A DNA stretch of 64,000 nt from Psococerastis gibbosa (Eukaryota; Arthropoda; Insecta; Psocodea; Psocidae), in NCBI GenBank assembly GCA_963971405.1, contig OZ020486.1:6037419-6101418 (forward strand), in the 5' to 3' direction. A program made the position numbers and the translations under genes. Below are positions 1 to 64,000 of this stretch, piece after piece. The number at the start of each line of letters is the position of its first letter. Position 1 is the stretch's first letter. The notes beneath the pieces were generated by a model that saw only the letters and a list, made by a program, of their open reading frames with translations, ran no database searches and was not told where the DNA came from.

Positions 1-297
1 TTGACGTGGTAGCAGATATCATTAATAAAGGCGGGTTTCCACCGACTTCTCATTGCAGAATGCAAATGACATTGACGGAAATTTTTGTTTTACTCTATGC
101 CATAGTTAAAATTGACCAATGATCATAGAGTAAAATCACAAACAAACAAACTAAAATTAAAAAATTGCGTCATGGGATATGTTAAGTACAAAAATTTTAA
201 TAGATTTCTATAAAAAGAAAAATTCAAATTTCCGTCAATGTCATTTGCATTGTGCAATGAGAGGTCAGTGAAAACCCCGCCAAAGGTCAAAAAGATT
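1..297. mobile_element. Fold-back MITE (GGCG family), left end cut by window
   Basis: It has inverted arms around TGCAGAATGCAAATGACATT (50-80) and its complement (235-265), with the GACGTGGTAGCAGA core at 3-16. Several close copies lie elsewhere in the window (30591, 38086, 43898, 61590). Confidence 0.8.
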
Positions 298-1014
298 TTG
301 CCTATTCAATGTGTAGATGACTATTTCATACACAGCATTGTAAGGAATTGTTTCGGTACAGTATTATTTGTTTTGAAGGGCTTCCCATGGACGTAATTCT
401 GTGCTATAGTGACCCATTGATAGGGAAATGTTGAATTTTTAAAACTGTATTACCATATTGGGATATTATTAAATTTAAATTGATTGATTGAACCTTGTCC
501 TGCCAACGAGCCCATTTATATTTTGGGATCCATTTGTACTAAGCCTAAGTGAATGAAGAGGTGCAAATTAGGGATTATCGCGCCTTCGCCTCTGATTACA
601 TTACTCAAAAGCTCAGCTACATTGAAGTTCATGCAAACAAATGAATTGTGTATTATCAAAATTTATATAATTCAGGAGTAGTTCAAAGAGCGATTTTACC
701 AATATAGCCACTGTAGAACGAAAATTTAATTAATTAGCTCCAATGATTTGGGAAGATTCCCATTAATGCAACTTTGGCAGTAAGGGAAGAACACATTATG
801 CAATTGATTCAATACAACAAAAACACATCTGCCGACACCATATTCTGAGGAGTACAGTATGTAACGCTTCGAAACACAATTGTCATTCAATAATTAAGAG
901 ACAACTGGAGGAGAAAAAACTCTACGGAAGTAGTAAAAAAGCAAATTTGACAGGAAATATAGGTCGGATAGCTACATAGTATGTATAAAAAATTAGAGGA
1001 ACATTTCTTTTAAA

Positions 1015-1157
1015 TAGGCGTGTATTCCACTGGTCAATATTCCGTCATTTGTGATTAAAGATCATTAACTTATCTACGTAATAGTCTCCTTAATACAAAA
1101 ATCTCAACTTTTTTTAAATCACAAATGACGGAATATTGACCAGTGGAATACACGCTT
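1015..1157. repeat. Small fold-back element
   Basis: About 40-bp inverted arms, starting TAGGCGTGTATTCCACTGGT at 1015 with the complement ending at 1157. The terminus resembles the TAGGCG ends of the larger fold-back MITEs. Confidence 0.8.
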
Positions 1158-1189
1158 TATGATACCTCATTTATGGCTGTACAATCAGT

Positions 1190-1735
1190 ATTTCCGGTAA
1201 TTTAGGTGAAATTGCATTTTTATTTAAAAAAAAAAAAAAATCTGATTGTCACTCGGTGGGGTGCTCAATTGTCTCTTAAGAATTTTTTCTACTTAACATC
1301 TATCCTTGGCCCAAAAAGTAAATTAAAATAATTGTCCATTGTTTTAAAATTAACGCACGCAATTGCAGCACAGATCTTCTCAACAATTGAGGAATTTCGT
1401 TATTAATAATAATACGAGATTTATAGGCACAGGTGATTTAAGTTAGAATAAAATGAAGAAGAAATTCGATTAGTATAGAAACCGGTGATTTAGGTAAAAT
1501 TGTATTCCTATTAAAAAGAATCCTTGGCTCAAAAGATAAATTAAAATAATTGCTTTAAAATTAACGCAGGCAATTGCAGCACAGAACTTCTCAACGGTTG
1601 AGGAATTTCGTTATTAATAATACGAGATTTACAGGCACATGTGATATAAGTTAGAATAACATGTAGATGAAATTCGAATAGAATAGAACCACATTTCAAA
1701 GTAGTAATGCCATCCTTAGCCCAAAGAAACACGAA
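1190..1735. repeat. Imperfect tandem duplication
   Basis: Blocks such as TCCTTGG..AAATTAAAATAATTG, GCAATTGCAGCACAG and GAGGAATTTCGTTATTAATA occur twice in the same order, about 195-220 bp apart, with small indels. Confidence 0.7.
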
Positions 1736-2942
1736 AGTTTAGGTTTACGTACTTCCCTCAAGTGTAACTTGCTTATACATAACTACTTCTCAAGTAATAC
1801 TTCGTAAAATAAATATTTCAGCAAGCTTCAGCAACACGGTTGCCAAGCTTCATTAGTGCCGCGCTTAACTGACAATGTTTTGTTGAGGAACATTTCGACT
1901 ATTTCAATGCAATACTTTCCACATTCATTTTGTAATACTTCGTCAAAGTGAAAAATATAAAAAACTTGGTCAAGTAGTAGGCTATCAAAATTTCTGTTTT
2001 AATTTTTTTATTTACTAACATTTCAACCGCCCCAAGTCAGCTTACGATAAATCCTTACAGCTAAAATTGATTTTGTTGATATTGCACAAAAAACGGATAG
2101 TTAAAGTTAGTTGGAAATTGGCCGAAAAGCACATGGCGCCTAATTTTAAGTTAACGTAAACTACCCCTCATGCAGATTTTAGAATCGTTCGGGACGCCAC
2201 AAAACGGGCTAAAACAGCACAATCAAAACAAAAAGAATGCCAAAAAGCATCCATCACCAGCGAAATCCGTCCATAGGGGGTTCAACAGAGCCAATTAGTT
2301 TAAAAGTTAGTATAAGTGTTAATAGAGAAAAGAAAGCGTTAATAGTACAAAGCAATGCAAATGATGGGTTAATAGTGCCCGAAGTCAGTTCAACGAATCC
2401 TGTATAATGCTCTCCTGCTTATGGCCATAATTGCTTAAGCTGTGAAACTGCTGTTAGTCCTTAAATGGGGAAATTCCATTAACATTAAACATTAATATAA
2501 TAATTATTAAATTTAATTCAAACTAAAAACCGCTATATAATTGAAAAGCTGTGCTATTTTCTTATCGTACATATGGACGATCGCAACACGGCAGGCGCTG
2601 TGGGAATTTCGTCACTGCAGCAAACGGGTTGGTGCAAAGCCTAATTCAGAAGATTTCTGACGCTAGCCTCAGAACTCAACCGTGTACTAGCGGCAGTAAT
2701 CTTCTGAAGTGCGTTCAGAAATAGACTGTCTTTTCGGTGTTGTTGCACGAACCAATCATTCATTTGCCCCCTTGACAAATTTCTCAGCGAGTCGACGGCG
2801 TTCGAATCGTCACATCAGTACTCAAATGATTTCTTCACCAATGACAAAAAATATCAGCAGTTTCAGCAGTAAACAAATAATGAGCAGAAGACAGAAGTCC
2901 CCGGTGGATGGTCGTAGCAATATAGAGGGCGGTGCCACTTAC

Positions 2943-3080
2943 AGCGACGGTGGAGCCGTTTTTGCCCACACCACCAGTCATTATGGTGAGGAACACCAAG
3001 TACACATTGTATGAGCAGCACAGGACGGTAGTTAATCCCACAGTGTAACGCATTTCGAATATCATGAAACCAAAATCTAT
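2943..3080 (-). CDS. CEPT1: CEPT1-like exon 4
   Basis: It begins after an ACTTTGCAG acceptor and ends at a consensus GTAAGT donor: 46 codons, phase 0. It ends in [12 protein letters not shown], the conserved loop of the family. The overlapping open frames on both strands here are shadows. Confidence 0.92.
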
Positions 3081-6000
3081 CTGCAAAGTCAACAAGACAA
3101 CGTTAATATGCTCTATATTCCGCCTTCAAATCCGGGCTGCCATTTCGTTCTTTTCAGATTCTCCAGAAATATGTAACGGCAAGCGTCTGTAGGTCTTTTC
3201 CGTACCATAACAGACCATGATTACCTCCAAGCTCACTTGCACAGAATAGGCCTGGCAGTCAACGACATTTGCCCACTCTGCCAGACAGCGAGGATGGACG
3301 GGGACCACTGGACAAACTGCCCCCAGCTCCAGAACCCGCCACTTCGGCCAGATACTGGTAGCCTCAACAGCCAAGGGCGGATAGTCTCTGAAGCCAATTG
3401 AAATTCTCTGTGCTTCAAAGAATTCTCCAAACATTGGCAACCTTGCTTCAAATATTATTGGAAATTACAGTGACACCAACTACGGGTGGCAAGAGAGAGA
3501 TGACTTGACAGCCCTAACAATTCCGTGTGGTGTGACTTTCCTTTTCCCTTCCGGCTGTGGCCGATCCGATCAGGTGCAGGGAGATATAAAAGCACCGACT
3601 CCACTTCGCAGGGTGGTGATTTCTTCTTCTCTTATAAATGATAACATATTGCACAATTAAACTAAACTAAGTGCACTTTTCGCACAGGCGCCAACCCCGC
3701 TTTCCCCCTACGCCGATGAACTTTTGTGTCAATATCACATTATTTTCACATTGACTGGTCGCCATCTTGAAATTATTTATTATTATTATCGTGGATAAAA
3801 ATACGGGCTTTCAGTCACATTTAATTCCATCTCTGATAAAGGAAAAAAGGAAAATAGCCGTACCTGGTATGACCAAAATTGCGGGCCAATAGTTCCTGAG
3901 ATTAAGTGAATGACCATGATGGTGCACTGCGCCTCAGTGACGTCCACCTTGCCGAACTTCATGGTCCCGCTGACGTAGGTCTGCCAGTGGGCGCAGTAAA
4001 ACAAGACGATGGCGCAGAAACATTGGAAGAACATCCACGTCGGATACTGGCCGATCTGACACGCAATGCACGCTGAGAGCGCCACAAACACTGAAAAAAA
4101 AACAAGGAAATGTATTCATATTGTACATAACGTCAATGTACTGTGTACATATGTGTTAGGTCTGCCAGTACAAGCAGTAGAATAAGGTGATGGCGTATAA
4201 ACATGTAAACAACCACGCCGGGCACTGGCCACTCTGACGCGTAAAGCACGCCGGCAGCGCAACAAACGCTGGAAACAACAAGGAAATTCACAAAAACTGG
4301 GCAAGAAGTCAATGTACAGACTTGGAAAGTCTATTAGTGAACAAAGGAGTAGAATGATCACGCACAAACATTAGAATAACAACCACACCGGGCACTGGCC
4401 ACTCTGACGCGCAAAGCACGCCGACAGCGCCAAAAATACTGGGAACAACATGGAAATGCCTATAAACTGAAAAGAAGTCAATATATAGACTTGGAAAGTC
4501 TAGCCTATTGGTGGACAAAGGAGAGCAGGACGATAGCGTAGAAACATTGGAAGAACATCCACGTCGGGTACTGGAAGAATATGCACATAAACTGTACAGG
4601 AATTATTTCATTATTATTTATAAGGTCTGTCAGAGGGCGCTGTAAAATAACAAGGTTTCCAAGTCTGCATTGGAAAAGCGTACAATGGCAGGCTTCAAAT
4701 GAATAGTCCGTGGTCTTAACGGTCACCCGCTCCCGAACATAGTTGCTTAACATCAGTGCCAGGCGTGCACTATTCAACCTTAAACAAGTTGCACGCGGCT
4801 GCGCACGGTAGCCAAGTTTCAATGAACGAAATTAACACGTTGTTGAGACTTCAATGGCTCGTTGCGCTTCAATGACCTTCAAGGTTTTCATCACATCCAA
4901 TTTTCACAATTACAGCTCTATTATATTAACGAACATGTTCTTGTACAACATTTTGTTTATGATTGGATGCATAATACTATTGTACATTTAACCTATTCTA
5001 AATGCAAATATTACTATTGCAGATACTTGAGCAGCATTCTTGACTGCCCTCTGTGAAAAATAATGGCACCGGAATAGATTAAGGCGCATACAGAGCACCA
5101 CCATTTTCCATTCTTTTTGTGCCCAAAGTCAAAATTTTCATGAAATTTCAATCGTAGTCAAAAAAATTAAATGAATAAAAATATAAACAAATAAAAAAAA
5201 TTAATAAATGAGGTGTCGTAGACTAGAAAAAAATGTTCCTCTCCATTTTGATAAAATTTAATTCCATTCAATGGAATGTGACCGTGTGTAACACCAATTG
5301 GCCACAGTTTTGGAACTCCTTCCACCAGTCATCCCCAGTGACAGTTAATTTTTTGGGTGGCAGGCACTAACATCAATTAGCTACAATATATAATTTAATA
5401 TAGTTGAGAACTGGACTACTAAACGGAAGTACAGGTTAGCGTCTCGATACATGAGGAAAAATTAACCTAATATGTACCAGAATTTCACCACGAAGGGAAA
5501 ACGCGGCTACCAGGCATGTTGCTGACTACTACATCCCTAAGAGTATTGGTCATGACTAAGAGTCCTTTACCAGTCCTCAACATTGTGTTCAAAGTAGCTG
5601 AACTTCTGAGTCTGAGCCTTACGGTCTCAGAGGGGAAGACGCGAAAATCCATAATCTGTACCTACTTCTGGTTGAGATAGAAGCGCGTAGTGGCGACTGA
5701 ACAAATAGGGAACAGCGCACTCTTTCGTCCCGGGGGTGGGAAACTGGCCCTGAAGGCGGTGGAACTCAATGAAGAGTCAACGGCATAAGGATGCAGAAGG
5801 AAACCACTGCATTACAATTCCCTAGTACAGTCGCCATGACTACGATTGCCATGGTCATAGGTGAGCATCGATAGAAGAGGCATTAGAAGAAGTGGGTGAA
5901 CACGAGCATAGCCCGATGTAAAGTAGTTTGGCTGGAAAATCGACCCTATCGCAACCGTCTTTCCAGAGGATTGATAGCCTTCCATAGAAGAGGCATTTGA

Positions 6001-9000
6001 AGAAGAACCGGTCCTCAGGCCTAAACGCTCAATGGGTTGACACGCTAAGGAGCATTTTTTTTTATCAAGGCTTATGTTCCGAGTTTCGCTTCTTGTTCAT
6101 TTCTTCCCCCCTTTCGGATTCACCGCGATCACCCGACATGCGATAAAATACGATTAGCAGAAGATATGTGCAAAGATTAGAGAAAGCATTGGGAATAATC
6201 CTAGAGTAGAGACCCGGCTATAGATAAGCTAAGCACTACTCTGTGATAACATCAGTCAAGCGCCAGTAAACACAACAGCTTATTGAAACACAATGGAACG
6301 CATGGTGTGACTTTTAGCGGGCAGATGCTATCATAGATGACATTGAATAGGTTAGGATTTCACAACTATAGTCGGACATTTTGGAAAAAGGATGAAAATG
6401 GCTGTGGTGGCCATATTGTTTTAATAAATTTATATAAGCATAAAATATAAACGGACCCGTTTTTTGTCCTCAATGTGTTCCAAACCATTGATCAGATTGT
6501 GCTGAATGTTTAGTAGTGTGTCCTACTCCCTCAAGCGCCTTTAACATTTATACATCTATTTTATCTAAAAGGTCCAGATATAAATGATTTTTTCAGTCAA
6601 TTTCTATTCAGCCCCCCCCCCCCCCCCCCCAGAAACGAGCTATTAAGGCCAAACCGGAGTGGGTCACGTGACTGGCCTGGAAATGTCTTTGCAGGGGGTT
6701 CGTAATATATGTTTTAAACCGCAGTGGTATAGTAAAAATCGATAGAAGGGTATAGTATACGCGTAGACATGCATACACTGTTGACTGAACCAAAAATTAC
6801 AATTACATTAGGTCTAAAATTTGTGCACGAAGCAATTAAAAACATACCTTTAAGAACATTTTTACGTGCCCCACAGGGAAGAAAAACCTCCAACTTTTGT
6901 AATGAAATGCACTTCAGTCAGAAGCTCAACACTTAATTTGACAGTAAAGCGCCAGAAATAGGTAAAACTGCAATTATTTGAAATGATAAAAGTCAAATAC
7001 GGAACAGGTACATGACGCGGGGCTTTGTTTATAAAATGGATATTCAACCATCTCGTGGCTGGAGACCGCTATCAATATGGCTGCTAGTGTAGCCTGCACA
7101 AGCTAAGTACAGAGTTTTTGACCAGGTCCAGGTATCCACTTTGCTATGCTGCAATGTGTAAGACTTCGATATTTTTTGCGTTGGCACTTATTTCTGATAG
7201 TTGGCTTATGGTTAACGGGTGCCTCGTAAAGCATATTATGACTCCCGCCGCTCCAGTTCTATTATATTTCTATGTATTCAACACTCAACGCTCAAGGTCA
7301 CAACTCTCCGGCTTGGCCTTAAGGGAGAATCTACCTAATGGTACTTGACCATTGGTCCCTGGCGAACTTACTAGATTAATTTTCACTATGTTTGACTTTG
7401 AACGATTCGTCATTAAAAGGGACACTGCCGCACACAATAAATTTAAATTATGATTTTGCCGCTCAAAAAATCACCGTGCATAAATGAGCTCTAACTATTA
7501 ACACCGTTCTACATGGTATGGAGGGATGGACTTTGACACCAGCTATGGAGAACAGAATCAGTGCATTTGAAATGTGGATACACAGACAAATGCTGGGCAT
7601 ATATCCTGGAGAGATCGTGTCCCTAATGCTGATCACTGAGGCGAATGGATAAGGAAGCAGAGTTGGTGCTGACGGTTAAGAAACTGAAACTAACATACTT
7701 CGGCCATGTGATGAGAAATGAAAAGTATCACCTTCAGTGTCCAAGGGAGGATAGAAGGACAGAGGGCTCCCGACAGAAGAACATCCTGGTTGAAAAACCT
7801 GCGGCAGTGGTTTGGCAAGAGCACGACTTCCCAAGGTCCAAATTGCCAATGGCCAATCTTCGATAGAATAGGCATTAAAAGAGTAAGAAGTACTAGTAAC
7901 ACTGAAGTATGAAATACTGTATGTTTTGCCTATGGCATTGACACAATGACTAGTGAACCCAGGAAAATTTGGCAACCAACCGGAAATCCGCAGCAGGTGA
8001 AGTAACATAATAAAACATCTATTAGTAGTAGAAGGCTGCAGTTAAGGGCAAATCGGACACACCCAGGCGGGTAAGATAAGCATCCGCAGCGTAAACAGTG
8101 AAGCGGCAAAAAGTGGTAACATCGATGGAGCTTGAAGATTCCCGTCATAAGCTAATCAGAGTCATAATAATGCTATTTAGATTGCGACTCAAATACGCAG
8201 TAGCTTACTGCTCTGGACTTTGGCAAGCCTGCTTGCTGGATTGTACATTTTTTCGTCATTTGCCGCAATTTTATTTTTTCTATGTTGGACAGCAAAAACT
8301 TTCCCTGTTACGTTTCACCGTTATAGCTTATAGCTAGACGTCATCTATTTTATTTTATAGCTTTGGACACACCACTATTAAGTTTCAATCAAACAATCAA
8401 ATTGTACAGTAAATATTGATCATAGAACCGTCGATGGGATGACATAAATTAGAAGATACGTTCTTCTACCATTTCTACAACCAACAAGTCAATAATGAAC
8501 GCATCCGAGTAACCAGTTCAGTCGCCTTTGAAGGTAACACCTGTGTTGAGTTACGACAGGTCACGATGTCTAGAGACTCGCACTAGTACGAACAATCGGT
8601 CTAAGCTGGCCCCAAGAGCACATCTGCCACTTCAGTACACACAGCAACACCTGCTTGGAAATGACTAGAGAAGTTTATACCTCTCGTCATTGTCTGCCTC
8701 AATTCAACCCCCGTCTTCAGAACACCCTGAAGAGAGCTTTGGGTTGATAACAACATAAGACCTGAAGCCCAGAAGCCTTGAAGGGTTTGTTATTAATAAT
8801 AAAAAAACGTTCAAGCTACGAACTAAAAAAAAAAAATCTATTCACGACTCTTTCAAGTATATGCGCCGGTCGGTGTTTGTTTACGTTGTTTGTTATAGGT
8901 GTAGCATGATCCCCGAAGATACGATGAAATTTAAGGTTGCAGGACATGTCTGCACCCAATCGAGTGCTGAATCGAATTTGAAAAAAAAAAAAAAATTATA

Positions 9001-12000
9001 AAACGGGGTACTCCAATTTGCTGTTAATACATAATATCAGGTGAAAGCCAATAAGTTAACCAGTTATCTGGTTACTGCTAGTGATGGATTGATGGCAGAC
9101 TGTCGGTACGACCCTACCTTACACAGGTAGCATATACCAGCAGGAACAATTGTTCCTACTTTGTGGGAACCACCCTAACAGAGGGTCCTATCATCGCTTG
9201 AAAAGCCTCGGTAAGGAATTCTACACGGCACTGCCATACATTAGAAGATGGCGGTGCCGTCCAGCATGCTTCACTGATAATGATTATTATTTCAAGGGCT
9301 TGATATGGACGAAGGCCCTTTGAACCTTGTCCTGCAAACGACCACTAAGATTTTCGACCACAATTGGTATTGTATCCGTAAGACTTTTTGGCCGATGGGA
9401 AACGGTAACACGTCATCGCTGTCCACCTAAACCGGCTACAAGTGATAATGGACAAGCTGAGACAAGCGTACCACTGACACAATGTCACAGGTGTGTCTTC
9501 AAAGTAGCTGAGTACAAATTGTCATGTTGATCGCCAATTTTCGATAGAAGAGGCATTACTAGTAGTAAGGTTGGACACCGTCCCAGGCCACGGTGTGGGC
9601 CCATGGGACAGTGGACTTCCTGATTATAGTGGATTCCGAACCACTTGGGAAACGCAGTGAAGTCACGATTAGTTCGGAGGTGACCAGGACAAGTCCTACC
9701 ATGTTTCCTTACCGGCATTGTGCACACGACAAAGTTATCTGCATCTTTGAACCTGCACTGGTCCGCTGGATTCAACTTGGTATGGCGGCCGGCTAGAAGA
9801 GGCATTAGAAGAAGAATAGGCGAAGGTGTGACGGTACGAGTCAACCTTACTGATTCTGGGACCTGGCCTAAGTGTAGGGGCAAAACCACGACTTGACTGA
9901 GTCGACTGTTTCAAGCCCTTGCAGTGCAACCCTGAATAAGGACTTTTAGGCATAAAAAGTACAAACCTGTAGATAAGGAGTCACAGCCATGATCAAACAA
10001 CTCTCCAAGTGGGCTAGACGTTCCAGTCCGACGAGCCTGTTTCCCATCGATTGCGTCCAGACTTTGATACAAAAATAAACCAGCAGCGCACAGCAAACAT
10101 GCCCATCTAGGAGGCTGCAAAAGAGACATAAAATTCAGTTCGCTCCGAGACCCTATACGACCTGGTGCACAAGGCCGTACAGAAATCCATGATTGGAGCA
10201 AACAGGAAGCAAATGAGTTGGTGCAAACCCAGAGAGTCTACTTCAGAAGATTTCTTTGCTGCTACTGATGTACAATTTTCCGAAAAACTGGCTTGGGCTC
10301 AGTGCAACCAGCTTCAGAGACATCTTCTGAAATAGACTGTGGTTTCGTAACAGCCCATTTGCTCCAATGACGGATGCGTGTCGCTGGCGCGGCTTATGAA
10401 TCGACTTTGTGCACCAGGCTTCCAGCATAACCAACCCATTGGAAAAGTGATTAGATGTTGTGCTGACAATTGTCCTCAATTGCGTAATAATGATTCACTC
10501 TTGACTGCTGGGTCTAAAGGTAATACACGTGCGTACCAGTGTACCTATGGTCTGATGTTGCGATTGTGCATTATTAGCAATCAGAGCGCTAGTTGCAAGT
10601 CTCTTAGGCTAGGCTACTGATGGGTAGGCTCCTTGAAGTGAAGACTTGTAATATCGATTTCTTTTATTTTTCTTTATAAAATAAGAAGACTAATTGCATA
10701 CAAACAATTTAATGAATGTACATCCGATTAATCTCTTCATTCGCCTCACTAAGAAGCTTAATAGTACTTGTGTTGAGTTACGACACGTCTCCGATAGCAT
10801 GGTGTTTAGAGAGTCGCACAAGTACAAGCACACTACCACCATGCAACCGATGCGGGCTGCAGCCCAACCTGACAGACACGACATTTTATAAAAAAACACT
10901 TTTTGGTTCCTGGGACCTCAAAACGTTAAAATTCACTGAAATCCCGAAAATCGAAAATTTCGATCATCACAAAGCTTTCCTTATACTACGCATAAAAAGA
11001 AAAGCAAAACTATCCTCAGGTATTATGTCTGATATTGGGTTAAATTTCAAACTCAGCCATTTTTAGCTGGGGCTAACCCGTGGTAGCCAGTAGTCCCAGT
11101 TATAGGTTTAGTAAAATAACAATATCTAACATAAAATAATAAATTGATGGACGACTTTCATAGTGAATCACCTGCTGTGATTGGGTCTAATTTCCAATAA
11201 TAGCGCCTATGATTAACCTATTGAGAGTCCTCGCTCAGAGTGTTGATTGGTTGGCTTGGTGGTAAGAGCATTCTTTCCCGCCATTAGTAATTTTTGAATC
11301 TATAGCAACACCCCAATTATCAGCTAGTTGTCCAATAAAAGCTATTGATTTTTAAGTATACATCATTATAATTCAAATAATCAACAAAACCAACGTTCTG
11401 CTATTTCGTCGTTAAATGAATGAAATAAAATAAAAAGTAATTCCACTCTGCATTAGTAAATCATGGGCATTATAATTGAGAATTGACCCCCCAATCAGAG
11501 GTAGGCATTTCGCCACTTTGCCTTTTTTTCATTTCCATAGGCAACTCAACAAGTTGTTCATTTCTTAGTGGGGACTTAGTGGTGCTAGTGGATTAGCAGA
11601 GCATAAAAAACTCTGATACTGTACATGCACAAATTTTCAAAAGTTACCTTCTGAGCGCATCGCTCTCAATAATTTATTCTGATAGTGAAAATGGAAAACA
11701 TTTGAACAATTTAGCCCCCATTATTACAGGAAAGTTTACGGCTAAAGTAATGGTGGTATGTCTACCTATTTCTTGTGTTATGGACTTAACCAGGCAAATA
11801 CAATAGCTTCTATTATTCAAGAGGTAGAAAATAGTCCTCTATGACTTGAATGGGCTAAATCTTTAATAGCTTCCGTTTTTAATAATATGGTAAGTAGTAA
11901 GCAACATGCAGGTAACTGCAACGTGCATTTTAGGGCAGCATGAGCATACTAATCTCAAACAACCATAAATGGACGCTAATCATCGCTTAACAAGTTAAAG

Positions 12001-12423
12001 GTCAAGCTAATTTACTATTAAATTGGTAAACAGCATAGATAGATGAATAATTTTGTATGATAAGCAGTCATTGCAATCTTAAGAAGAAACATAACTGGGC
12101 CAATACACATTCAGCCCTTGCCTTGCCCTCTAATATTGCTAACAAGTTATGGTAATATTGCTTGACATACTACTTACCTCTGATTTGCCGTCAGGACTGG
12201 ATTCTATTAGAAAAAGTGAGGTTATAATATTAATTATTAGTCCCGACATGGTGATCAAATTGGGGGCAAGCCATAGGGGCGTTTTTGACACTAGATAATT
12301 CCAAAACGGTTGTAAAAACGGGTCGAGGAGTCCTACATTCTCACAGCTGTATTGATGCTCCTGCAATCGTTTGAGCTGGCCGTTTGTTAGGAGTTTTTCC
12401 TTGTAGAGCGACATGGTAGCCAT
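2943..12423 (-). CDS. CEPT1: Choline/ethanolamine phosphotransferase, 5' four exons (partial gene)
   Basis: The enzyme transfers phosphocholine or phosphoethanolamine from its CDP ester to diacylglycerol, the last Kennedy-pathway step, in ER or Golgi membranes. Four exons join cleanly on the minus strand: 12423-12178, 10114-9967, 4090-3864 and 3080-2943. All have GT-AG borders and compatible phases, giving 253 codons. Residues 105-127 match the CDP-alcohol phosphotransferase signature DG-x2-AR-x8-G-x3-D-x3-D perfectly (D105, G106, A109, R110, G119, D123, D127). Further family landmarks are [17 protein letters not shown] and GGVGKNGST. The family is about 400 residues long, so roughly 150 C-terminal residues are missing and should lie left of position 1; I saw no matching exon in 1-2900. 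The sequence fits CEPT1/CHPT1 (insect bbc) better than the selenoprotein EPT1, but the substrate cannot be read from sequence. Introns are loaded with repeats. Confidence 0.93.
3864..4090 (-). CDS. CEPT1: CEPT1-like exon 3
   Basis: It is preceded by a T-rich tract and CAG acceptor, and ends at CCAG/GTACGG. The split codon with exon 2 gives Val132; 75 further codons end in phase 0. It contains [20 protein letters not shown] and [10 protein letters not shown], which are strongly conserved in animal CEPT1/CHPT1. Decayed tandem copies of its 5' half follow upstream in transcript terms (4160-4655). Confidence 0.93.
4160..4655 (-). pseudogene. Decayed tandem copies of CEPT1 exon 3
   Basis: Three partial copies of the exon 3 5' half follow at roughly 180-bp spacing (about 4160-4290, 4330-4440 and 4520-4580), and a scrap near 4622-4655 matches the GGTCTGCCAGT end. 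The first copy keeps a TTTCCAG acceptor and 37 codons alignable to exon 3, then hits TAA directly after WQT. The second has an internal stop after WLLF. The third retains [11 protein letters not shown] almost unchanged. None has a complete exon or donor. They look like tandem exon-duplication relics inside intron 2. Use as alternative exons is conceivable only for the first and would truncate the enzyme. Confidence 0.8.
5570..6100 (-). mobile_element. SINE-like retroelement cluster
   Basis: Complement of two families seen elsewhere: the AAGCTCAGCTACTTTGAAG family (5575-5705; other copies at 26300, 32090 and 58985) and the ATGCCTCTTCTATC family (5720-5905 and about 5975-6020; other copies at 31365 and 58355). 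Confidence 0.65.
6101..7509. other. CEPT1 intron 2, no gene seen
   Basis: AT-rich intronic sequence with a 20-base-plus C tract at about 6610-6631 followed by a GC-richer unassigned segment. The short open frames have no recognisable product. Confidence 0.5.
7510..7870 (+). pseudogene. Non-LTR retrotransposon RT C-terminal fragment
   Basis: The translation reads [17 protein letters not shown] near 7675-7730, the typical end of craniofacial-development-protein-like endonuclease/reverse transcriptase ORFs. Upstream, 7510-7645 gives a matching [19 protein letters not shown] stretch in another register. It is frameshifted and truncated, lying in intron 2 of the CEPT1-like gene. A relative is at 40950-41345. 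Confidence 0.75.
8500..8645 (+). mobile_element. SINE-like repeat, TTACGACA(C/G)GTC family
   Basis: Shares CAGTCGCCT, GAGTTACGACA and AGAGACTCGCAC-type blocks in order with 10690-10880 and 32695-32890. Confidence 0.6.
9295..9830 (+). mobile_element. Interspersed repeat (GATTATAGTGGATTCCGAACC family) with SINE piece
   Basis: The central part matches 36747-37083 (plus) and 55440-55794 (minus) through GTGGATTCCGAACCACTTGG and GGTGACCAGGAC. A SINE-like ATAGAAGAGGCATTA piece is embedded. Divergent copy. Confidence 0.6.
9967..10114 (-). CDS. CEPT1: CEPT1-like exon 2 (catalytic motif)
   Basis: It runs from a TTTTGCAG acceptor to a CAG/GTTTGT donor: 148 nt, phase 0 in and phase 1 out. It carries membrane segment [16 protein letters not shown] and the full metal-binding and catalytic CDP-OH-P signature. 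The open frame continues outside both splice sites, but homology stops exactly at them. Confidence 0.94.
10690..11005. mobile_element. SINE-like repeat followed by fragment of the CAGA-microsatellite family
   Basis: Positions 10690-10880 match 8500-8645 and 32695-32890. Positions 10879-11005 match the TTGGTTCCTGGGACCTCAAAAC...AAAGCTTTCCTTATACTACG end of the ~860-bp family. Both lie in CEPT1 intron 1. Confidence 0.7.
11006..12177. other. CEPT1 intron 1 remainder
   Basis: AT-rich; I recognise no gene, repeat copy or RNA. Confidence 0.5.
12178..12423 (-). CDS. CEPT1: CEPT1-like exon 1
   Basis: It codes for 82 codons and ends in phase 0 at a GTAAGT donor (12177-12172 read on the minus strand). 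It begins [20 protein letters not shown] and contains the conserved WLAPNLIT stretch leading into the first membrane segment (about residues 52-73). The first in-frame ATG was taken as start; Met4 is an equally plausible start because the family N-terminus is variable. No TATA box or other promoter element was recognised upstream. Confidence 0.92.
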
Positions 12424-13040
12424 TTACATTTAACAGCAGAGCAATTATGCCAAATTATATTAAATTTACCGTAAATAACTAATAAACATTACAAAATTTT
12501 ATGAATGCACATTGACGGGGAAGGCGTCCATCTTTGAACTACCAAATAAACAATGCTATTCTTCTGCCACGGCACAACTTGCCAACATTTTATATCCGTT
12601 TCCGCCAGGGCTGAGATAGTTATTCAGTTATACACAACTCCGCTAGATGGCAGAGAAATTCAGTTTTATTTTTATTGTAGATTTCAAAATTTGGGATTTG
12701 ATACACTATATACAATATGATATAGCCTATTTTATGCGATTTAGGAGAGATCCCAAAAATATTATTTCAAACCTGGAGCCACCGGATATGTTTATACAAT
12801 GGCAGAAATTCAAAAATTCATCTGATATTATATTTATGTCCCATCGCACCTATGTAGACCTAGTTTTTATTTTCCTTCCAATTTTTTTATATTAATGGAC
12901 AAAAGAACTCGAATAATAATTTAGAATATAATAGATGAAATGAATAGAATATTTATATTGAGTTATTAACATGAAACAATAGGCGTTATTAAACCTAATA
13001 ATGCTAAGATACAATAACAATACATAAATGAAACACTAAA

Positions 13041-13905
13041 GAACCGGTCCGAGTTTACTCGAACATGCTTTCCAATTTATTAAAATTAGTAGATAGAGAA
13101 AATGAGTAATTTCATGGTAAATAATTTTCCTATGGTTAAATTTCCGATATCTCGTGGGGGGGGGGGGGGGGGGGTGTCCACCTGACGTCACTCGTCACTG
13201 GTGGTGAGGTAAATTCTAGATAGGTGAGACCAAGAAATTACCACACAGCAATACTGGCAGGGCACGCAATGCATTTGAGCGTGAATTTTCTATCATTTTT
13301 TCAAAAACATTTTTTTGTACAAAACCAAATACTTTTTTGGGAAAGCAACCTGTCCGGTTTCGTTACTCAATTTAACACCTAAAACATACCTGAAGGTAGA
13401 AATCATCGATAGAAAGGTGTCGCAGAAAAATTATTTTTTAGTCATTTTTCATTAAAATTTAGTCATTTTTATTTTTTTACCCCCAGAAGCAAACTATCAA
13501 GGGGCAAGCGACCCCCCGCATTTTATCAACATTAACAACAACTACAATATATGAGAATTTAAAAGAAATCGTTGGAGCCGTTTTTGGGAAATAATTTTTT
13601 TAGACGTTGTTTTGAAGTTTTTTGAAAATAAACCGCCCCCCCCCAAATTGAGTTAGCCCAAAATAAAAAAAATAGTCCCGAGGTATGATTTTTGTGAACC
13701 TACATGCCGAATTTCATCAAAATCGACCGAGTAGTTTGCCCGGAAATCGACGCACAGACAGACAGACAGACAGACAGACATTTCGTAAAAACCACTTTTT
13801 TGGGTTCCTGGGACCTTAAAACATATAAATCCGTTGAAGTCTCGGAATGGAAAATTTTGACGGTCACAAAGCTTTCCTTATACTACGTATAAATTGGAAA
13901 GCAAA
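13041..13905 (-). mobile_element. Unclassified ~860-bp interspersed element with CAGA microsatellite
   Basis: It begins GAACCGGTCCGAGTTTACTC and ends TACGTATAAATTGGAAAGCA; TGCTTTCCAATTTAT near one end is inverted at the other. Internally it has a G tract followed by a CACCTGACGTCACT block, then (CAGA)n at about 13754-13780. Full-length relatives are at 42301, 47540, 50262 and 51705. No coding capacity seen. Confidence 0.8.
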
Positions 13906-14146
13906 AATAGCCTAAAGCAATATACCAGTTGTTGGTAGTGGGTTTAGTACTATCTGCACTGAGAACCATGAGAAGAACACAGGCTGTCTAGTTCCACATC
14001 ATGTCCTCCACATACAATCATTGGTCTATGAGGTGCCTCTTTAGTTTATTTCTAAACGCAGACATTTCTTCCACCTTTCTAATGTTGTCCTTGTATAGTA
14101 TCTAGCACCTGCATAGGCTGGTTTACCCTCATAGGTACCTACTGGC
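13906..14146. other. Spacer left of the nested transposons
   Basis: No gene or repeat recognised. The last 8 bases (CTACTGGC) are the left target duplication of the hAT-like MITE. Confidence 0.5.
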
Positions 14147-14335
14147 CAGTGGCGGCGCTAGAAATTTTAAGGTGGGGGGGGCCAATGAAAAAACAAAACA
14201 CTTTTCATTGGGAGTAGGTATACCGTTCAATAATTCTGCAATTTAACAAGATGTAAAATATCACAAAACTGGGGGGGCCCCGGAGGCGCCGGAGAAACTT
14301 TTGGGGGGGCCAGGCCCCCTCGGGCACCCCCGTAG

Positions 14336-14340
14336 CGGCG
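14336..14340. repeat. Transib target-site duplication, left copy
   Basis: CGGCG, repeated at 18593-18597. Confidence 0.9.
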
Positions 14341-14376
14341 CACAGTGGGGTATTTGCCCGATTTAGCTGGCCAAAA
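14341..14376 (+). repeat. Transib left terminal inverted repeat
   Basis: CACAGTG heptamer, then 23 bases, then CCAAAAGTG in the position of an RSS nonamer (consensus ACAAAAACC, 5 of 9 identical). It pairs perfectly with 18557-18592. Confidence 0.95.
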
Positions 14377-14609
14377 GTGATTTTTGCAAAATGTAACAAA
14401 GTTGAATCAATATAGGCTAATTTTATTTAAAAAACTTCAAAGTTTTTTAATTTAAAAGATTGGCGGCAAAATATAACGCGGTTTTTTTGCTATTACGTTG
14501 CCAAAGTGGCTATTTGTTTGTTTTTGTGAGCATTTTTTACGCAACACTCAGCACAGCCAAATTTGTGTTATTTTTAATTTTGTAAGCTCTGTTTGACTTT
14601 AACCCCGTT

Positions 14610-14628
14610 ATGGATTTGGACAAAGAAG
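14610..14628 (+). CDS. Transposase exon 1 (19 coding nt)
   Basis: ATG plus five codons (MDLDKE) and one base before GTTAGT. Joining to the acceptor at 15398-15399 restores a Glu codon and continues in frame into Met8. Without this exon the protein would start at the ATG at 15402, losing only seven residues. Confidence 0.65.
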
Positions 14629-17600
14629 GTTAGTAGAACATTTTAATATTATGTTTGTTTAGTTTCATGCTATTTAATTGGGTTTAAATTGCTGATGAAA
14701 GTGACAACTTTTGCTAAATTGCAATTTTTTTGGCTTTTCAAACTAGGAATATGTCAAGAGCCCCACCCGATCCCGGGCTATCTCTTATTACTGTGTATAG
14801 TTTGACTTATTGAGATGAAGGATTAGTAGAAATCTCGTCCCCGTTCGTCCCCCTTTTCCTACAATATTCACTGAAAGTCTGGTCTGCAACCTACATTATA
14901 TTAGTAGGCAGATATACTGTAATGTGTTCCTGTAAGATAATGTAGGCTCAATACTTTAGTGATGAACCCTGAAACCAAAATGAAGGTAGTATTTACTGTA
15001 GAATACTAAATTAAGCACACATTTAATTTTATAATTGAATAATAATGCATGGAAGTTAATAGCAAAACATTTCACCTACTAGGTACTGAGTATAACTTTT
15101 ATGCTTACATCACAGCACATGTAGGCTAAATGTTGCAATTACGCTTCCTAAACAAATATTATTTCAATGTATCGCATAATTAATAGCCTATTGTTTATTT
15201 ATTGGAAAAAGAACGATGAGTTGGCCATCTGTGTGACTGAAGTTGAACTAATTAAAGTGGTGGAGACGCAGTGCGCCCCGGCGCGCTGTTGTCTGCTGTC
15301 AGCTATAGGTAAACCCTGCTAGAGGGCGTGGCAATGCCTCTATTGTACATAGGCCCAAATTTCCTTGGCGTTTACTAATTATTAATTTTTTTCTTGCAGA
15401 AATGCGATTTTGGTCGTCCAAAATCAGTCACAAAGACATTTATTGTAAGATAATGACCAACAGTGGGACGAATTTCGACGAAAAATGCAACAATTTTAAA
15501 GAAAGCGTGCCACGTTCTTTATTAGGGAAATTCATTAGATTGAAATCCAAGCTGAACGAGAGAAGAAAGTGTTGTAACTATATGGATAATCGTTTCGTAG
15601 AAAAACACCGCCAGTGGTTGGAACTGGTATGGCACGAGGGAGGTACAGAGGTAAAGCCGGGACGGCCAAATGCGGACTTCGCTTCTAGTTCGGGTCGGAC
15701 AAAAAGAAGGAGGGTGAAAAAAATTGTGGAGGAAGTTGATTCCCAAGAACTGCTTCTTGCTGCTCGTTCTAAGATATATAGAAAGGGGAAGAGGCAAGCA
15801 GCTTCAGTAATGGATGGCTTGATGGGTTCTCCTTCAAAAGTGAAGAAAATTAAGATGGTAATAGAAGAGGACCGGCACAGCAGCTTGGTGAAAAACACAC
15901 TTACTGCGAAAGAGGCACTCGGAATGATCGTGGACGCAGATCTAACTAGAAATCAGTATAATATCGTTAGAGGCACAGGCACAAATAAAAAATTGTACCC
16001 TTCGTACAGTATTGTCCAACGAGAAAAGAGGAAATGCTACCCGGCTCCAGAAGCTGTAACCATAACTGAAACAAAGGCGGAAGTGGACTTAAAAGAACTT
16101 CTAAAGCTGACGACGCACAGGCTATTGATAGCTTTACCGGAAATGCCAGAAGAACGCGAGCTCACATTAATTTCGAAATGGGGCTGTGATGGGAGTCAGC
16201 AGGCAGAATACAAGCAGGTCTTCAAGGACGAAGTAAATGCTTCTGATTCAGCAGTTTTCCAAAGTTCCATGGTGCCATTGAAACTCGTCTCGACTCAGAC
16301 AGGACTACCGATCTGGGTGAATCCTCTGCCTTCTTCTCCGCGATTGTGTAGGCCTATAAGAATTCATTTCAAAAAAGAAACTGCCGAAGGGACACAAGAA
16401 GAGATGCAGCATATTGAAGATTCGCTGACAGGTTTCAATAATGTAACTTTGAATGTCTTTGATAAGACATACAAAATTAAAGTAATTATGTTACCCACAA
16501 TGGTTGACGGAAAGGTGTGTAATGCTGCTACTGACACAAGATCCACTATGGCATGTTACATTTGTGGAGGTAACATGAACACTTTCAATGATCTGACGAT
16601 ATCGCGAAAGGTAAATGAGGAGAGCCTGAAGTTTGGGTTATCCACTTTGCACGCTAGAATAAGACTAATGGAAAGCATTTTAAAAATTTCGTACAAGCTG
16701 CCATTGAAAAAGTGGAAGGTGCCGAAAAAAGACGTAGAAGGGAAAAGAATAATGAAAGAAAGAAAAAAGGAAATTCAACGCAGATTCAAAACGGAACTGG
16801 GCCTAATTGTGGACGTGCCAAAAGCAGGGGCAGGCAATACCAACGATGGCAATACATCACGAAGATTCTTTGAGAGTCCAGAAAAAGCGCATGATATAAC
16901 AGGTGAGTCGAATGAAGAAATATTTTCCTCCTCTCTGTTCATATACTACGTAGGTACCCTACTGTTTATTTTTGAAAACACATTACATTGCTATATAGGC
17001 CTATATAAAATGCTCAATTTATCTCTAGTATATTATATTAACTTGTTATTTATTTGTTCCAGGGTTTGACTTATCCTTAATCCAACGCCTCAAAGTAATC
17101 ATCGAGGTATTGTGTTCTACGAGGAAAATTGATGTTGAAAAATTTGGAATTTATACGAAGGAAACTGCCGAATTATACGTGACAAATTATCAATGGTACC
17201 CAATGACACCGACCCTCCACAAGTTGTTGGTCCACGGGCCTGTAATAGTCGAGAGCTCTCTTCTGCCTATTGGTATTTAATTTAATTACTAACCTATACT
17301 TTTTCAATGATGTGATTGTACTGTATTCTATATACCTATTACAATAGTTTATATAATTATATATTTTTCATTAATTATTCGATTTAATTTTAGGCCAGTT
17401 GTCAGAGGAGGCAGCGGAAGCACGGAACAAAAGCCTCCGCAAGTACCGCAAGGGGTATTCGCGAAAATGTTCTCGCATAGCCACAAATGAGGATGTGTTA
17501 AACAGACTGCTTCTAACTTCAGACCCCTTGCTGTCTCTTGAATACATCAATACACGGCTGCATAGAAGACCATCCAAAAAATTATCAGAAGAGAGCACTA

Positions 17601-17653
17601 ACATGCTAATTATAGAGGAGGAATCAGCCAGCTCATCAGAATCAGATGAATAA
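14610..17653 (+). CDS. RAG1-like Transib transposase, four exons, 663 residues, apparently intact
   Basis: DDE recombinase expected to nick, hairpin and join DNA at the CACAGTG ends. Exons 14610-14628, 15400-16902, 17063-17272 and 17394-17653 join in frame with GT-AG introns, giving 1992 nt. Catalytic residues by comparison with RAG1: D270 (KWGCDGS), D489 (NTNDGNTSRRFF) and E586 (SEEAAEARNK), matching RAG1 D600, D708 and E962. The zinc site is C392/C395 (CYICGG) plus H560/H565 (LHKLLVHGP), matching RAG1 CxxC and HxxxxH. The N-terminal 260 residues are basic and lack a recognisable RING finger. The C-terminus is acidic and Ser-rich. Length suits Transib (about 650-700). The exon 2-3 join and the first small exon are predictions supported by phase and homology. 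No frameshift or premature stop was found. Confidence 0.92.
15400..16902 (+). CDS. Transposase exon 2 (D1, D2, CxxC)
   Basis: Preceded by TTTTTTTCTTGCAG; ends ACAG/GTGAGT. Encodes residues 7-508 including D270, C392, C395 and D489. The open frame running on to 17069 past the donor is intronic and shows no homology. Confidence 0.93.
17063..17272 (+). CDS. Transposase exon 3 (HxxxxH zinc ligands)
   Basis: Acceptor TTGTTCCAG, donor ATTG/GTATTT. Encodes residues 508-578 with H560 and H565, aligned to the RAG1 segment preceding its catalytic Glu. Confidence 0.9.
17394..17653 (+). CDS. Transposase exon 4 (catalytic Glu, C-terminus)
   Basis: Acceptor TTTTAG. Encodes residues 578-663: E586, a basic stretch, DVLNRLLLTSDP, then an acidic tail ending SESDE and TAA. 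An AATAAA-type signal lies near 17944. Confidence 0.92.
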
Positions 17654-17999
17654 CTGAAGGGGAAAGGGAGCCAATAGCAGAAAGTTGCCTCTGATCTCTC
17701 TACTTTTTGCAATATACAAATCGGCACTGTTTTAATGTTTAATGTTTTAAATTTCCTAAATCCAGCTTATCGGGGTATTTAGCCTGCTTGTATTGTACCA
17801 CTTAATGTTTGCCTTTGGCATTTAATGAATCAATATCTAGGCCTACATAGGCTACCGAACGAAAATATTTTGACCAATTTAAAGGCTAGATTCAGGTTAT
17901 AAGCTGATCTTGACTACCCAAATATTTGATTATTTATTTATTTAATAAATAAATAATTTATTTATGGCTGTCAAAATTTGCATATCAACTAATATGATA

Positions 18000-18530
18000 T
18001 ATTTCCACCTAAATATGAATTTTGGCCTCAATTAGCCCATAATAAGCTGAGATATAGACTTTTGCCGATTTTGGCCGCCATCTTGAATTTTTTTTAACAA
18101 AAATTTTTTGTAATTTTTTTCTACCTAAGATGCACCTAAATATGAATTTTGGCTTGAATTAATTCATAATAAGCTGAGATATAGAATTTGGTCGATTTTG
18201 GCCGCCATCTTGGATTTTTTTTAACAAAAATTTTTCGTAATTTTTTTCTACCTAAGATGCACCTAAATATGAATTTTGGCTTGAATTAGTTCATAATAAG
18301 CTGAGATATAGAATTTGGTCGATTTTGACCGCCATCTTGGATTTTTTTTAACAAAATTTTTTTGTGATTTTTTTCTACCTAAGATGCACCTAAATATGAA
18401 TTTTGGCTTGAATTAGTTCATAATAAGCTGAGATATAGAATTTGGTCAATTTTGGCCGCCATCTTGAATTTTTTTTAACAAAATTTTTTTGTAATTTTTT
18501 TCTACCTAAGATCCACCTTTCCACCAAGTT
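18000..18530 (+). repeat. Subterminal ~127-bp tandem repeats of the Transib
   Basis: CACCTAAATATGAATTTTGG starts near 18006, 18133, 18260 and 18387, each followed by AATAAGCTGAGATATAGA and TTGGCCGCCATCTTG-type blocks (one reads TTGACCGCC); a fifth unit is partial. They lie just inside the right TIR and have no counterpart at the left end. Confidence 0.9.
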
Positions 18531-18556
18531 TCATGAAAATCGCTTGATTTTCTGAG

Positions 18557-18592
18557 TTTTGGCCAGCTAAATCGGGCAAATACCCCACTGTG
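18557..18592 (-). repeat. Transib right terminal inverted repeat
   Basis: Exact inverse of 14341-14376. Read inward from 18592: CACAGTG, 23 bases, CCAAAACTC (6 of 9 identical to the RSS nonamer consensus). Confidence 0.95.
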
Positions 18593-18597
18593 CGGCG
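18593..18597. repeat. Transib target-site duplication, right copy
   Basis: CGGCG, identical to 14336-14340. Confidence 0.9.
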
Positions 18598-18611
18598 CCA
18601 CTGCTACTGGC

Positions 18612-19309
18612 TACTGGTGCTATGCTTAGGGATCATGAGGGCATCCCTGCCCCTAGCGCCATAGGCATGAGTTTCACCCAGCCTAGGCAAGGTGCCATAC
18701 ACCTTCTTTTACATAGGTGCACTCCTCCAGAACATTATTATTGAATTGTTTTCTGTAATTTTTTGGTTACGCAACGTGCACCAATACCTACCTACCAGTT
18801 GGCTAAAAGTTATTTTAAAAAATTGCATAATATTCATATTTATATAATATGAAGAACTCTATGTACTAGTTAGCCTATTGGTATTGAGAATTAGTTTTAC
18901 CATTCATTTATGTATTTTCTAGAGTCCTTGCAGCGTGGACATAATATTATATACATTATTATAATATGGTAGTCTACCTATCTTGATTTTGTAATTGCTA
19001 AGCCTACACAAAGCTTCACCCTAAGCCCTTAATTTTCAGTTTCATTTATAAACAATTTCTTTTCGGCAGACAGATGAGTATTCACCATATGGCGGCAGCG
19101 CTACATGCTCAAAAATACAAAGCATGGTTCTTTAGCCTTAGGACCTTTCTTGTGCCACGATCAAAAGTTTTTTTTATAAATTCGGTTGGGCTCAAAGAAG
19201 TTCTAATAATAATAAAACTAGATGAACCTTTGGCGCTGCGATCGGGGGTTCAATTGAAAAGTCTCGAATCCGCCATATTGGTGGATGTTTTGTGTGGGCC
19301 ACCATTACC
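18612..19309. other. Intergenic, no gene seen
   Basis: AT-rich. A block at about 19230-19290 (GGGGTTCAATTGAA, CCGCCATATTGGTGGAT) recurs inverted at about 20775-20835. Confidence 0.5.
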
Positions 19310-19790
19310 ATTCTATAGCAAAGGAAGAGTTTTTAACTCTGTTACGCTTAGAAATGTATATTTTAGACTCTTTCAGTCCACTTTAACGTATGGAGTGAAC
19401 TCTTGTGGCAACTGTTCAGATGTAGGGCGAGTTTCTCACCTGCAAAAGAGGGCTATGAGAGCTCTATAGAGGGTATTTGGGATTAGAGGGTATCATGTGG
19501 AACCATTATTCCCTCATTGATGACTCTCCCTCTGGCTGCTATATACATTCTGGAAGCTTCAACAATTGCTGATTATCAAACAATGACTTACATGACCACC
19601 ACACATGAGGTAGGGACAACATGCACTTGGAACAAGACTAGCCAAAACTCTTACTAGACCCCAGCAAATGGGACTAAGGCTCACTAATAAGTTAGGTAGG
19701 TATCAAGTTCCCTTAAAGTCCACATTTTCATTGAATCTAATTTATTAAAGATAAAAAAATATATTAAAGAGTTCCCTCTACTCCGTTTAG
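19310..19790 (+). pseudogene. Non-LTR retrotransposon RT C-terminal fragment
   Basis: The translation contains YFRLFQSTLTYGVNSCGN, then VSHLQKRAMRAL and a stop at 19467-19469. After that, in broken frames, come LPLAAIYILEA-like and KEFPLLRLGI-like pieces. The order matches the end of Jockey/CR1-type ORF2. Decayed. Confidence 0.7.
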
Positions 19791-21229
19791 GAATTATATT
19801 CACTTTTTTAGACTATTTATTATCCTAGAACCTACAATACATTGTATTGTACCTTGCGGTTAAAAATTAAAAAATATTCTACTGTATTGTTTCATGTTTG
19901 AAATAATGTCTAGTCTTTGTTCACATAGGCCTATATTTGTTCAATAATTATTAGAATAGATCCAGCATTTTCAGCGAGTTCAGGAAATAGGTTCGGGCGA
20001 ACCCCCCCCCCCCCGCCACTGGGGGGAAGAGGTAGAAGAAGGTCCTGCATTTTCTCTACACATACCAAACCAAGCCATTAATTACTGACCAAAGAGCCTA
20101 CTGTGCGAATATACATTTCTCTTGAGAGTATTCGTCTTAACGCTCTTTAGCTATAAGTTCCTTAGAGTTAGGTATCCCGCGTAGGTCATAGACTTATTTG
20201 AATTAAAAAACACTAGGCCTTACTACGACCAAGGGGGGTTCATGGGGGTTCATGGAGGTTCAACCCCCCCCCCTCCCCCCGAAATGAAATGGCTTCATAC
20301 TAGATAGAATAGGATTTTCAGAGGAAAAATAAGAACCACTATGTAATACCCAACTTGACTACGACTACCTACTTAGTTTTGAAGAAAGAAATCAGGGGCC
20401 TGAGCCTTTTCCTATTCTGTAGGTTCTGACTACTCAGTTTAGTTCCTGCGTCATAACCTAGTCTACTTTGCCTAATCTTGGAGTATAGATAAGCTTTGTT
20501 CTGCCTTAGAAGGCATCCTCTTGCTCAATAAATGCAAGGCACGGGCAGCCCAGACTCACAAAAGTCTATCGAAAGCTCAGAAACACTTGAGAAGAACACC
20601 TAGTCATATATCAATCTTGATGCTCTAACCCTCTTATTCAGAGCTATATGCATTCACATTGTCTACGAAATTCCGTAGAGACTTAATTCCAGGGCAGATA
20701 GTTAGATAAATTAATTTTCTTCCGTTAAAAGTAAGATATTTTCTATTGTCTCTAGTATGAAATTCGAACTTGGCGCCTTTAAGGATCCACCAATATGGCG
20801 GATCTCGAGTTCTTCAATTGAACCCCCCGTCCGCAACGTATCGCATATGGCGGTGGTGGGGCTTAGTTGGGCTGCAGCATATCTGGCTAACTATTCTGTT
20901 GACAGCAGCTCTTATATGGGCCATGTGTGTCTTGTACATCAGCGCCATTCAGTTTATCAACCACCTCAATATTTTTTACACATTCGTGGGAACCCTTTAG
21001 CAGGCCGACTGCAGAAGAAAGGCCTTGTGTTGGAGTTGGAGCATGCCTCGCAGTATCAGCATTCGCCTCCTTATAATAGTAAAGTTATAATATATAAAAC
21101 AAATCATAATTTTTTAAATAATTATTTATATTTTGTTGCATTTCAGATAATTGGGAGCAACATTACACAGGGGTGGTGGCTTTGAAGACGACATCAGAGC
21201 ACAAATAAGCTCAGGCTGGGTTCTTATTT
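19791..21229. other. Intergenic, repeat remnants
   Basis: Contains C tracts near 20006-20020 and 20265-20280 and the inverted partner (20770-20880) of the 19230 block. The 142-codon frame at 20757-21185 has no recognisable product. Confidence 0.5.
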
Positions 21230-21481
21230 GAGTTGCCTATTAGGAAAAGCAATCCTGTCCACCCAGGTCGATTTTTCAGAAACCGCAAAAAACTGCTCTG
21301 CCACAACGCCATGAGGTATAACATTACAGTTTTTAAAGCTAATTTTAACAGTATTAGAATTGCCTTTGCGTCTCAATATCTGATTCATCGGATAGAGTAT
21401 TGAAAAAAAAAAAAAAAAAATGGCGCGAATATCTCAAAACTGAAAAAAATGGAGAGGATTGCTTTTGCTAATAGGCAACTC
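21230..21481. mobile_element. MITE, GAGTTGCCTATTAG family
   Basis: Ends are GAGTTGCCTATTAG and CTAATAGGCAACTC, flanked by ATTT on both sides. A second copy in opposite internal orientation is at 54631-54878, also flanked by ATTT. Non-coding. Confidence 0.85.
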
Positions 21482-21785
21482 ATTTACAATCGGAGGATTA
21501 ACTGGAGTAATTTTAGCTAATTCATCAATTGAATAATCAGTAGAATCCGGGATGATAGGCCGTGGTCGTCCTGAAAGTTCATCAATTGATATCGTTTTAC
21601 ATTATTGGGGCTGGGCCCGGGCTGGGCTAAGTATCAATAATAATAATAACATTTTTTATTTTTCTTCAAGTGGCGCAGGATATGATGGGAATCCTGAAGG
21701 ACAGAAATTTTAATTCGGGGGTCCCGTTCTTCAAGCAACATCAATATACAATACAACAGCTTGCCCACTTACGAGTACCATGCAC
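21482..21785. other. Spacer with fragment of AGTAGAATCCGGG repeat
   Basis: CAGTAGAATCCGGG and GGCCGTGGTCGT near 21540-21580 match the termini of the fold-backs at 29218 and 35085. Otherwise unassigned. Confidence 0.5.
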
Positions 21786-22226
21786 CAGTGGCGGAATGAC
21801 AGGTTTTCGAAGGGGGCGGTGTTTCATTTGGCACCCCCCCCCCCCCCGCTATTATATAATATATATATATATAAAAATGTAGAAAAAGAGGAAAGCCGAT
21901 CTCATGGACGTACCCAGCTTCTAATTAGGGGCATGATCTTAATGTTCCTTGCGCAACCGCGAGGATCCCGGAGGCCTTAGGGGAGCCCGGGGGTCTCCCC
22001 CGGGGAATATCTTTGAAGAAATAGGTCTGAAGTAGTGGGGTTTTAGTAATTTTATAGTTTTTTTTAAATTATTTTGCACACGAGAACTTTATTAACGAAA
22101 CTGGAAACAGGGGGGCCGGGGGTCTCCCCGGGGAATTTTTTAAAATAAATATCTGAACAATTTGCTATTTGACTAAATGGGGGGGGGGGTTCCAGACCCA
22201 GTGCCCCCTCCTCGGCCACGCCACTG
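21786..22226. mobile_element. hAT-like non-autonomous element (CAGTGGCGGAAT family)
   Basis: Begins CAGTGGCGGAATGACAGG and ends GGCCACGCCACTG. Internal subrepeats read GGGGTCTCCCCGGGGAA followed by a TAGGTCTGAA-type block. No clear 8-bp duplication was seen. Related pieces at 22725-23260 and 34520-34860. Confidence 0.65.
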
Positions 22227-22724
22227 TTCTTGCTTCATCTACCCCCTCCCTCTATCACTGAACGTAACTAATGAAGCGAAAATAGCAGGTGCACTATCTT
22301 GTGTGAGGAAGATATACTGCCCCTAAATCACAGATATAGGAACAGAGGAAAGAAGAAAAACAAACAAACCACCCGCCTGGAGCAACCCCTTTCCCCAGAA
22401 CTCCCCTCGCCCGTCACAAAGAACCCTCAGAACGAAAGGTACACCAAAATATTAATTACTTTTATTTTTTTTAAAAAGTTACAAACATTTGAAACCAAGT
22501 GAAATCCTTTCAGATTCTTTCCAATAAACAATTTTTAATCGCTTTGTTCTTTGATTTTCTTTGAGAAGTTTTTTTTTCCTCTCAGGAGGTAGTAAAATAT
22601 GTTGGAAATTTTTTTTTCTCTCGCCTACGGTGATTTGATCTTTGATGTTCTTTTGATTGGAAATAATTTTAAAGAATCATTTTTATTTTTTTATATTTTT
22701 TTTTTTGGGTTTGTTGCAATCAGC

Positions 22725-23260
22725 GGCGTAGCCTGAATTTTTTTTTTTTGGGGGGGGGAGGTCAAGATTTCATGCAACATCAATGCATAATGTTTGCTTA
22801 CGATAGATTTTCGAATGGGTTGGTGTTTCATTTGGCACTCCCCCCCCTCGTATTTTCGTAAAATAGTAGAAAAACAGGAAAGCCGTTCTCATGGACGAAC
22901 GCATCTTCTAATTAGGGGCGTGCTCTTAATTTCTCCATCCGAGGGATCGGGAGGCCGAAGAGGGGCCCAGGGGTCTCCCCAGGGAAGGTCTTTGAAAAAA
23001 TAGGCCTGAAATTGTGGAGTTTTACACATTTTGATGTATATACGTCTTGTAACGTATTCCAATAATGTTTAAGTTTTACTGCCGAAGAATAGTAGTAGAC
23101 CTACTGCAAGAAAGGGGAATTATTTTGAAAAGAATAGGCCCCAAAATAGTGGAATTTACGCACTTTGAAAGCAGTTATGTTTATATTTTATGTGTGAAGA
23201 ATATTACAGCTAACAAGGGGGGCCCGGGGGCTACCCCGGGGAATAGGAGTATATTATATT
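22725..23260. mobile_element. Relative of the 21786 element, partial
   Basis: Shares TTTCATTTGGCAC, AGCCG(A/T)TCTCATGGACG, GGGGTCTCCCC and ATAGGCCTGAAAT with 21786-22226; no matching right end found. Confidence 0.6.
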
Positions 23261-23574
23261 GTAATAGGATTGTGACAGAAAGGGTGGCTGCTATGAACAA
23301 GTCTTACCAAGTGGAGGTTTCCCCGATTGTAAGTATTGTCTTTATAAACAAACTGTTTGTCTATATGTAGGTACCTAGCTAGTATAATTTACATTTTCTA
23401 TAATATACTAGTATATTTGCAATGGGCCTTGTGTCCAATAATTTCCATACATACATACTTGTACTACTTGTACTTGTATATAGCCTTGCTAGTGATTATG
23501 GGAATCACTAAAAGTGTGGGGCTCCTTACTGTGGTTGTCTTCTCTTCTCGTGGGGCCGCCGCCCTCGCTACGTG

Positions 23575-23740
23575 AGCTCACTCAAAGCCAAAGCCAGAAT
23601 TTTTCGGTTGGGGGGGGGGGGGTCCATCTGACCGGAGGTGAGGTAACCTCATTATTTGTAAAACTCCGTTCTAGTACTAATACGCTGCAAATATTGAGGG
23701 GGTCTGCACCCCCCTGAACCCTCCTCTGGCTACGGCCACT
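23575..23740. repeat. Short repeat with G tract and GGAGGTGAGGTAACCTC
   Basis: The same GTAACCTC-containing block occurs at about 30265-30330 and 52965-53040, each beside TAGCCAGA or a G tract. Confidence 0.6.
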
Positions 23741-23914
23741 CGTTTTTGAGCAAAGTAGAATTTCACATTTTACAGTAAATATTCATTGTAGAGTTAGAAA
23801 AAATATCATAGTCAGTTAGAAGAAATATTTCTCGAACAAATTGGTTCGATATTACGATGTTACGATATTGTAAGGTTACGTTTATGGATAAAGTTGGTAT
23901 GACGCCTTAGCAAC

Positions 23915-24066
23915 AGTTTTTTGTACAAGACAATTCTGAATACTGAAGACTTTATAGTCTTATTGTTCGCCTTTTGTTTTGTTTACAATAAAGTCGTATT
24001 TTCATTTCATTTCATTTCATTTCATTTCATTTCATTTCATTTCATTTCATTTCATTTCATTTCATT
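23915..24066 (+). mobile_element. Non-LTR retrotransposon 3' end with (TTTCA)n tail
   Basis: GACTTTATAGTCTTATTGTT, AATAAAGT, then about 13 units of TTTCA (23999-24066). The same 3' end recurs at 25228, 43326 and 60974. A short-repeat tail is typical of several LINE clades; no coding part is present. Confidence 0.75.
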
Positions 24067-24920
24067 ATTGTGGCCAATCGGTATTAGTGACGGTAACATA
24101 TCATCTAGATATCAACAAGTCGAGAAATATTTCTTCTAATGTGTTCTAGTATGTTTTCTACCTCTACAATGAAGGTTACTGTCAAATTCGGCTTTGTACA
24201 AAAACTAGTGGCGTTTGCGTCTACATTTAACTTAATTTTGACATAAACAGTTTTTGTATGCCATCTAAATAAAATCCATTAGACTGCGGCCACACACCAT
24301 TTATCAAAATGTAGAGGAACATTTCTTCTACTTCACGACATCACATCAATGACGGTGTGCGAGTGAAATTTCTCATGAAATTTGTGACGAAAAAAATGGA
24401 AAATGCGGGGCTCTTAACCAAGCACTGGAACGATTTATGTCTATTTATTAATTTTTATTTTATTTTATAATTTTCATCCATCTTTAGATTAACATTAAAA
24501 TTTCAACGAACCATCGCTAAATCATTGAGATAGGGGCATACAGATGCAATAAGGATACATTTTTATTAAGTGGTAAAAATGCTCTAAAAATTGAAAATAA
24601 GAGGGAGTACAATGGCTGTGCTGCAAGTCCCACAGATGATAAAATCTCATCGGGCTACAATCCTAATTTTCCATTTTCACAGTCATACTTTGTTTCGAGA
24701 TAAATTAATTTTTCTCCCAAAACATTAATAAAAAGTAATGTTTTCCTTTTCAAAAGTCTCCCTTTCCTTGGAGTGTACCTATAATATTATTTCCCCTATT
24801 TAAATTCCACCCCTTACAGTTAGTGACGGATCCAGCCCATTTGGCGGGGGGTCAAAATAGAAGAAACCTATGTACGTAGTATCGATTAAATATGAGAGTA
24901 ATTCATTAACTTACAATAGA
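24067..24920. other. Intergenic, nothing recognised
   Basis: AT-rich single-copy-looking sequence; no gene, RNA or repeat identified. Confidence 0.4.
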
Positions 24921-24924
24921 TTTC

Positions 24925-25146
24925 AGGACATGTAGAGTTGTGGAACAGACTCTGAATTTCACCCGAAAGGTTGTTGGTTTGGGTCCTGTACTATTGCATT
25001 TTCTGGCCATGCTTCGGAGAGCATGTAAAGCAGGCGGTCCCGGGCTTTCCTATTTGAGTGAAAGAGAGGGCTTTATAGCCCTATCTCCGCTAGGTTGGCG
25101 TAGTAATAGAACAAAAAGTCATTATTTATTTATTTATTTACTAAAT
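24925..25146 (+). mobile_element. tRNA-derived SINE (family A)
   Basis: Contains CACCCGAAAGGTTGTTGG followed by a B-box-like stretch, then TTCTGGCCATGCTTCGGAG and CAGGCGGTCCCGGGCTTTCC, with a tail of TTATTTAT repeats. Other copies: 31945, 50731, 51290, 57815, 59375 and 60490. Confidence 0.75.
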
Positions 25147-25227
25147 TTGGGTGGGGGGGGGGCAGCTACACTCCCTGCCCCCCCCTATATCGGTCTATAT
25201 ACTTACAGTAGGTAGTCTATTGTAGGA

Positions 25228-25336
25228 TTGTAAGGTTAGCATGAAAACAAGACTTTTTAGTCTTATTGTTCGCCTTTTGTTTGCAATAAAGTAGTTTTTT
25301 CATTTCTTTTCATTTCATTTTCATTTCATTTCATAT
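25228..25336 (+). mobile_element. Non-LTR retrotransposon 3' end with (TTTCA)n tail
   Basis: GTTAGCATGAAAACAAGACT through CAATAAAGTAG, then a TTTCA-type tail; matches 23915 and 43326. Confidence 0.75.
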
Positions 25337-27034
25337 ATACCAACAAAAATGACCTTACTTTAAACCACCTTATAATAGGGTGTATGTAATAGTCCTCTAG
25401 CAATTGAGTGGAACACATCTTTATAACTTAAGTATTAACATAAGTGAAAAACATAAACCAACCTAATTCGGGGTGATCCAGGGGTGGCCAATGTGTACGG
25501 CCGGCATCCTCTTAAGCTGAAAAACGGTGAAGTTTTGTAAATCGGGGTGAATACTGTTTAAATTACATTTTTCTCAGCGTGTGTAAACGTGCCAATAAGA
25601 AAAGCTTAAGAAGTACAAAATGCAATTTAGAAAATTAAGCTTAGTAACCTAGAAAATTCAATGTTTAGGCACAAAATGGCGGTGAAAGCCATTGTTGTTC
25701 TCGTTACAATGGCGGTTATAGCCTTATAGTTTACAGTTAAACGATTTTTTGGCAATCATTTCATCAAAGGTAGAAAAATTTCGATGTTTCGTTCTTTTCA
25801 ATTGCTGGTCCGACCGTATGATGTGTACAATATGTACACTATGATACATAATAGCGCCCCCTAACCCCCCTCCCTATCTCCTACCGGAAAACCCAAGTCG
25901 AAGGCCCCCCCACCCACTTGTAAATTGCGGTTACATAATCCACGAATTCAGATGAAATTAGCCATTTAGCAGCGTTTTCCCATAAGTAAACCCTTTGCCC
26001 GCATTCCCATCAGTAAGCCGCCCCGTCTTCTTCGACTGTACCCTACTCACATTTCCATACATTCACCATTATTTATAATTGACTGAGTATTACCAACTAA
26101 GCAACTAATCCTGTGGATTGCGGTATGACATCTCAGGGATTACCAACTGAATGGCTTGTTATATTATATAGCTTCTTACACAGATTTGATTTCAGCACTG
26201 GTGCCAACGGAGACGAGATGAAATTTTATAGTGTCTGTTTTTGCGACTCTATTCTTGCCTTGGGGAAGTGTTGGCTTTTTTTTTTTTTTAAGAAAAAGAT
26301 AAATCGCATACAGGCGTTTCTTTTTCTCTGAGACTATTAGGCATTACTCAGAAGCTCAGCTACTTTGAAGACACCCAATAAATGAAAATGTCTTTAGGAG
26401 ATTCATCTTCCTATTGCGATAGCGACCAATGTTCGACTTTCCGAAAATTGTAGGTATATCGATTTTAGGAAACACTAACTTCCGTAGATATTATCCGATT
26501 TTGATGAAACTTGGCACAAAAATTGATCATTGATCGAGTTTGTTAACCAGTTAACCACTTTACATGATGGTGGCCGATTGAAACCTCATATAATTCATAT
26601 CTCAGTCAATATTGGTCGCTGAGGAATGAATTAAAATCTGACTGAAATTATCATCTACGATAAAGGTAATCTACACTTTCACGACAAATTATCTTTCATT
26701 TTAAGATGACATCCAGTCAAAGTGAAAATAATTTGATAAGTCAAAGTTCACAGTCGGCATTGTGGTTCAAAATTTGGAACACAAGAGTGTTTTGTGTGTT
26801 GATGGTGTGGTCGGGAAAATAATGAAGTATTTTGTATTTTTATTGCATACATAGCGTTGGTAGTGTAGATGAAAAGCAGGGTCTGCGGAATCTCCCCACA
26901 CCTGATCGGCCAGAGCCGAAAGTGATTTTTTTCTAAAGCTTGGAATTACTTGTTTTAATTTAAATTTTTGGCTCACTTGACTATGACATAAGGTCGAAAC
27001 CGGTTGAGTTTTTGTGTTTTATATACTATTTACA
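25337..27034. other. Intergenic, mostly unassigned
   Basis: A SINE-like CTCAGCTACTTTGAAGAC piece ends at about 26375. CATTTTGATGAAACTTGG-like sequence lies near 26500. A segment at 26870-26960 resembles parts of 3520-3610 and 60180-60240. No gene recognised. Confidence 0.45.
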
Positions 27035-29058
27035 AGATATAATATTTTCAATAATAAGACACCCCAATACCCACCGTACAGAACATTTCAGAGGGTGGGC
27101 AAGGATGACCTAAGTTAGTAATTATAAGTAAGCAAACGTTTATTGAAACATAAAACAATTAATCCACAATAATTGTAGGATTGCCCAATATAGGCAGACA
27201 GAGACAGAGATATAATATTTTCAATAATAAGACACCCCAATACCCACCGTACAGAACATTTCAGAGGGTGGGCAAGGATGACCTACGTTAGTAATTATAA
27301 GTAAGCAAACGTTTATTGAAACATAAAACAATTAATCCACAATAATTGTAGGATTGCCCAATATAGGCAGACAGAGACAGAGATATAATATTTTCAATAA
27401 TAAGACACCCCAATACCCACCGTACAGAACTTTTCAGAGGGTGGGCAAGGATGACCTACGTTAGTAATTATAAGTAAGCAAACGTTTATTGAAACATAAA
27501 ACAATTAATCCACAATAATTGTAGGATTGCCCAATATAGGCAGACAGAGACAGAAATATAATATTTTCAATAATAAGACACCCCAATACCCACCGTACAG
27601 AACTTTTCAGAGGGTGGGCAAGGATGACCTAAGTTAGTAATTATAAGTAAGCAAACGTTTATTGAAACATAAAACAATTAATCCACAATAATTGTAGGAT
27701 TGCCCAATATAGGCAGACAGAGACAGAGATATAATATTTTCAATAATAAGACACCCCAATACCCACCGTACAGAACTTTTCAGAGGGTGGGCAAGGATGA
27801 CCTAAGTTAGTAATTATAAGTAAGCAAACGTTTATTGAAACATAAAACAATTAATCCACAATAATTGTAGGATTGCCCAATATAGGCAGACAGAGACAGA
27901 GATATAATATTTTCAATAATAAGACACCCCAATACCCACCGTACAGAACATTTCAGAGGGTGGGCAAGGATGACCTACGTTAGTAATTATAAGTAAGCAA
28001 ATGTTTATTGAAACATAAAACAATTAATCCACAATAATTGTATGATTGCCCAATATAGGCAGACAGAGACAGAGATATAATATTTTCAATAATAAGACAC
28101 CCCAATACCCACCGTACAGAACTTTTCAGAGGGTGGGCAAGGATGACCTACGTTAGTAATTATAAGTAAGCAAATGTTTATTGAAACATAAAACAATTAA
28201 TCCACAATAATTGTAGGATTGCCCAATATAGGCAGACAGAGACAGAGATATAATATTTTCAATAATAAGACACCCCAATACCCACCGTACAGAACATTTC
28301 AGAGGGTGGGCAAGGATGACCTACGTTAGCAATTATAAGTAAGCAAACGTTTATTGAAACATAAAACAATTAATCCACAATAATTGTAGGATTGCCCAAT
28401 ATAGGCAGACAGAGACAGAGATATAATATTTTCAATAATAAGACACCCCAATACCCACCGTACAGAACTTTTCAGAGGTTGGGCAAGGATGACCTACGTT
28501 AGTAATTATAAGTAAGCAAATGTTTATTGAAACATAAAACAATTAATCCACAATAATTGTAGGATTGCCCAATATAGGCAGACAGAGACAGAGATATAAT
28601 ATTTTCAATAATAAGACACCCCAATACCCACCGTACAGAACTTTTCAGAGGGTGGGCAAGGATGACCTACGTTAGCAATTATAAGTAAGCAAATGTTTAT
28701 TGAAACATAAAACAATTAATCCACAATAATTGTATGATTGCCCAATATAGGCAGACAGAGACAGAGATATAATATTTTCAATAATAAGACACCCCAATAC
28801 CCACCGTACAGAACTTTTCAGAGGGTGGGCAAGGATGACCTACGTTAGTAATTATAAGTAAGCAAATGTTTATTGAAACATAAAACAATTAATCCACAAT
28901 AATTGTAGGATTGCCCAATATAGGCAGACAGAGACAGAGATATAATATTTTCAATAATAAGACACCCCAATACCCACCGTACAGAACTTTTCAGAGGGTG
29001 GGCAAGGATGACCTACGTTAGTAATTATAAGTAAGCAAACGTTTATTGAAACATAAAT
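27035..29058. repeat. 12-unit tandem array, 173-bp period
   Basis: Units start at 27035, 27209, 27382, 27555, 27728, 27901, 28074, 28247, 28420, 28593, 28766 and 28939; the last is truncated after TATTGAAACATAAA. Each begins GATATAATATTTTCAATAAT and ends GGCAGACAGAGACAGA. Units differ at only a handful of positions (ACATTTC/ACTTTTC, AAGTT/ACGTT, AAACG/AAATG, TAGG/TATG), so homogenisation is recent. No ORF spans it. Confidence 0.97.
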
Positions 29059-29217
29059 TTTTTTTAAAATGAAACTTTTAAATTACCTACCTTATAGGCA
29101 TCGTCTACAGATAATTCCTGCTCTGCACAACTGATAGCTTATGCCCTATATTTCAATGATGTAACTTAATTCAATATTAAATTAATAATACAATATTTTA
29201 GTGTGTTGAAACCGGCT
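29059..29217. other. Spacer after tandem array
   Basis: No feature seen. Confidence 0.4.
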
Positions 29218-29455
29218 ATGTAACTGCCTTCACGGCCGGAGTCAAATGAAGAACCAGTAGAATCCGGGCTGATGGGCCGTGGTCGAATTGAAAGTGAACT
29301 TCCAAACGTTTCGTCAACATCTGCGGTCGACATCTTCAGTGACCGAAGTCTACGCAGCGCCACTGAAGATGTCGACCGCAGATGTTGACGAAACGTTTGG
29401 ATGTTCACTTTCAATTTGACCACGGCCAATCAGCCCGGATTCTACTGGGTCTTCA
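29218..29455. repeat. Fold-back with GTCGACATCTTCAGTG arms
   Basis: Arms carrying GTAGAATCCGGGCTGATGGG, AAACGTTTCGTCAACATCTG and GTCGACATCTTCAGTG are inverted around a short loop at about 29341-29358. The outer end also occurs at 35085-35245 and 21540. The inner part is discussed as a hammerhead-like motif. Confidence 0.85.
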
Positions 29456-30590
29456 TATAGTCCAGTTCTCTTACAAATGGTCTACCCCCTCTCGTGCAAT
29501 GAAAATCTACATAAAAGGAAAATCAAGTTGCAGAATAATATAAAAAAAAAAAACGGCAGCAATATAAATATTTCGGACAAGAGTGGGGGGGGGGGGCGTG
29601 GAAGGCGAGCGTGGTAATAACTACAAAGGTTTCATTCTTACTCTTATTGAATTTTTATGGCTTTCTATTTTCAAGCAATTTTAATAAAAATACACCGTCC
29701 AGTCTGCATATTCATCATAAGAAAACGTACGGTCAAATGTAAACTCAACTGTCGACCGTATTTACAAATGTTAAACTAGCAAATAAATTTAATTTAATAC
29801 ATTCAAACTTCCTTTGTATAGCAGAAAAATGACAAACATGTTCATTCCTTGAGAATTTTCCGGATGGTGCACATTAAGAAGAACTAGTTTACCGCTTCTT
29901 AGATGTGGTAGAATAGGTCTTCATATTTATTTTGTATTCATAGTTTTCCATCGTGTTTTATACGCGCACGGTATTGTAGCGTCATTCTTTTTTCCAATTG
30001 AGTTTTCATATACAAATTTATGTTTATTATAGTATTATTGACTTTAAATGCGTTGACTTGCATCGTACGTTGTGGAATAGGCTTCCGTATAATTAACAGC
30101 TGGGATGCCCACAAAAAATCGTATATAATATTGTAAAACAGTGCACATCAATTCCACATTTCACAGGATTTATCAAGAGGGACCAAAAAATGATTAAGAA
30201 AATGCCATACTAGTATCCGGAAGGTACACACCTCCTCAGACAGTCACCTGCAGGGGGTCCCAAGGCCGTAGCCAGACATTTTCCATTTGACGTCACCGGA
30301 GGTGAGGTAACCTCCATGTTATATTTAAAAGTCCATTCTAACAAGTGTACGCGGCAAATATTTCGGGAGAGGTCCGGACCCCCGGATCTCCCCTCTCGCC
30401 ATGGCCTTGTGGGGTCCTTACATCCCTACGTCCATGGGAATGAGGATACTGACAAACTAGTGAAAGTGGGGTGTTTACGACCTCAACCTCTGCATTCCCG
30501 CACCTTCTCCAGCTCCAGCACAATTTGTGGAAACATTTGAGAAGCCACCACATAATTATTCCTGGAAAGCAAAAGCAGTATAGAGGATTT
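29456..30590. other. Intergenic with GTAACCTC repeat piece
   Basis: A G tract near 29585. At 30265-30330 a TAGCCAGACATTTT / CCGGAGGTGAGGTAACCTCC block matches 23608 and 52965. No gene. Confidence 0.45.
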
Positions 30591-30975
30591 AGGCGCCCAT
30601 TCCATTGACCGGCTAGGGCCATTTCCAAAACCAGTGACGTGGTAGCAGACATTCAAGACTTAGGTTGCGTTTCCACCGATCTCGCATTGCAGAATGCAAA
30701 TGACATTGACGGAAATTAGAATTTTTCTTTTTATTAAATCTATTAAAATGTTTGTACTTAACATATCCCATGACGCCATTTTTTTATTTTAGTTTATTTG
30801 TTTGTGATTTTACTGTATGGTCATTGATCAATTTTAACTATGGCATAGAGGAAAATAAACATTTCCGTCAATTCTGCAATGCGAGGTCGGTGGAAACGCC
30901 ACCTAAGTCTTGAATGTCTGCTACCACGTCACCGTTTTGGGAAATAGCCCTAGCCGGTCAATGGAATGGGCACCT
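30591..30975. mobile_element. Fold-back MITE, GGCG family, full length
   Basis: 385 bp, starting AGGCGCCCATTCCATTGACC with the complement ending at 30975. GTGACGTGGTAGCAGACATT lies in the left arm and its inverse in the right. The loop includes TTAACATATCCCATGACGCC. Non-coding. Confidence 0.9.
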
Positions 30976-30999
30976 TAGCAGACACTAGACTAGTCGGAC

Positions 31000-31075
31000 T
31001 TGTGAGCCAGCGGTTGAGACGACGCCCCGGTTGGGCGTTGATCGTGGGTTTTTATCCTACAAAGTCCACAGTTTT
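31000..31075 (+). repeat. Degenerate tRNA-like SINE head
   Basis: TGAGCCAGCGGTTGAGACGA, GCCCCGGTTGGGCGTTGATC and GTGGGTTTTTATCCT parallel the better preserved copy at 48800-48870; the B box is mutated. Confidence 0.55.
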
Positions 31076-31364
31076 TTCTAACTACCTGGCTGTAAATGCC
31101 GAAGACGCAGGAGCAACCGTCTTTCCCTGAGACCCTGAGGGGCGGAGGCACTAGGGAGGCGGCCGGGGGGGGGGGGGGGGTGGAGCGAGGTAGCGTTTGG
31201 AGTGAGAACAGCGAGAGATTAAGCCGGCTGGAGTTGCAGGACATAAAACCAGCGATAAGAAAACTAATAGCCCTCTCTCAATGGAAGAGAAACGACTGGA
31301 AAGGTGGTTGCGATAGGATCGATTATCCTGCCAAACTACTGTACATCGGGCTGTACTCATGTTT

Positions 31365-31625
31365 ACCCACTTCTTCTTCTTCCAATGCCTCTTCTATCAA
31401 AGATTGGCGACCATCATGGCAATCAATTGTCGCCATGACAACTAATTGTAATACAGTGGTTTCCCGTTGCCTTCTGCATCCTTGTCCCGTTGACTCTTCA
31501 TTGAGTTCCTCCGCCTTCGGGACCAATTTCCCCAACCCCGGGACAAAAGAGCGCCCTGCACAGAAAAGACTGTGCTTTTCGCTTATCCAGGCTCAAACTC
31601 GGTCCTTTATAAATAAATTAATATT
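31365..31625 (+). mobile_element. SINE-like element, ATGCCTCTTCTATC family
   Basis: Starts TTCTTCTTCTTCCAATGCCT and runs through GTTTCCCGTTGCCTTCTGCA, a CTTCATTGAGTTCCTCC block and CAGGCTCAAACTCGGTC. A close copy is at 58355-58580; complements at 5720-6100. Confidence 0.75.
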
Positions 31626-31944
31626 GACCTTTTTGGTTCTATTACTGAGCCAACCTAGCGGAGATAGGGCGCAAAAGTCTATTTTATATGAATTTGTACA
31701 GAACTAACTACCTACAAGAACTCGGACTTAATAGAATGCTGACCAGGTGTAATATTCTTAACCAGAAGTATAACATAGATATTTCCCCATGAATCAGTAA
31801 ATAGCATTAGGAGGAAAGCCTTACAACATGCGTTTTAATACCTTATGTACTGTTATTATTCCACTTCTTGTAACAACTTTGTCAAAATTGGTAAACTTTG
31901 TAAAATTATAATATTTATTTATTTAAAAAAAAAAAAAAAAAACT

Positions 31945-32085
31945 GTTATACTCAACTTGGAAAGTCCGAGACCGCCTGCTTTACATACCCTCCGAAGCAT
32001 GGCCAGAAAATTTAGCAAGTGTGGGACTCGAACCAACAACCATTCGGGTGAAAGAAGTCGGAGTGTGTACCACTACTTTACAAGT
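31945..32085 (-). mobile_element. tRNA-derived SINE (family A)
   Basis: On the minus strand, GGTTCGAGTCCCACAC forms a good B box (GGTTCGAGTCC). It is followed by TCTGGCCATGCTTCGGAG and GTAAAGCAGGCGGTC, with a poly-A/T run at the 3' end. Confidence 0.75.
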
Positions 32086-32089
32086 CCTG

Positions 32090-32215
32090 ACTTTATCTGT
32101 TCAGTCGCCTTACGCGTTTCCATCTTCACCACGAAGTTACAGATTAGAGATTCTCGCGTCTTTGCCTCTGAGACCGTAAGACGTTACCCAGAAACTCAGC
32201 TACTTTGAAGAGAAC
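32090..32215 (+). mobile_element. SINE-like element, CTCAGCTACTTTGAAG family
   Basis: TGTTCAGTCGCCTTACGCGT, GCGTCTTTGCCTCTGAGACC and CTCAGCTACTTTGAAG in order; complement at 5575-5705. Confidence 0.65.
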
Positions 32216-32354
32216 TATCTACTAGTCTTGCGTAACTCTGCTTATTTCTTTGATTTAAGTCCGGACTGATGTCAAAGAAACGTATATGTCGACCTAAATG
32301 ACTAAGCTAGCATAATGGGATGATGACTTCTGGGAGGTCCACAAAACCGTTGGA

Positions 32355-32495
32355 AGGCTGAACTTTACACCAACCTCTTCGAGTTGGGAGTCTGTAGATG
32401 GTGGAGCGTTTTAAAAAACCGAAGTGACTGGAGGAGTGTTGTTGAGCGGGCCTGTAAGGGCTGTGTAGCCAGAAAAATAGAAGAAGAAGAAATTG
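32355..32495 (+). pseudogene. Non-LTR retrotransposon ORF 3' end with GAAGAA tail
   Basis: CTTCGAGTTGGGAGTCTGTA, GATGGTGGAGCG and TGGAGGAGTGTTGTTGAGCG parallel the copy at 62000-62325, which encodes an RT C-terminus. The tail is (GAA)n. Confidence 0.65.
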
Positions 32496-32694
32496 TCTGG
32501 TTGTACCGGCGGTGAACTGACTCCACCGGGCTTATGAGCAAATAGGAATCATTACGGGTTTTTTGTACAAAGTCAATTTCCACCAGAAAATATAGCGATC
32601 ATAGAGCCGTCAAAAATATTCATTCAATTAGAAAAAACTCACCTCTACATTTCGATACATGACATGTGGCCTTCACTAACACGATTAAAAAAAA

Positions 32695-32890
32695 AAAAGT
32701 TAATCGCATACAAACAATTTAATGAATGTATCCGATTGACCTCTTCAGTCGCCTCTGACAGAATCCCTCTCTGTAGGTTATGACCCGTGTTACGACACGT
32801 CTCCGATCGCATGGCGTGTAAAGACTCGCACAAGTGCAAGCACGTTACCCCCTGGCCATCGAAGTCGATTGAATTGCCCGCATCATTCGT
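32695..32890 (+). mobile_element. SINE-like repeat, TTACGACACGTC family
   Basis: ATCGCATACAAACAATTTAA, TTACGACACGTCTCCGAT and CGCACAAGTGCAAGCAC match 10690-10880. Confidence 0.65.
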
Positions 32891-32931
32891 TTTGTACAAA
32901 TCAAATTCAATAATTATTGTATGGTACGTCT

Positions 32932-33421
32932 TAGGCGGGTATTCCACATACGTACATCGTCAATGAAAATTATGAAATTGAAGGACATTTCAATTTTTCA
33001 TTGATGGCGGCCATTCCACATGTTTTTTTCAAAAATTGACAATTTTCTATTGAAACGTATGGGCCAAATTTTTTAAATTTGTTTGCATTTGTTTTTTGAA
33101 ATTTTGTTTGTATTTGTTTTCTTCGTATACTTATTATTTTTAATAAAACCTAATAATAGTAGGAGATCCGTAAGATCGACCTTCACCGATCTGTTTAATG
33201 GATGAAAACTGTTTTTAAAAAAAATCAATTAAAATAATTGTACTTGACACACTTGACTTATCACATGACGCCATTTTTTAATTTTAGTTTGTTTGTTTGT
33301 GATTTTACTCTATGATCAATTGATCATTGATCAATTTTAACAATGGCATAGAGTAAAATTGAAATGTCCTTCAATTTCATAATTTTCATTGACGATGTAC
33401 GTATGTGGAATACCCGCCTTA
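32932..33421. mobile_element. Fold-back MITE, TAGGCGGGTATTCCAC subfamily
   Basis: Long inverted arms contain TACGTACATCGTCAATGAAA and TTGAAGGACATTTCAA. The loop shares ATGACGCCATTTTTTAATTT and CATAGAGTAAAATTGA with the GGCG family, so the two families share an interior. Confidence 0.85.
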
Positions 33422-34519
33422 TCAAATATCAAAATGCTCAGAAAAGTATCTTCTATTGTCTCCTGATTATTGACTACTCCACGGACCACAGTCGATCATT
33501 TCATGAAATTCCAACACCATAATAATAATGCCCTGAAGGACTTTTTATGGCCTTAGACCTACTGATGACCCATGGGCCCAAATTGAGGCCTGGGCCCGAC
33601 TACAGAAAACACTACTAACTAGGCCTACTTATCCATTCGTCCCTACTCCAATGCCAACGACCCCATAGATTTTGGACATTATTTGTATTGTTTGCGTATG
33701 AATTTTGGGCCATTTTCAAACTGGTATAACTTATGCCTTACGGCACTGTATCGAGCATACATGCTCCTAATTTTTTATTAACTTTTTGTTTTTCTAATTT
33801 TATTTATTTATTTGCGTCGGCGATGAGTCATTCGGGCACAAATATAAACTCGCTTGAGCAATAGTATTTCTTAATCTTAGGGAAGCGCCGAACGGCCAAG
33901 AGGCAAGTGTACAGGGGAGAAGTAACCCCTTTCAATTGTATTATTATCTGGATCAAGTTATCGTTCCAAGTTACATAAACTTTGCTGGACCAATCGAATT
34001 ACCTGCGAACAAATGGAAAGCTCCGACTCAACAATGCGCGTTCTATTTCCGGTTCCCTTATCGCGCCACGTGACCGCCAGCTAACGCGGGAAATTCAAAT
34101 ACCTCGCCAATGGATTTATAGTATAATGACATTTGAAATAAATCTGAGATAAAGAAACAAAATGTAATGAATTTTGTTCAATTAGTGCTGAGCGAAGAAC
34201 TAAAGCCCTCTCTTGTAGTACTCAACCAGGATTTCAAGAGCCGAATCGCCGGTAGATGTGGGTGGCAAGAAAATGACGTCATTACCAATGCAACTGACGT
34301 CACATTTCGTCATTTCCGCCTCCGAAATTAAATACCTGCCTTCCTACCTATAATTGTGAAGTAGGTACCTAGTAGTCGCTTTACAATTATATGCACTTGA
34401 CCAGCAGGTAACAGGTTGAAGGGTGAAAAAACTTGCAAACAGGGTGTGAAACGTGCAAAAGCGTGGGCTATCAACATGGCTTGTATAATTGTATTGTATT
34501 GTACCTATTAATAGCAGAG
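33422..34519. other. Intergenic, nothing recognised
   Basis: No gene or repeat identified apart from low-complexity stretches. Confidence 0.4.
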
Positions 34520-34860
34520 GCGGTCCCTGACCTCAATAAAGGGGGAGGCACTTGTCGCCCCGGGAGAAATTTTTTGAAAAATAGGACTGAGATGGTGAGG
34601 TTTTACGCACTTTGAGAGCAATAAGTGTTATATATGACAAAGAATCAATAGAATTGTGGAGAGGGGGGGGGGCCCGGGGGTCTCCCCCAGGAGAAATCTT
34701 TTGTAAAATAGGGCTGAAATAGTGAGGTTTTGCGCATTTTGAGTGCAGTAACACTTAGATGTTAGAGGCAAAGAATATAACTGCTGTCCAAAGGGGGGGG
34801 GGGGGGCAATTGCCCGCAGTGCCGGTCGCTGCGTCCGCCTCTGATTAATAGTAGTGTTGC
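34520..34860. repeat. Tandem subrepeats of the GGGGTCTCCCC family
   Basis: Two consecutive blocks (TAGGACTGAGATGGTGAGGT, TTTTACGCACTTTGAG; then TAGGGCTGAAATAGTGAGGT, TTTTGCGCATTTTGAG) separated by G tracts, related to 21786-22226. Confidence 0.65.
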
Positions 34861-34904
34861 AATGATCAGTATTCGTGTTCGAAATAATACCATTGCGCAA
34901 TTTC

Positions 34905-35325
34905 CATGGGCGTAGCTAGGATTGGATCAAGAGGGGGGGGGGACACAAGTTCGAATAAATCGAGTGGTTTTCACGGGCTTGTCTGAAATTTTGTTGGAAT
35001 ATGAACATTTAAATATTATTCATTATTTTAACTTTAGCTTAAATTCTCCCCACTTCTTTACTCTGTGTAAATTAATCAAAGAAACCAATTCTGTAACTGC
35101 AAAGGCTTTCACGGTGGGAGTCAAATGAAGAATCAGTAGAATCCGGGCCGATGGGCCGTGGTCGATATGAAGTCAACTTATATACTCTCATTTTCAAACT
35201 TTCAGCCCGGATTCTCCTGGTTCTTCATTAAACCCACTTCTATCTAGTTTTAACTCATCAAATCTTTGAAGGGGGGACCCGCCCCCCTCTGCACCTCTGG
35301 CTACGTCCATAGCAATTTCCCACTG
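34905..35325. mobile_element. Repeat mosaic with AGTAGAATCCGGG fold-back
   Basis: Outer GCGTAGCTAGGATTGG and CTCTGGCTACGTCC resemble ends of a larger element. Inside, 35085-35245 carries TTTCACGGTGGGAGTCAAAT and CAGTAGAATCCGGGCCGATG, and the complement CAGCCCGGATTCTCCTGG, as at 29218. Confidence 0.6.
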
Positions 35326-35452
35326 TGCAATCAAGGCTGTGATGAGAGCGTGCTCAATTTTCTGGGCACAATACTAATTAAAACGTGCGAATGTGCTGTG
35401 CTAGCAACGGTATTTGTATTGTAGATAGAATGAAAAAATGAATTTAACGAAT

Positions 35453-35569
35453 TTATGTCCTGATGGTGGAATTAGGGAAAGTAGTAGAAATTGAGGAAAT
35501 CCCATCCACTTCTGGTTCTTCTTTTAACAGTCGCACCGAGTTTAAAGCTTGAACAAACTCAGCATAGAT
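35453..35569 (-). CDS. Possible terminal coding exon, unidentified gene
   Basis: After the acceptor-like TAATTGTTTCAG (minus strand) comes a phase-0 frame of 38 codons, starting IYAEFVQALNSVRLLKEEPE and ending at TAA. It is non-repetitive and hydrophilic. It lies on the same strand and phase as the receptor gene to the right, but does not look like a gustatory-receptor C-terminus (no TY..V..Q motif). I do not recognise the family; it may be chance. Confidence 0.3.
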   Translation of the reverse strand: MYAEFVQALNSVRLLKEEPEVDGISSISTTFPNSTIRT

Positions 35570-36746
35570 CTGAAACAATTACCTATATTTTAATAATCAC
35601 GGCAACGAAATAGCAGGATAACAGTCAATTCTTTAATTACAGGGAAATTTAGCCATAAATAAATGCAATACCTCTTAGGTTAAAAACGAGATATCTCCAT
35701 CAACATTGTCATATTTAATGTATAGGAATGGATACCATACTCGTCAAATGGTGTTTTTTTTTTTTTTGCAAGACCAGATTGCATTTGCGGCCATCTACAG
35801 GTATACCAACTAAACGGCTTACCGCTCACTGTTGACCTGAACACCTATGAAATCTGACAAATTACGCATTAAAACCCTCACATTCATGGCTGAATGTATT
35901 CAAAGCCAAAAAAACCCTCGCATTAGTGAATTTCGTCTTACATTTTCCCATTTCGGGGGGGGGGGGGAGGGGGAGGGATATACAGTATACGCCACTTGTA
36001 TGTTCCTTTGTAACACTATTTAGCTAGCCCTCTAGTTGAGTGTAACAAAGGCGCGAAGGCCCTAACTCCGCTAGGGGAGCCTAGTGCAATAAAAAAACTA
36101 TAATTATTTGTTTACTGATTCTGCGGGCATTTCAAGCTAGGAAAATGGCAGTGTTGCATGGAGAATATAGGGGAGAACAATTTTCCCATTCTTGAAATAT
36201 TGAAAGAAGATTTACCCAGGCCTCAGAGGGTTCACAGGCACCTGTCGTCTAAGGAAAATTGAGCAACACCATTATTTAATTCTATAATCCATTCGTAACC
36301 ATGCTAGCCCTCAACTTTTCCCTCACAAGCCCAATTTAAAGAACATGAATACAAGTACTATGCCTATACACCCTTCTTCGAATAATGACTGCATTACAAA
36401 TGCGCAAAAAACACGATTTGTTTTGGATAAAATTGCCACATTTGACGTGAATGCATAGCCTGTTAAAAGCAGTGCCGGTTTAAGTATGAACGGGGCCCTG
36501 GGCGAAATTGGACTTGCAAGTCCTGTAATACAATATTATATATATTGTCTGGTGCCATGGACTGCCGATTTTTGTACCAAATTTTAAAAGTTACAGTTTC
36601 AATAAAGTTTTCTAATTCAATTATGCGTACATCTTATTCTTATCTGAGTTATTTTTTAGGTTTATTTTTATTTTTATTTTTGGAGAATCGACGAGGCCCT
36701 GGACTGCAGCCGGCACTTTTTGTAAATGTTGTTTGTTGTTTCTAAC
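35570..36746. other. Intergenic, nothing recognised
   Basis: G tract near 35955-35975 and a SINE A-like TAACTCCGCTAGG scrap near 36065; no gene. Confidence 0.4.
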
Positions 36747-37083
36747 GCCTGCTTTCAACATTTCTGCTTTAAGCAACCCTGTCAGACTGGCGGGGGGAGT
36801 GAGTCTGTTTGTTAACTTGAGGCACCCTAAGGGCAGACTCTTTCACCTCGGGGAAAGGGGAGTTGACTACCAGGGTGGACCTTCTGATTATAGTGGATTC
36901 CGAACCACTTGTGGAACATGGTGAAGTCACACGATTAAATTGGAGGTGACCAGGACTCGGCTTATACTGCCTAAGCGCGTTATCATGTCCCACCAGGTTC
37001 TCCTGCCAACGCTGGGCACACTACCAAGTTGCCGCAGTTTGAAACATGCTCTGCTCTAATGGAATCAACATGGTGAGGCCTTT
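36747..37083 (+). mobile_element. Interspersed repeat, GATTATAGTGGATTCCGAACC family
   Basis: Runs from AACGCCTGCTTTCAACATTT to TCTAATGGAATCAACATGGT. A near-identical copy is at 55440-55794 (minus). Non-coding in all frames. Confidence 0.8.
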
Positions 37084-37963
37084 GGCTCCTTTTTGTAAAT
37101 GTAAATGTACCTAAATGTGAAACCTTTTGTAAATTCCCTTCATGGATTGGATTGTGAGTTGGACTACCATACTGTCCAGCATTTTATCGATTCCCTATAT
37201 TTTGGCATTTAATATTGGTTTGCGCTTACCACTATAATCGACAAACGGGTCATCGGAAAGAAGTTGAAGAACTCTATTTTTGGAGGGAAATGTTTGTGCG
37301 ATATCTCAAATCTATTGAGTTCTGCTCGCTGGTCAGAAGTCAAATCAGGCTTATCCCTCTGGCACACAATCCCCTGCATCATCAAAGAGCCGATCTAGAA
37401 TAAAAAGAAGAATGATAAAAATTAATGATAAAATTAATTTTTTTGTTATTTAAAATTTTTAATTGTTGACTTTAGTCCGCATCTTATATGTTATTTCACT
37501 TCATTACATGCAGTACCTACTGTATACATCAGATAAAATAAAAATTAGCATTATTCGCACCATGCATCAAACAGTATTAAATTGGGGCCCATCACAGATT
37601 TATCTACAGGGCCCCTACCTTCCTCTGTACTCTATATACTTGTATATACTAGCTATATACTTCTACTACTTTTGTACTATTATTTATACTATTTTACTTT
37701 AATTTTACTTTGTTATGTATGGATGAAGGAAATAAATACATTTATTGATTTATTTAATCATTGTTGTTGATGAGTTAAATATTAGACGGACTGTACAGGG
37801 ACTGACCAGAAAAAATATTAATATTTTAACTATACGCGTACACCAATCACCTTGTGAATCTCGGTTAGCCTATATCCTATAAGTGAAGGGTGAAACTTTC
37901 AAATTACAAATTTCAATTCACTTGTCTTCTTCTGGCATTCCTCCAGTCATCTCGGATTTGTAC
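37084..37963. other. Intergenic, LINE-3'-end scrap at right
   Basis: Nothing recognised to about 37918. From there the complement of a (GAA)-tailed LINE 3' end (GTCTTCTTCTGGCATTCCTC) leads into the palindrome. Confidence 0.45.
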
Positions 37964-38596
37964 AACGCACCACCATCTATGGACTCCCAACCCGCGAAGG
38001 TCAGTTTTCAACTCAACCATTGACTTGCAGTTCCCCAAAACTACAAAACTAGGGCTTCCTGCTGCGGCACCAATTCTTATAAGGCGAGGATTCCACCGAC
38101 CGGCTAGGGCTAAATATAAAAACGGTGACGTGGTAGCAGACATTCAAGACTTAGGCGGGGTTTCCACCGACCTCGCATTGCAGAATGCAAAGGACATTGA
38201 CGGAAACGTTTGTTTTACTCTATGCCATAGTTAAAATAGATCAATGATCATACAGTAAAATCACAAACAAACAAACTAAAATTAAAAAATGGCTTCATGG
38301 GATATGTTAAGTACAAACATTTTAATAGATTTCTATAAAATGAAACATTCTAATTTCCGTCAATGTCATTTGCATTCTACAATGTGAGGTCGGTGGAAAC
38401 CCCGCCTAAGTCTTGGATGTCTGCTACCACGTCACCGTTTTTATATTTAGCCCTAGCCGGTCGGTGGAATCCTCGCCTTATAAGAATTGGTGCCGCAGCA
38501 GGAAGCCCTAGTTTTGTAGTTTTGGGAAACTGCAAGTCAATGGTTGAGTTGAAAACTGACCTTCGCGGGTTGGGAGTCCATAGATGGTGGTGCGTT
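37964..38596. repeat. Large near-perfect palindrome containing a GGCG-family MITE
   Basis: Arms 37964 to about 38190 and about 38370 to 38596 are inverse copies with only a few mismatches. The inner part (38086-38480) is a fold-back MITE. The outer ~120 bp of each arm (e.g. AACCCGCGAAGGTCAGTTTT) is LINE 3'-end sequence, so the inverted repeat extends beyond the MITE. Confidence 0.9.
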
Positions 38597-38780
38597 ATGG
38601 GATATGTTAAGTACAAACATTTTAATAGATTTCTATAAAATGAAACATTCTAATTTCCGTCAATGTCATGTGCATTCTACAATGTGAGGTCGGTGGAAAC
38701 CCCGCCTAAGTCTTGAATGTCTGCTACCACGTCACCGTTTTTGTATTTAGCCCTAGCCGGTCGGTGGAATCGGCGCCTAT
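38597..38780. mobile_element. Extra right half of the GGCG-family MITE
   Basis: Repeats 38298-38480 (GGGATATGTTAAGTACAAAC through CCGGTCGGTGGAATC) directly after the palindrome; it lacks a left arm. Confidence 0.85.
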
Positions 38781-40628
38781 GTACAAGATACTGCGATTTT
38801 TTTTTTTTTAATTCCACCAACGGCGACCCAGACCAGCAAACACTCATATAATAATACAATTGATTACCTTGTAGTAGGCTACAGCAATTTTAAGTTTAAG
38901 GTTTACATTTAAATTATAGAATTCTCATTCTAAAAATATTTCGCTAGCATTTTTTAACCCTAGAAACAAGTTACCTTGTACTTTGAGCTACACAGCCGGG
39001 ATTAAAAAGGTAAACAAGTTAATTTAAGAATGGAAAGTTATGGTAACCAGATGTCCGGATTCAGTGCGTACAGCTGTTCCGGATTCCAGGTGATCTATCT
39101 GGAGTCCCCACAAATTTTTGAAAATCCCAAAAATGTCCGGCCGGAAAAGTGAAGAAAATTACTTCATTTGTGGGCCTTATAGGAGATAAGAACTTTTTGT
39201 TGTTGAAGTGAAACTTCTTTATCGACGTAGGGAGAAAAAATCGTATGTAAAATCGTATGTAACGTTTTTGCGTTACGCGCCATCTTGTTTTTCTCTTACA
39301 CGCCATCCTGATTTCCATGCTATATTTGTTTGTGGTGATAGAGCAAAAGGGGGAGGGGGGAGGAAAAGTGAGGAGGTGCGCCCAAATTGGCCAATTTTAA
39401 TTGAAAATAGGCCTTTTTCGGCCGCGTTTTTGGGGGTGTTAATATCAATTTGAAAACTTCAAACTTTTAGTTCTTTTCCACCTTTGTTACTCTTTCCAGA
39501 CATATGTTCAGTTTTACCATTTCATTTCTTCATTCAGGCTCAGGTGAGTGAATGAGCCATTCGTTTTTCGGCGGAAAACAGGTTGAAAGGGTACTTTTCA
39601 ATTTACATGCATAGAGTAAAAAAATTCCACAGCCTGCAATTTTCAACCGAAATTAGTTTTTAATATTCATTAGAAGCAATATGAATTAATGTTTCAAACG
39701 AGAAAAAATACATAGTTGCAAATTCACCACATCACCCCTTAAACACGAGTGGAACACAAAATTTCTAAATAATTAATTTCCAGCAATCCCATTTGAATTG
39801 CATCATGGGCGGGTTTAAAGTAATTTTTCGGGCAGATTTAGAAGACATATCTTAATTTAAATTATACCCTTGTCTTTGTCTATTCTTCCTCATTCAGGCC
39901 ATGTTATATTTGTGCAGGGGGGCTGGCTTTGGGGGTGCGAAACGTCAGGGGGTGCGCACGATTTTCTACAAAAATAGGCCTCTTTCGGCCGCGTTATTAT
40001 CTATTTAAAATATTCAAACTACTTAAGGGCTTTTCTACATTTCTTTCTCTTTCCAGCCATATATTATTTAAATAAGATTTAGTAATTTAGGCGTTGTCAC
40101 GTGAAACTATCGTCTGTAAACCGACTTTACAACCGACTTACAGACAACCAATATAATTAATGAAATGCTATTATAGTCTTAGCAACAATATTTACCTTAT
40201 AAGGTAAAATAATTCAATTATTTCTATCCATGTTTATAATAGTAAAAGCCTTTTGCTTAAACTTTATCTAGTTTAGCTTTATCCAACCAATTTCTGTAAT
40301 GTTGTAAATATAGTAGATTTTCGACTTTTTCGAAAAATTATGTCATAAAGAAGTTTCACTTCTTACGTGTGTAAACTGATACACCCACGCAATTTTTTTA
40401 AAATTGAGCCAGAGCTACTGTTAATTTTCAAAACCATTATCAGTATGTACTTCTACCTACTTACTTATGGTCCATTAAACGTTGAGAAATGAGAACGTGT
40501 AATATTTATATAGCCTAAGTTATATAATATATGATATAGGTATAACTAGTTTTCTGCTGGAATCTCAGGTATAAGTTAAAATACTTGGAGTGCAGGTGGG
40601 GTTGGCAAGGAAAATATGGTCATCTTAC
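38781..40628. other. Region downstream of receptor exon 5
   Basis: Two similar segments (about 39340-39440 and 39915-40010, sharing ATAGGCC(T)TTTTCGGCCGCGTT-type sequence) suggest a decayed repeat pair. I looked for a gustatory-receptor TM7 exon on the minus strand and did not find one. Confidence 0.45.
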
Positions 40629-40889
40629 CTTGTCGGTAGTTTCGTGGCATGCCTCTGGTAGCCGAGTATAATAGAATGTTGTTGCTATGCTCAATATCAA
40701 ATTCGTCTTGAAATCTCCTACATCCAAAGCGAGTATATACCAACATGACATGCTTAAACAGTAGCCGAACAATGTGAAGACCATAAAAGAAAGTGCAAAA
40801 ACGTCGCTTATTGCTGTGGTGAGGTTAGCTAGCTCCCTCCAGGTTCGAAAGTAGTCGTAAATCTGCTGAGGGCTCGGATTGACACTCTC
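40629..40889 (-). CDS. Receptor exon 5
   Basis: Acceptor CATTTCAG, donor CAAG/GTAAGA: 87 codons, phase 0. Carries the RTWRELANLTTAISDVFALS segment and the TM SFMVFTLFGYCLSMSCWYIL. The good donor means at least one more exon is expected. Confidence 0.7.
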
Positions 40890-43800
40890 CTGAAATGGAA
40901 ATTCAGAAATGAAGCCTATAGACTATAGAGGCATCTCAGAAACTTCTCTCATCTTCTGCTTTAAACGCCTCCTCCATCAAAGATAGCCGATCACCATGGC
41001 AATTTGTACCTTGGAGACTGCTGCTCTGAAAAGGGAAGTTGTGCTCTTGCCAAACAACTGCCTCAGATTTTTCAACCAGGCTGTTCTTCTTCTGCAGGGA
41101 GTCTTCAGTCCTTCTATCTTCCCTTGGATTATTACATGCAGAAGACGATACTTTTCGATCACATGACACAAGGATGTCGGATTCCTATTCTTAACAGTCA
41201 TCCAGCAGGCATATCTGCTTCTGTACCCATTTGCCTCATGACTTCTGAATTCGGGACGGGATCTCTCCAGGATATGCGCAGCATTCGTCTGTATACCCAC
41301 ATGGATTAACCTTTTGAGGTTCCAGCAGGAACCCATAAAAGTGGAACGTACGAAATGTCTGTCATTTTGTCTGTCTGTCTCTCTGTCTGTTTGCCAGTCG
41401 GTTCGTTAATTTGTGGGCAGACTACTACGTGGATTCTCAAGAAATATAGCAGGTACAGTAGGTTCACAAAATCACATCAGGACCAATTTTTTAATTTCGG
41501 GCTTGAGCGATTATGGAGGATTCCTTCAAAAACACCAAAAAACTACTTAGAACTTTTTTTCTTCTAAAAAGCAGCTCCAACGATTTTCTTTACATTCATA
41601 TTGTAGTTGCTATTAATAAAAAAATAAGAAAAACTCAATTTCAATGAAAAAGGTGCTTAATAATTGTTTGCAGAACTTTTCTATTGATGCTATATTTCTA
41701 ACTTTAGGTATGATGAAGGTGTTTAAATATAGCAACAAAACCGAATAGGCCTAGGGTGCAAACAAAAGAATTGGTTTTGAATTAGAAATTATGTTTTGAA
41801 GAAATATTGTTGGATACCCTGACATTAAATGTTGTTACAGGACTATATTGATCTCTCCGTTCTAGACTATGCAATTGATCCGTTGATGGATTGGTACTTT
41901 GAGATAGGGAAAGTCAAGGGAACTGAAATTTAACCCTAGTACAATTGATTGTTGACCATACAACTATTCATATTATCTATCTCGGTACCTATACTAATTC
42001 ATAAATAGGAAAACATGAACGGGTTCACTCGTACCGGTTCTTAAACAAGGTTTTAATGGTTTCCCCGTTCGTCAAGGTCAATTTCGTATTTTGTGTTGAC
42101 AAGAGGGGTGGGGGTAAGCAACTCCTTTGTGACCCTAAATGACGCCCCTGCCCCTCTGGCTGCAAAGTAAAGTAAAGAAGTATATTGCAAAAACATTTTT
42201 GAGCTCTGGCGATCGGCCTAACGTTGTATTAAAAAAAAAAAAAAAAAAAAAAAACACTGTACTATATAGTTACGTTCCCGAAGGCGACAATTTCGTTTTT
42301 AAAGAACCGGTCCGAGTTTACTCGAACATGCTTTCCAATTTATCAAAATTAGTAGATAGAGAAAATGAGTAATTTCATGGTAAATAATTTTCATATGGTT
42401 AGATTTCCGATATCTCGGGGGGGGGGGGGGGTGTCCACCTGACGTCACTGGAGGTGAGGTAAATTCTAGATAGGTCAGACCAACACATTACCACACAGCA
42501 ATACTGGCAGGGCACGCAATGCATTTGAGCGTGAATTTTCTATCATTTTTTCAAAAAAGCATTTTTTTTTTCAGAACCAAATACTTTTCTGGGAAAGCAA
42601 CCTGTCCGGTTTCGTTACTCAATTTAACACCTAAAACATACCTGAAGGTAGAAATCATCGATAGAAAGGTTTCGCAGAAAAATTATTTTTTAGTCATTTT
42701 TCATTAAAATTAAGTTATTTTTATTTTTTTACCCCCAGAAGCAACCTATCAAGGGGCAAGCGACCCCCCGCATTTCGTTAACATTAATAACGACTACAAT
42801 GTATGTGAATTTAAAAGAAATCGTTGAAGCCGATTTTGAGAAATAATTTTTTTAGACGTTTTTTTGGAATTTTTTGATAATAAAACCTCCCCAAATTGAG
42901 TTAGCCCCAAATTAAAAAAATGGTTCCGAGGCATGATTTTTGGGAACCTACATGCCGAATTTCATCAAAATCGACTGAGTAGTTAGTTTGCCCGGAAATC
43001 GACAGACAGACAGAGCGACAGACAGACATTTCGTAAGAACCACTTTTTTGGGTTCCTGGGACCTCAAAACGTGTAAATCCGTTGAAATCTCGGAATCGAA
43101 AATTTCAACCGTCACAAAGCTTTCCTTATACTACGTATAAATTGGATAGCAAAAAGTTACCCAAAATTTCACTCCTACCTTCTATGCCGCTCAGCTCAGA
43201 CTAACTCTGCTGAGTGGCCACAGCCCAGGTGCATGGCCTGGGTTGCTGACTAGATGATTGCCCCGTCAGCATGGGAGCCCAGCACTAGCAGTTGGCAGGA
43301 ACGGGTTCCCGTTATATGTAAACACTTTAGGGTTAGCATGAAAACAAGACTTTATAGTCTTATTTTCCCCTTTTTGTTATTTCATCTCATTTCATTTCAT
43401 TTGAGTTGGTTATAGTTCGCGTCCGAGACCATGAATATCGAGACCGAGACCGAGACCCACAAGTCTCGTCTCGGTCTCCTATTTACCTTGAACGATGACT
43501 CAAGCTGATCGCCTGCATCTCGAATACTTTTCAATAGAAACCAGGAAAAACCCACCAGGACGTCAAGTAAGCAGCTAAAGTAAATAACTGACAGTATATA
43601 CAACGCAGGTGATTTGTATTTCACCCCGTCTGCAGCTTGAGAAAATGACTCCACCAATTGAAATGAGTATAAAAACGAAAAAGTACTTTTTAATGTCGTC
43701 ACACAAAAAAATGCATATTGTGCCTTTTTGCGATAAATAAATAATTTTCGGCCAGTAGTCCTTTGGTAAATACTCTGAAACAATAGTTTAAGATATGGAT

Positions 43801-46800
43801 GGGAACTCTGTAGGAGATCACTACCAAAGCCACAGTTCCTCCTTCTAACTCTAACTCTAGCAGTAGAGAATGGTTATGAGGTCCTATACTTTAGTTCAGG
43901 CGCCCATTCCACCGACCGGCTAGGGCTATTTACAAAAACGGTGACGTGGTAGCAGACATTCAAGACTTAGGTGGCGATTCCACCGACCTCGCATTGCAGA
44001 ATTGACGGAAATGTTTATTTCCCTCTATGCCATAGTTAAAATTGATCAATGATCATACACTAAAATCACAAACAAACAAACTAAAATTAAAAAATGGCGT
44101 CATGGCATATGTTAAGTACAAACATTTTAATAGATTTCTACAAAAAGAAAAATTCTAATTTCCGTCAATGTCATTTGCATTCTGCAATGCGAGGTCCATG
44201 GCAACCCCGACTAAGTCTTGAATGTCTGCTACCACGTCACCGTTTTTGTAAATAGCCAGTGGCGGCTCGTGGTGTATCAAAATGGTGGGGCAACGAATTG
44301 TAATAAAGTAATAGCATATAACTTACCACTACTTGATTATCAAATAGATTCTTCGGCATTTCGATGTGGCAAACAAGTCTATCACTCGCTGTTTACATTT
44401 TTGTAATATTTGTTTACATTACCCTGCCTGGCCGTTGGGTAGAACCTGACTGCCCTAGTCAAAAATTCTTCTTTGAAAAATTTTATAATAATCATCAGTC
44501 ATGACAAAATAGTGAAACTCTTCTCAAAAATAACTCTTATAATTATGATTTTAAAAAAATACCAATATTCAACGATATTATTAATACCAAACATTTAAAG
44601 TCATTTTTGGGGCGCTGCCCCGCTGCCCATGTATAAATGCATATGGCATGAATTGCATTGCAAGGTCCATAAGAGAAAAGTTGTGTACACCTTTTCAATG
44701 GTGCGAACGATCTTCTTAACTTTTGCCTGACTCGGTTGCCATGGCGACCCGGGGCTAAATTGAAAATTGCCCCAAGTTGCCCAGAGCACGCACATAGCAT
44801 AGCCGAATTGTAGCAGTTGCATTTTTCTTCAGAATAGTATATTATTATTTTATTATTATTAAGAGGAAATAGCTTTGTTTGCCTGTAAAATTATGGGAGG
44901 GCTGTAGCCCCAGTGCCCTTATGGACGAGCCGCCACTGTAAATAGCCCTAGCCGGTCGGTGGAATGGGCGCCTAAAATACAATTTCTTAATATCACTGTT
45001 TTATTACCATTATATAGTATATACAAACGGGAATAAATAAGTACGCTTCAGAATATTGATAGAGCTCTGTACACTAAGGATTCACAGTTTTTATAATACA
45101 GTTCTTATGAGCATGAAGTAGGGGTAAGGCGCCCATTCCACATACGTCAATCGTCAATGAAAAATTGAAAAATGACGTTTTAGCAGACATTAAAGACATA
45201 CTAAAAATTCTGCTACCACGTCAATTTACGTCATTTTTCAATTTTTCATTGACGATTGACGGATGTGGAGTACCCGCCTAAGGTACATATTTTCTCTAGA
45301 TGACAAGGACTTCGTTGACATCATAACCAGAAGACCGGTAGTGGGTATTAAGGCTTCAAGGCAGGGTAGGGACCACTGACTCGCCCCCCCCTTATTAGGG
45401 AACTACTCCCTAATCTAACTAACTAATCCTCATAAATGCCCTCTTCATGATATAAATTGCATATAGCTAAGCTTACAGTTATGTCTATTGAAATGGATTA
45501 CCGTATATCTCAGGTTAATTTAGCAGTGCGGTTACTAGTAGATCTTTATCGTCGATACATAAGACACACACACACACAATATCACTGGTCATACACTGTC
45601 AAAAATAAAAGAGGTCGGCTTTCGCGGACCGTACATGAAGAAGTGGTAAAAGGGTAACCCAGAATCAGCTGCTCGCTGGTATATATAACCTCGTATGACC
45701 GTTAAAAGCCCTGCACCGTAAGAAGATGTTTCGCCCGTGCGTAACCGATTGTAGCTACAGTGCAGGACCAATAACGGTTGCACCAGCAGATTAAGAAATT
45801 GCAACGACACAGCCGGACAGATGACAATCCAACTCAGGTTTGCATTCTTTGCCAAAGCGTGCAAACCGACAAGGAAAACCAACTGTGCCGTCACAATAAC
45901 TTGTGACCAGGCGATAGAAGGGAAACTTCATCCATCCATTAAAACCTCCGAAATTTAATCCAAACCAGAAAAACAGGTCCCATGATATGATTCATGAGAA
46001 CCTGCACACTGTTTTAATTGAATTCTCTGCATGAATCCAGTAGTTTGCACACGAAACAGAAGGTTCTTTACTAGCGTATCATAAGATCATGGACCGATAG
46101 CTATCCCCCCCCCCAAATTTGGCAAATTTGGTAATTTAATTTATTACGCTGAGATTTAATCTATACTACATAGGTTTTTCCTATTTTGACCCAAAACTAC
46201 CCCCCCCCCCCCAAATGGGCTGGATCCGTCTCTGAAGAAGATATAGCTAAAGAACTGAAATTCCGGAACGCAAGATTAGTGGCGCTGCCTAGACATCAAG
46301 CTGCAACACTGCTTCGTTTCCTAAAATACAATGATCTATTTTCAAAGAACTCGCACTTTCACTTAAAAAACGCCGCGTTTTTTCCCTTCACGCCTGTCCA
46401 TGGATGTTTTAAGTCCAAGGTTTACTAACTGGACTTAGAACTGCTAGACAACCAAAATAGTCTCCCATGAGTAAAATTAAAAATATATCTGAATATTTCG
46501 TTAACTGCACCTACCTGAAAGATTCTCCACTCATTTACGTAAAAGGCAATTTTTTTCGTTTCCGACATCATGCCCACCACCATAATCATAGGAAAGAAAA
46601 ACTCGACTATTATGAAAATGAGTCCAAGTTTATCTTGAAAAAGAAGATTGTCCAAGCTGATCTGCATGAGGTTTAGAATGGTAATAATATTTCCGCAGAA
46701 GTAAGCTCCAACCATGACAAAGCTGTACAGTGTGATTGGGGCATTCCATTTATAACGCAAGTCACCTAAAAACAGAGACATATCAATGCGTTAATTAGCA

Positions 46801-47663
46801 AGCCACGTAAGTCCAAAATTAGTGAAAATGAGACATTGGTATCCACGTCCTTCATTTTCCTCCCTTTTCTTCCCTGGTGGGGTCAGCCGTCAGCGATACG
46901 ACAGAGTCTCTTCCACTCCTTGGGGATTCTGCACTTCGGCTGCAGATGCTCCTACTATTCTGATGTCTGGCGGATTTTCCCTTGAACCGTCAGCCTGGGC
47001 TGTCCTCGTATTCTTTGTCACTCAGCTTCGATGTTTTGTCCGCTTTATCAGGTCACCCGGCGGCAATCTTTCGTCCTGGCCCCACCATGACAGTTGATAT
47101 CCACGTGTTTGGAAAAAAAAAATGCCTTTCGACTGACGAAACACTTAATATCAAGAAAAATTTCTTTGCGTAGTTTTAGTCGATACAGAAAAAAGGATAT
47201 AGTGGTTCAATGAAATTTTAATTCGTATTTTTTCCTTTCCCGAAAAGTTGCGATTTCTAATTTATGTGGTTTACGAATTAATATCATGTCAAAATCGCCT
47301 TAAAATTTTTTATGGAAGATAAGAATGAAAGACTGGAAAGAAAGAGGAAGAAAGGTACGAAGGTTCTTATCATGTTGATCGAAACTATGGCAATTATTTA
47401 CCATTGAACAATACACGTTATCTAGGGCTCTATATTAGACAGGTATTGTCATCCGCCATGTTGTATCCATTTTAAGTCTGGTGTATAAGCCAAGCATTGG
47501 GTGTTTACCTAATTATTTTTAGACATTTATCGTTGTTTATTGCTTTCCAATTTATACGTAGTATTAGGAAAGCTTTGTGATGGTCGAAATTTTCGATTCC
47601 GAGATTTCAACGGATTTACACGTTTTCAGGTCCCAGGAACCCAAAAAAGTGGTTTTTAAGAAG

Positions 47664-47706
<43 letters not shown>

Positions 47707-49219
47707 GCATCGATTTCCGGGCAAACTACTCGGTCGATTTTGATGAAATTTGGCATGTAGCTTCACAAAAATCATACCTCGAGATAGTTTTTTTTATTTG
47801 GGGCTAACTCAATTTGGGGGGGGGGGGGGGGGGGTTTCATTCTCAAAAAACTCCAAAAAAACGTCAAAAAAAATTATTTCTCAAAAACGGCTCCAACGAT
47901 TTCTTTTAAATTCACATCTATTCTAGTCGTTCTTAATGTTGATAAAATGCGGGGGGTCGCTTACCCCTTGATAGTTTGCTTCTGGGGGTAAAAAAATAAA
48001 AATAACTTAATTTTAATGAAAAATGACTAAAAAATAATATTTCTGCGAAACTTTTCTATCGATGATTTCTACCTTCAGGCATGTTTTAGGTGTTAAGTTG
48101 AGTAACGAAACCGGACAGTCGGCTTTCCCAAAAACCTATTTGCTTTTGCGCAAAAAATTTTTTTTGAAAAAATGATAGAAACTTCACGCTGAAATGCATT
48201 GCATGCCCTGCCATTATTACTGTGTTGTAATGTGTTTTAAATATATTGAGGTTACCTCACCTCCAGTGACGTCAGGTGGACACCCCCCCCCCCCCCCGAG
48301 ATATCCGAAATTTAACCGTAGGAAAATTATTTACCATGAAATTATTCATTTTCTCTCCCTACTAATTGATAAATTGGAAAGCATGTTCGAGTAAACTCGG
48401 ACCGGTTCTTTGTTATTATTTTTAAAAAAACGTGCTACTAATTAGGGAAGTGTTTAATAAAAAAATACTAAAACGGGTATTCGTTCTTTTCTCAATATTT
48501 TTCAATCTTATACTTTTCTTACAATACTTACCATATAGGAAATTTGGGATACAACATGGCGGATGACAATACCCGGGTATATAGTGCCTTAACGTTATCT
48601 ATTTCGATAGGTATACTAATTGATAAATTATAAATAGGATTTACGGGTTCACCTATACCGGTTCTTTAAATTAAACTATTATGTGTAGCCTAAAAGCTGA
48701 ATTTCCTACCATAGCTACAATAAAAATGGTGAATCATAGGAAAAATTTGGAAATTCTATCAATGTAATAATTTTATGAATCCAACCGCGCACTACTTTCA
48801 GTTATGGTCCAGTGGTTAAGACGACGTCCCGGTCAGGCGTAAATCGTGGGTTCGAATCCCGCCAAGTTCAGTTTCTTTTATACCCCTAATTTCGGTTTCC
48901 ATCTGTCCTGCAAGAGTTTTCATGTTCTGACGACGTAACGTCATAGCTCAATACAGGTAGGGTGCTGCGTGCACATTTTTCAAATTGTTCTCTTTACTGA
49001 AAATTGAGCACAATAATCATAAGAATTAGGGTACCTACCTTTTTCGTCCTCCCACAGCGGAAGTAACCCGATAATTTGAAGATAGCGAATGGGCAAAATG
49101 TTGCCGACATAGAAAGCACTTTCGCTCGTTTTCATATCTTCAAATTTATCTTCGATATCGACAGATATCACAGTAGATGTACTAGGTGCTGGTGCAACTC
49201 GAATTAATCGGTGAACCAT
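40629..49219 (-). CDS. Gustatory-receptor-like seven-TM chemoreceptor, five exons, 3' end not found
   Basis: Predicted ligand-gated membrane receptor of the insect 7tm_7 gustatory superfamily. Exons 49219-49039, 46765-46515, ~45878-45590, 43774-43487 and 40889-40629. Exons 1-2 join in phase 1, the rest in phase 0. Exon 1 carries YVGNILPIRYLQIIGLLPLW, the expected intracellular N-terminus and first TM. Exon 2 has two hydrophobic segments. Exon 4 includes LSVIYFSCLLDVLVGFSWFL then LKSIRDAGDQLESSFK. Exon 5 contains YFRTWRELANLTTAISDVFA and a long hydrophobic segment, like the TM6 region of sugar-receptor-type Grs. The TM7 exon with the family TY-x-x-x-x-Q motif was not located, so the gene is either incomplete or has a distant last exon. 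Family assignment is by pattern, not by search; an odorant receptor is less likely. Confidence 0.65.
40950..41345 (-). pseudogene. Non-LTR retrotransposon RT C-terminal fragment
   Basis: The minus-strand frame ends with IQGKIEGLKTPCRRRTAWLK and NLRQLFGKSTT, typical of the 3' end of RTE/CR1-like RT ORFs. Lies in receptor intron 4. Confidence 0.75.
41345..42042 (+). mobile_element. Divergent copy of the ~860-bp microsatellite family
   Basis: GTCTGTCTGTCTCTCTGTCTG near 41360, ACTACTACGTGGATTCTCAA-type middle and TCACTCGTACCGGTTCTT end parallel 47540-48415, but similarity is low. Confidence 0.6.
42301..43155 (-). mobile_element. ~860-bp microsatellite-family element
   Basis: AAGAACCGGTCCGAGTTTAC start, G tract at about 42417-42431, CAGACAGACAGA near 43003-43027 and the GTATAAATTGGA end. 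Near-identical to 13041-13905 over most of its length. Confidence 0.85.
43326..43402 (+). mobile_element. Non-LTR retrotransposon 3' end with TTTCA tail
   Basis: GGGTTAGCATGAAAACAAGA, CTTTATAGTCTTATT, then short TTTCAT repeats; matches 25228. Confidence 0.7.
43487..43774 (-). CDS. Receptor exon 4
   Basis: Acceptor TTGTTTCAG, donor CAAG/GTAAAT: 96 codons, phase 0 both ends. Contains two hydrophobic stretches separated by QAADGVKYKS. Confidence 0.7.
43898..44973. mobile_element. GGCG-family fold-back MITE interrupted by hAT-like element
   Basis: Left end AGGCGCCCATTCCACCGACC at 43898 and complement ending at 44973. The right arm is split at 44256/44939 by the inserted element; without it the MITE is about 390 bp. 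Confidence 0.9.
44257..44938. mobile_element. Non-autonomous hAT-like element nested in MITE
   Basis: 682 bp with 14-bp perfect terminal repeats CAGTGGCGGCTCGT and an exact 8-bp duplication TAAATAGC (44249-44256 and 44939-44946). Short frames inside show no transposase. Confidence 0.92.
45127..45279. repeat. Small fold-back element with GTAGCAGA core
   Basis: Arms AGGCGCCCATTCCACATACG and complement; both carry TCAATTTTTCATTGACGATT-type sequence. The centre has TAGCAGACATTAAAGACA and CTGCTACCACGTCA. Confidence 0.85.
45590..45878 (-). CDS. Receptor exon 3 (borders uncertain)
   Basis: The acceptor is probably the CAG before LVFLVGLHALAKNANLSWIV, in phase 0 with exon 2. Hydrophobic IVICPAVSLQFLNLLVQPLL follows. 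The donor is unclear: the only phase-0 candidate with a good GTATGA lies at the end of the open frame (near 45590), but the last ~45 codons look unlike a receptor, so the true end may be earlier. Confidence 0.45.
45880..46514. other. Receptor intron 2
   Basis: Two C tracts (46107-46115 and 46201-46211); no repeat copy or gene identified. Confidence 0.45.
46515..46765 (-). CDS. Receptor exon 2
   Basis: Acceptor TGTTTTTAG, donor TTTCAG/GTAGGT. 83 codons plus the split Gly. Hydrophobic runs around TLYSFVMVGAYFCGNIITIL and GLIFIIVEFFFPMIMVVG, then a polar ETKKIAFYVNEWRIFQ. Confidence 0.7.
46825..47539. other. Receptor intron 1, GC-richer segment at left
   Basis: 46850-47095 is GC-richer and looks retroelement-derived (GTGGGGTCAGCCGTCAGCGA), but has no second copy here. 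The rest is unassigned. Confidence 0.4.
47540..48415 (+). mobile_element. ~860-bp microsatellite-family element
   Basis: TTGCTTTCCAATTTATACGT start, a TCTG repeat at about 47666-47706, a G tract at 47817-47834, a C tract near 48285-48297, and end CTCGGACCGGTTCTT. In receptor intron 1. Confidence 0.85.
48800..48990 (+). mobile_element. tRNA-derived SINE with consensus pol III boxes
   Basis: A box TGGTCCAGTGG at 48805-48815 fits TRGYNNARNNG, and B box GGTTCGAATCC at 48849-48859 is perfect. No acceptor-stem pairing is seen, so it is a SINE head rather than a tRNA gene. The tail diverges after about 48960. Confidence 0.65.
49039..49219 (-). CDS. Receptor exon 1
   Basis: 60 codons plus one base from ATG at 49219 to AAAG/GTAGGT. 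The N-terminus (MVHRLIRVAPAPSTSTVISV) is hydrophilic; a TM-like ILPIRYLQIIGLLPLW closes the exon. Confidence 0.65.
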
Positions 49220-50261
49220 TTCTCTGAAGGCCTACTTCGTTACGGCTGATGAGGTACAGTAAGTGCTGCAGAATGCAGATGTCTTAGTGTATTACACTGC
49301 ACTGCCCACCACGGTAATACTGAAATGGTCTAAATAATAAAAATTGTAGCCTTCGTAGATGTTAAGATGTGTCTTTACATATTGCATGCAGGGGAGTACT
49401 GACAATTACCCCATCACTTTGAGTAGTTGTATCTCTGAATTTTGAACAAGGTGTGTTGGAAGGCTACAGAATAGTCCAGTGGGTGAAGAACTGGATAATG
49501 AAATTGAAGGTCAAGGTTAAAAACTCTGCATAAAAGGAAAACTTTTACATTTGACCTGGGTCCACTCCTGGGGGGGGGGGGGCAGTCAAAATGAAGAAGT
49601 ACCTCATACGAAATTCATGACATTTGGGAAATCATGAAATAAATAAATAGCACGGAGCGGACTTCATTACTGACTTTCCTAAGGTTGTCAAAAATTTTGA
49701 AGGCCGAAAGGCAAGGAAAATACATTTGTGTTAATTCTGATCTAGCTTTGAGGTCTATTTTTTAGCATTGGTGTTTGCCGAAGTTAATAAAAGTATGTCT
49801 TGAGAGTTTACTCCTTATAAAGGGTCACATTCTTGGAATTTCCTTTCGCAACATTTTGTTTTAAGGGATAGGAGGCGGTGGGAGACTTGTTGCACAGGGC
49901 GGCGAAATATCAAGGCCGGGGCCAGATGAGGGGGCCTCCTGATTACAGTGGATTCCGAACCGCTTGACTTCAGTCTGACACATGGAGAATTATATCTAAT
50001 TAGACAGAGGGGGAAAGGTGGCGGTATGGGACCAGTGACTTTCTTTAGGAAAGGAATCAAGACGGCTTTCTCCAGCAACTCAACAACCGCCTCACACAAT
50101 TACCAAATCCCAGACCAACAAGTCTATCTATCATATACACGGTCATTGAGGCCAGTATTTCTGATTGTTTGGGCTGCAGGTGGCTGCAACTCGATTACCG
50201 ATGAGAAGCACAGTGTTTCCACAAGCTGTCGCAAATGTCCATAAGTAAGTAAATAAATAAA
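49220..50261. other. Upstream of receptor gene, mostly unassigned
   Basis: G tract near 49571-49582. A fragment CTCCTGATTACAGTGGATTC at 49937 belongs to the GATTATAGTGGATTCCGAACC family. No promoter element recognised. Confidence 0.45.
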
Positions 50262-51288
50262 TATTGGCTTTTTGCTTTCCAATTTATACGTAGTGTAAGG
50301 AAAGCTTTGTGACGGTCAAAATTTTCGACTCCGATGATTTCTACGGATTTACACGTTTTGAGGTCTCAGGAACCCAAAAAAGGGGTTTTTACGAAATGTC
50401 GGTCTGTCGCTCTGTCTGTCTGTCTGTAGTTTTCTGTCTTTTCATCGATTTCCGGGCAAACTACTCGGTCGATTTTGATGAAATGTGGCATGTAGGTTTA
50501 CAAAAATCATACCTTGGGAACTTTATTTTTATTTTGGGCCAATTCAATTTGGGGGGGTTTTACTCTAAAAAAAAAATCCAAAAAAACGTCTAAAAAAATT
50601 ATTTCTCAAAAACGGCTCCAACGATTTCTTTTAAATTCACACATATTGCAGTCGTTATTAATGTTAAAAATGCGGGGGGTCGCTAGCCCCTTGATAGTTT
50701 GCTTCTGGTGGTAAAAAACTAAAAATAACTGGCCATGCTTCGGGGGGCATGTAAAGCAGGCGGTCCCGGGCTTTCCTAGTTGAGTGTAAGGGAGGGCTTA
50801 TAGCCCTAACTCCGCTAGGTTGGCTTAGTAATAGAACAAAAAAGTCGATATTTAAGTCGATATTTAAATTTTAATGAAGAATGACTAAAAAATAATTTTT
50901 CTGCGAAACCTTTCTATCGATGATTTCTACCTTCAGGCATGTTTTAGGTGTTAAATTGAGTAACGAAGGTTGCTTTCCCAAAAATCTTTTTGGTTTTAAT
51001 CAAAAAATTATTTTTTGAAAAAATGATAGAAAATTCGCGCTCAAATGCATTGCGTGCCCTGCCATTATTGCTGTGTGTTAATTGTGGCTGTGTTGACTGA
51101 CCTATATAGAATTTATTTCACTTCCAGTGACGTCAGTTGGACAACCCCCCCCCCCCCCCCCCGAGATATTGGAAATTTAACCACTGGACAATTATTTACC
51201 ACGAAATTACTCATATTCTCTATCTACTAATGTTGATAAATTGGAAAGTATGTTCGAGTAAACTCGGACCGGTTCTTTTCTTCCATTA
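50262..51288 (+). mobile_element. ~860-bp microsatellite-family element with nested SINE
   Basis: Same start and end as 47540-48415, interrupted at about 50731-50868 by a SINE A fragment; C tract at 51145-51162. Confidence 0.85.
50731..50868 (+). mobile_element. SINE A fragment nested in the ~860-bp element
   Basis: GGCCATGCTTCGGGGGGCAT through GTTGGCTTAGTAATAGAACA; lacks the tRNA-like head. The flanking sequence resumes as TTAATGAAGAATGAC. Confidence 0.75.
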
Positions 51289-51289
51289 C

Positions 51290-51470
51290 TAAGATAACCT
51301 TGCGGAGTTAGGGCCATAAAGTCCTCTCTTGCACTCAACGGGGAAGACCCGGGACTGCCTGCTTTACATGCCCTCCGAAGCATGGCCAGAAATTGTAGCA
51401 AAGTGTGGGACTGGAACCAACAACCTTTCGGGTGAAAGTCAAAGTCTCTACCACAAGTCTATTCGTCCGT
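51290..51470 (-). mobile_element. tRNA-derived SINE (family A)
   Basis: Complement of the family: CCATTACTAAGATAACCTTG, GGGAAGACCCGGGACTGCCT and GGGACTGGAACCAACAACCT (B box with one change). Confidence 0.75.
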
Positions 51471-51704
51471 ATATGGTATGGCTGTAGCAGGAAATTCTGC
51501 GGCAAAATACGTTTAGTAGCATTACAGTATTATCAATTAATTCCCTTGTCTTATAAATGTTGCAGCCTCGCATGCCCTCTTTAGCCTAGTTTCCTTGGTA
51601 ACGAGTAAATGTGTTCATACATAAATAAACTGACCTACATCGTATACAATATCACAATTCACTAGACTGTCAGTCCATCCCTCCCCTTGAAAGACAACTA
51701 TAAT

Positions 51705-52548
51705 GAACCGGTCCGAGTTTACTCGAACATGCTTTCCAATTTATCATTTAGTAGAGAGAGAAAATGATAAATTTCATGGTAAATAATTTTCCTATGGTTA
51801 AATTTCGGATATCACGGGGGGGGGGGGGGGGGGGTTCGTCCGCCTGACGTCGCTGGAAGTGACGTAAATTCTAGATAGGACAGACCAACGTATTACCACA
51901 CAGCAATACTGGCAGGGCACGCAATGCATTTGAGCGTAAATTTGCTTTACTTAAATTTTTTTTTGCATAAAACCAAATAGTTTTTTGGGAAGGCAAACAA
52001 TCCGGTTCCGTTACTCAATTTAACACCTAAAACATGCCTGAAGGTAGAAATCATCGATAGAAAGGTTTCGCAGAAAAATTATTTATTATTTATCATTTTT
52101 CATTAAAATTAAGTTATTTTTATTTTTTTTACCCCAAGAAGCAAACTATCAAGGGGTAAGCTACCCCCCGCATTTCATTATCAACATTAATAACGACTAG
52201 AATATATGTGAATTTAAAAGAAATCCTTGTAGCCGTTTTTGAGAAATAATTTTTTTAGACTTTATGGAGTTTTTTGAGAATAAAACCCCCCCAATTTGAG
52301 TTAGCCCAAAATTAAAAAATATTTCCGAGGCATAATTTTTTTGAGCCTACATGTCAAATTCCACCGAGTAGTTAGCCCGGAAATCGATGAACAGACAGAA
52401 AGAGCGACAGACAGACATTTCGTAAAAACCACTTTTTTGGGTTCCTGGGACCTCAAAACGTGTAAATCCGTTGAAATCTCGGAATCGAAAATTTCGACCA
52501 TCACAAAGCTTTCGTTATAGTACGTATATAAATTGGAAAGCAATAACA
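51705..52548 (-). mobile_element. ~860-bp microsatellite-family element
   Basis: AACCGGTCCGAGTTTACTCG start, G tract near 51816-51833, AAAGAGCGACAGACAGACAT near 52405, and the ATATAAATTGGAAAGCAATA end. Confidence 0.85.
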
Positions 52549-54116
52549 ATTTAACATACAGTATGTGGTTATGTTTATTACGGGTACTCGTAGAGCTCTG
52601 TCTAGAAGAGATGGGATATTCGAACCCGCATTGAAAGAGTTTTTGAATCCTGGAGTATACAGAAAACATGTAGTAATAGTAGTAGTAGTGTTCGTCGGGT
52701 TAATAACGATTTAGGCCTCATATTTGGGCCCATAGAGCGACCCCGACTTGACTGTCCTACGCCAGCCCATAGGACAATGGACCTCCTGATTATAGTGGAT
52801 ACAGAGAGCATACAGTATGTCGCTATGTTTATTCTAGTTCGGGTTCTCGTAGAGTTCTGTATAGAAGAGATGGGATATTCAAGCCGGTAAAAATAGTTTT
52901 TGAATCCTGGGGTCATCTGCTACGTTTTTTCTGCGGCTGGTCATTGGAGACAGAGCCGTAGCCAGACAATTTTTCGGGGGGGGGGGGCATCTGACGTCAC
53001 CGGAAGTGAGGTAACCTCAATAAAACTCCATTCTATCTATTCGGGGGGGGGGGGGTGGTCCGTGATATTAAAAAATATATTATTGCTGAAACGCGGATCT
53101 AATAATATGGAACTCTAGGTGCTCGATACGACCGAAAGATAAAAGGGAGCAACTGGGGTAGTTAGGCATATTAAACAAGACGTGGGCCTGTGCAAACCTA
53201 TCGTACTTCAAAACGTATTCCAAAAATTAAGGAATTTCGAAATCTCGTACCTCAACCTTCCGGATCGTAGTGTCTATTCCCTACCGACTGGACTGCGTTG
53301 ATGGCTAGAAGAAAAAAAATTTGTTGTGCTGCTTCATAAGCTAAGCATAGACCTCGTAAAGTTATTCTAATTAATATCGTCGGTATAGCCTAAAGGTCAG
53401 TTTTAGACGGCTATCTCCGGTCATCTGCATGTAAATGAGTTGTAAGGAGGTTAATGGTCATCAACGTGAAGGATTTACCTTTTAGGGGGGATAATTTTGG
53501 AGTAGTGGGTTGGGGGGGGGGGGGTAATTGCCCACCTACAGGTCAGCTGCAGGCAAGTTTATAATGACCCGGCAGAGGAACCAAAAGGATGCTTGGTTTG
53601 AGGGGGGGGGGGAGAAGGGACGCTGAAGATGAAACCTTTCCTGTTCTTATTGAATTATAAACCACGAATAGCCCTGGGATACTAGAGGATTCAGCCCTGA
53701 ACGAAAAATTTTATACGAGTGCTTTCAATTTAATTCAATTCAATTTATTTATTTGTCTCAAAAATATTTGTACAAGTTAAATTGGCTTTAACCACAGGCA
53801 GCATGGCCGTGCGTGGTTTTTCATAGAAACGATATGACGAAACAATACAATGCATCATACATGCATGATGTCATTCTATATGATATACAATGTAACAATT
53901 TTTGTTTTCGTCAATATTTATTAGTAGATTAGTAGGGCTAGTTTATGATTATTAATTAATGCATGCAGTTATTGGTTAGTTAGTTCCAGGGTTATTAGTT
54001 AGGGTCAAATTGGGTTGGTAAGGGCGTTTTATGGTTTTCACAGTTAGGTCTTTTTCAAGGGGGAGAGGAAAGTGTGCAAGTGAGCTTTACATCTCGTGCC
54101 CCTCCCCAGTGGCGGC
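52549..54116. other. Intergenic, direct duplication and G tracts
   Basis: 52580-52630 and 52840-52905 share GTAGA(G/A)(C/T)TCTGT, AGAAGAGATGGGATATTC and TTTTTGAATCCTGG, a short tandem duplication. A GTAACCTC repeat piece lies at 52965-53040. Several G tracts (52976, 53043, 53512, 53601). No gene. Confidence 0.5.
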
Positions 54117-54366
54117 GCTAGAAATTTTATGGTGGGGGGCCATGGGGGGGACATGACATCTATTTGGGAGGCCAATAAAAAAACAAAACATTTTTCACTG
54201 GGAGTAGGTATAATGAAAGTAAGTAACTTGTAGTCTTGTAACCAGTTGTAATTCTGATGTTTTTTAATTACAAAAATTCTGCTAACTATATATAAAATCA
54301 CTCAAAAGTGGGGGGGGGGCAGGGGGGCCGGAGAAACTTTCGGGCACCCCCGTAGCGCCGCCACTG
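54117..54366. mobile_element. hAT-like MITE, uninterrupted relative of 14147-18603
   Basis: CAGTGGCGGCGCTAGAAATT start and GTAGCGCCGCCACTG end. Internal AAAACA..TTTTCA(C/T)TGGGAGTAGGTATA matches 14190-14222. Flanks are C-rich, so the target duplication is ambiguous. Confidence 0.85.
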
Positions 54367-54630
54367 CCCCCCCCCCTGAATAAAATCCACAATCCGCTTA
54401 TGCCCAGAGACTGGTGCCTGCTGAGAATGGGTAACGTTTCGCGGATTAGAGGGGTTGCTAAAAATATTTCTTTGTATTCTTAACTAAGAACTAGGCTATA
54501 TGAAATAAATAAATACCGGGACGTATGGTAAGTGCTAGGCTAGTGCTAGTGCACCATGTTGTTTCTCCTAGAAACCAACAGAAACATCGGGATCTGGCAT
54601 TTTGACAATGCTAGAACTCGTGGAACATTT
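54367..54630. other. Spacer
   Basis: No feature recognised. Confidence 0.4.
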
Positions 54631-54878
54631 GAGTTGCCTATTAGCAAAAACAACCCTCTCCATTTTTTTCAGTTTTGAGATATTGGCGCCATTTTTTTTA
54701 TTTTTCAATACTCTATCCGATGAATCAGATATTGAGACGCAAAAGCAATTCTAATACTGATAAAATTAGCTTTAAAAACTGTAATGTTATACCTCATGGC
54801 GTTGCGGCACAGCAGTTTTTTGCGGTTTCTGAAAAATCGACCTGGGTGGACAGGATTGCTTTTGCTAATAGACAACTC
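54631..54878. mobile_element. MITE, GAGTTGCCTATTAG family
   Basis: Second copy, reverse of 21230-21481, flanked by ATTT on both sides. Confidence 0.85.
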
Positions 54879-55439
54879 ATTTGTACATTTTCGATTGTGC
54901 TACAAATTTTAGCCTCAATTCTCTCGAATGTTGATTTTGGTCACTTGCACCCTTTGGCACCGCGAGAGAGCCGGAGGATGATATGTATGGAGTTGCCGCC
55001 AACCAATCGTTGAGATTGTGATTTCAGAAGAAGAATATGAAGAGAATGTTCGGCGAGTTGTGAGACTTGTTGAAAAATGAAATTAGTTTGTAAGCTATTC
55101 TTATCTAAGATATAGGTGAGATTTTTGAAAGAGACAAATTATATACAGACACATATTTTCATTTTCAAATTTCAATACTTTATTTCTAAGAAATACAGTA
55201 TACAAAGTGGGACTCCTTCCATTTAGGTTTGTTTATTACTGGTACGAGTATAAAAACAATCAATAAAAATGATCGGGAACAATTACCAAAATTTAAATTT
55301 ATACTTGAGTCTTGAGGTGACCGACGTTACGAACGTTTGAGTGGCAAAGTTTAAGATTTTACGATTGATTAAAATCACATAACTAATTGAAATTACGTTA
55401 CGTTTCCATTTTTTCTGCAATAGGAACTACTAAAATTTC
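54879..55439. other. Intergenic, nothing recognised
   Basis: AT-rich, no gene. Confidence 0.4.
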
Positions 55440-55794
55440 TTACGGCCTTACCATGTTGATTCCATTAGAGCAGAGCATGATTCAAACTGCAGCAATCTTG
55501 GTAGTGTGCACAGCGTTGGCAGGGGAACCTGGTGGGACATGATAACGCGCTTCGGCAGTATAAGTCGAGTCCTGGTCACCTCCGATTAAATCGTGTGACT
55601 TTACCATGTTCCCCAAGTGGTTCGGAACCACTATAATCAGGAGACCCACCCTGCTAGTCAACTCCAATTTCCCCGAGGTGAAAGAGTCTGCCCTTAGGGA
55701 GCCTCAAGTTAACAAACAGACTCAATCCACCAGCCAGGCTGAGTGCTGACAGGGTTGCTTAAAGCAGAAATGCTGAAAGCAGGCGTTAGAAACA
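55440..55794 (-). mobile_element. Interspersed repeat, GATTATAGTGGATTCCGAACC family
   Basis: Close inverse copy of 36747-37083, ending in the complement of AACGCCTGCTTTC. Confidence 0.8.
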
Positions 55795-56575
55795 ACAACA
55801 ACTAGAATTTCTGTCTAGATTTGCTAAAAATGTCGCCTGCATTAATTCGGCTTACTTAAAATCGTCACGACGCGTGACCGGCGTAATTTTTGTAATACTT
55901 TTTTATTGTTATTTCCACATGAAAGATATTAATGTAAAAATTTACTGCAGAACCCGTAAAAATAATTTTATAATCAACCTACCGTCATAAAACTAAATTA
56001 ATTACTTGTTAATTCAGAAATAATCCATGGACCGCAAAGACTTCAGATCTAGTTAGCGCGACCCACTATAGCTGCCACAAGCCTTAAAAGGTACCGTAAA
56101 AGTAAGGAAGGCAATAATATGGTTTGAATTCATTTTTGAAATGAAGACGCTGAATGCTAACCAAAACTTCCTCGGGAAAAAATGTTTATTCGGGTCATTT
56201 TCAAAATTATTGCCGGTAACGCGTCTGGTGTTTTCTTATTTAACTATGATCATAATTAAACTTCTAATAGACTACCAGTTGCACAATATTGAACTACAAG
56301 TTTGCTTTTGCATAAAAAGTGTCACTCTTATTTCAAATCTGCCATTTTTTTCATCTTTTAGAATTTTTTATTGACCGTGGAGGAGAAAAGGCTATGTCCC
56401 CAAAGACTAGCGGTTGCATTATGTCTAGAAGCTGCAGTGTTTTTTATTATAATTAATCCAAAATAAACCTAAACTTAATTTTTAGCAATGAAGGCTTACT
56501 GTTTATTACATTTTCACAACTAGATACGTGATACTTCTTCAGATATTGGTAATTTTATGTCTGTCCCCCAAGATT
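55795..56575. other. Intergenic, nothing recognised
   Basis: AT-rich; the open frame at 56141-56374 has no recognisable product. Confidence 0.4.
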
Positions 56576-57177
56576 GTAATGAATGTTACTGTAATGAACG
56601 TAACCGAAATATTTTCAAATTGCGAACCTTTTTTATGGCCCATCTAGGGCTCTTAACAACTTGCTTTATATTCATAGATTGGCGGTATGAGTTGTTTGCT
56701 CTAAACACTTCATTCTGAAATATTAAGGTAAGTAGCTTAAATGTTACTAGGTTTTTTTTATTCAAAGTAATGAATGTTACCAAACTTTTAGGCACACATA
56801 ATTATCGGGTGATATAGTTATTTTACATTCAGAGAGATAGTTGCAGCAGCTAACGATAGGATCCTTAACCAAACCGGGTCGGTATGAATAACAGCTTGTG
56901 CGGGCATAATGCCTATATTTTATTTAATGACTGTTACCTGTAATGAATGTTACTGAAAAGTACAAATAGTAACAGTCATTATGGGACATTAAAACCAAAG
57001 TAACGTTCATTACATTCAGTACTCAGTAAAAAAAAGACAAGAGCATAATTTTTCAAGTATCATCCGGACATGAGAAAAGAACACATAGGAAACTTGCCAG
57101 CATAAGATATTTGCTCAGTAACATTTATTTTTTGTATTTAAGGAACGGACCTCGTGCTGTCCGGTAACATTCATTAC
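56576..57177. repeat. Cluster of GTAATGAATGTTAC motifs in both orientations
   Basis: 14-mers or near-matches at 56576, 56591, 56767, 56925, 56940, 56969 (inverted), 57000 (inverted) and 57164 (inverted), plus a weaker one at 57118. The motif is a near-palindrome. Spacings are irregular. Confidence 0.75.
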
Positions 57178-57814
57178 AGTTCATACCAACACTTGGACAA
57201 AAATGTTCAAAATCTCAGAACTCATTTAGAACAAAGGCCATGGTAACCAAGTATAGCAACATTTTTTTTGCTTAACTTCTTTGTACTTTCATGTCAAAAA
57301 ACAGGATCTGCAATATTCGATAGTGGCAATAAATTTTAAATGACCCATTCACTAAATAAATATAGCCTACATAGAATTTCAATCAACCTAACCTAAAGTG
57401 GACAAGGACATCACTGGCAACGCGGAAAATGTCGATCATTGGGTTTATTAAATTAGCCCTGCATTCGACCGAGATGCATCCCCAGCTGATGTATAGGGGA
57501 AGTGCCCTCTCCTGCCCCCCCTCCAGCAGTTAGGGGGTTGCAATTATTCAAAAAAAATTCCGATTTGTCTGAAAGGGGAGAGCTCCGTCCGTAATAATTA
57601 CGCATTGCAAGACACAACGGTATCCAGTGACAATTATAACACAGCCCCAGTGAAATATAATTTTTTGCTTTATTGTAGACTAAGGGTAGAGAGTAGGGAC
57701 ATCCGATTCCATTCGAGCCAATTCTGGAATCGAGTAATAACTTTCTATTACCTAGAATATGCAATCGATTCAGAGTGGTATCGATTCGTTTTTGTCGGTT
57801 CCGTATCGATTGAT
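57178..57814. other. Intergenic, nothing recognised
   Basis: No gene or repeat copy identified; possible SINE scrap near 57700-57800. Confidence 0.4.
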
Positions 57815-58015
57815 TCAAATAAATAAATAAATAAGGACTTTTTGTTGTTTCTTTTAATAAGCCAACCTAGCGGAGTTAGGGCTATAAAGCCCTCTCTTAC
57901 ATTCAAATAGGAAGGCCCGGGACCACCTGCTTTACATACCCTCTGATGCATGGCCAGAAAATGTAGTCAGTGTGGGACTCGAGCCAACACCGTCCCACTA
58001 CGCCACATGTCCTGA
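57815..58015 (-). mobile_element. tRNA-derived SINE (family A)
   Basis: AAATAAATAAATAAGG tail complement, AAGCCAACCTAGCGGAGTTA, GGAAGGCCCGGGACCACCTG and GTGTGGGACTCGAGCC (B box complement). Confidence 0.75.
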
Positions 58016-58039
58016 CAAATACTGAATCATTTGCTGTTG

Positions 58040-58225
58040 ACCTGCTCAGGGACGGATCCAGCCCATTTTTTTTTTGGGGGGGGGGGGGTTAAAATAGGAA
58101 AAACTTATGTAGGATCGACTAAATTAGAGCGTAATAACTTAATTTACAATAGATTTACCAAATTTTGGGGGCCAACTACCCCCCCTACCCCCCCCCCTAC
58201 CCCCCCCCCCTACCCCCCCTGTATC
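58040..58225. repeat. Short element with G and C tracts (ACGGATCCAGCCCATTT)
   Basis: GACGGATCCAGCCCATTTT at 58050 and TACCCCCCCCCC tracts at 58180-58215. The start resembles 24825-24845. Confidence 0.5.
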
Positions 58226-58354
58226 CGTCCTTGGACCTGCTGTAAAATTACTATAATATATTAATATATTATTTCTATTTCTTGAACTTTCAATTGTAGG
58301 GTTGATTAAAGAAAAATAATGTTATTACTTTCTTCCCTCTTTTCTTGAGTTGAT

Positions 58355-58580
58355 TCTTCTTCTTTTTCAAATGCCTCTTATATCAGAGATTGGCGATCAT
58401 CATGGCAAATGTAGTCATGATGACTAGAGCATTGTAATGTAGTGGTTTCCCGTTGCCTTCTGCATCCTTTCTTGAGTTCCTCCACCTTCAGGGCCTCATT
58501 CCCGGCCAATCCCATGAAAAAAGAGTGCCCTGCTCATAAAAGACTGTGTTTTTCGCTTATCCCAGCTCAAACTCGGTCAC

Positions 58581-58617
<37 letters not shown>

Positions 58618-58620
58618 GGT
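58355..58620 (+). mobile_element. SINE-like element, ATGCCTCTTCTATC family, followed by a T34 tract
   Basis: Matches 31365-31625; ends in AAACTCGGTCACG followed by 34 T residues (58582-58615). Confidence 0.7.
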
Positions 58621-58957
58621 GCCTCCTTAAGGTAAGGTTCGTTGCGTCGACCTTTGAGATCTATTGCAGCCGCTTTGTCATGGAGATTCATGTCTGGAAT
58701 ATACCCACTTTCTTGATGAAAGAGCGGGTTTTTCCTACTGGATCTTCACGAATTGTCTTCGTTTCTGACCCTGGTATTCCCAGTATCCTGAAACGGTTTT
58801 TGGCCAGAGCTTCACATTCTAAGAGAACGTGCTCTGCTGTTTCGTCCTCCATTTCACACCATCTACATTCTCTACTGCCCGTGTGGACTTTGAGTTTATA
58901 CAGATGATGCCTTAGGTGGCAGTGCCCTGTGAGCAAACCAACAAACCAACACGTCAC
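58620..58957 (-). pseudogene. Non-LTR retrotransposon ORF2 C-terminal fragment
   Basis: The minus frame reads LLTGHCHLRHHLYKLKV, then CRWCEMEDETAEHVLLECEA. This C-x2-C...H...C arrangement follows the RNase H domain of I/Jockey-type elements. 5'-truncated. Confidence 0.8.
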
Positions 58958-58984
58958 GTATATGCTCAGTCACCATTGTTTGCT

Positions 58985-59065
58985 TCCACTTTTACCTATT
59001 AGAGATTTTGCGTCTTCACCTCTGAGACGACAAGGCAATACTCATAAGCTCAGCTACATAAAAGG
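58985..59065 (+). mobile_element. SINE-like piece, CTCAGCTAC family
   Basis: AGAGATTTTGCGTCTTCACC and CTCATAAGCTCAGCTAC. Confidence 0.5.
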
Positions 59066-59374
59066 CATATTATAAAAAAAATACCTAGCTTTTGCCATTG
59101 AATGTATAACATATGCATACTGTATATAGTGTTACCCAATGCTATTGCGTAAGCTCGGATGTGACGTGTGACTTAGAAGGGTCGAAGAAGACTGAGGGAT
59201 GGAGACACTCCCCACGGGAGTAGGTTTCTTCTATTAATGATTCACCAATAAGTTTACTTCGGCAGTGAATGCCTCAAGGAGGCTCAGTCTTCCTAGTAAA
59301 GTAAAGTAAATTCGTGTCGGGGTGGTACTACCCGTGGTACAGGAGTTTTCAGGTTGCATCAACAGCCTCCTGTT

Positions 59375-59560
59375 TAACCTATCGACAGTCAGGGAAGACT
59401 GCCGGGACCGCCGGCTTTACATGCCCTCCGAAGCATGGTAGTCAGAAGATAAATAATTGTACCACTAGAAAATTTTGGCATTCGGGTGGGACTCGAACCA
59501 GTCACCTTCTGGATGATAGTCCGAGTCGTTACCTCTACGCCATTCTGACTACAGTCTTCC
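59375..59560 (-). mobile_element. tRNA-derived SINE, diverged family A
   Basis: GACTGCCGGGACCGCCGGCT, CTCCGAAGCATGGTAGTCAG and GGTGGGACTCGAACCAGTCA (B box complement). Confidence 0.65.
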
Positions 59561-60179
59561 TAGTGAACCTCTAAGGCTACACCTGCTTTTTTTGTTAGTA
59601 AAAACGGCTTCAATGGACCATAGAGCAACGGCCTTAGCTTATAGAGTTATAGGACAGTGGGTATTGATTTTGATTCCGAGTAAAATCAAGTGTTTCGAAC
59701 CGATTCTCGTTGTCTGGAACTGAGAGGGAAGAAGAAGAAGAAGAAGAAGATGTAAACAAATTAATTTAGAAAAACAGAAGGAATTTTTACAGTAAAAAAA
59801 GGCGACCCATTATCGTACTCACAGGAAAGTCCTCCGATTTTTTGAAAAGGTGAAATAAGGTGCGGTGCTCAGATAGGGAGACAGAGCTTCTAATGAGGGA
59901 CTTATGGATCCCCAGATACTCATCAATAACCAGCTGCTTCGGGAGTACCCCAGGTCCTAACCCCCCCCCCCTCTCTTTCTCTTCCTGCACCCCTCGCCCT
60001 TAACGAGGACACCCCACCTCATGGGATAAAGAATTTAACACTCGCGTGGAAAAACGAAATTTTATATTTAAATAATTAGAGATTATGTGTTTTTTTTTTA
60101 AGGATTTTAAGAACATCTTTGGGTCCTTATATACCTTATGTGGGTTTATGTTCAGCATACTATTGTATACTAAAAAATC

Positions 60180-60436
60180 CCTTTTGGCTCTGGCCGATCT
60201 GGTGTTGGGAGATTTTATAAAAGCACCGACCCCACTGACAATACTGACATACACAACTATTTAACCGACCAGAAGCCTGATCATGGCGATTATAATACCG
60301 GTATTTATTTAATCCCCTGGTATTACAAATGTAAACAAGATAATTTTATAATGGAAAGTGCTATTCAAAATTTGTTTGATTACATTATTAATACCAGGGG
60401 TTAATTAAATACCGGCATTATAATCGCCATCAGGCT
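60180..60436. repeat. Fold-back with CGCCATTATAAT... arms
   Basis: Arms about 60275-60325 and 60388-60436: GCCTGATCATGGCGATTATA and the complement ending CGCCATCAGGC. The left flank (GTTGGGAGATTTTATAAAAG) resembles 3580-3605. Confidence 0.7.
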
Positions 60437-60489
60437 GCAGGTCTGTGAGCTCACTTTATTGCATAAAGCTTTTGTAAATGACTAATTAA

Positions 60490-60700
60490 ATAAATACTGA
60501 CTTTTTATTCTATTACTAAGCCAAACTAGGGGATTTAGGGCTACAAAGCCCTGTCTTACACTCAACTAGGAAAGCCTGGGACCACCTGCTTTACATGCAC
60601 TCCGAAGAAGGCCAGAAAATGCAGCCAGTGTGGTACTCGAACCAACAACCTTTCGGGTGAAAGTCTGAGTCTGTAACACTACTCTGCCTTTATATTAATA
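60490..60700 (-). mobile_element. tRNA-derived SINE (family A)
   Basis: CTATTACTAAGCCAAACTAG, TTTACATGCACTCCGAAGAA and GTGGTACTCGAACCAACAAC. Confidence 0.7.
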
Positions 60701-60973
60701 TATTGTCACGACTTTCCCTGTCCGAAGGCACTGAATTGAGCGGTGCGACGACTGCATATTTTAAAACAGGCATACTAATATACTTTGTTACAACACAGTA
60801 ATAATTGGCAGGGTATGCAATGTTTTGGGCAAGAATCATCACTAATTTATTTATTTATATTTATTTATTTATTAACCTTCTTCTTCCCCCTCTCTTCTTC
60901 TCTTGTTTCTTCTCTATTTAATTTTAATCTCTAATATCTATCAATAATTATTATACAATATTTTTGTTTTTAA

Positions 60974-61075
60974 GGTTAGCATGAAAAGAAGACTTTATGG
61001 TCTTATTGTTCGCCTTTTCCCCCGTTTTCTTTTCCCAATAAGTCGTTTTCCAGTCAATTCAATTCAATTTTTTCA
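60974..61075 (+). mobile_element. Non-LTR retrotransposon 3' end
   Basis: AAGGTTAGCATGAAAAGAAG, CTTATTGTTCGCCTTTT and CAATTCAATTCAA tail; relative of 25228. Confidence 0.65.
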
Positions 61076-61419
61076 AAAAATGATTTTTTATTCAGAACCA
61101 AAATTTACCAGAAGTTGGTCCATGGAGTCCTCAAGGAACTGGTCTAGACTACGCCAGTTTTCAAACATACTTTTCATTTCATACTTTTCATTTATAATAA
61201 CAAATTGACAATAACCATTATCAGCAGCCTATACCCTTTTCAAACGAAATAAAGCTCTAAAATTTTATAAGGATTCCCAATTTCCCTTCCTTAACGAGTC
61301 TGCATATATACATTAAAGTTATTCCATTGACGCAGTTTTATGGCTTGAAAACTAATTCGATTCATTTCCGTCGAATTCTCTTGTATACTTTACGGCGTAA
61401 TTCATATTTCAGCAGGCGT

Positions 61420-61545
61420 AGTAAGGTTCGGTCCCACCATCGTTTGAAAAGTCTCGGTAAGAAATACTGAACGCTATCGCCGTCTGCCATCTACCAAAGC
61501 ATGCCGTGCAGTAGTCCTTACATGGACTTTTCAAGCGATGATTGA
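61420..61545. repeat. Repeat shared with 9180-9300
   Basis: CATCGTTTGAAAAGTCTCGG and AAGCATGCCGTGCAG resemble CATCGCTTGAAAAGCCTCGG and CAGCATGCTTC at 9191-9275. Confidence 0.5.
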
Positions 61546-61589
61546 AGTATTGTAGGTAAATTTTCAGTATTGGAAAGAAAGATAATTAG

Positions 61590-61986
61590 GCGCGGTTTCC
61601 ACCGACCTGCTAGTGCTAAATACAAATACGGTGACGTGTTAACAGACATACAAGACTTAGGTGGGGTTTCCACTGACCTCTCGTTGCAGAATGCAAATGA
61701 CATTGAAGGAAATTTTTGTTTTACTCTATGCCATAGTTAAAATTGATCAATGATCATAGAGTAAAATCACAAACAAACAAATTAAAATTAAAAGATGGCT
61801 TCATGGGATATGTTAAGTACAAATATTTTAATAGATTTCTATAAAAAGAAAAATTCAAATTTTCGTCAATGTCATTTGCATTCTGCAATGCGAGGTCGGT
61901 GGAAACCCCGCCTAAGTCTTCAATGTCTGTTACCACGTCACCATATTTGTATTTAGCACTAGCAGGCCGGTGGAAACTGCGTCTAA
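61590..61986. mobile_element. Fold-back MITE, GGCG family
   Basis: GGCGCGGTTTCCACCGACCT start, complement ending near 61986. The arms and loop correspond to 30591-30975. Confidence 0.85.
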
Positions 61987-61999
61987 TGAGGATCTATGG

Positions 62000-62325
62000 A
62001 CTACATATGCGAAGACGGAGAAGTGGCCTATAAGAAACAACGCCGAAATAGACGCAATACTCAACGGAGAAGGCATAGTCCGGTTTATAACAGCGCAAAG
62101 CATAAGATGGCTGAGACACGTTATGTAAGAATGTAAGACGACCGCATGCCGAACAAGATGTACAAAGCAAGCATCAAACGCGGGAAGAATGAGTTGAAAA
62201 CTGACCTTCGCGAGTTGGGAGCCAGTAGATGGTGGAGCGTTGCACAAAAGCGAGACAACTGGAGGAATGTTGTCGAGCAGGCCAAAGCTCATCAAGGGCT
62301 GAAGAAGAAGAAGAAGAAGGTAGAT
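62000..62325 (+). pseudogene. Non-LTR retrotransposon RT C-terminal fragment with (GAA)n tail
   Basis: [13 protein letters not shown], then after a frameshift MPNKMYKASIKRGKNELKT and RWWSVAQKRDNWRNVVEQAK, ending in GAAGAAGAAG. A typical ORF2 tail. Confidence 0.8.
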
Positions 62326-63165
62326 TTTCATTCGTTAGGTTTTTGGAAAAAGAAATAGTAGCATGCTCAGACTAATTTAAAATGACTGTTTGCGTGACAC
62401 TATAGGTAGCAACGACACATGTGGAAACATTTGTCGGGAAACGGTCATCATGTATAAACTCGGGATGTAAAAAATCTGTCTACGTAAAGACACATAATAT
62501 TATTTCAAAAATGCTAACCCCTCGATGAAGTACACTCCGTCAAAGAAATCAGCATAACTCTAGGTATCAGTGAGATACTTGCGAAAGCTATTAACCTTTT
62601 AGTAAACTACGAAGTAAGAAAGTAAGTTGTCTGAAGAACAATTGGAGTAGCGGATCCACAGGGGGGTGGGGGTTCACATGGGTCATAATCCCCCCTAAAT
62701 AAGTAAATTCATAAGATATTAAAAAAAAATTACCCTAATTTTAAAAGCAATTTCTCTGGAGGGAGGGGGTACAGGCTGCACATCTACACATACAACTTGT
62801 GACCCCCCCCTCTCCATATTTTCCACTTGATCTGCCCTTGATGTTTCCCCATATCGCTGTAGATATAACAAGCTACCAGAGGACCTGAAATCGAAAGGTA
62901 GAACTATAACAATTTTCCCTGCCCTACAAATAAAACTTCAACATCCAATTAACTGTTACCACTAAACTCGCATATTAACGTATTAATAAAAAATTTCACA
63001 TAACGAACAGTCTAATAAGTCTATCCCCCTATTTCAAATAAGGATTCCACCTCATCCCGCCTCAGATGGTCTTAGACTATAAATAAATAATAAAACAAAT
63101 TATTGATAATGTTTCTCAAAATACCCCATTTCTATCTAGACTCGTTTATGTAAATTTCTACCCTC
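62326..63165. other. Intergenic, nothing recognised
   Basis: Short G and C tracts only. Confidence 0.4.
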
Positions 63166-63317
63166 TAGCGCTGATTTCACCAACGTCAATAGTGATATTA
63201 AAGGATTTTTGACGTGGTAGCAGATATTTTTAGACTGTCTAAAACTGTCTAAAAATGTCTGCTACCACGTCAAAAAACATTCAATATCACTATTGACGTT
63301 GGTGAAATCTGCGTCTA
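63166..63317. repeat. Small fold-back element with GACGTGGTAGCAGA core
   Basis: Arms TAGCGCTGATTTCACCAACG and complement. GACGTGGTAGCAGATATTTT is followed by the inverse CTGCTACCACGTCA. Confidence 0.88.
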
Positions 63318-64000
63318 TTCTCGTGTCAAGACTAAACCTAATAATGCGGGTGATGATGCGCTAAAATCGGTTTACCGAAAGCTTCGTCTTCAAGGAACAT
63401 GGTTCCGCCACGGCTTAAATTAGGAAGTTTTCCCAACGGCTATTCAACCGAAGAAGAAGAAATCTTCTCCCCCCCCCCCCCGCCAATCCTGAAACTTGGC
63501 TGACAACTAATAAAACGCGCCGGTAAAGGTCACAGAGACAGATAATCCGGAATCCCAGAGGGTTGTGCGAAACTCCTCCATTTAAAACTTTTCAGGCAAA
63601 CAAAGAATAAGGGATGTAATTCCGTCGTTTGTCTTGCGGGCCTCGCTCGATTTGCTTTCAAGTTTGAATCCCATAAGACTCATTAATATCGACGTCGAGG
63701 TCTAGCCCCCCCCCCCCACCCCTCCTCGAGGGTATAGCCCCCAACCCCTCACTCCATCACCGACCACGTCCTGGCCACTGTCTGACGTGTCCCTTCGCTC
63801 AGTTAATTCAAATTCTTTAGTACGGTGTAGTTAAAGTAAAAAAGTAAAGTAAAAAATACAATTTACATAACCGTATAACATTGTTTATCTTCTTCTTGAG
63901 TTACAATCTATGGGTTGGTTTGCAGCGAATGTTGTAGTTTTCTTCTCCACTCTTGTCTGTTTTTGGGCGGTCCTTATCCTTTGTAGGTGTCTCACGCTTG
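63318..64000. other. Window end, nothing recognised
   Basis: C tracts at about 63470-63482 and 63706-63717. The final 100 bases look retroelement-like but were not assigned. Confidence 0.4.

Follow-up and report, generated by a model that had tools for sequence, protein, structure and literature searches.

Twenty-three intact, nearly identical copies of a Transib transposon in Psococerastis gibbosa suggest a very recent expansion

Introduction

A 64-kb stretch of the Psococerastis gibbosa genome, here called the window, contains a transposon-like element with a spliced, RAG1-like transposase gene. An earlier note, based on the letters of this stretch, had described it as a complete Transib transposon and had concluded from this one copy that it was recently active. 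Two questions follow: to which group does the element belong, and is it a solitary survivor or a member of a family that has been moving through this genome? We answer them here from the structure of the element, its transposase, its copies in the whole assembly and the older Transib traces.

Structure of the element

The element spans positions 14341-18592 of the window and is 4,252 bp long. The following features were assigned.

14336-14340, no strand: left target site duplication CGGCG (duplications are perfect at 23 of 23 genomic copies)
14341-14376, plus strand: left terminal inverted repeat, 36 bp, starting with CACAGTG (36/36 match with the right end)
14610-14628, plus strand: exon 1, tentative, 19 bases (six full codons plus one base), a part that the alignment of relatives does not cover
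15400-16902, plus strand: exon 2, bulk of the transposase (D270, E333, D376, C392/C395, D489)
17063-17272, plus strand: exon 3 (H560, H565)
17394-17653, plus strand: exon 4 (predicted catalytic E586) through the stop codon
18006-18518, plus strand: 127-bp tandem array, 4 units, outside the gene at the right end (2 to 6 units in other copies)
18557-18592, minus strand: right terminal inverted repeat, 36 bp (36/36 match with the left end)
18593-18597, no strand: right target site duplication CGGCG

The perfect 36-bp inverted ends and the 5-bp CGGCG duplication of the earlier note were thus recovered base by base. Both ends open with CACAGTG, which starts with CAC and resembles the heptamer of a recombination signal sequence (RSS). 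Apart from these two ends, no match to the 36-bp sequence was found in the window at up to 13 mismatches. A likeness to an RSS was clear for the heptamer only: the best nonamer match was 6/9 at the right end (spacers 22 and 23) and 5/9 at the left end. In a chance control with eight spacers, 9% of random ends scored 6/9 or better and 34% scored 5/9 or better. These matches did not exceed chance, and a 12/23-RSS architecture was not adopted. One report describes symmetric spacers of 20-22 bp for Transibs (PMC8355894).

Joining the four exons yielded 663 codons plus a stop codon, with GT..AG introns, in agreement with the length of the spliced transposase described earlier. The splicing of exons 2, 3 and 4 is supported by sequence comparison: in the 13 relatives displayed at the two junctions the alignment continues ungapped across both, the one exception being HzTransib, with one extra residue directly before the second junction. 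Exon 1, which has no homology backing, is the least certain piece of the predicted gene and is kept as tentative.

Insertion site and surroundings

The window element was found inserted into an interspersed host repeat. The window insertion and a second copy of the element (L014) hit an identical position in two separate copies of this repeat. Another repeat copy, located near 54.3 kb in the window, is empty and aligns with the joined flanks of the window element over the target site. Two further features concern the surroundings.

54271-54367, plus strand: paralogous empty site, a copy of the host repeat that lacks the element, with its target CGCCG at 54356-54360
2838-3125, 3789-4115, 9914-10237 and 12142-12423, minus strand: exon frames of choline/ethanolaminephosphotransferase 1 (CEPT1)

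The CEPT1 frames gave 5,098 matches; among the 120 listed, all those carrying an organism name were from insects, at 65-71% identity. The element lies 1.9 kb upstream of the first CEPT1 coding exon, on the opposite strand. Around 4508-4570 (minus strand), part of the CEPT1 exon at 3789-4115 recurs in degenerate form, followed soon by a stop. A satellite-like array (173-bp unit, 11.7 copies, 98% matches) occupies 27035-29057. A further interspersed repeat family was seen at 31943-32038, 51326-51421, 57894-57989 and 60553-60648; by eye, its minus strand resembles a tRNA-derived SINE. Neither the Rfam nor the tRNA scan of the 64-kb window gave a match.

Transib identity and catalytic residues of the transposase

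Compared with solved structures, the transposase matched HzTransib of Helicoverpa zea (PDB 6pqn) over residues 175-656 with an E-value of 8.3e-116 and 390.9 bits, amphioxus RAG1L with 3e-5 and 25.7 bits, and vertebrate RAG1 with 0.002-0.006. In the Pfam scan RAG1 was the sole family, with 19.3 bits under a gathering cut-off of 25, a cut-off that two relatives tested likewise failed to reach. The label PF26100, precomputed for relatives P0001 and P0045, was absent from the Pfam scan of those proteins. Searching 5.8 billion proteins, 549 relatives were found at an E-value of 1e-3 or below (7,994 candidates scored). The best 120 of the 549, which were listed, are 42-52% identical to the window protein, and all 10 of those carrying an organism name are from insects.

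Residue conservation was counted over 121 aligned relatives, i.e., 120 database proteins and the HzTransib stretch. D270 is D in 121/121 and E333 is E in 121/121; we take the latter to correspond to E662 of RAG1. D376 is D in 120/121 (a gap in the remaining one), E586 is E in 120/121 (D in the remaining one) and D489 is D in 112/121. The zinc ligands, C392/C395 of the CxxC and H560/H565 of the HxxxxH motif, were each invariant in 121/121 relatives, as the earlier reading had them. The published catalytic triad of HzTransib is D126, D225 and E436 (PMC6941560). The 6pqn chain is numbered 17 below the published protein, and its positions 109, 208 and 419 align to D270, D376 and E586, which makes D376, and not D489, the predicted second catalytic aspartate. 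The predicted triad is D270, D376 and E586; the earlier proposal of D270, D489 and E586 was correct in its first and last members.

Might the element rather be a RAG-like (RAG1L/RAG2L) transposon or a domesticated RAG1-like gene? The CACAGTG heptamer and the weak similarity to RAG1L and RAG1 would suit such a reading, but the 390.9 bits to HzTransib stand against 25.7 to RAG1L. Besides those of the transposase, no stop-to-stop frame inside the element is longer than 131 amino acids, ten minus-strand frames (61-131 amino acids) matched no Pfam family, and the 23 mobile copies described below are likewise at odds with it. A RAG2-like gene was not found within the ends among these frames, a search that a gene split into numerous tiny exons could escape. 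Altogether we regard this reading as extremely improbable.

The element combines protein homology, a DDE triad and zinc ligands in the right order, CAC ends and 5-bp CGNCG duplications, and the earlier assignment to Transib stands on these grounds. It is a new addition to an already known superfamily. A tree of 122 rows, built by a quick method, gave long branches for both the window protein and the HzTransib stretch, and these two branches met; no placement of the window protein is claimed from it.

Copies across the genome

The 409-Mb assembly from which the window derives (68 contigs) was searched with the element at the DNA level. All 23 candidates were scored and all proved to be copies of full or nearly full length: 18 match across the full 4,252 bp and the other five have an altered array. 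We are aware that such counts are lower bounds, as decayed or short relics may escape. The copies are spread over seven large contigs and were retrieved with 300-bp flanks for comparison. The perfect 5-bp duplications read CGTCG in seven copies, CGCCG in five, CGACG in five, CGGCG in three, and CGCTG, CAGCG and CGTCT in one each. CGNCG accordingly accounts for 20/23, and begins at 0.1% of window positions; it is known as a Transib target site (PMC4735498; PMC5704228). Among the 23 insertion sites no two had equal 20-bp flanks.

Fourteen of the 23 copies, the window copy counted, are identical over 4,252 bp, and there are 10 distinct sequences in all. Outside the array, three substitutions were found in 85,997 bp (3.5e-5 per site), two in copy L026 and one in L023; one substitution of L026 inside the array was left out of this count. 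L024, L025, L026 and L029 have 1-bp length changes inside the array, which may be sequencing errors; those printed with their context sit in T runs. The reading frames are intact in 23/23 copies, with the same exon coordinates.

A genome-wide search for further copies with the same ends, a check named earlier, was carried out with the 36-bp end at up to 3 mismatches. It returned 46 matches, of which 44 are exact and 2 have one mismatch. With 23 in forward and 23 in reverse orientation, they form 23 pairs of ends, and every one belongs to the 23 intact copies; the reversed control pattern gave 0 matches in 409 Mb. MITEs, solo ends and lightly decayed copies were not found by this genome-wide search. 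Viral contigs searched with 27 bases of the terminal inverted repeat gave 0 matches. An unequal distribution of the copies among the ten largest contigs was considered and rejected (overall p=0.23); the 53.6-Mb contig C1 holds none of the 23 copies (p=0.04 for C1 alone). By inspection, the opening 100 bases of contig C68 resemble a mitochondrial tRNA-Phe.

The exact identity of 14/23 copies might also be expected had they multiplied by segmental or assembly duplication and not by transposition. The flanks, however, differ from copy to copy, each copy is bordered by a perfect duplication of its own, the copies lie on seven large contigs, and the window copy and L014 lie in one repeat family yet differ in their duplications (CGGCG versus CGCCG), so that duplication is hardly credible as the source of the family. 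Copy identity could partly reflect assembly polishing of long repeats; array-length variants and differing flanks argue against a collapse of copies.

The 127-bp tandem array

The array comprises 4 units in 18/23 copies, 5 in two, 6 in one and 2 in two. Between the two copies with 2 units, a single position of the fused unit differs, as expected from either two different crossovers or one later change. Array-length changes in five copies, compared to three point substitutions outside the array, would fit slippage during excision-gap repair. A literature search for a connection of gap repair with tandem arrays yielded nothing on point, judged by title. Repeats for transposase binding were considered for the array, which has TTTTGGCC in common with the terminal inverted repeat, but resampled units equalled this in 12% of cases and the candidate was rejected. 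Three of the four array units contain GCCGCCATCTTG and the other one ACCGCCATCTTG; the reverse complement of this motif presumably resembles the YY1/Pho motif.

Older Transib traces and origin of the family

In a genome search with the window protein, 67 of 73 candidates were scored, and 67/67 belong to the window family. With a Periplaneta relative as query, 74 of 75 were scored and 73 matched, adding four matches, each interrupted by stop codons, which fall at three places of contig C20. These share 33-50% identity with the window protein over 32-117 residues (38-46% where at least 68 residues align) and, judged from these alignments, represent an older Transib of a lineage unlike the window family. 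The three decayed pieces (L074, L075, L076) are the only other traces found, on a contig without any young copy. Older copies of the window family itself were not found genome-wide, in searches that may miss strongly decayed relics.

The family might be a long-resident, vertically inherited low-copy Transib that burst recently, with no horizontal arrival. Autonomous Transibs are reported to occur typically as a single copy or a few copies at most (PMC4411706), the C20 places indicate that the superfamily was there earlier, and one search of 5.8 billion proteins found no close relative as a possible donor. On the other hand, no end at up to 3 mismatches lies outside the 23 copies, the C20 relics are of another lineage at the identities given above, and every one of the 23 DNA-search candidates is full or nearly full length, with the reservation that strongly decayed relics may escape. 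We consider long residence a possible but rather doubtful origin.

Age, activity and proposed mechanism

Insect mutation rates are in the range of 2.8e-9 to 3.5e-9 per generation. At these rates three changes correspond to about 10,000-12,500 generations, with a 95% range of about 2,000-36,000; should the three substitutions be errors, the family would be younger. The recent activity claimed earlier from a single copy has now gained strong evidence, with 23 copies that are all intact and 14 that are identical.

With a probability of about 0.93, the element is an autonomous cut-and-paste insect Transib that expanded very recently, inserts at CGNCG and encodes a spliced DDE transposase. Judged by the intact copies, the family is probably still active and its expansion ongoing. 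The 663-residue transposase, with its predicted triad, would bind both 36-bp ends and cut beside CACAGTG, and the flanks would be left hairpinned as in HzTransib and RAG; nick-hairpin cut-and-paste chemistry has been reported for HzTransib (PMC6941560). Insertion would take place at CGNCG with a 5-bp duplication, the pattern observed at the sites (23/23 and 20/23, respectively). The growth of the family to 23 or more intact copies would have been very recent. Excision gaps were likely repaired from a sister copy, resulting in both copy gain and changes in array length.

How the family came into this genome is a separate matter, and horizontal transfer is perhaps the answer. We lean slightly towards a first phase of an invasion, in which the family arrived horizontally from an unspecified donor and is transposing now, before internally deleted derivatives have appeared, while the array changes trace gap repair.

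Twenty-three intact, mostly identical copies with nothing older of their own kind found represent an uncommon state of a family. From it one could obtain a natural, probably active transposase of the superfamily that gave rise to RAG1, together with a clean set of target sites, as all 23 are resolved. It would also allow an invasion to be followed in an insect besides Drosophila melanogaster.

Comparison with known systems

HzTransib resembles the window transposase in the DDE triad, the CxxC and HxxxxH motifs and the aligned residues 175-656. This comparison covers the transposase only; the window element has three inferred introns and the 127-bp array at its right end. ProtoRAG/RAGL and RAG1-RAG2 have CAC-starting ends, 5-bp duplications and the DDE core in common with it (PMC7204232). 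Unlike ProtoRAG/RAGL, the window element showed no RAG2-like gene, and its similarity to RAG1L reached only E=3e-5. Transib insertions in baculovirus genomes were reported as jumps from moth hosts into the virus (PMC4735498); the CGNCG target is common to both, whereas the copies of the window family sit in a genome assembly.

The closest precedent is Transib1 of D. melanogaster, likewise a recent Transib spread as near-identical full-length copies. It invaded this species in 2013-2016 with D. simulans as the inferred donor, and degraded Transib1 fragments predated the invasion (PMC12230796). For the window family, known from one genome assembly, the genome searches found no relics of its lineage and the one protein search no donor. 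The spread of Transib1 from D. simulans makes an invasion of the kind considered here realistic.
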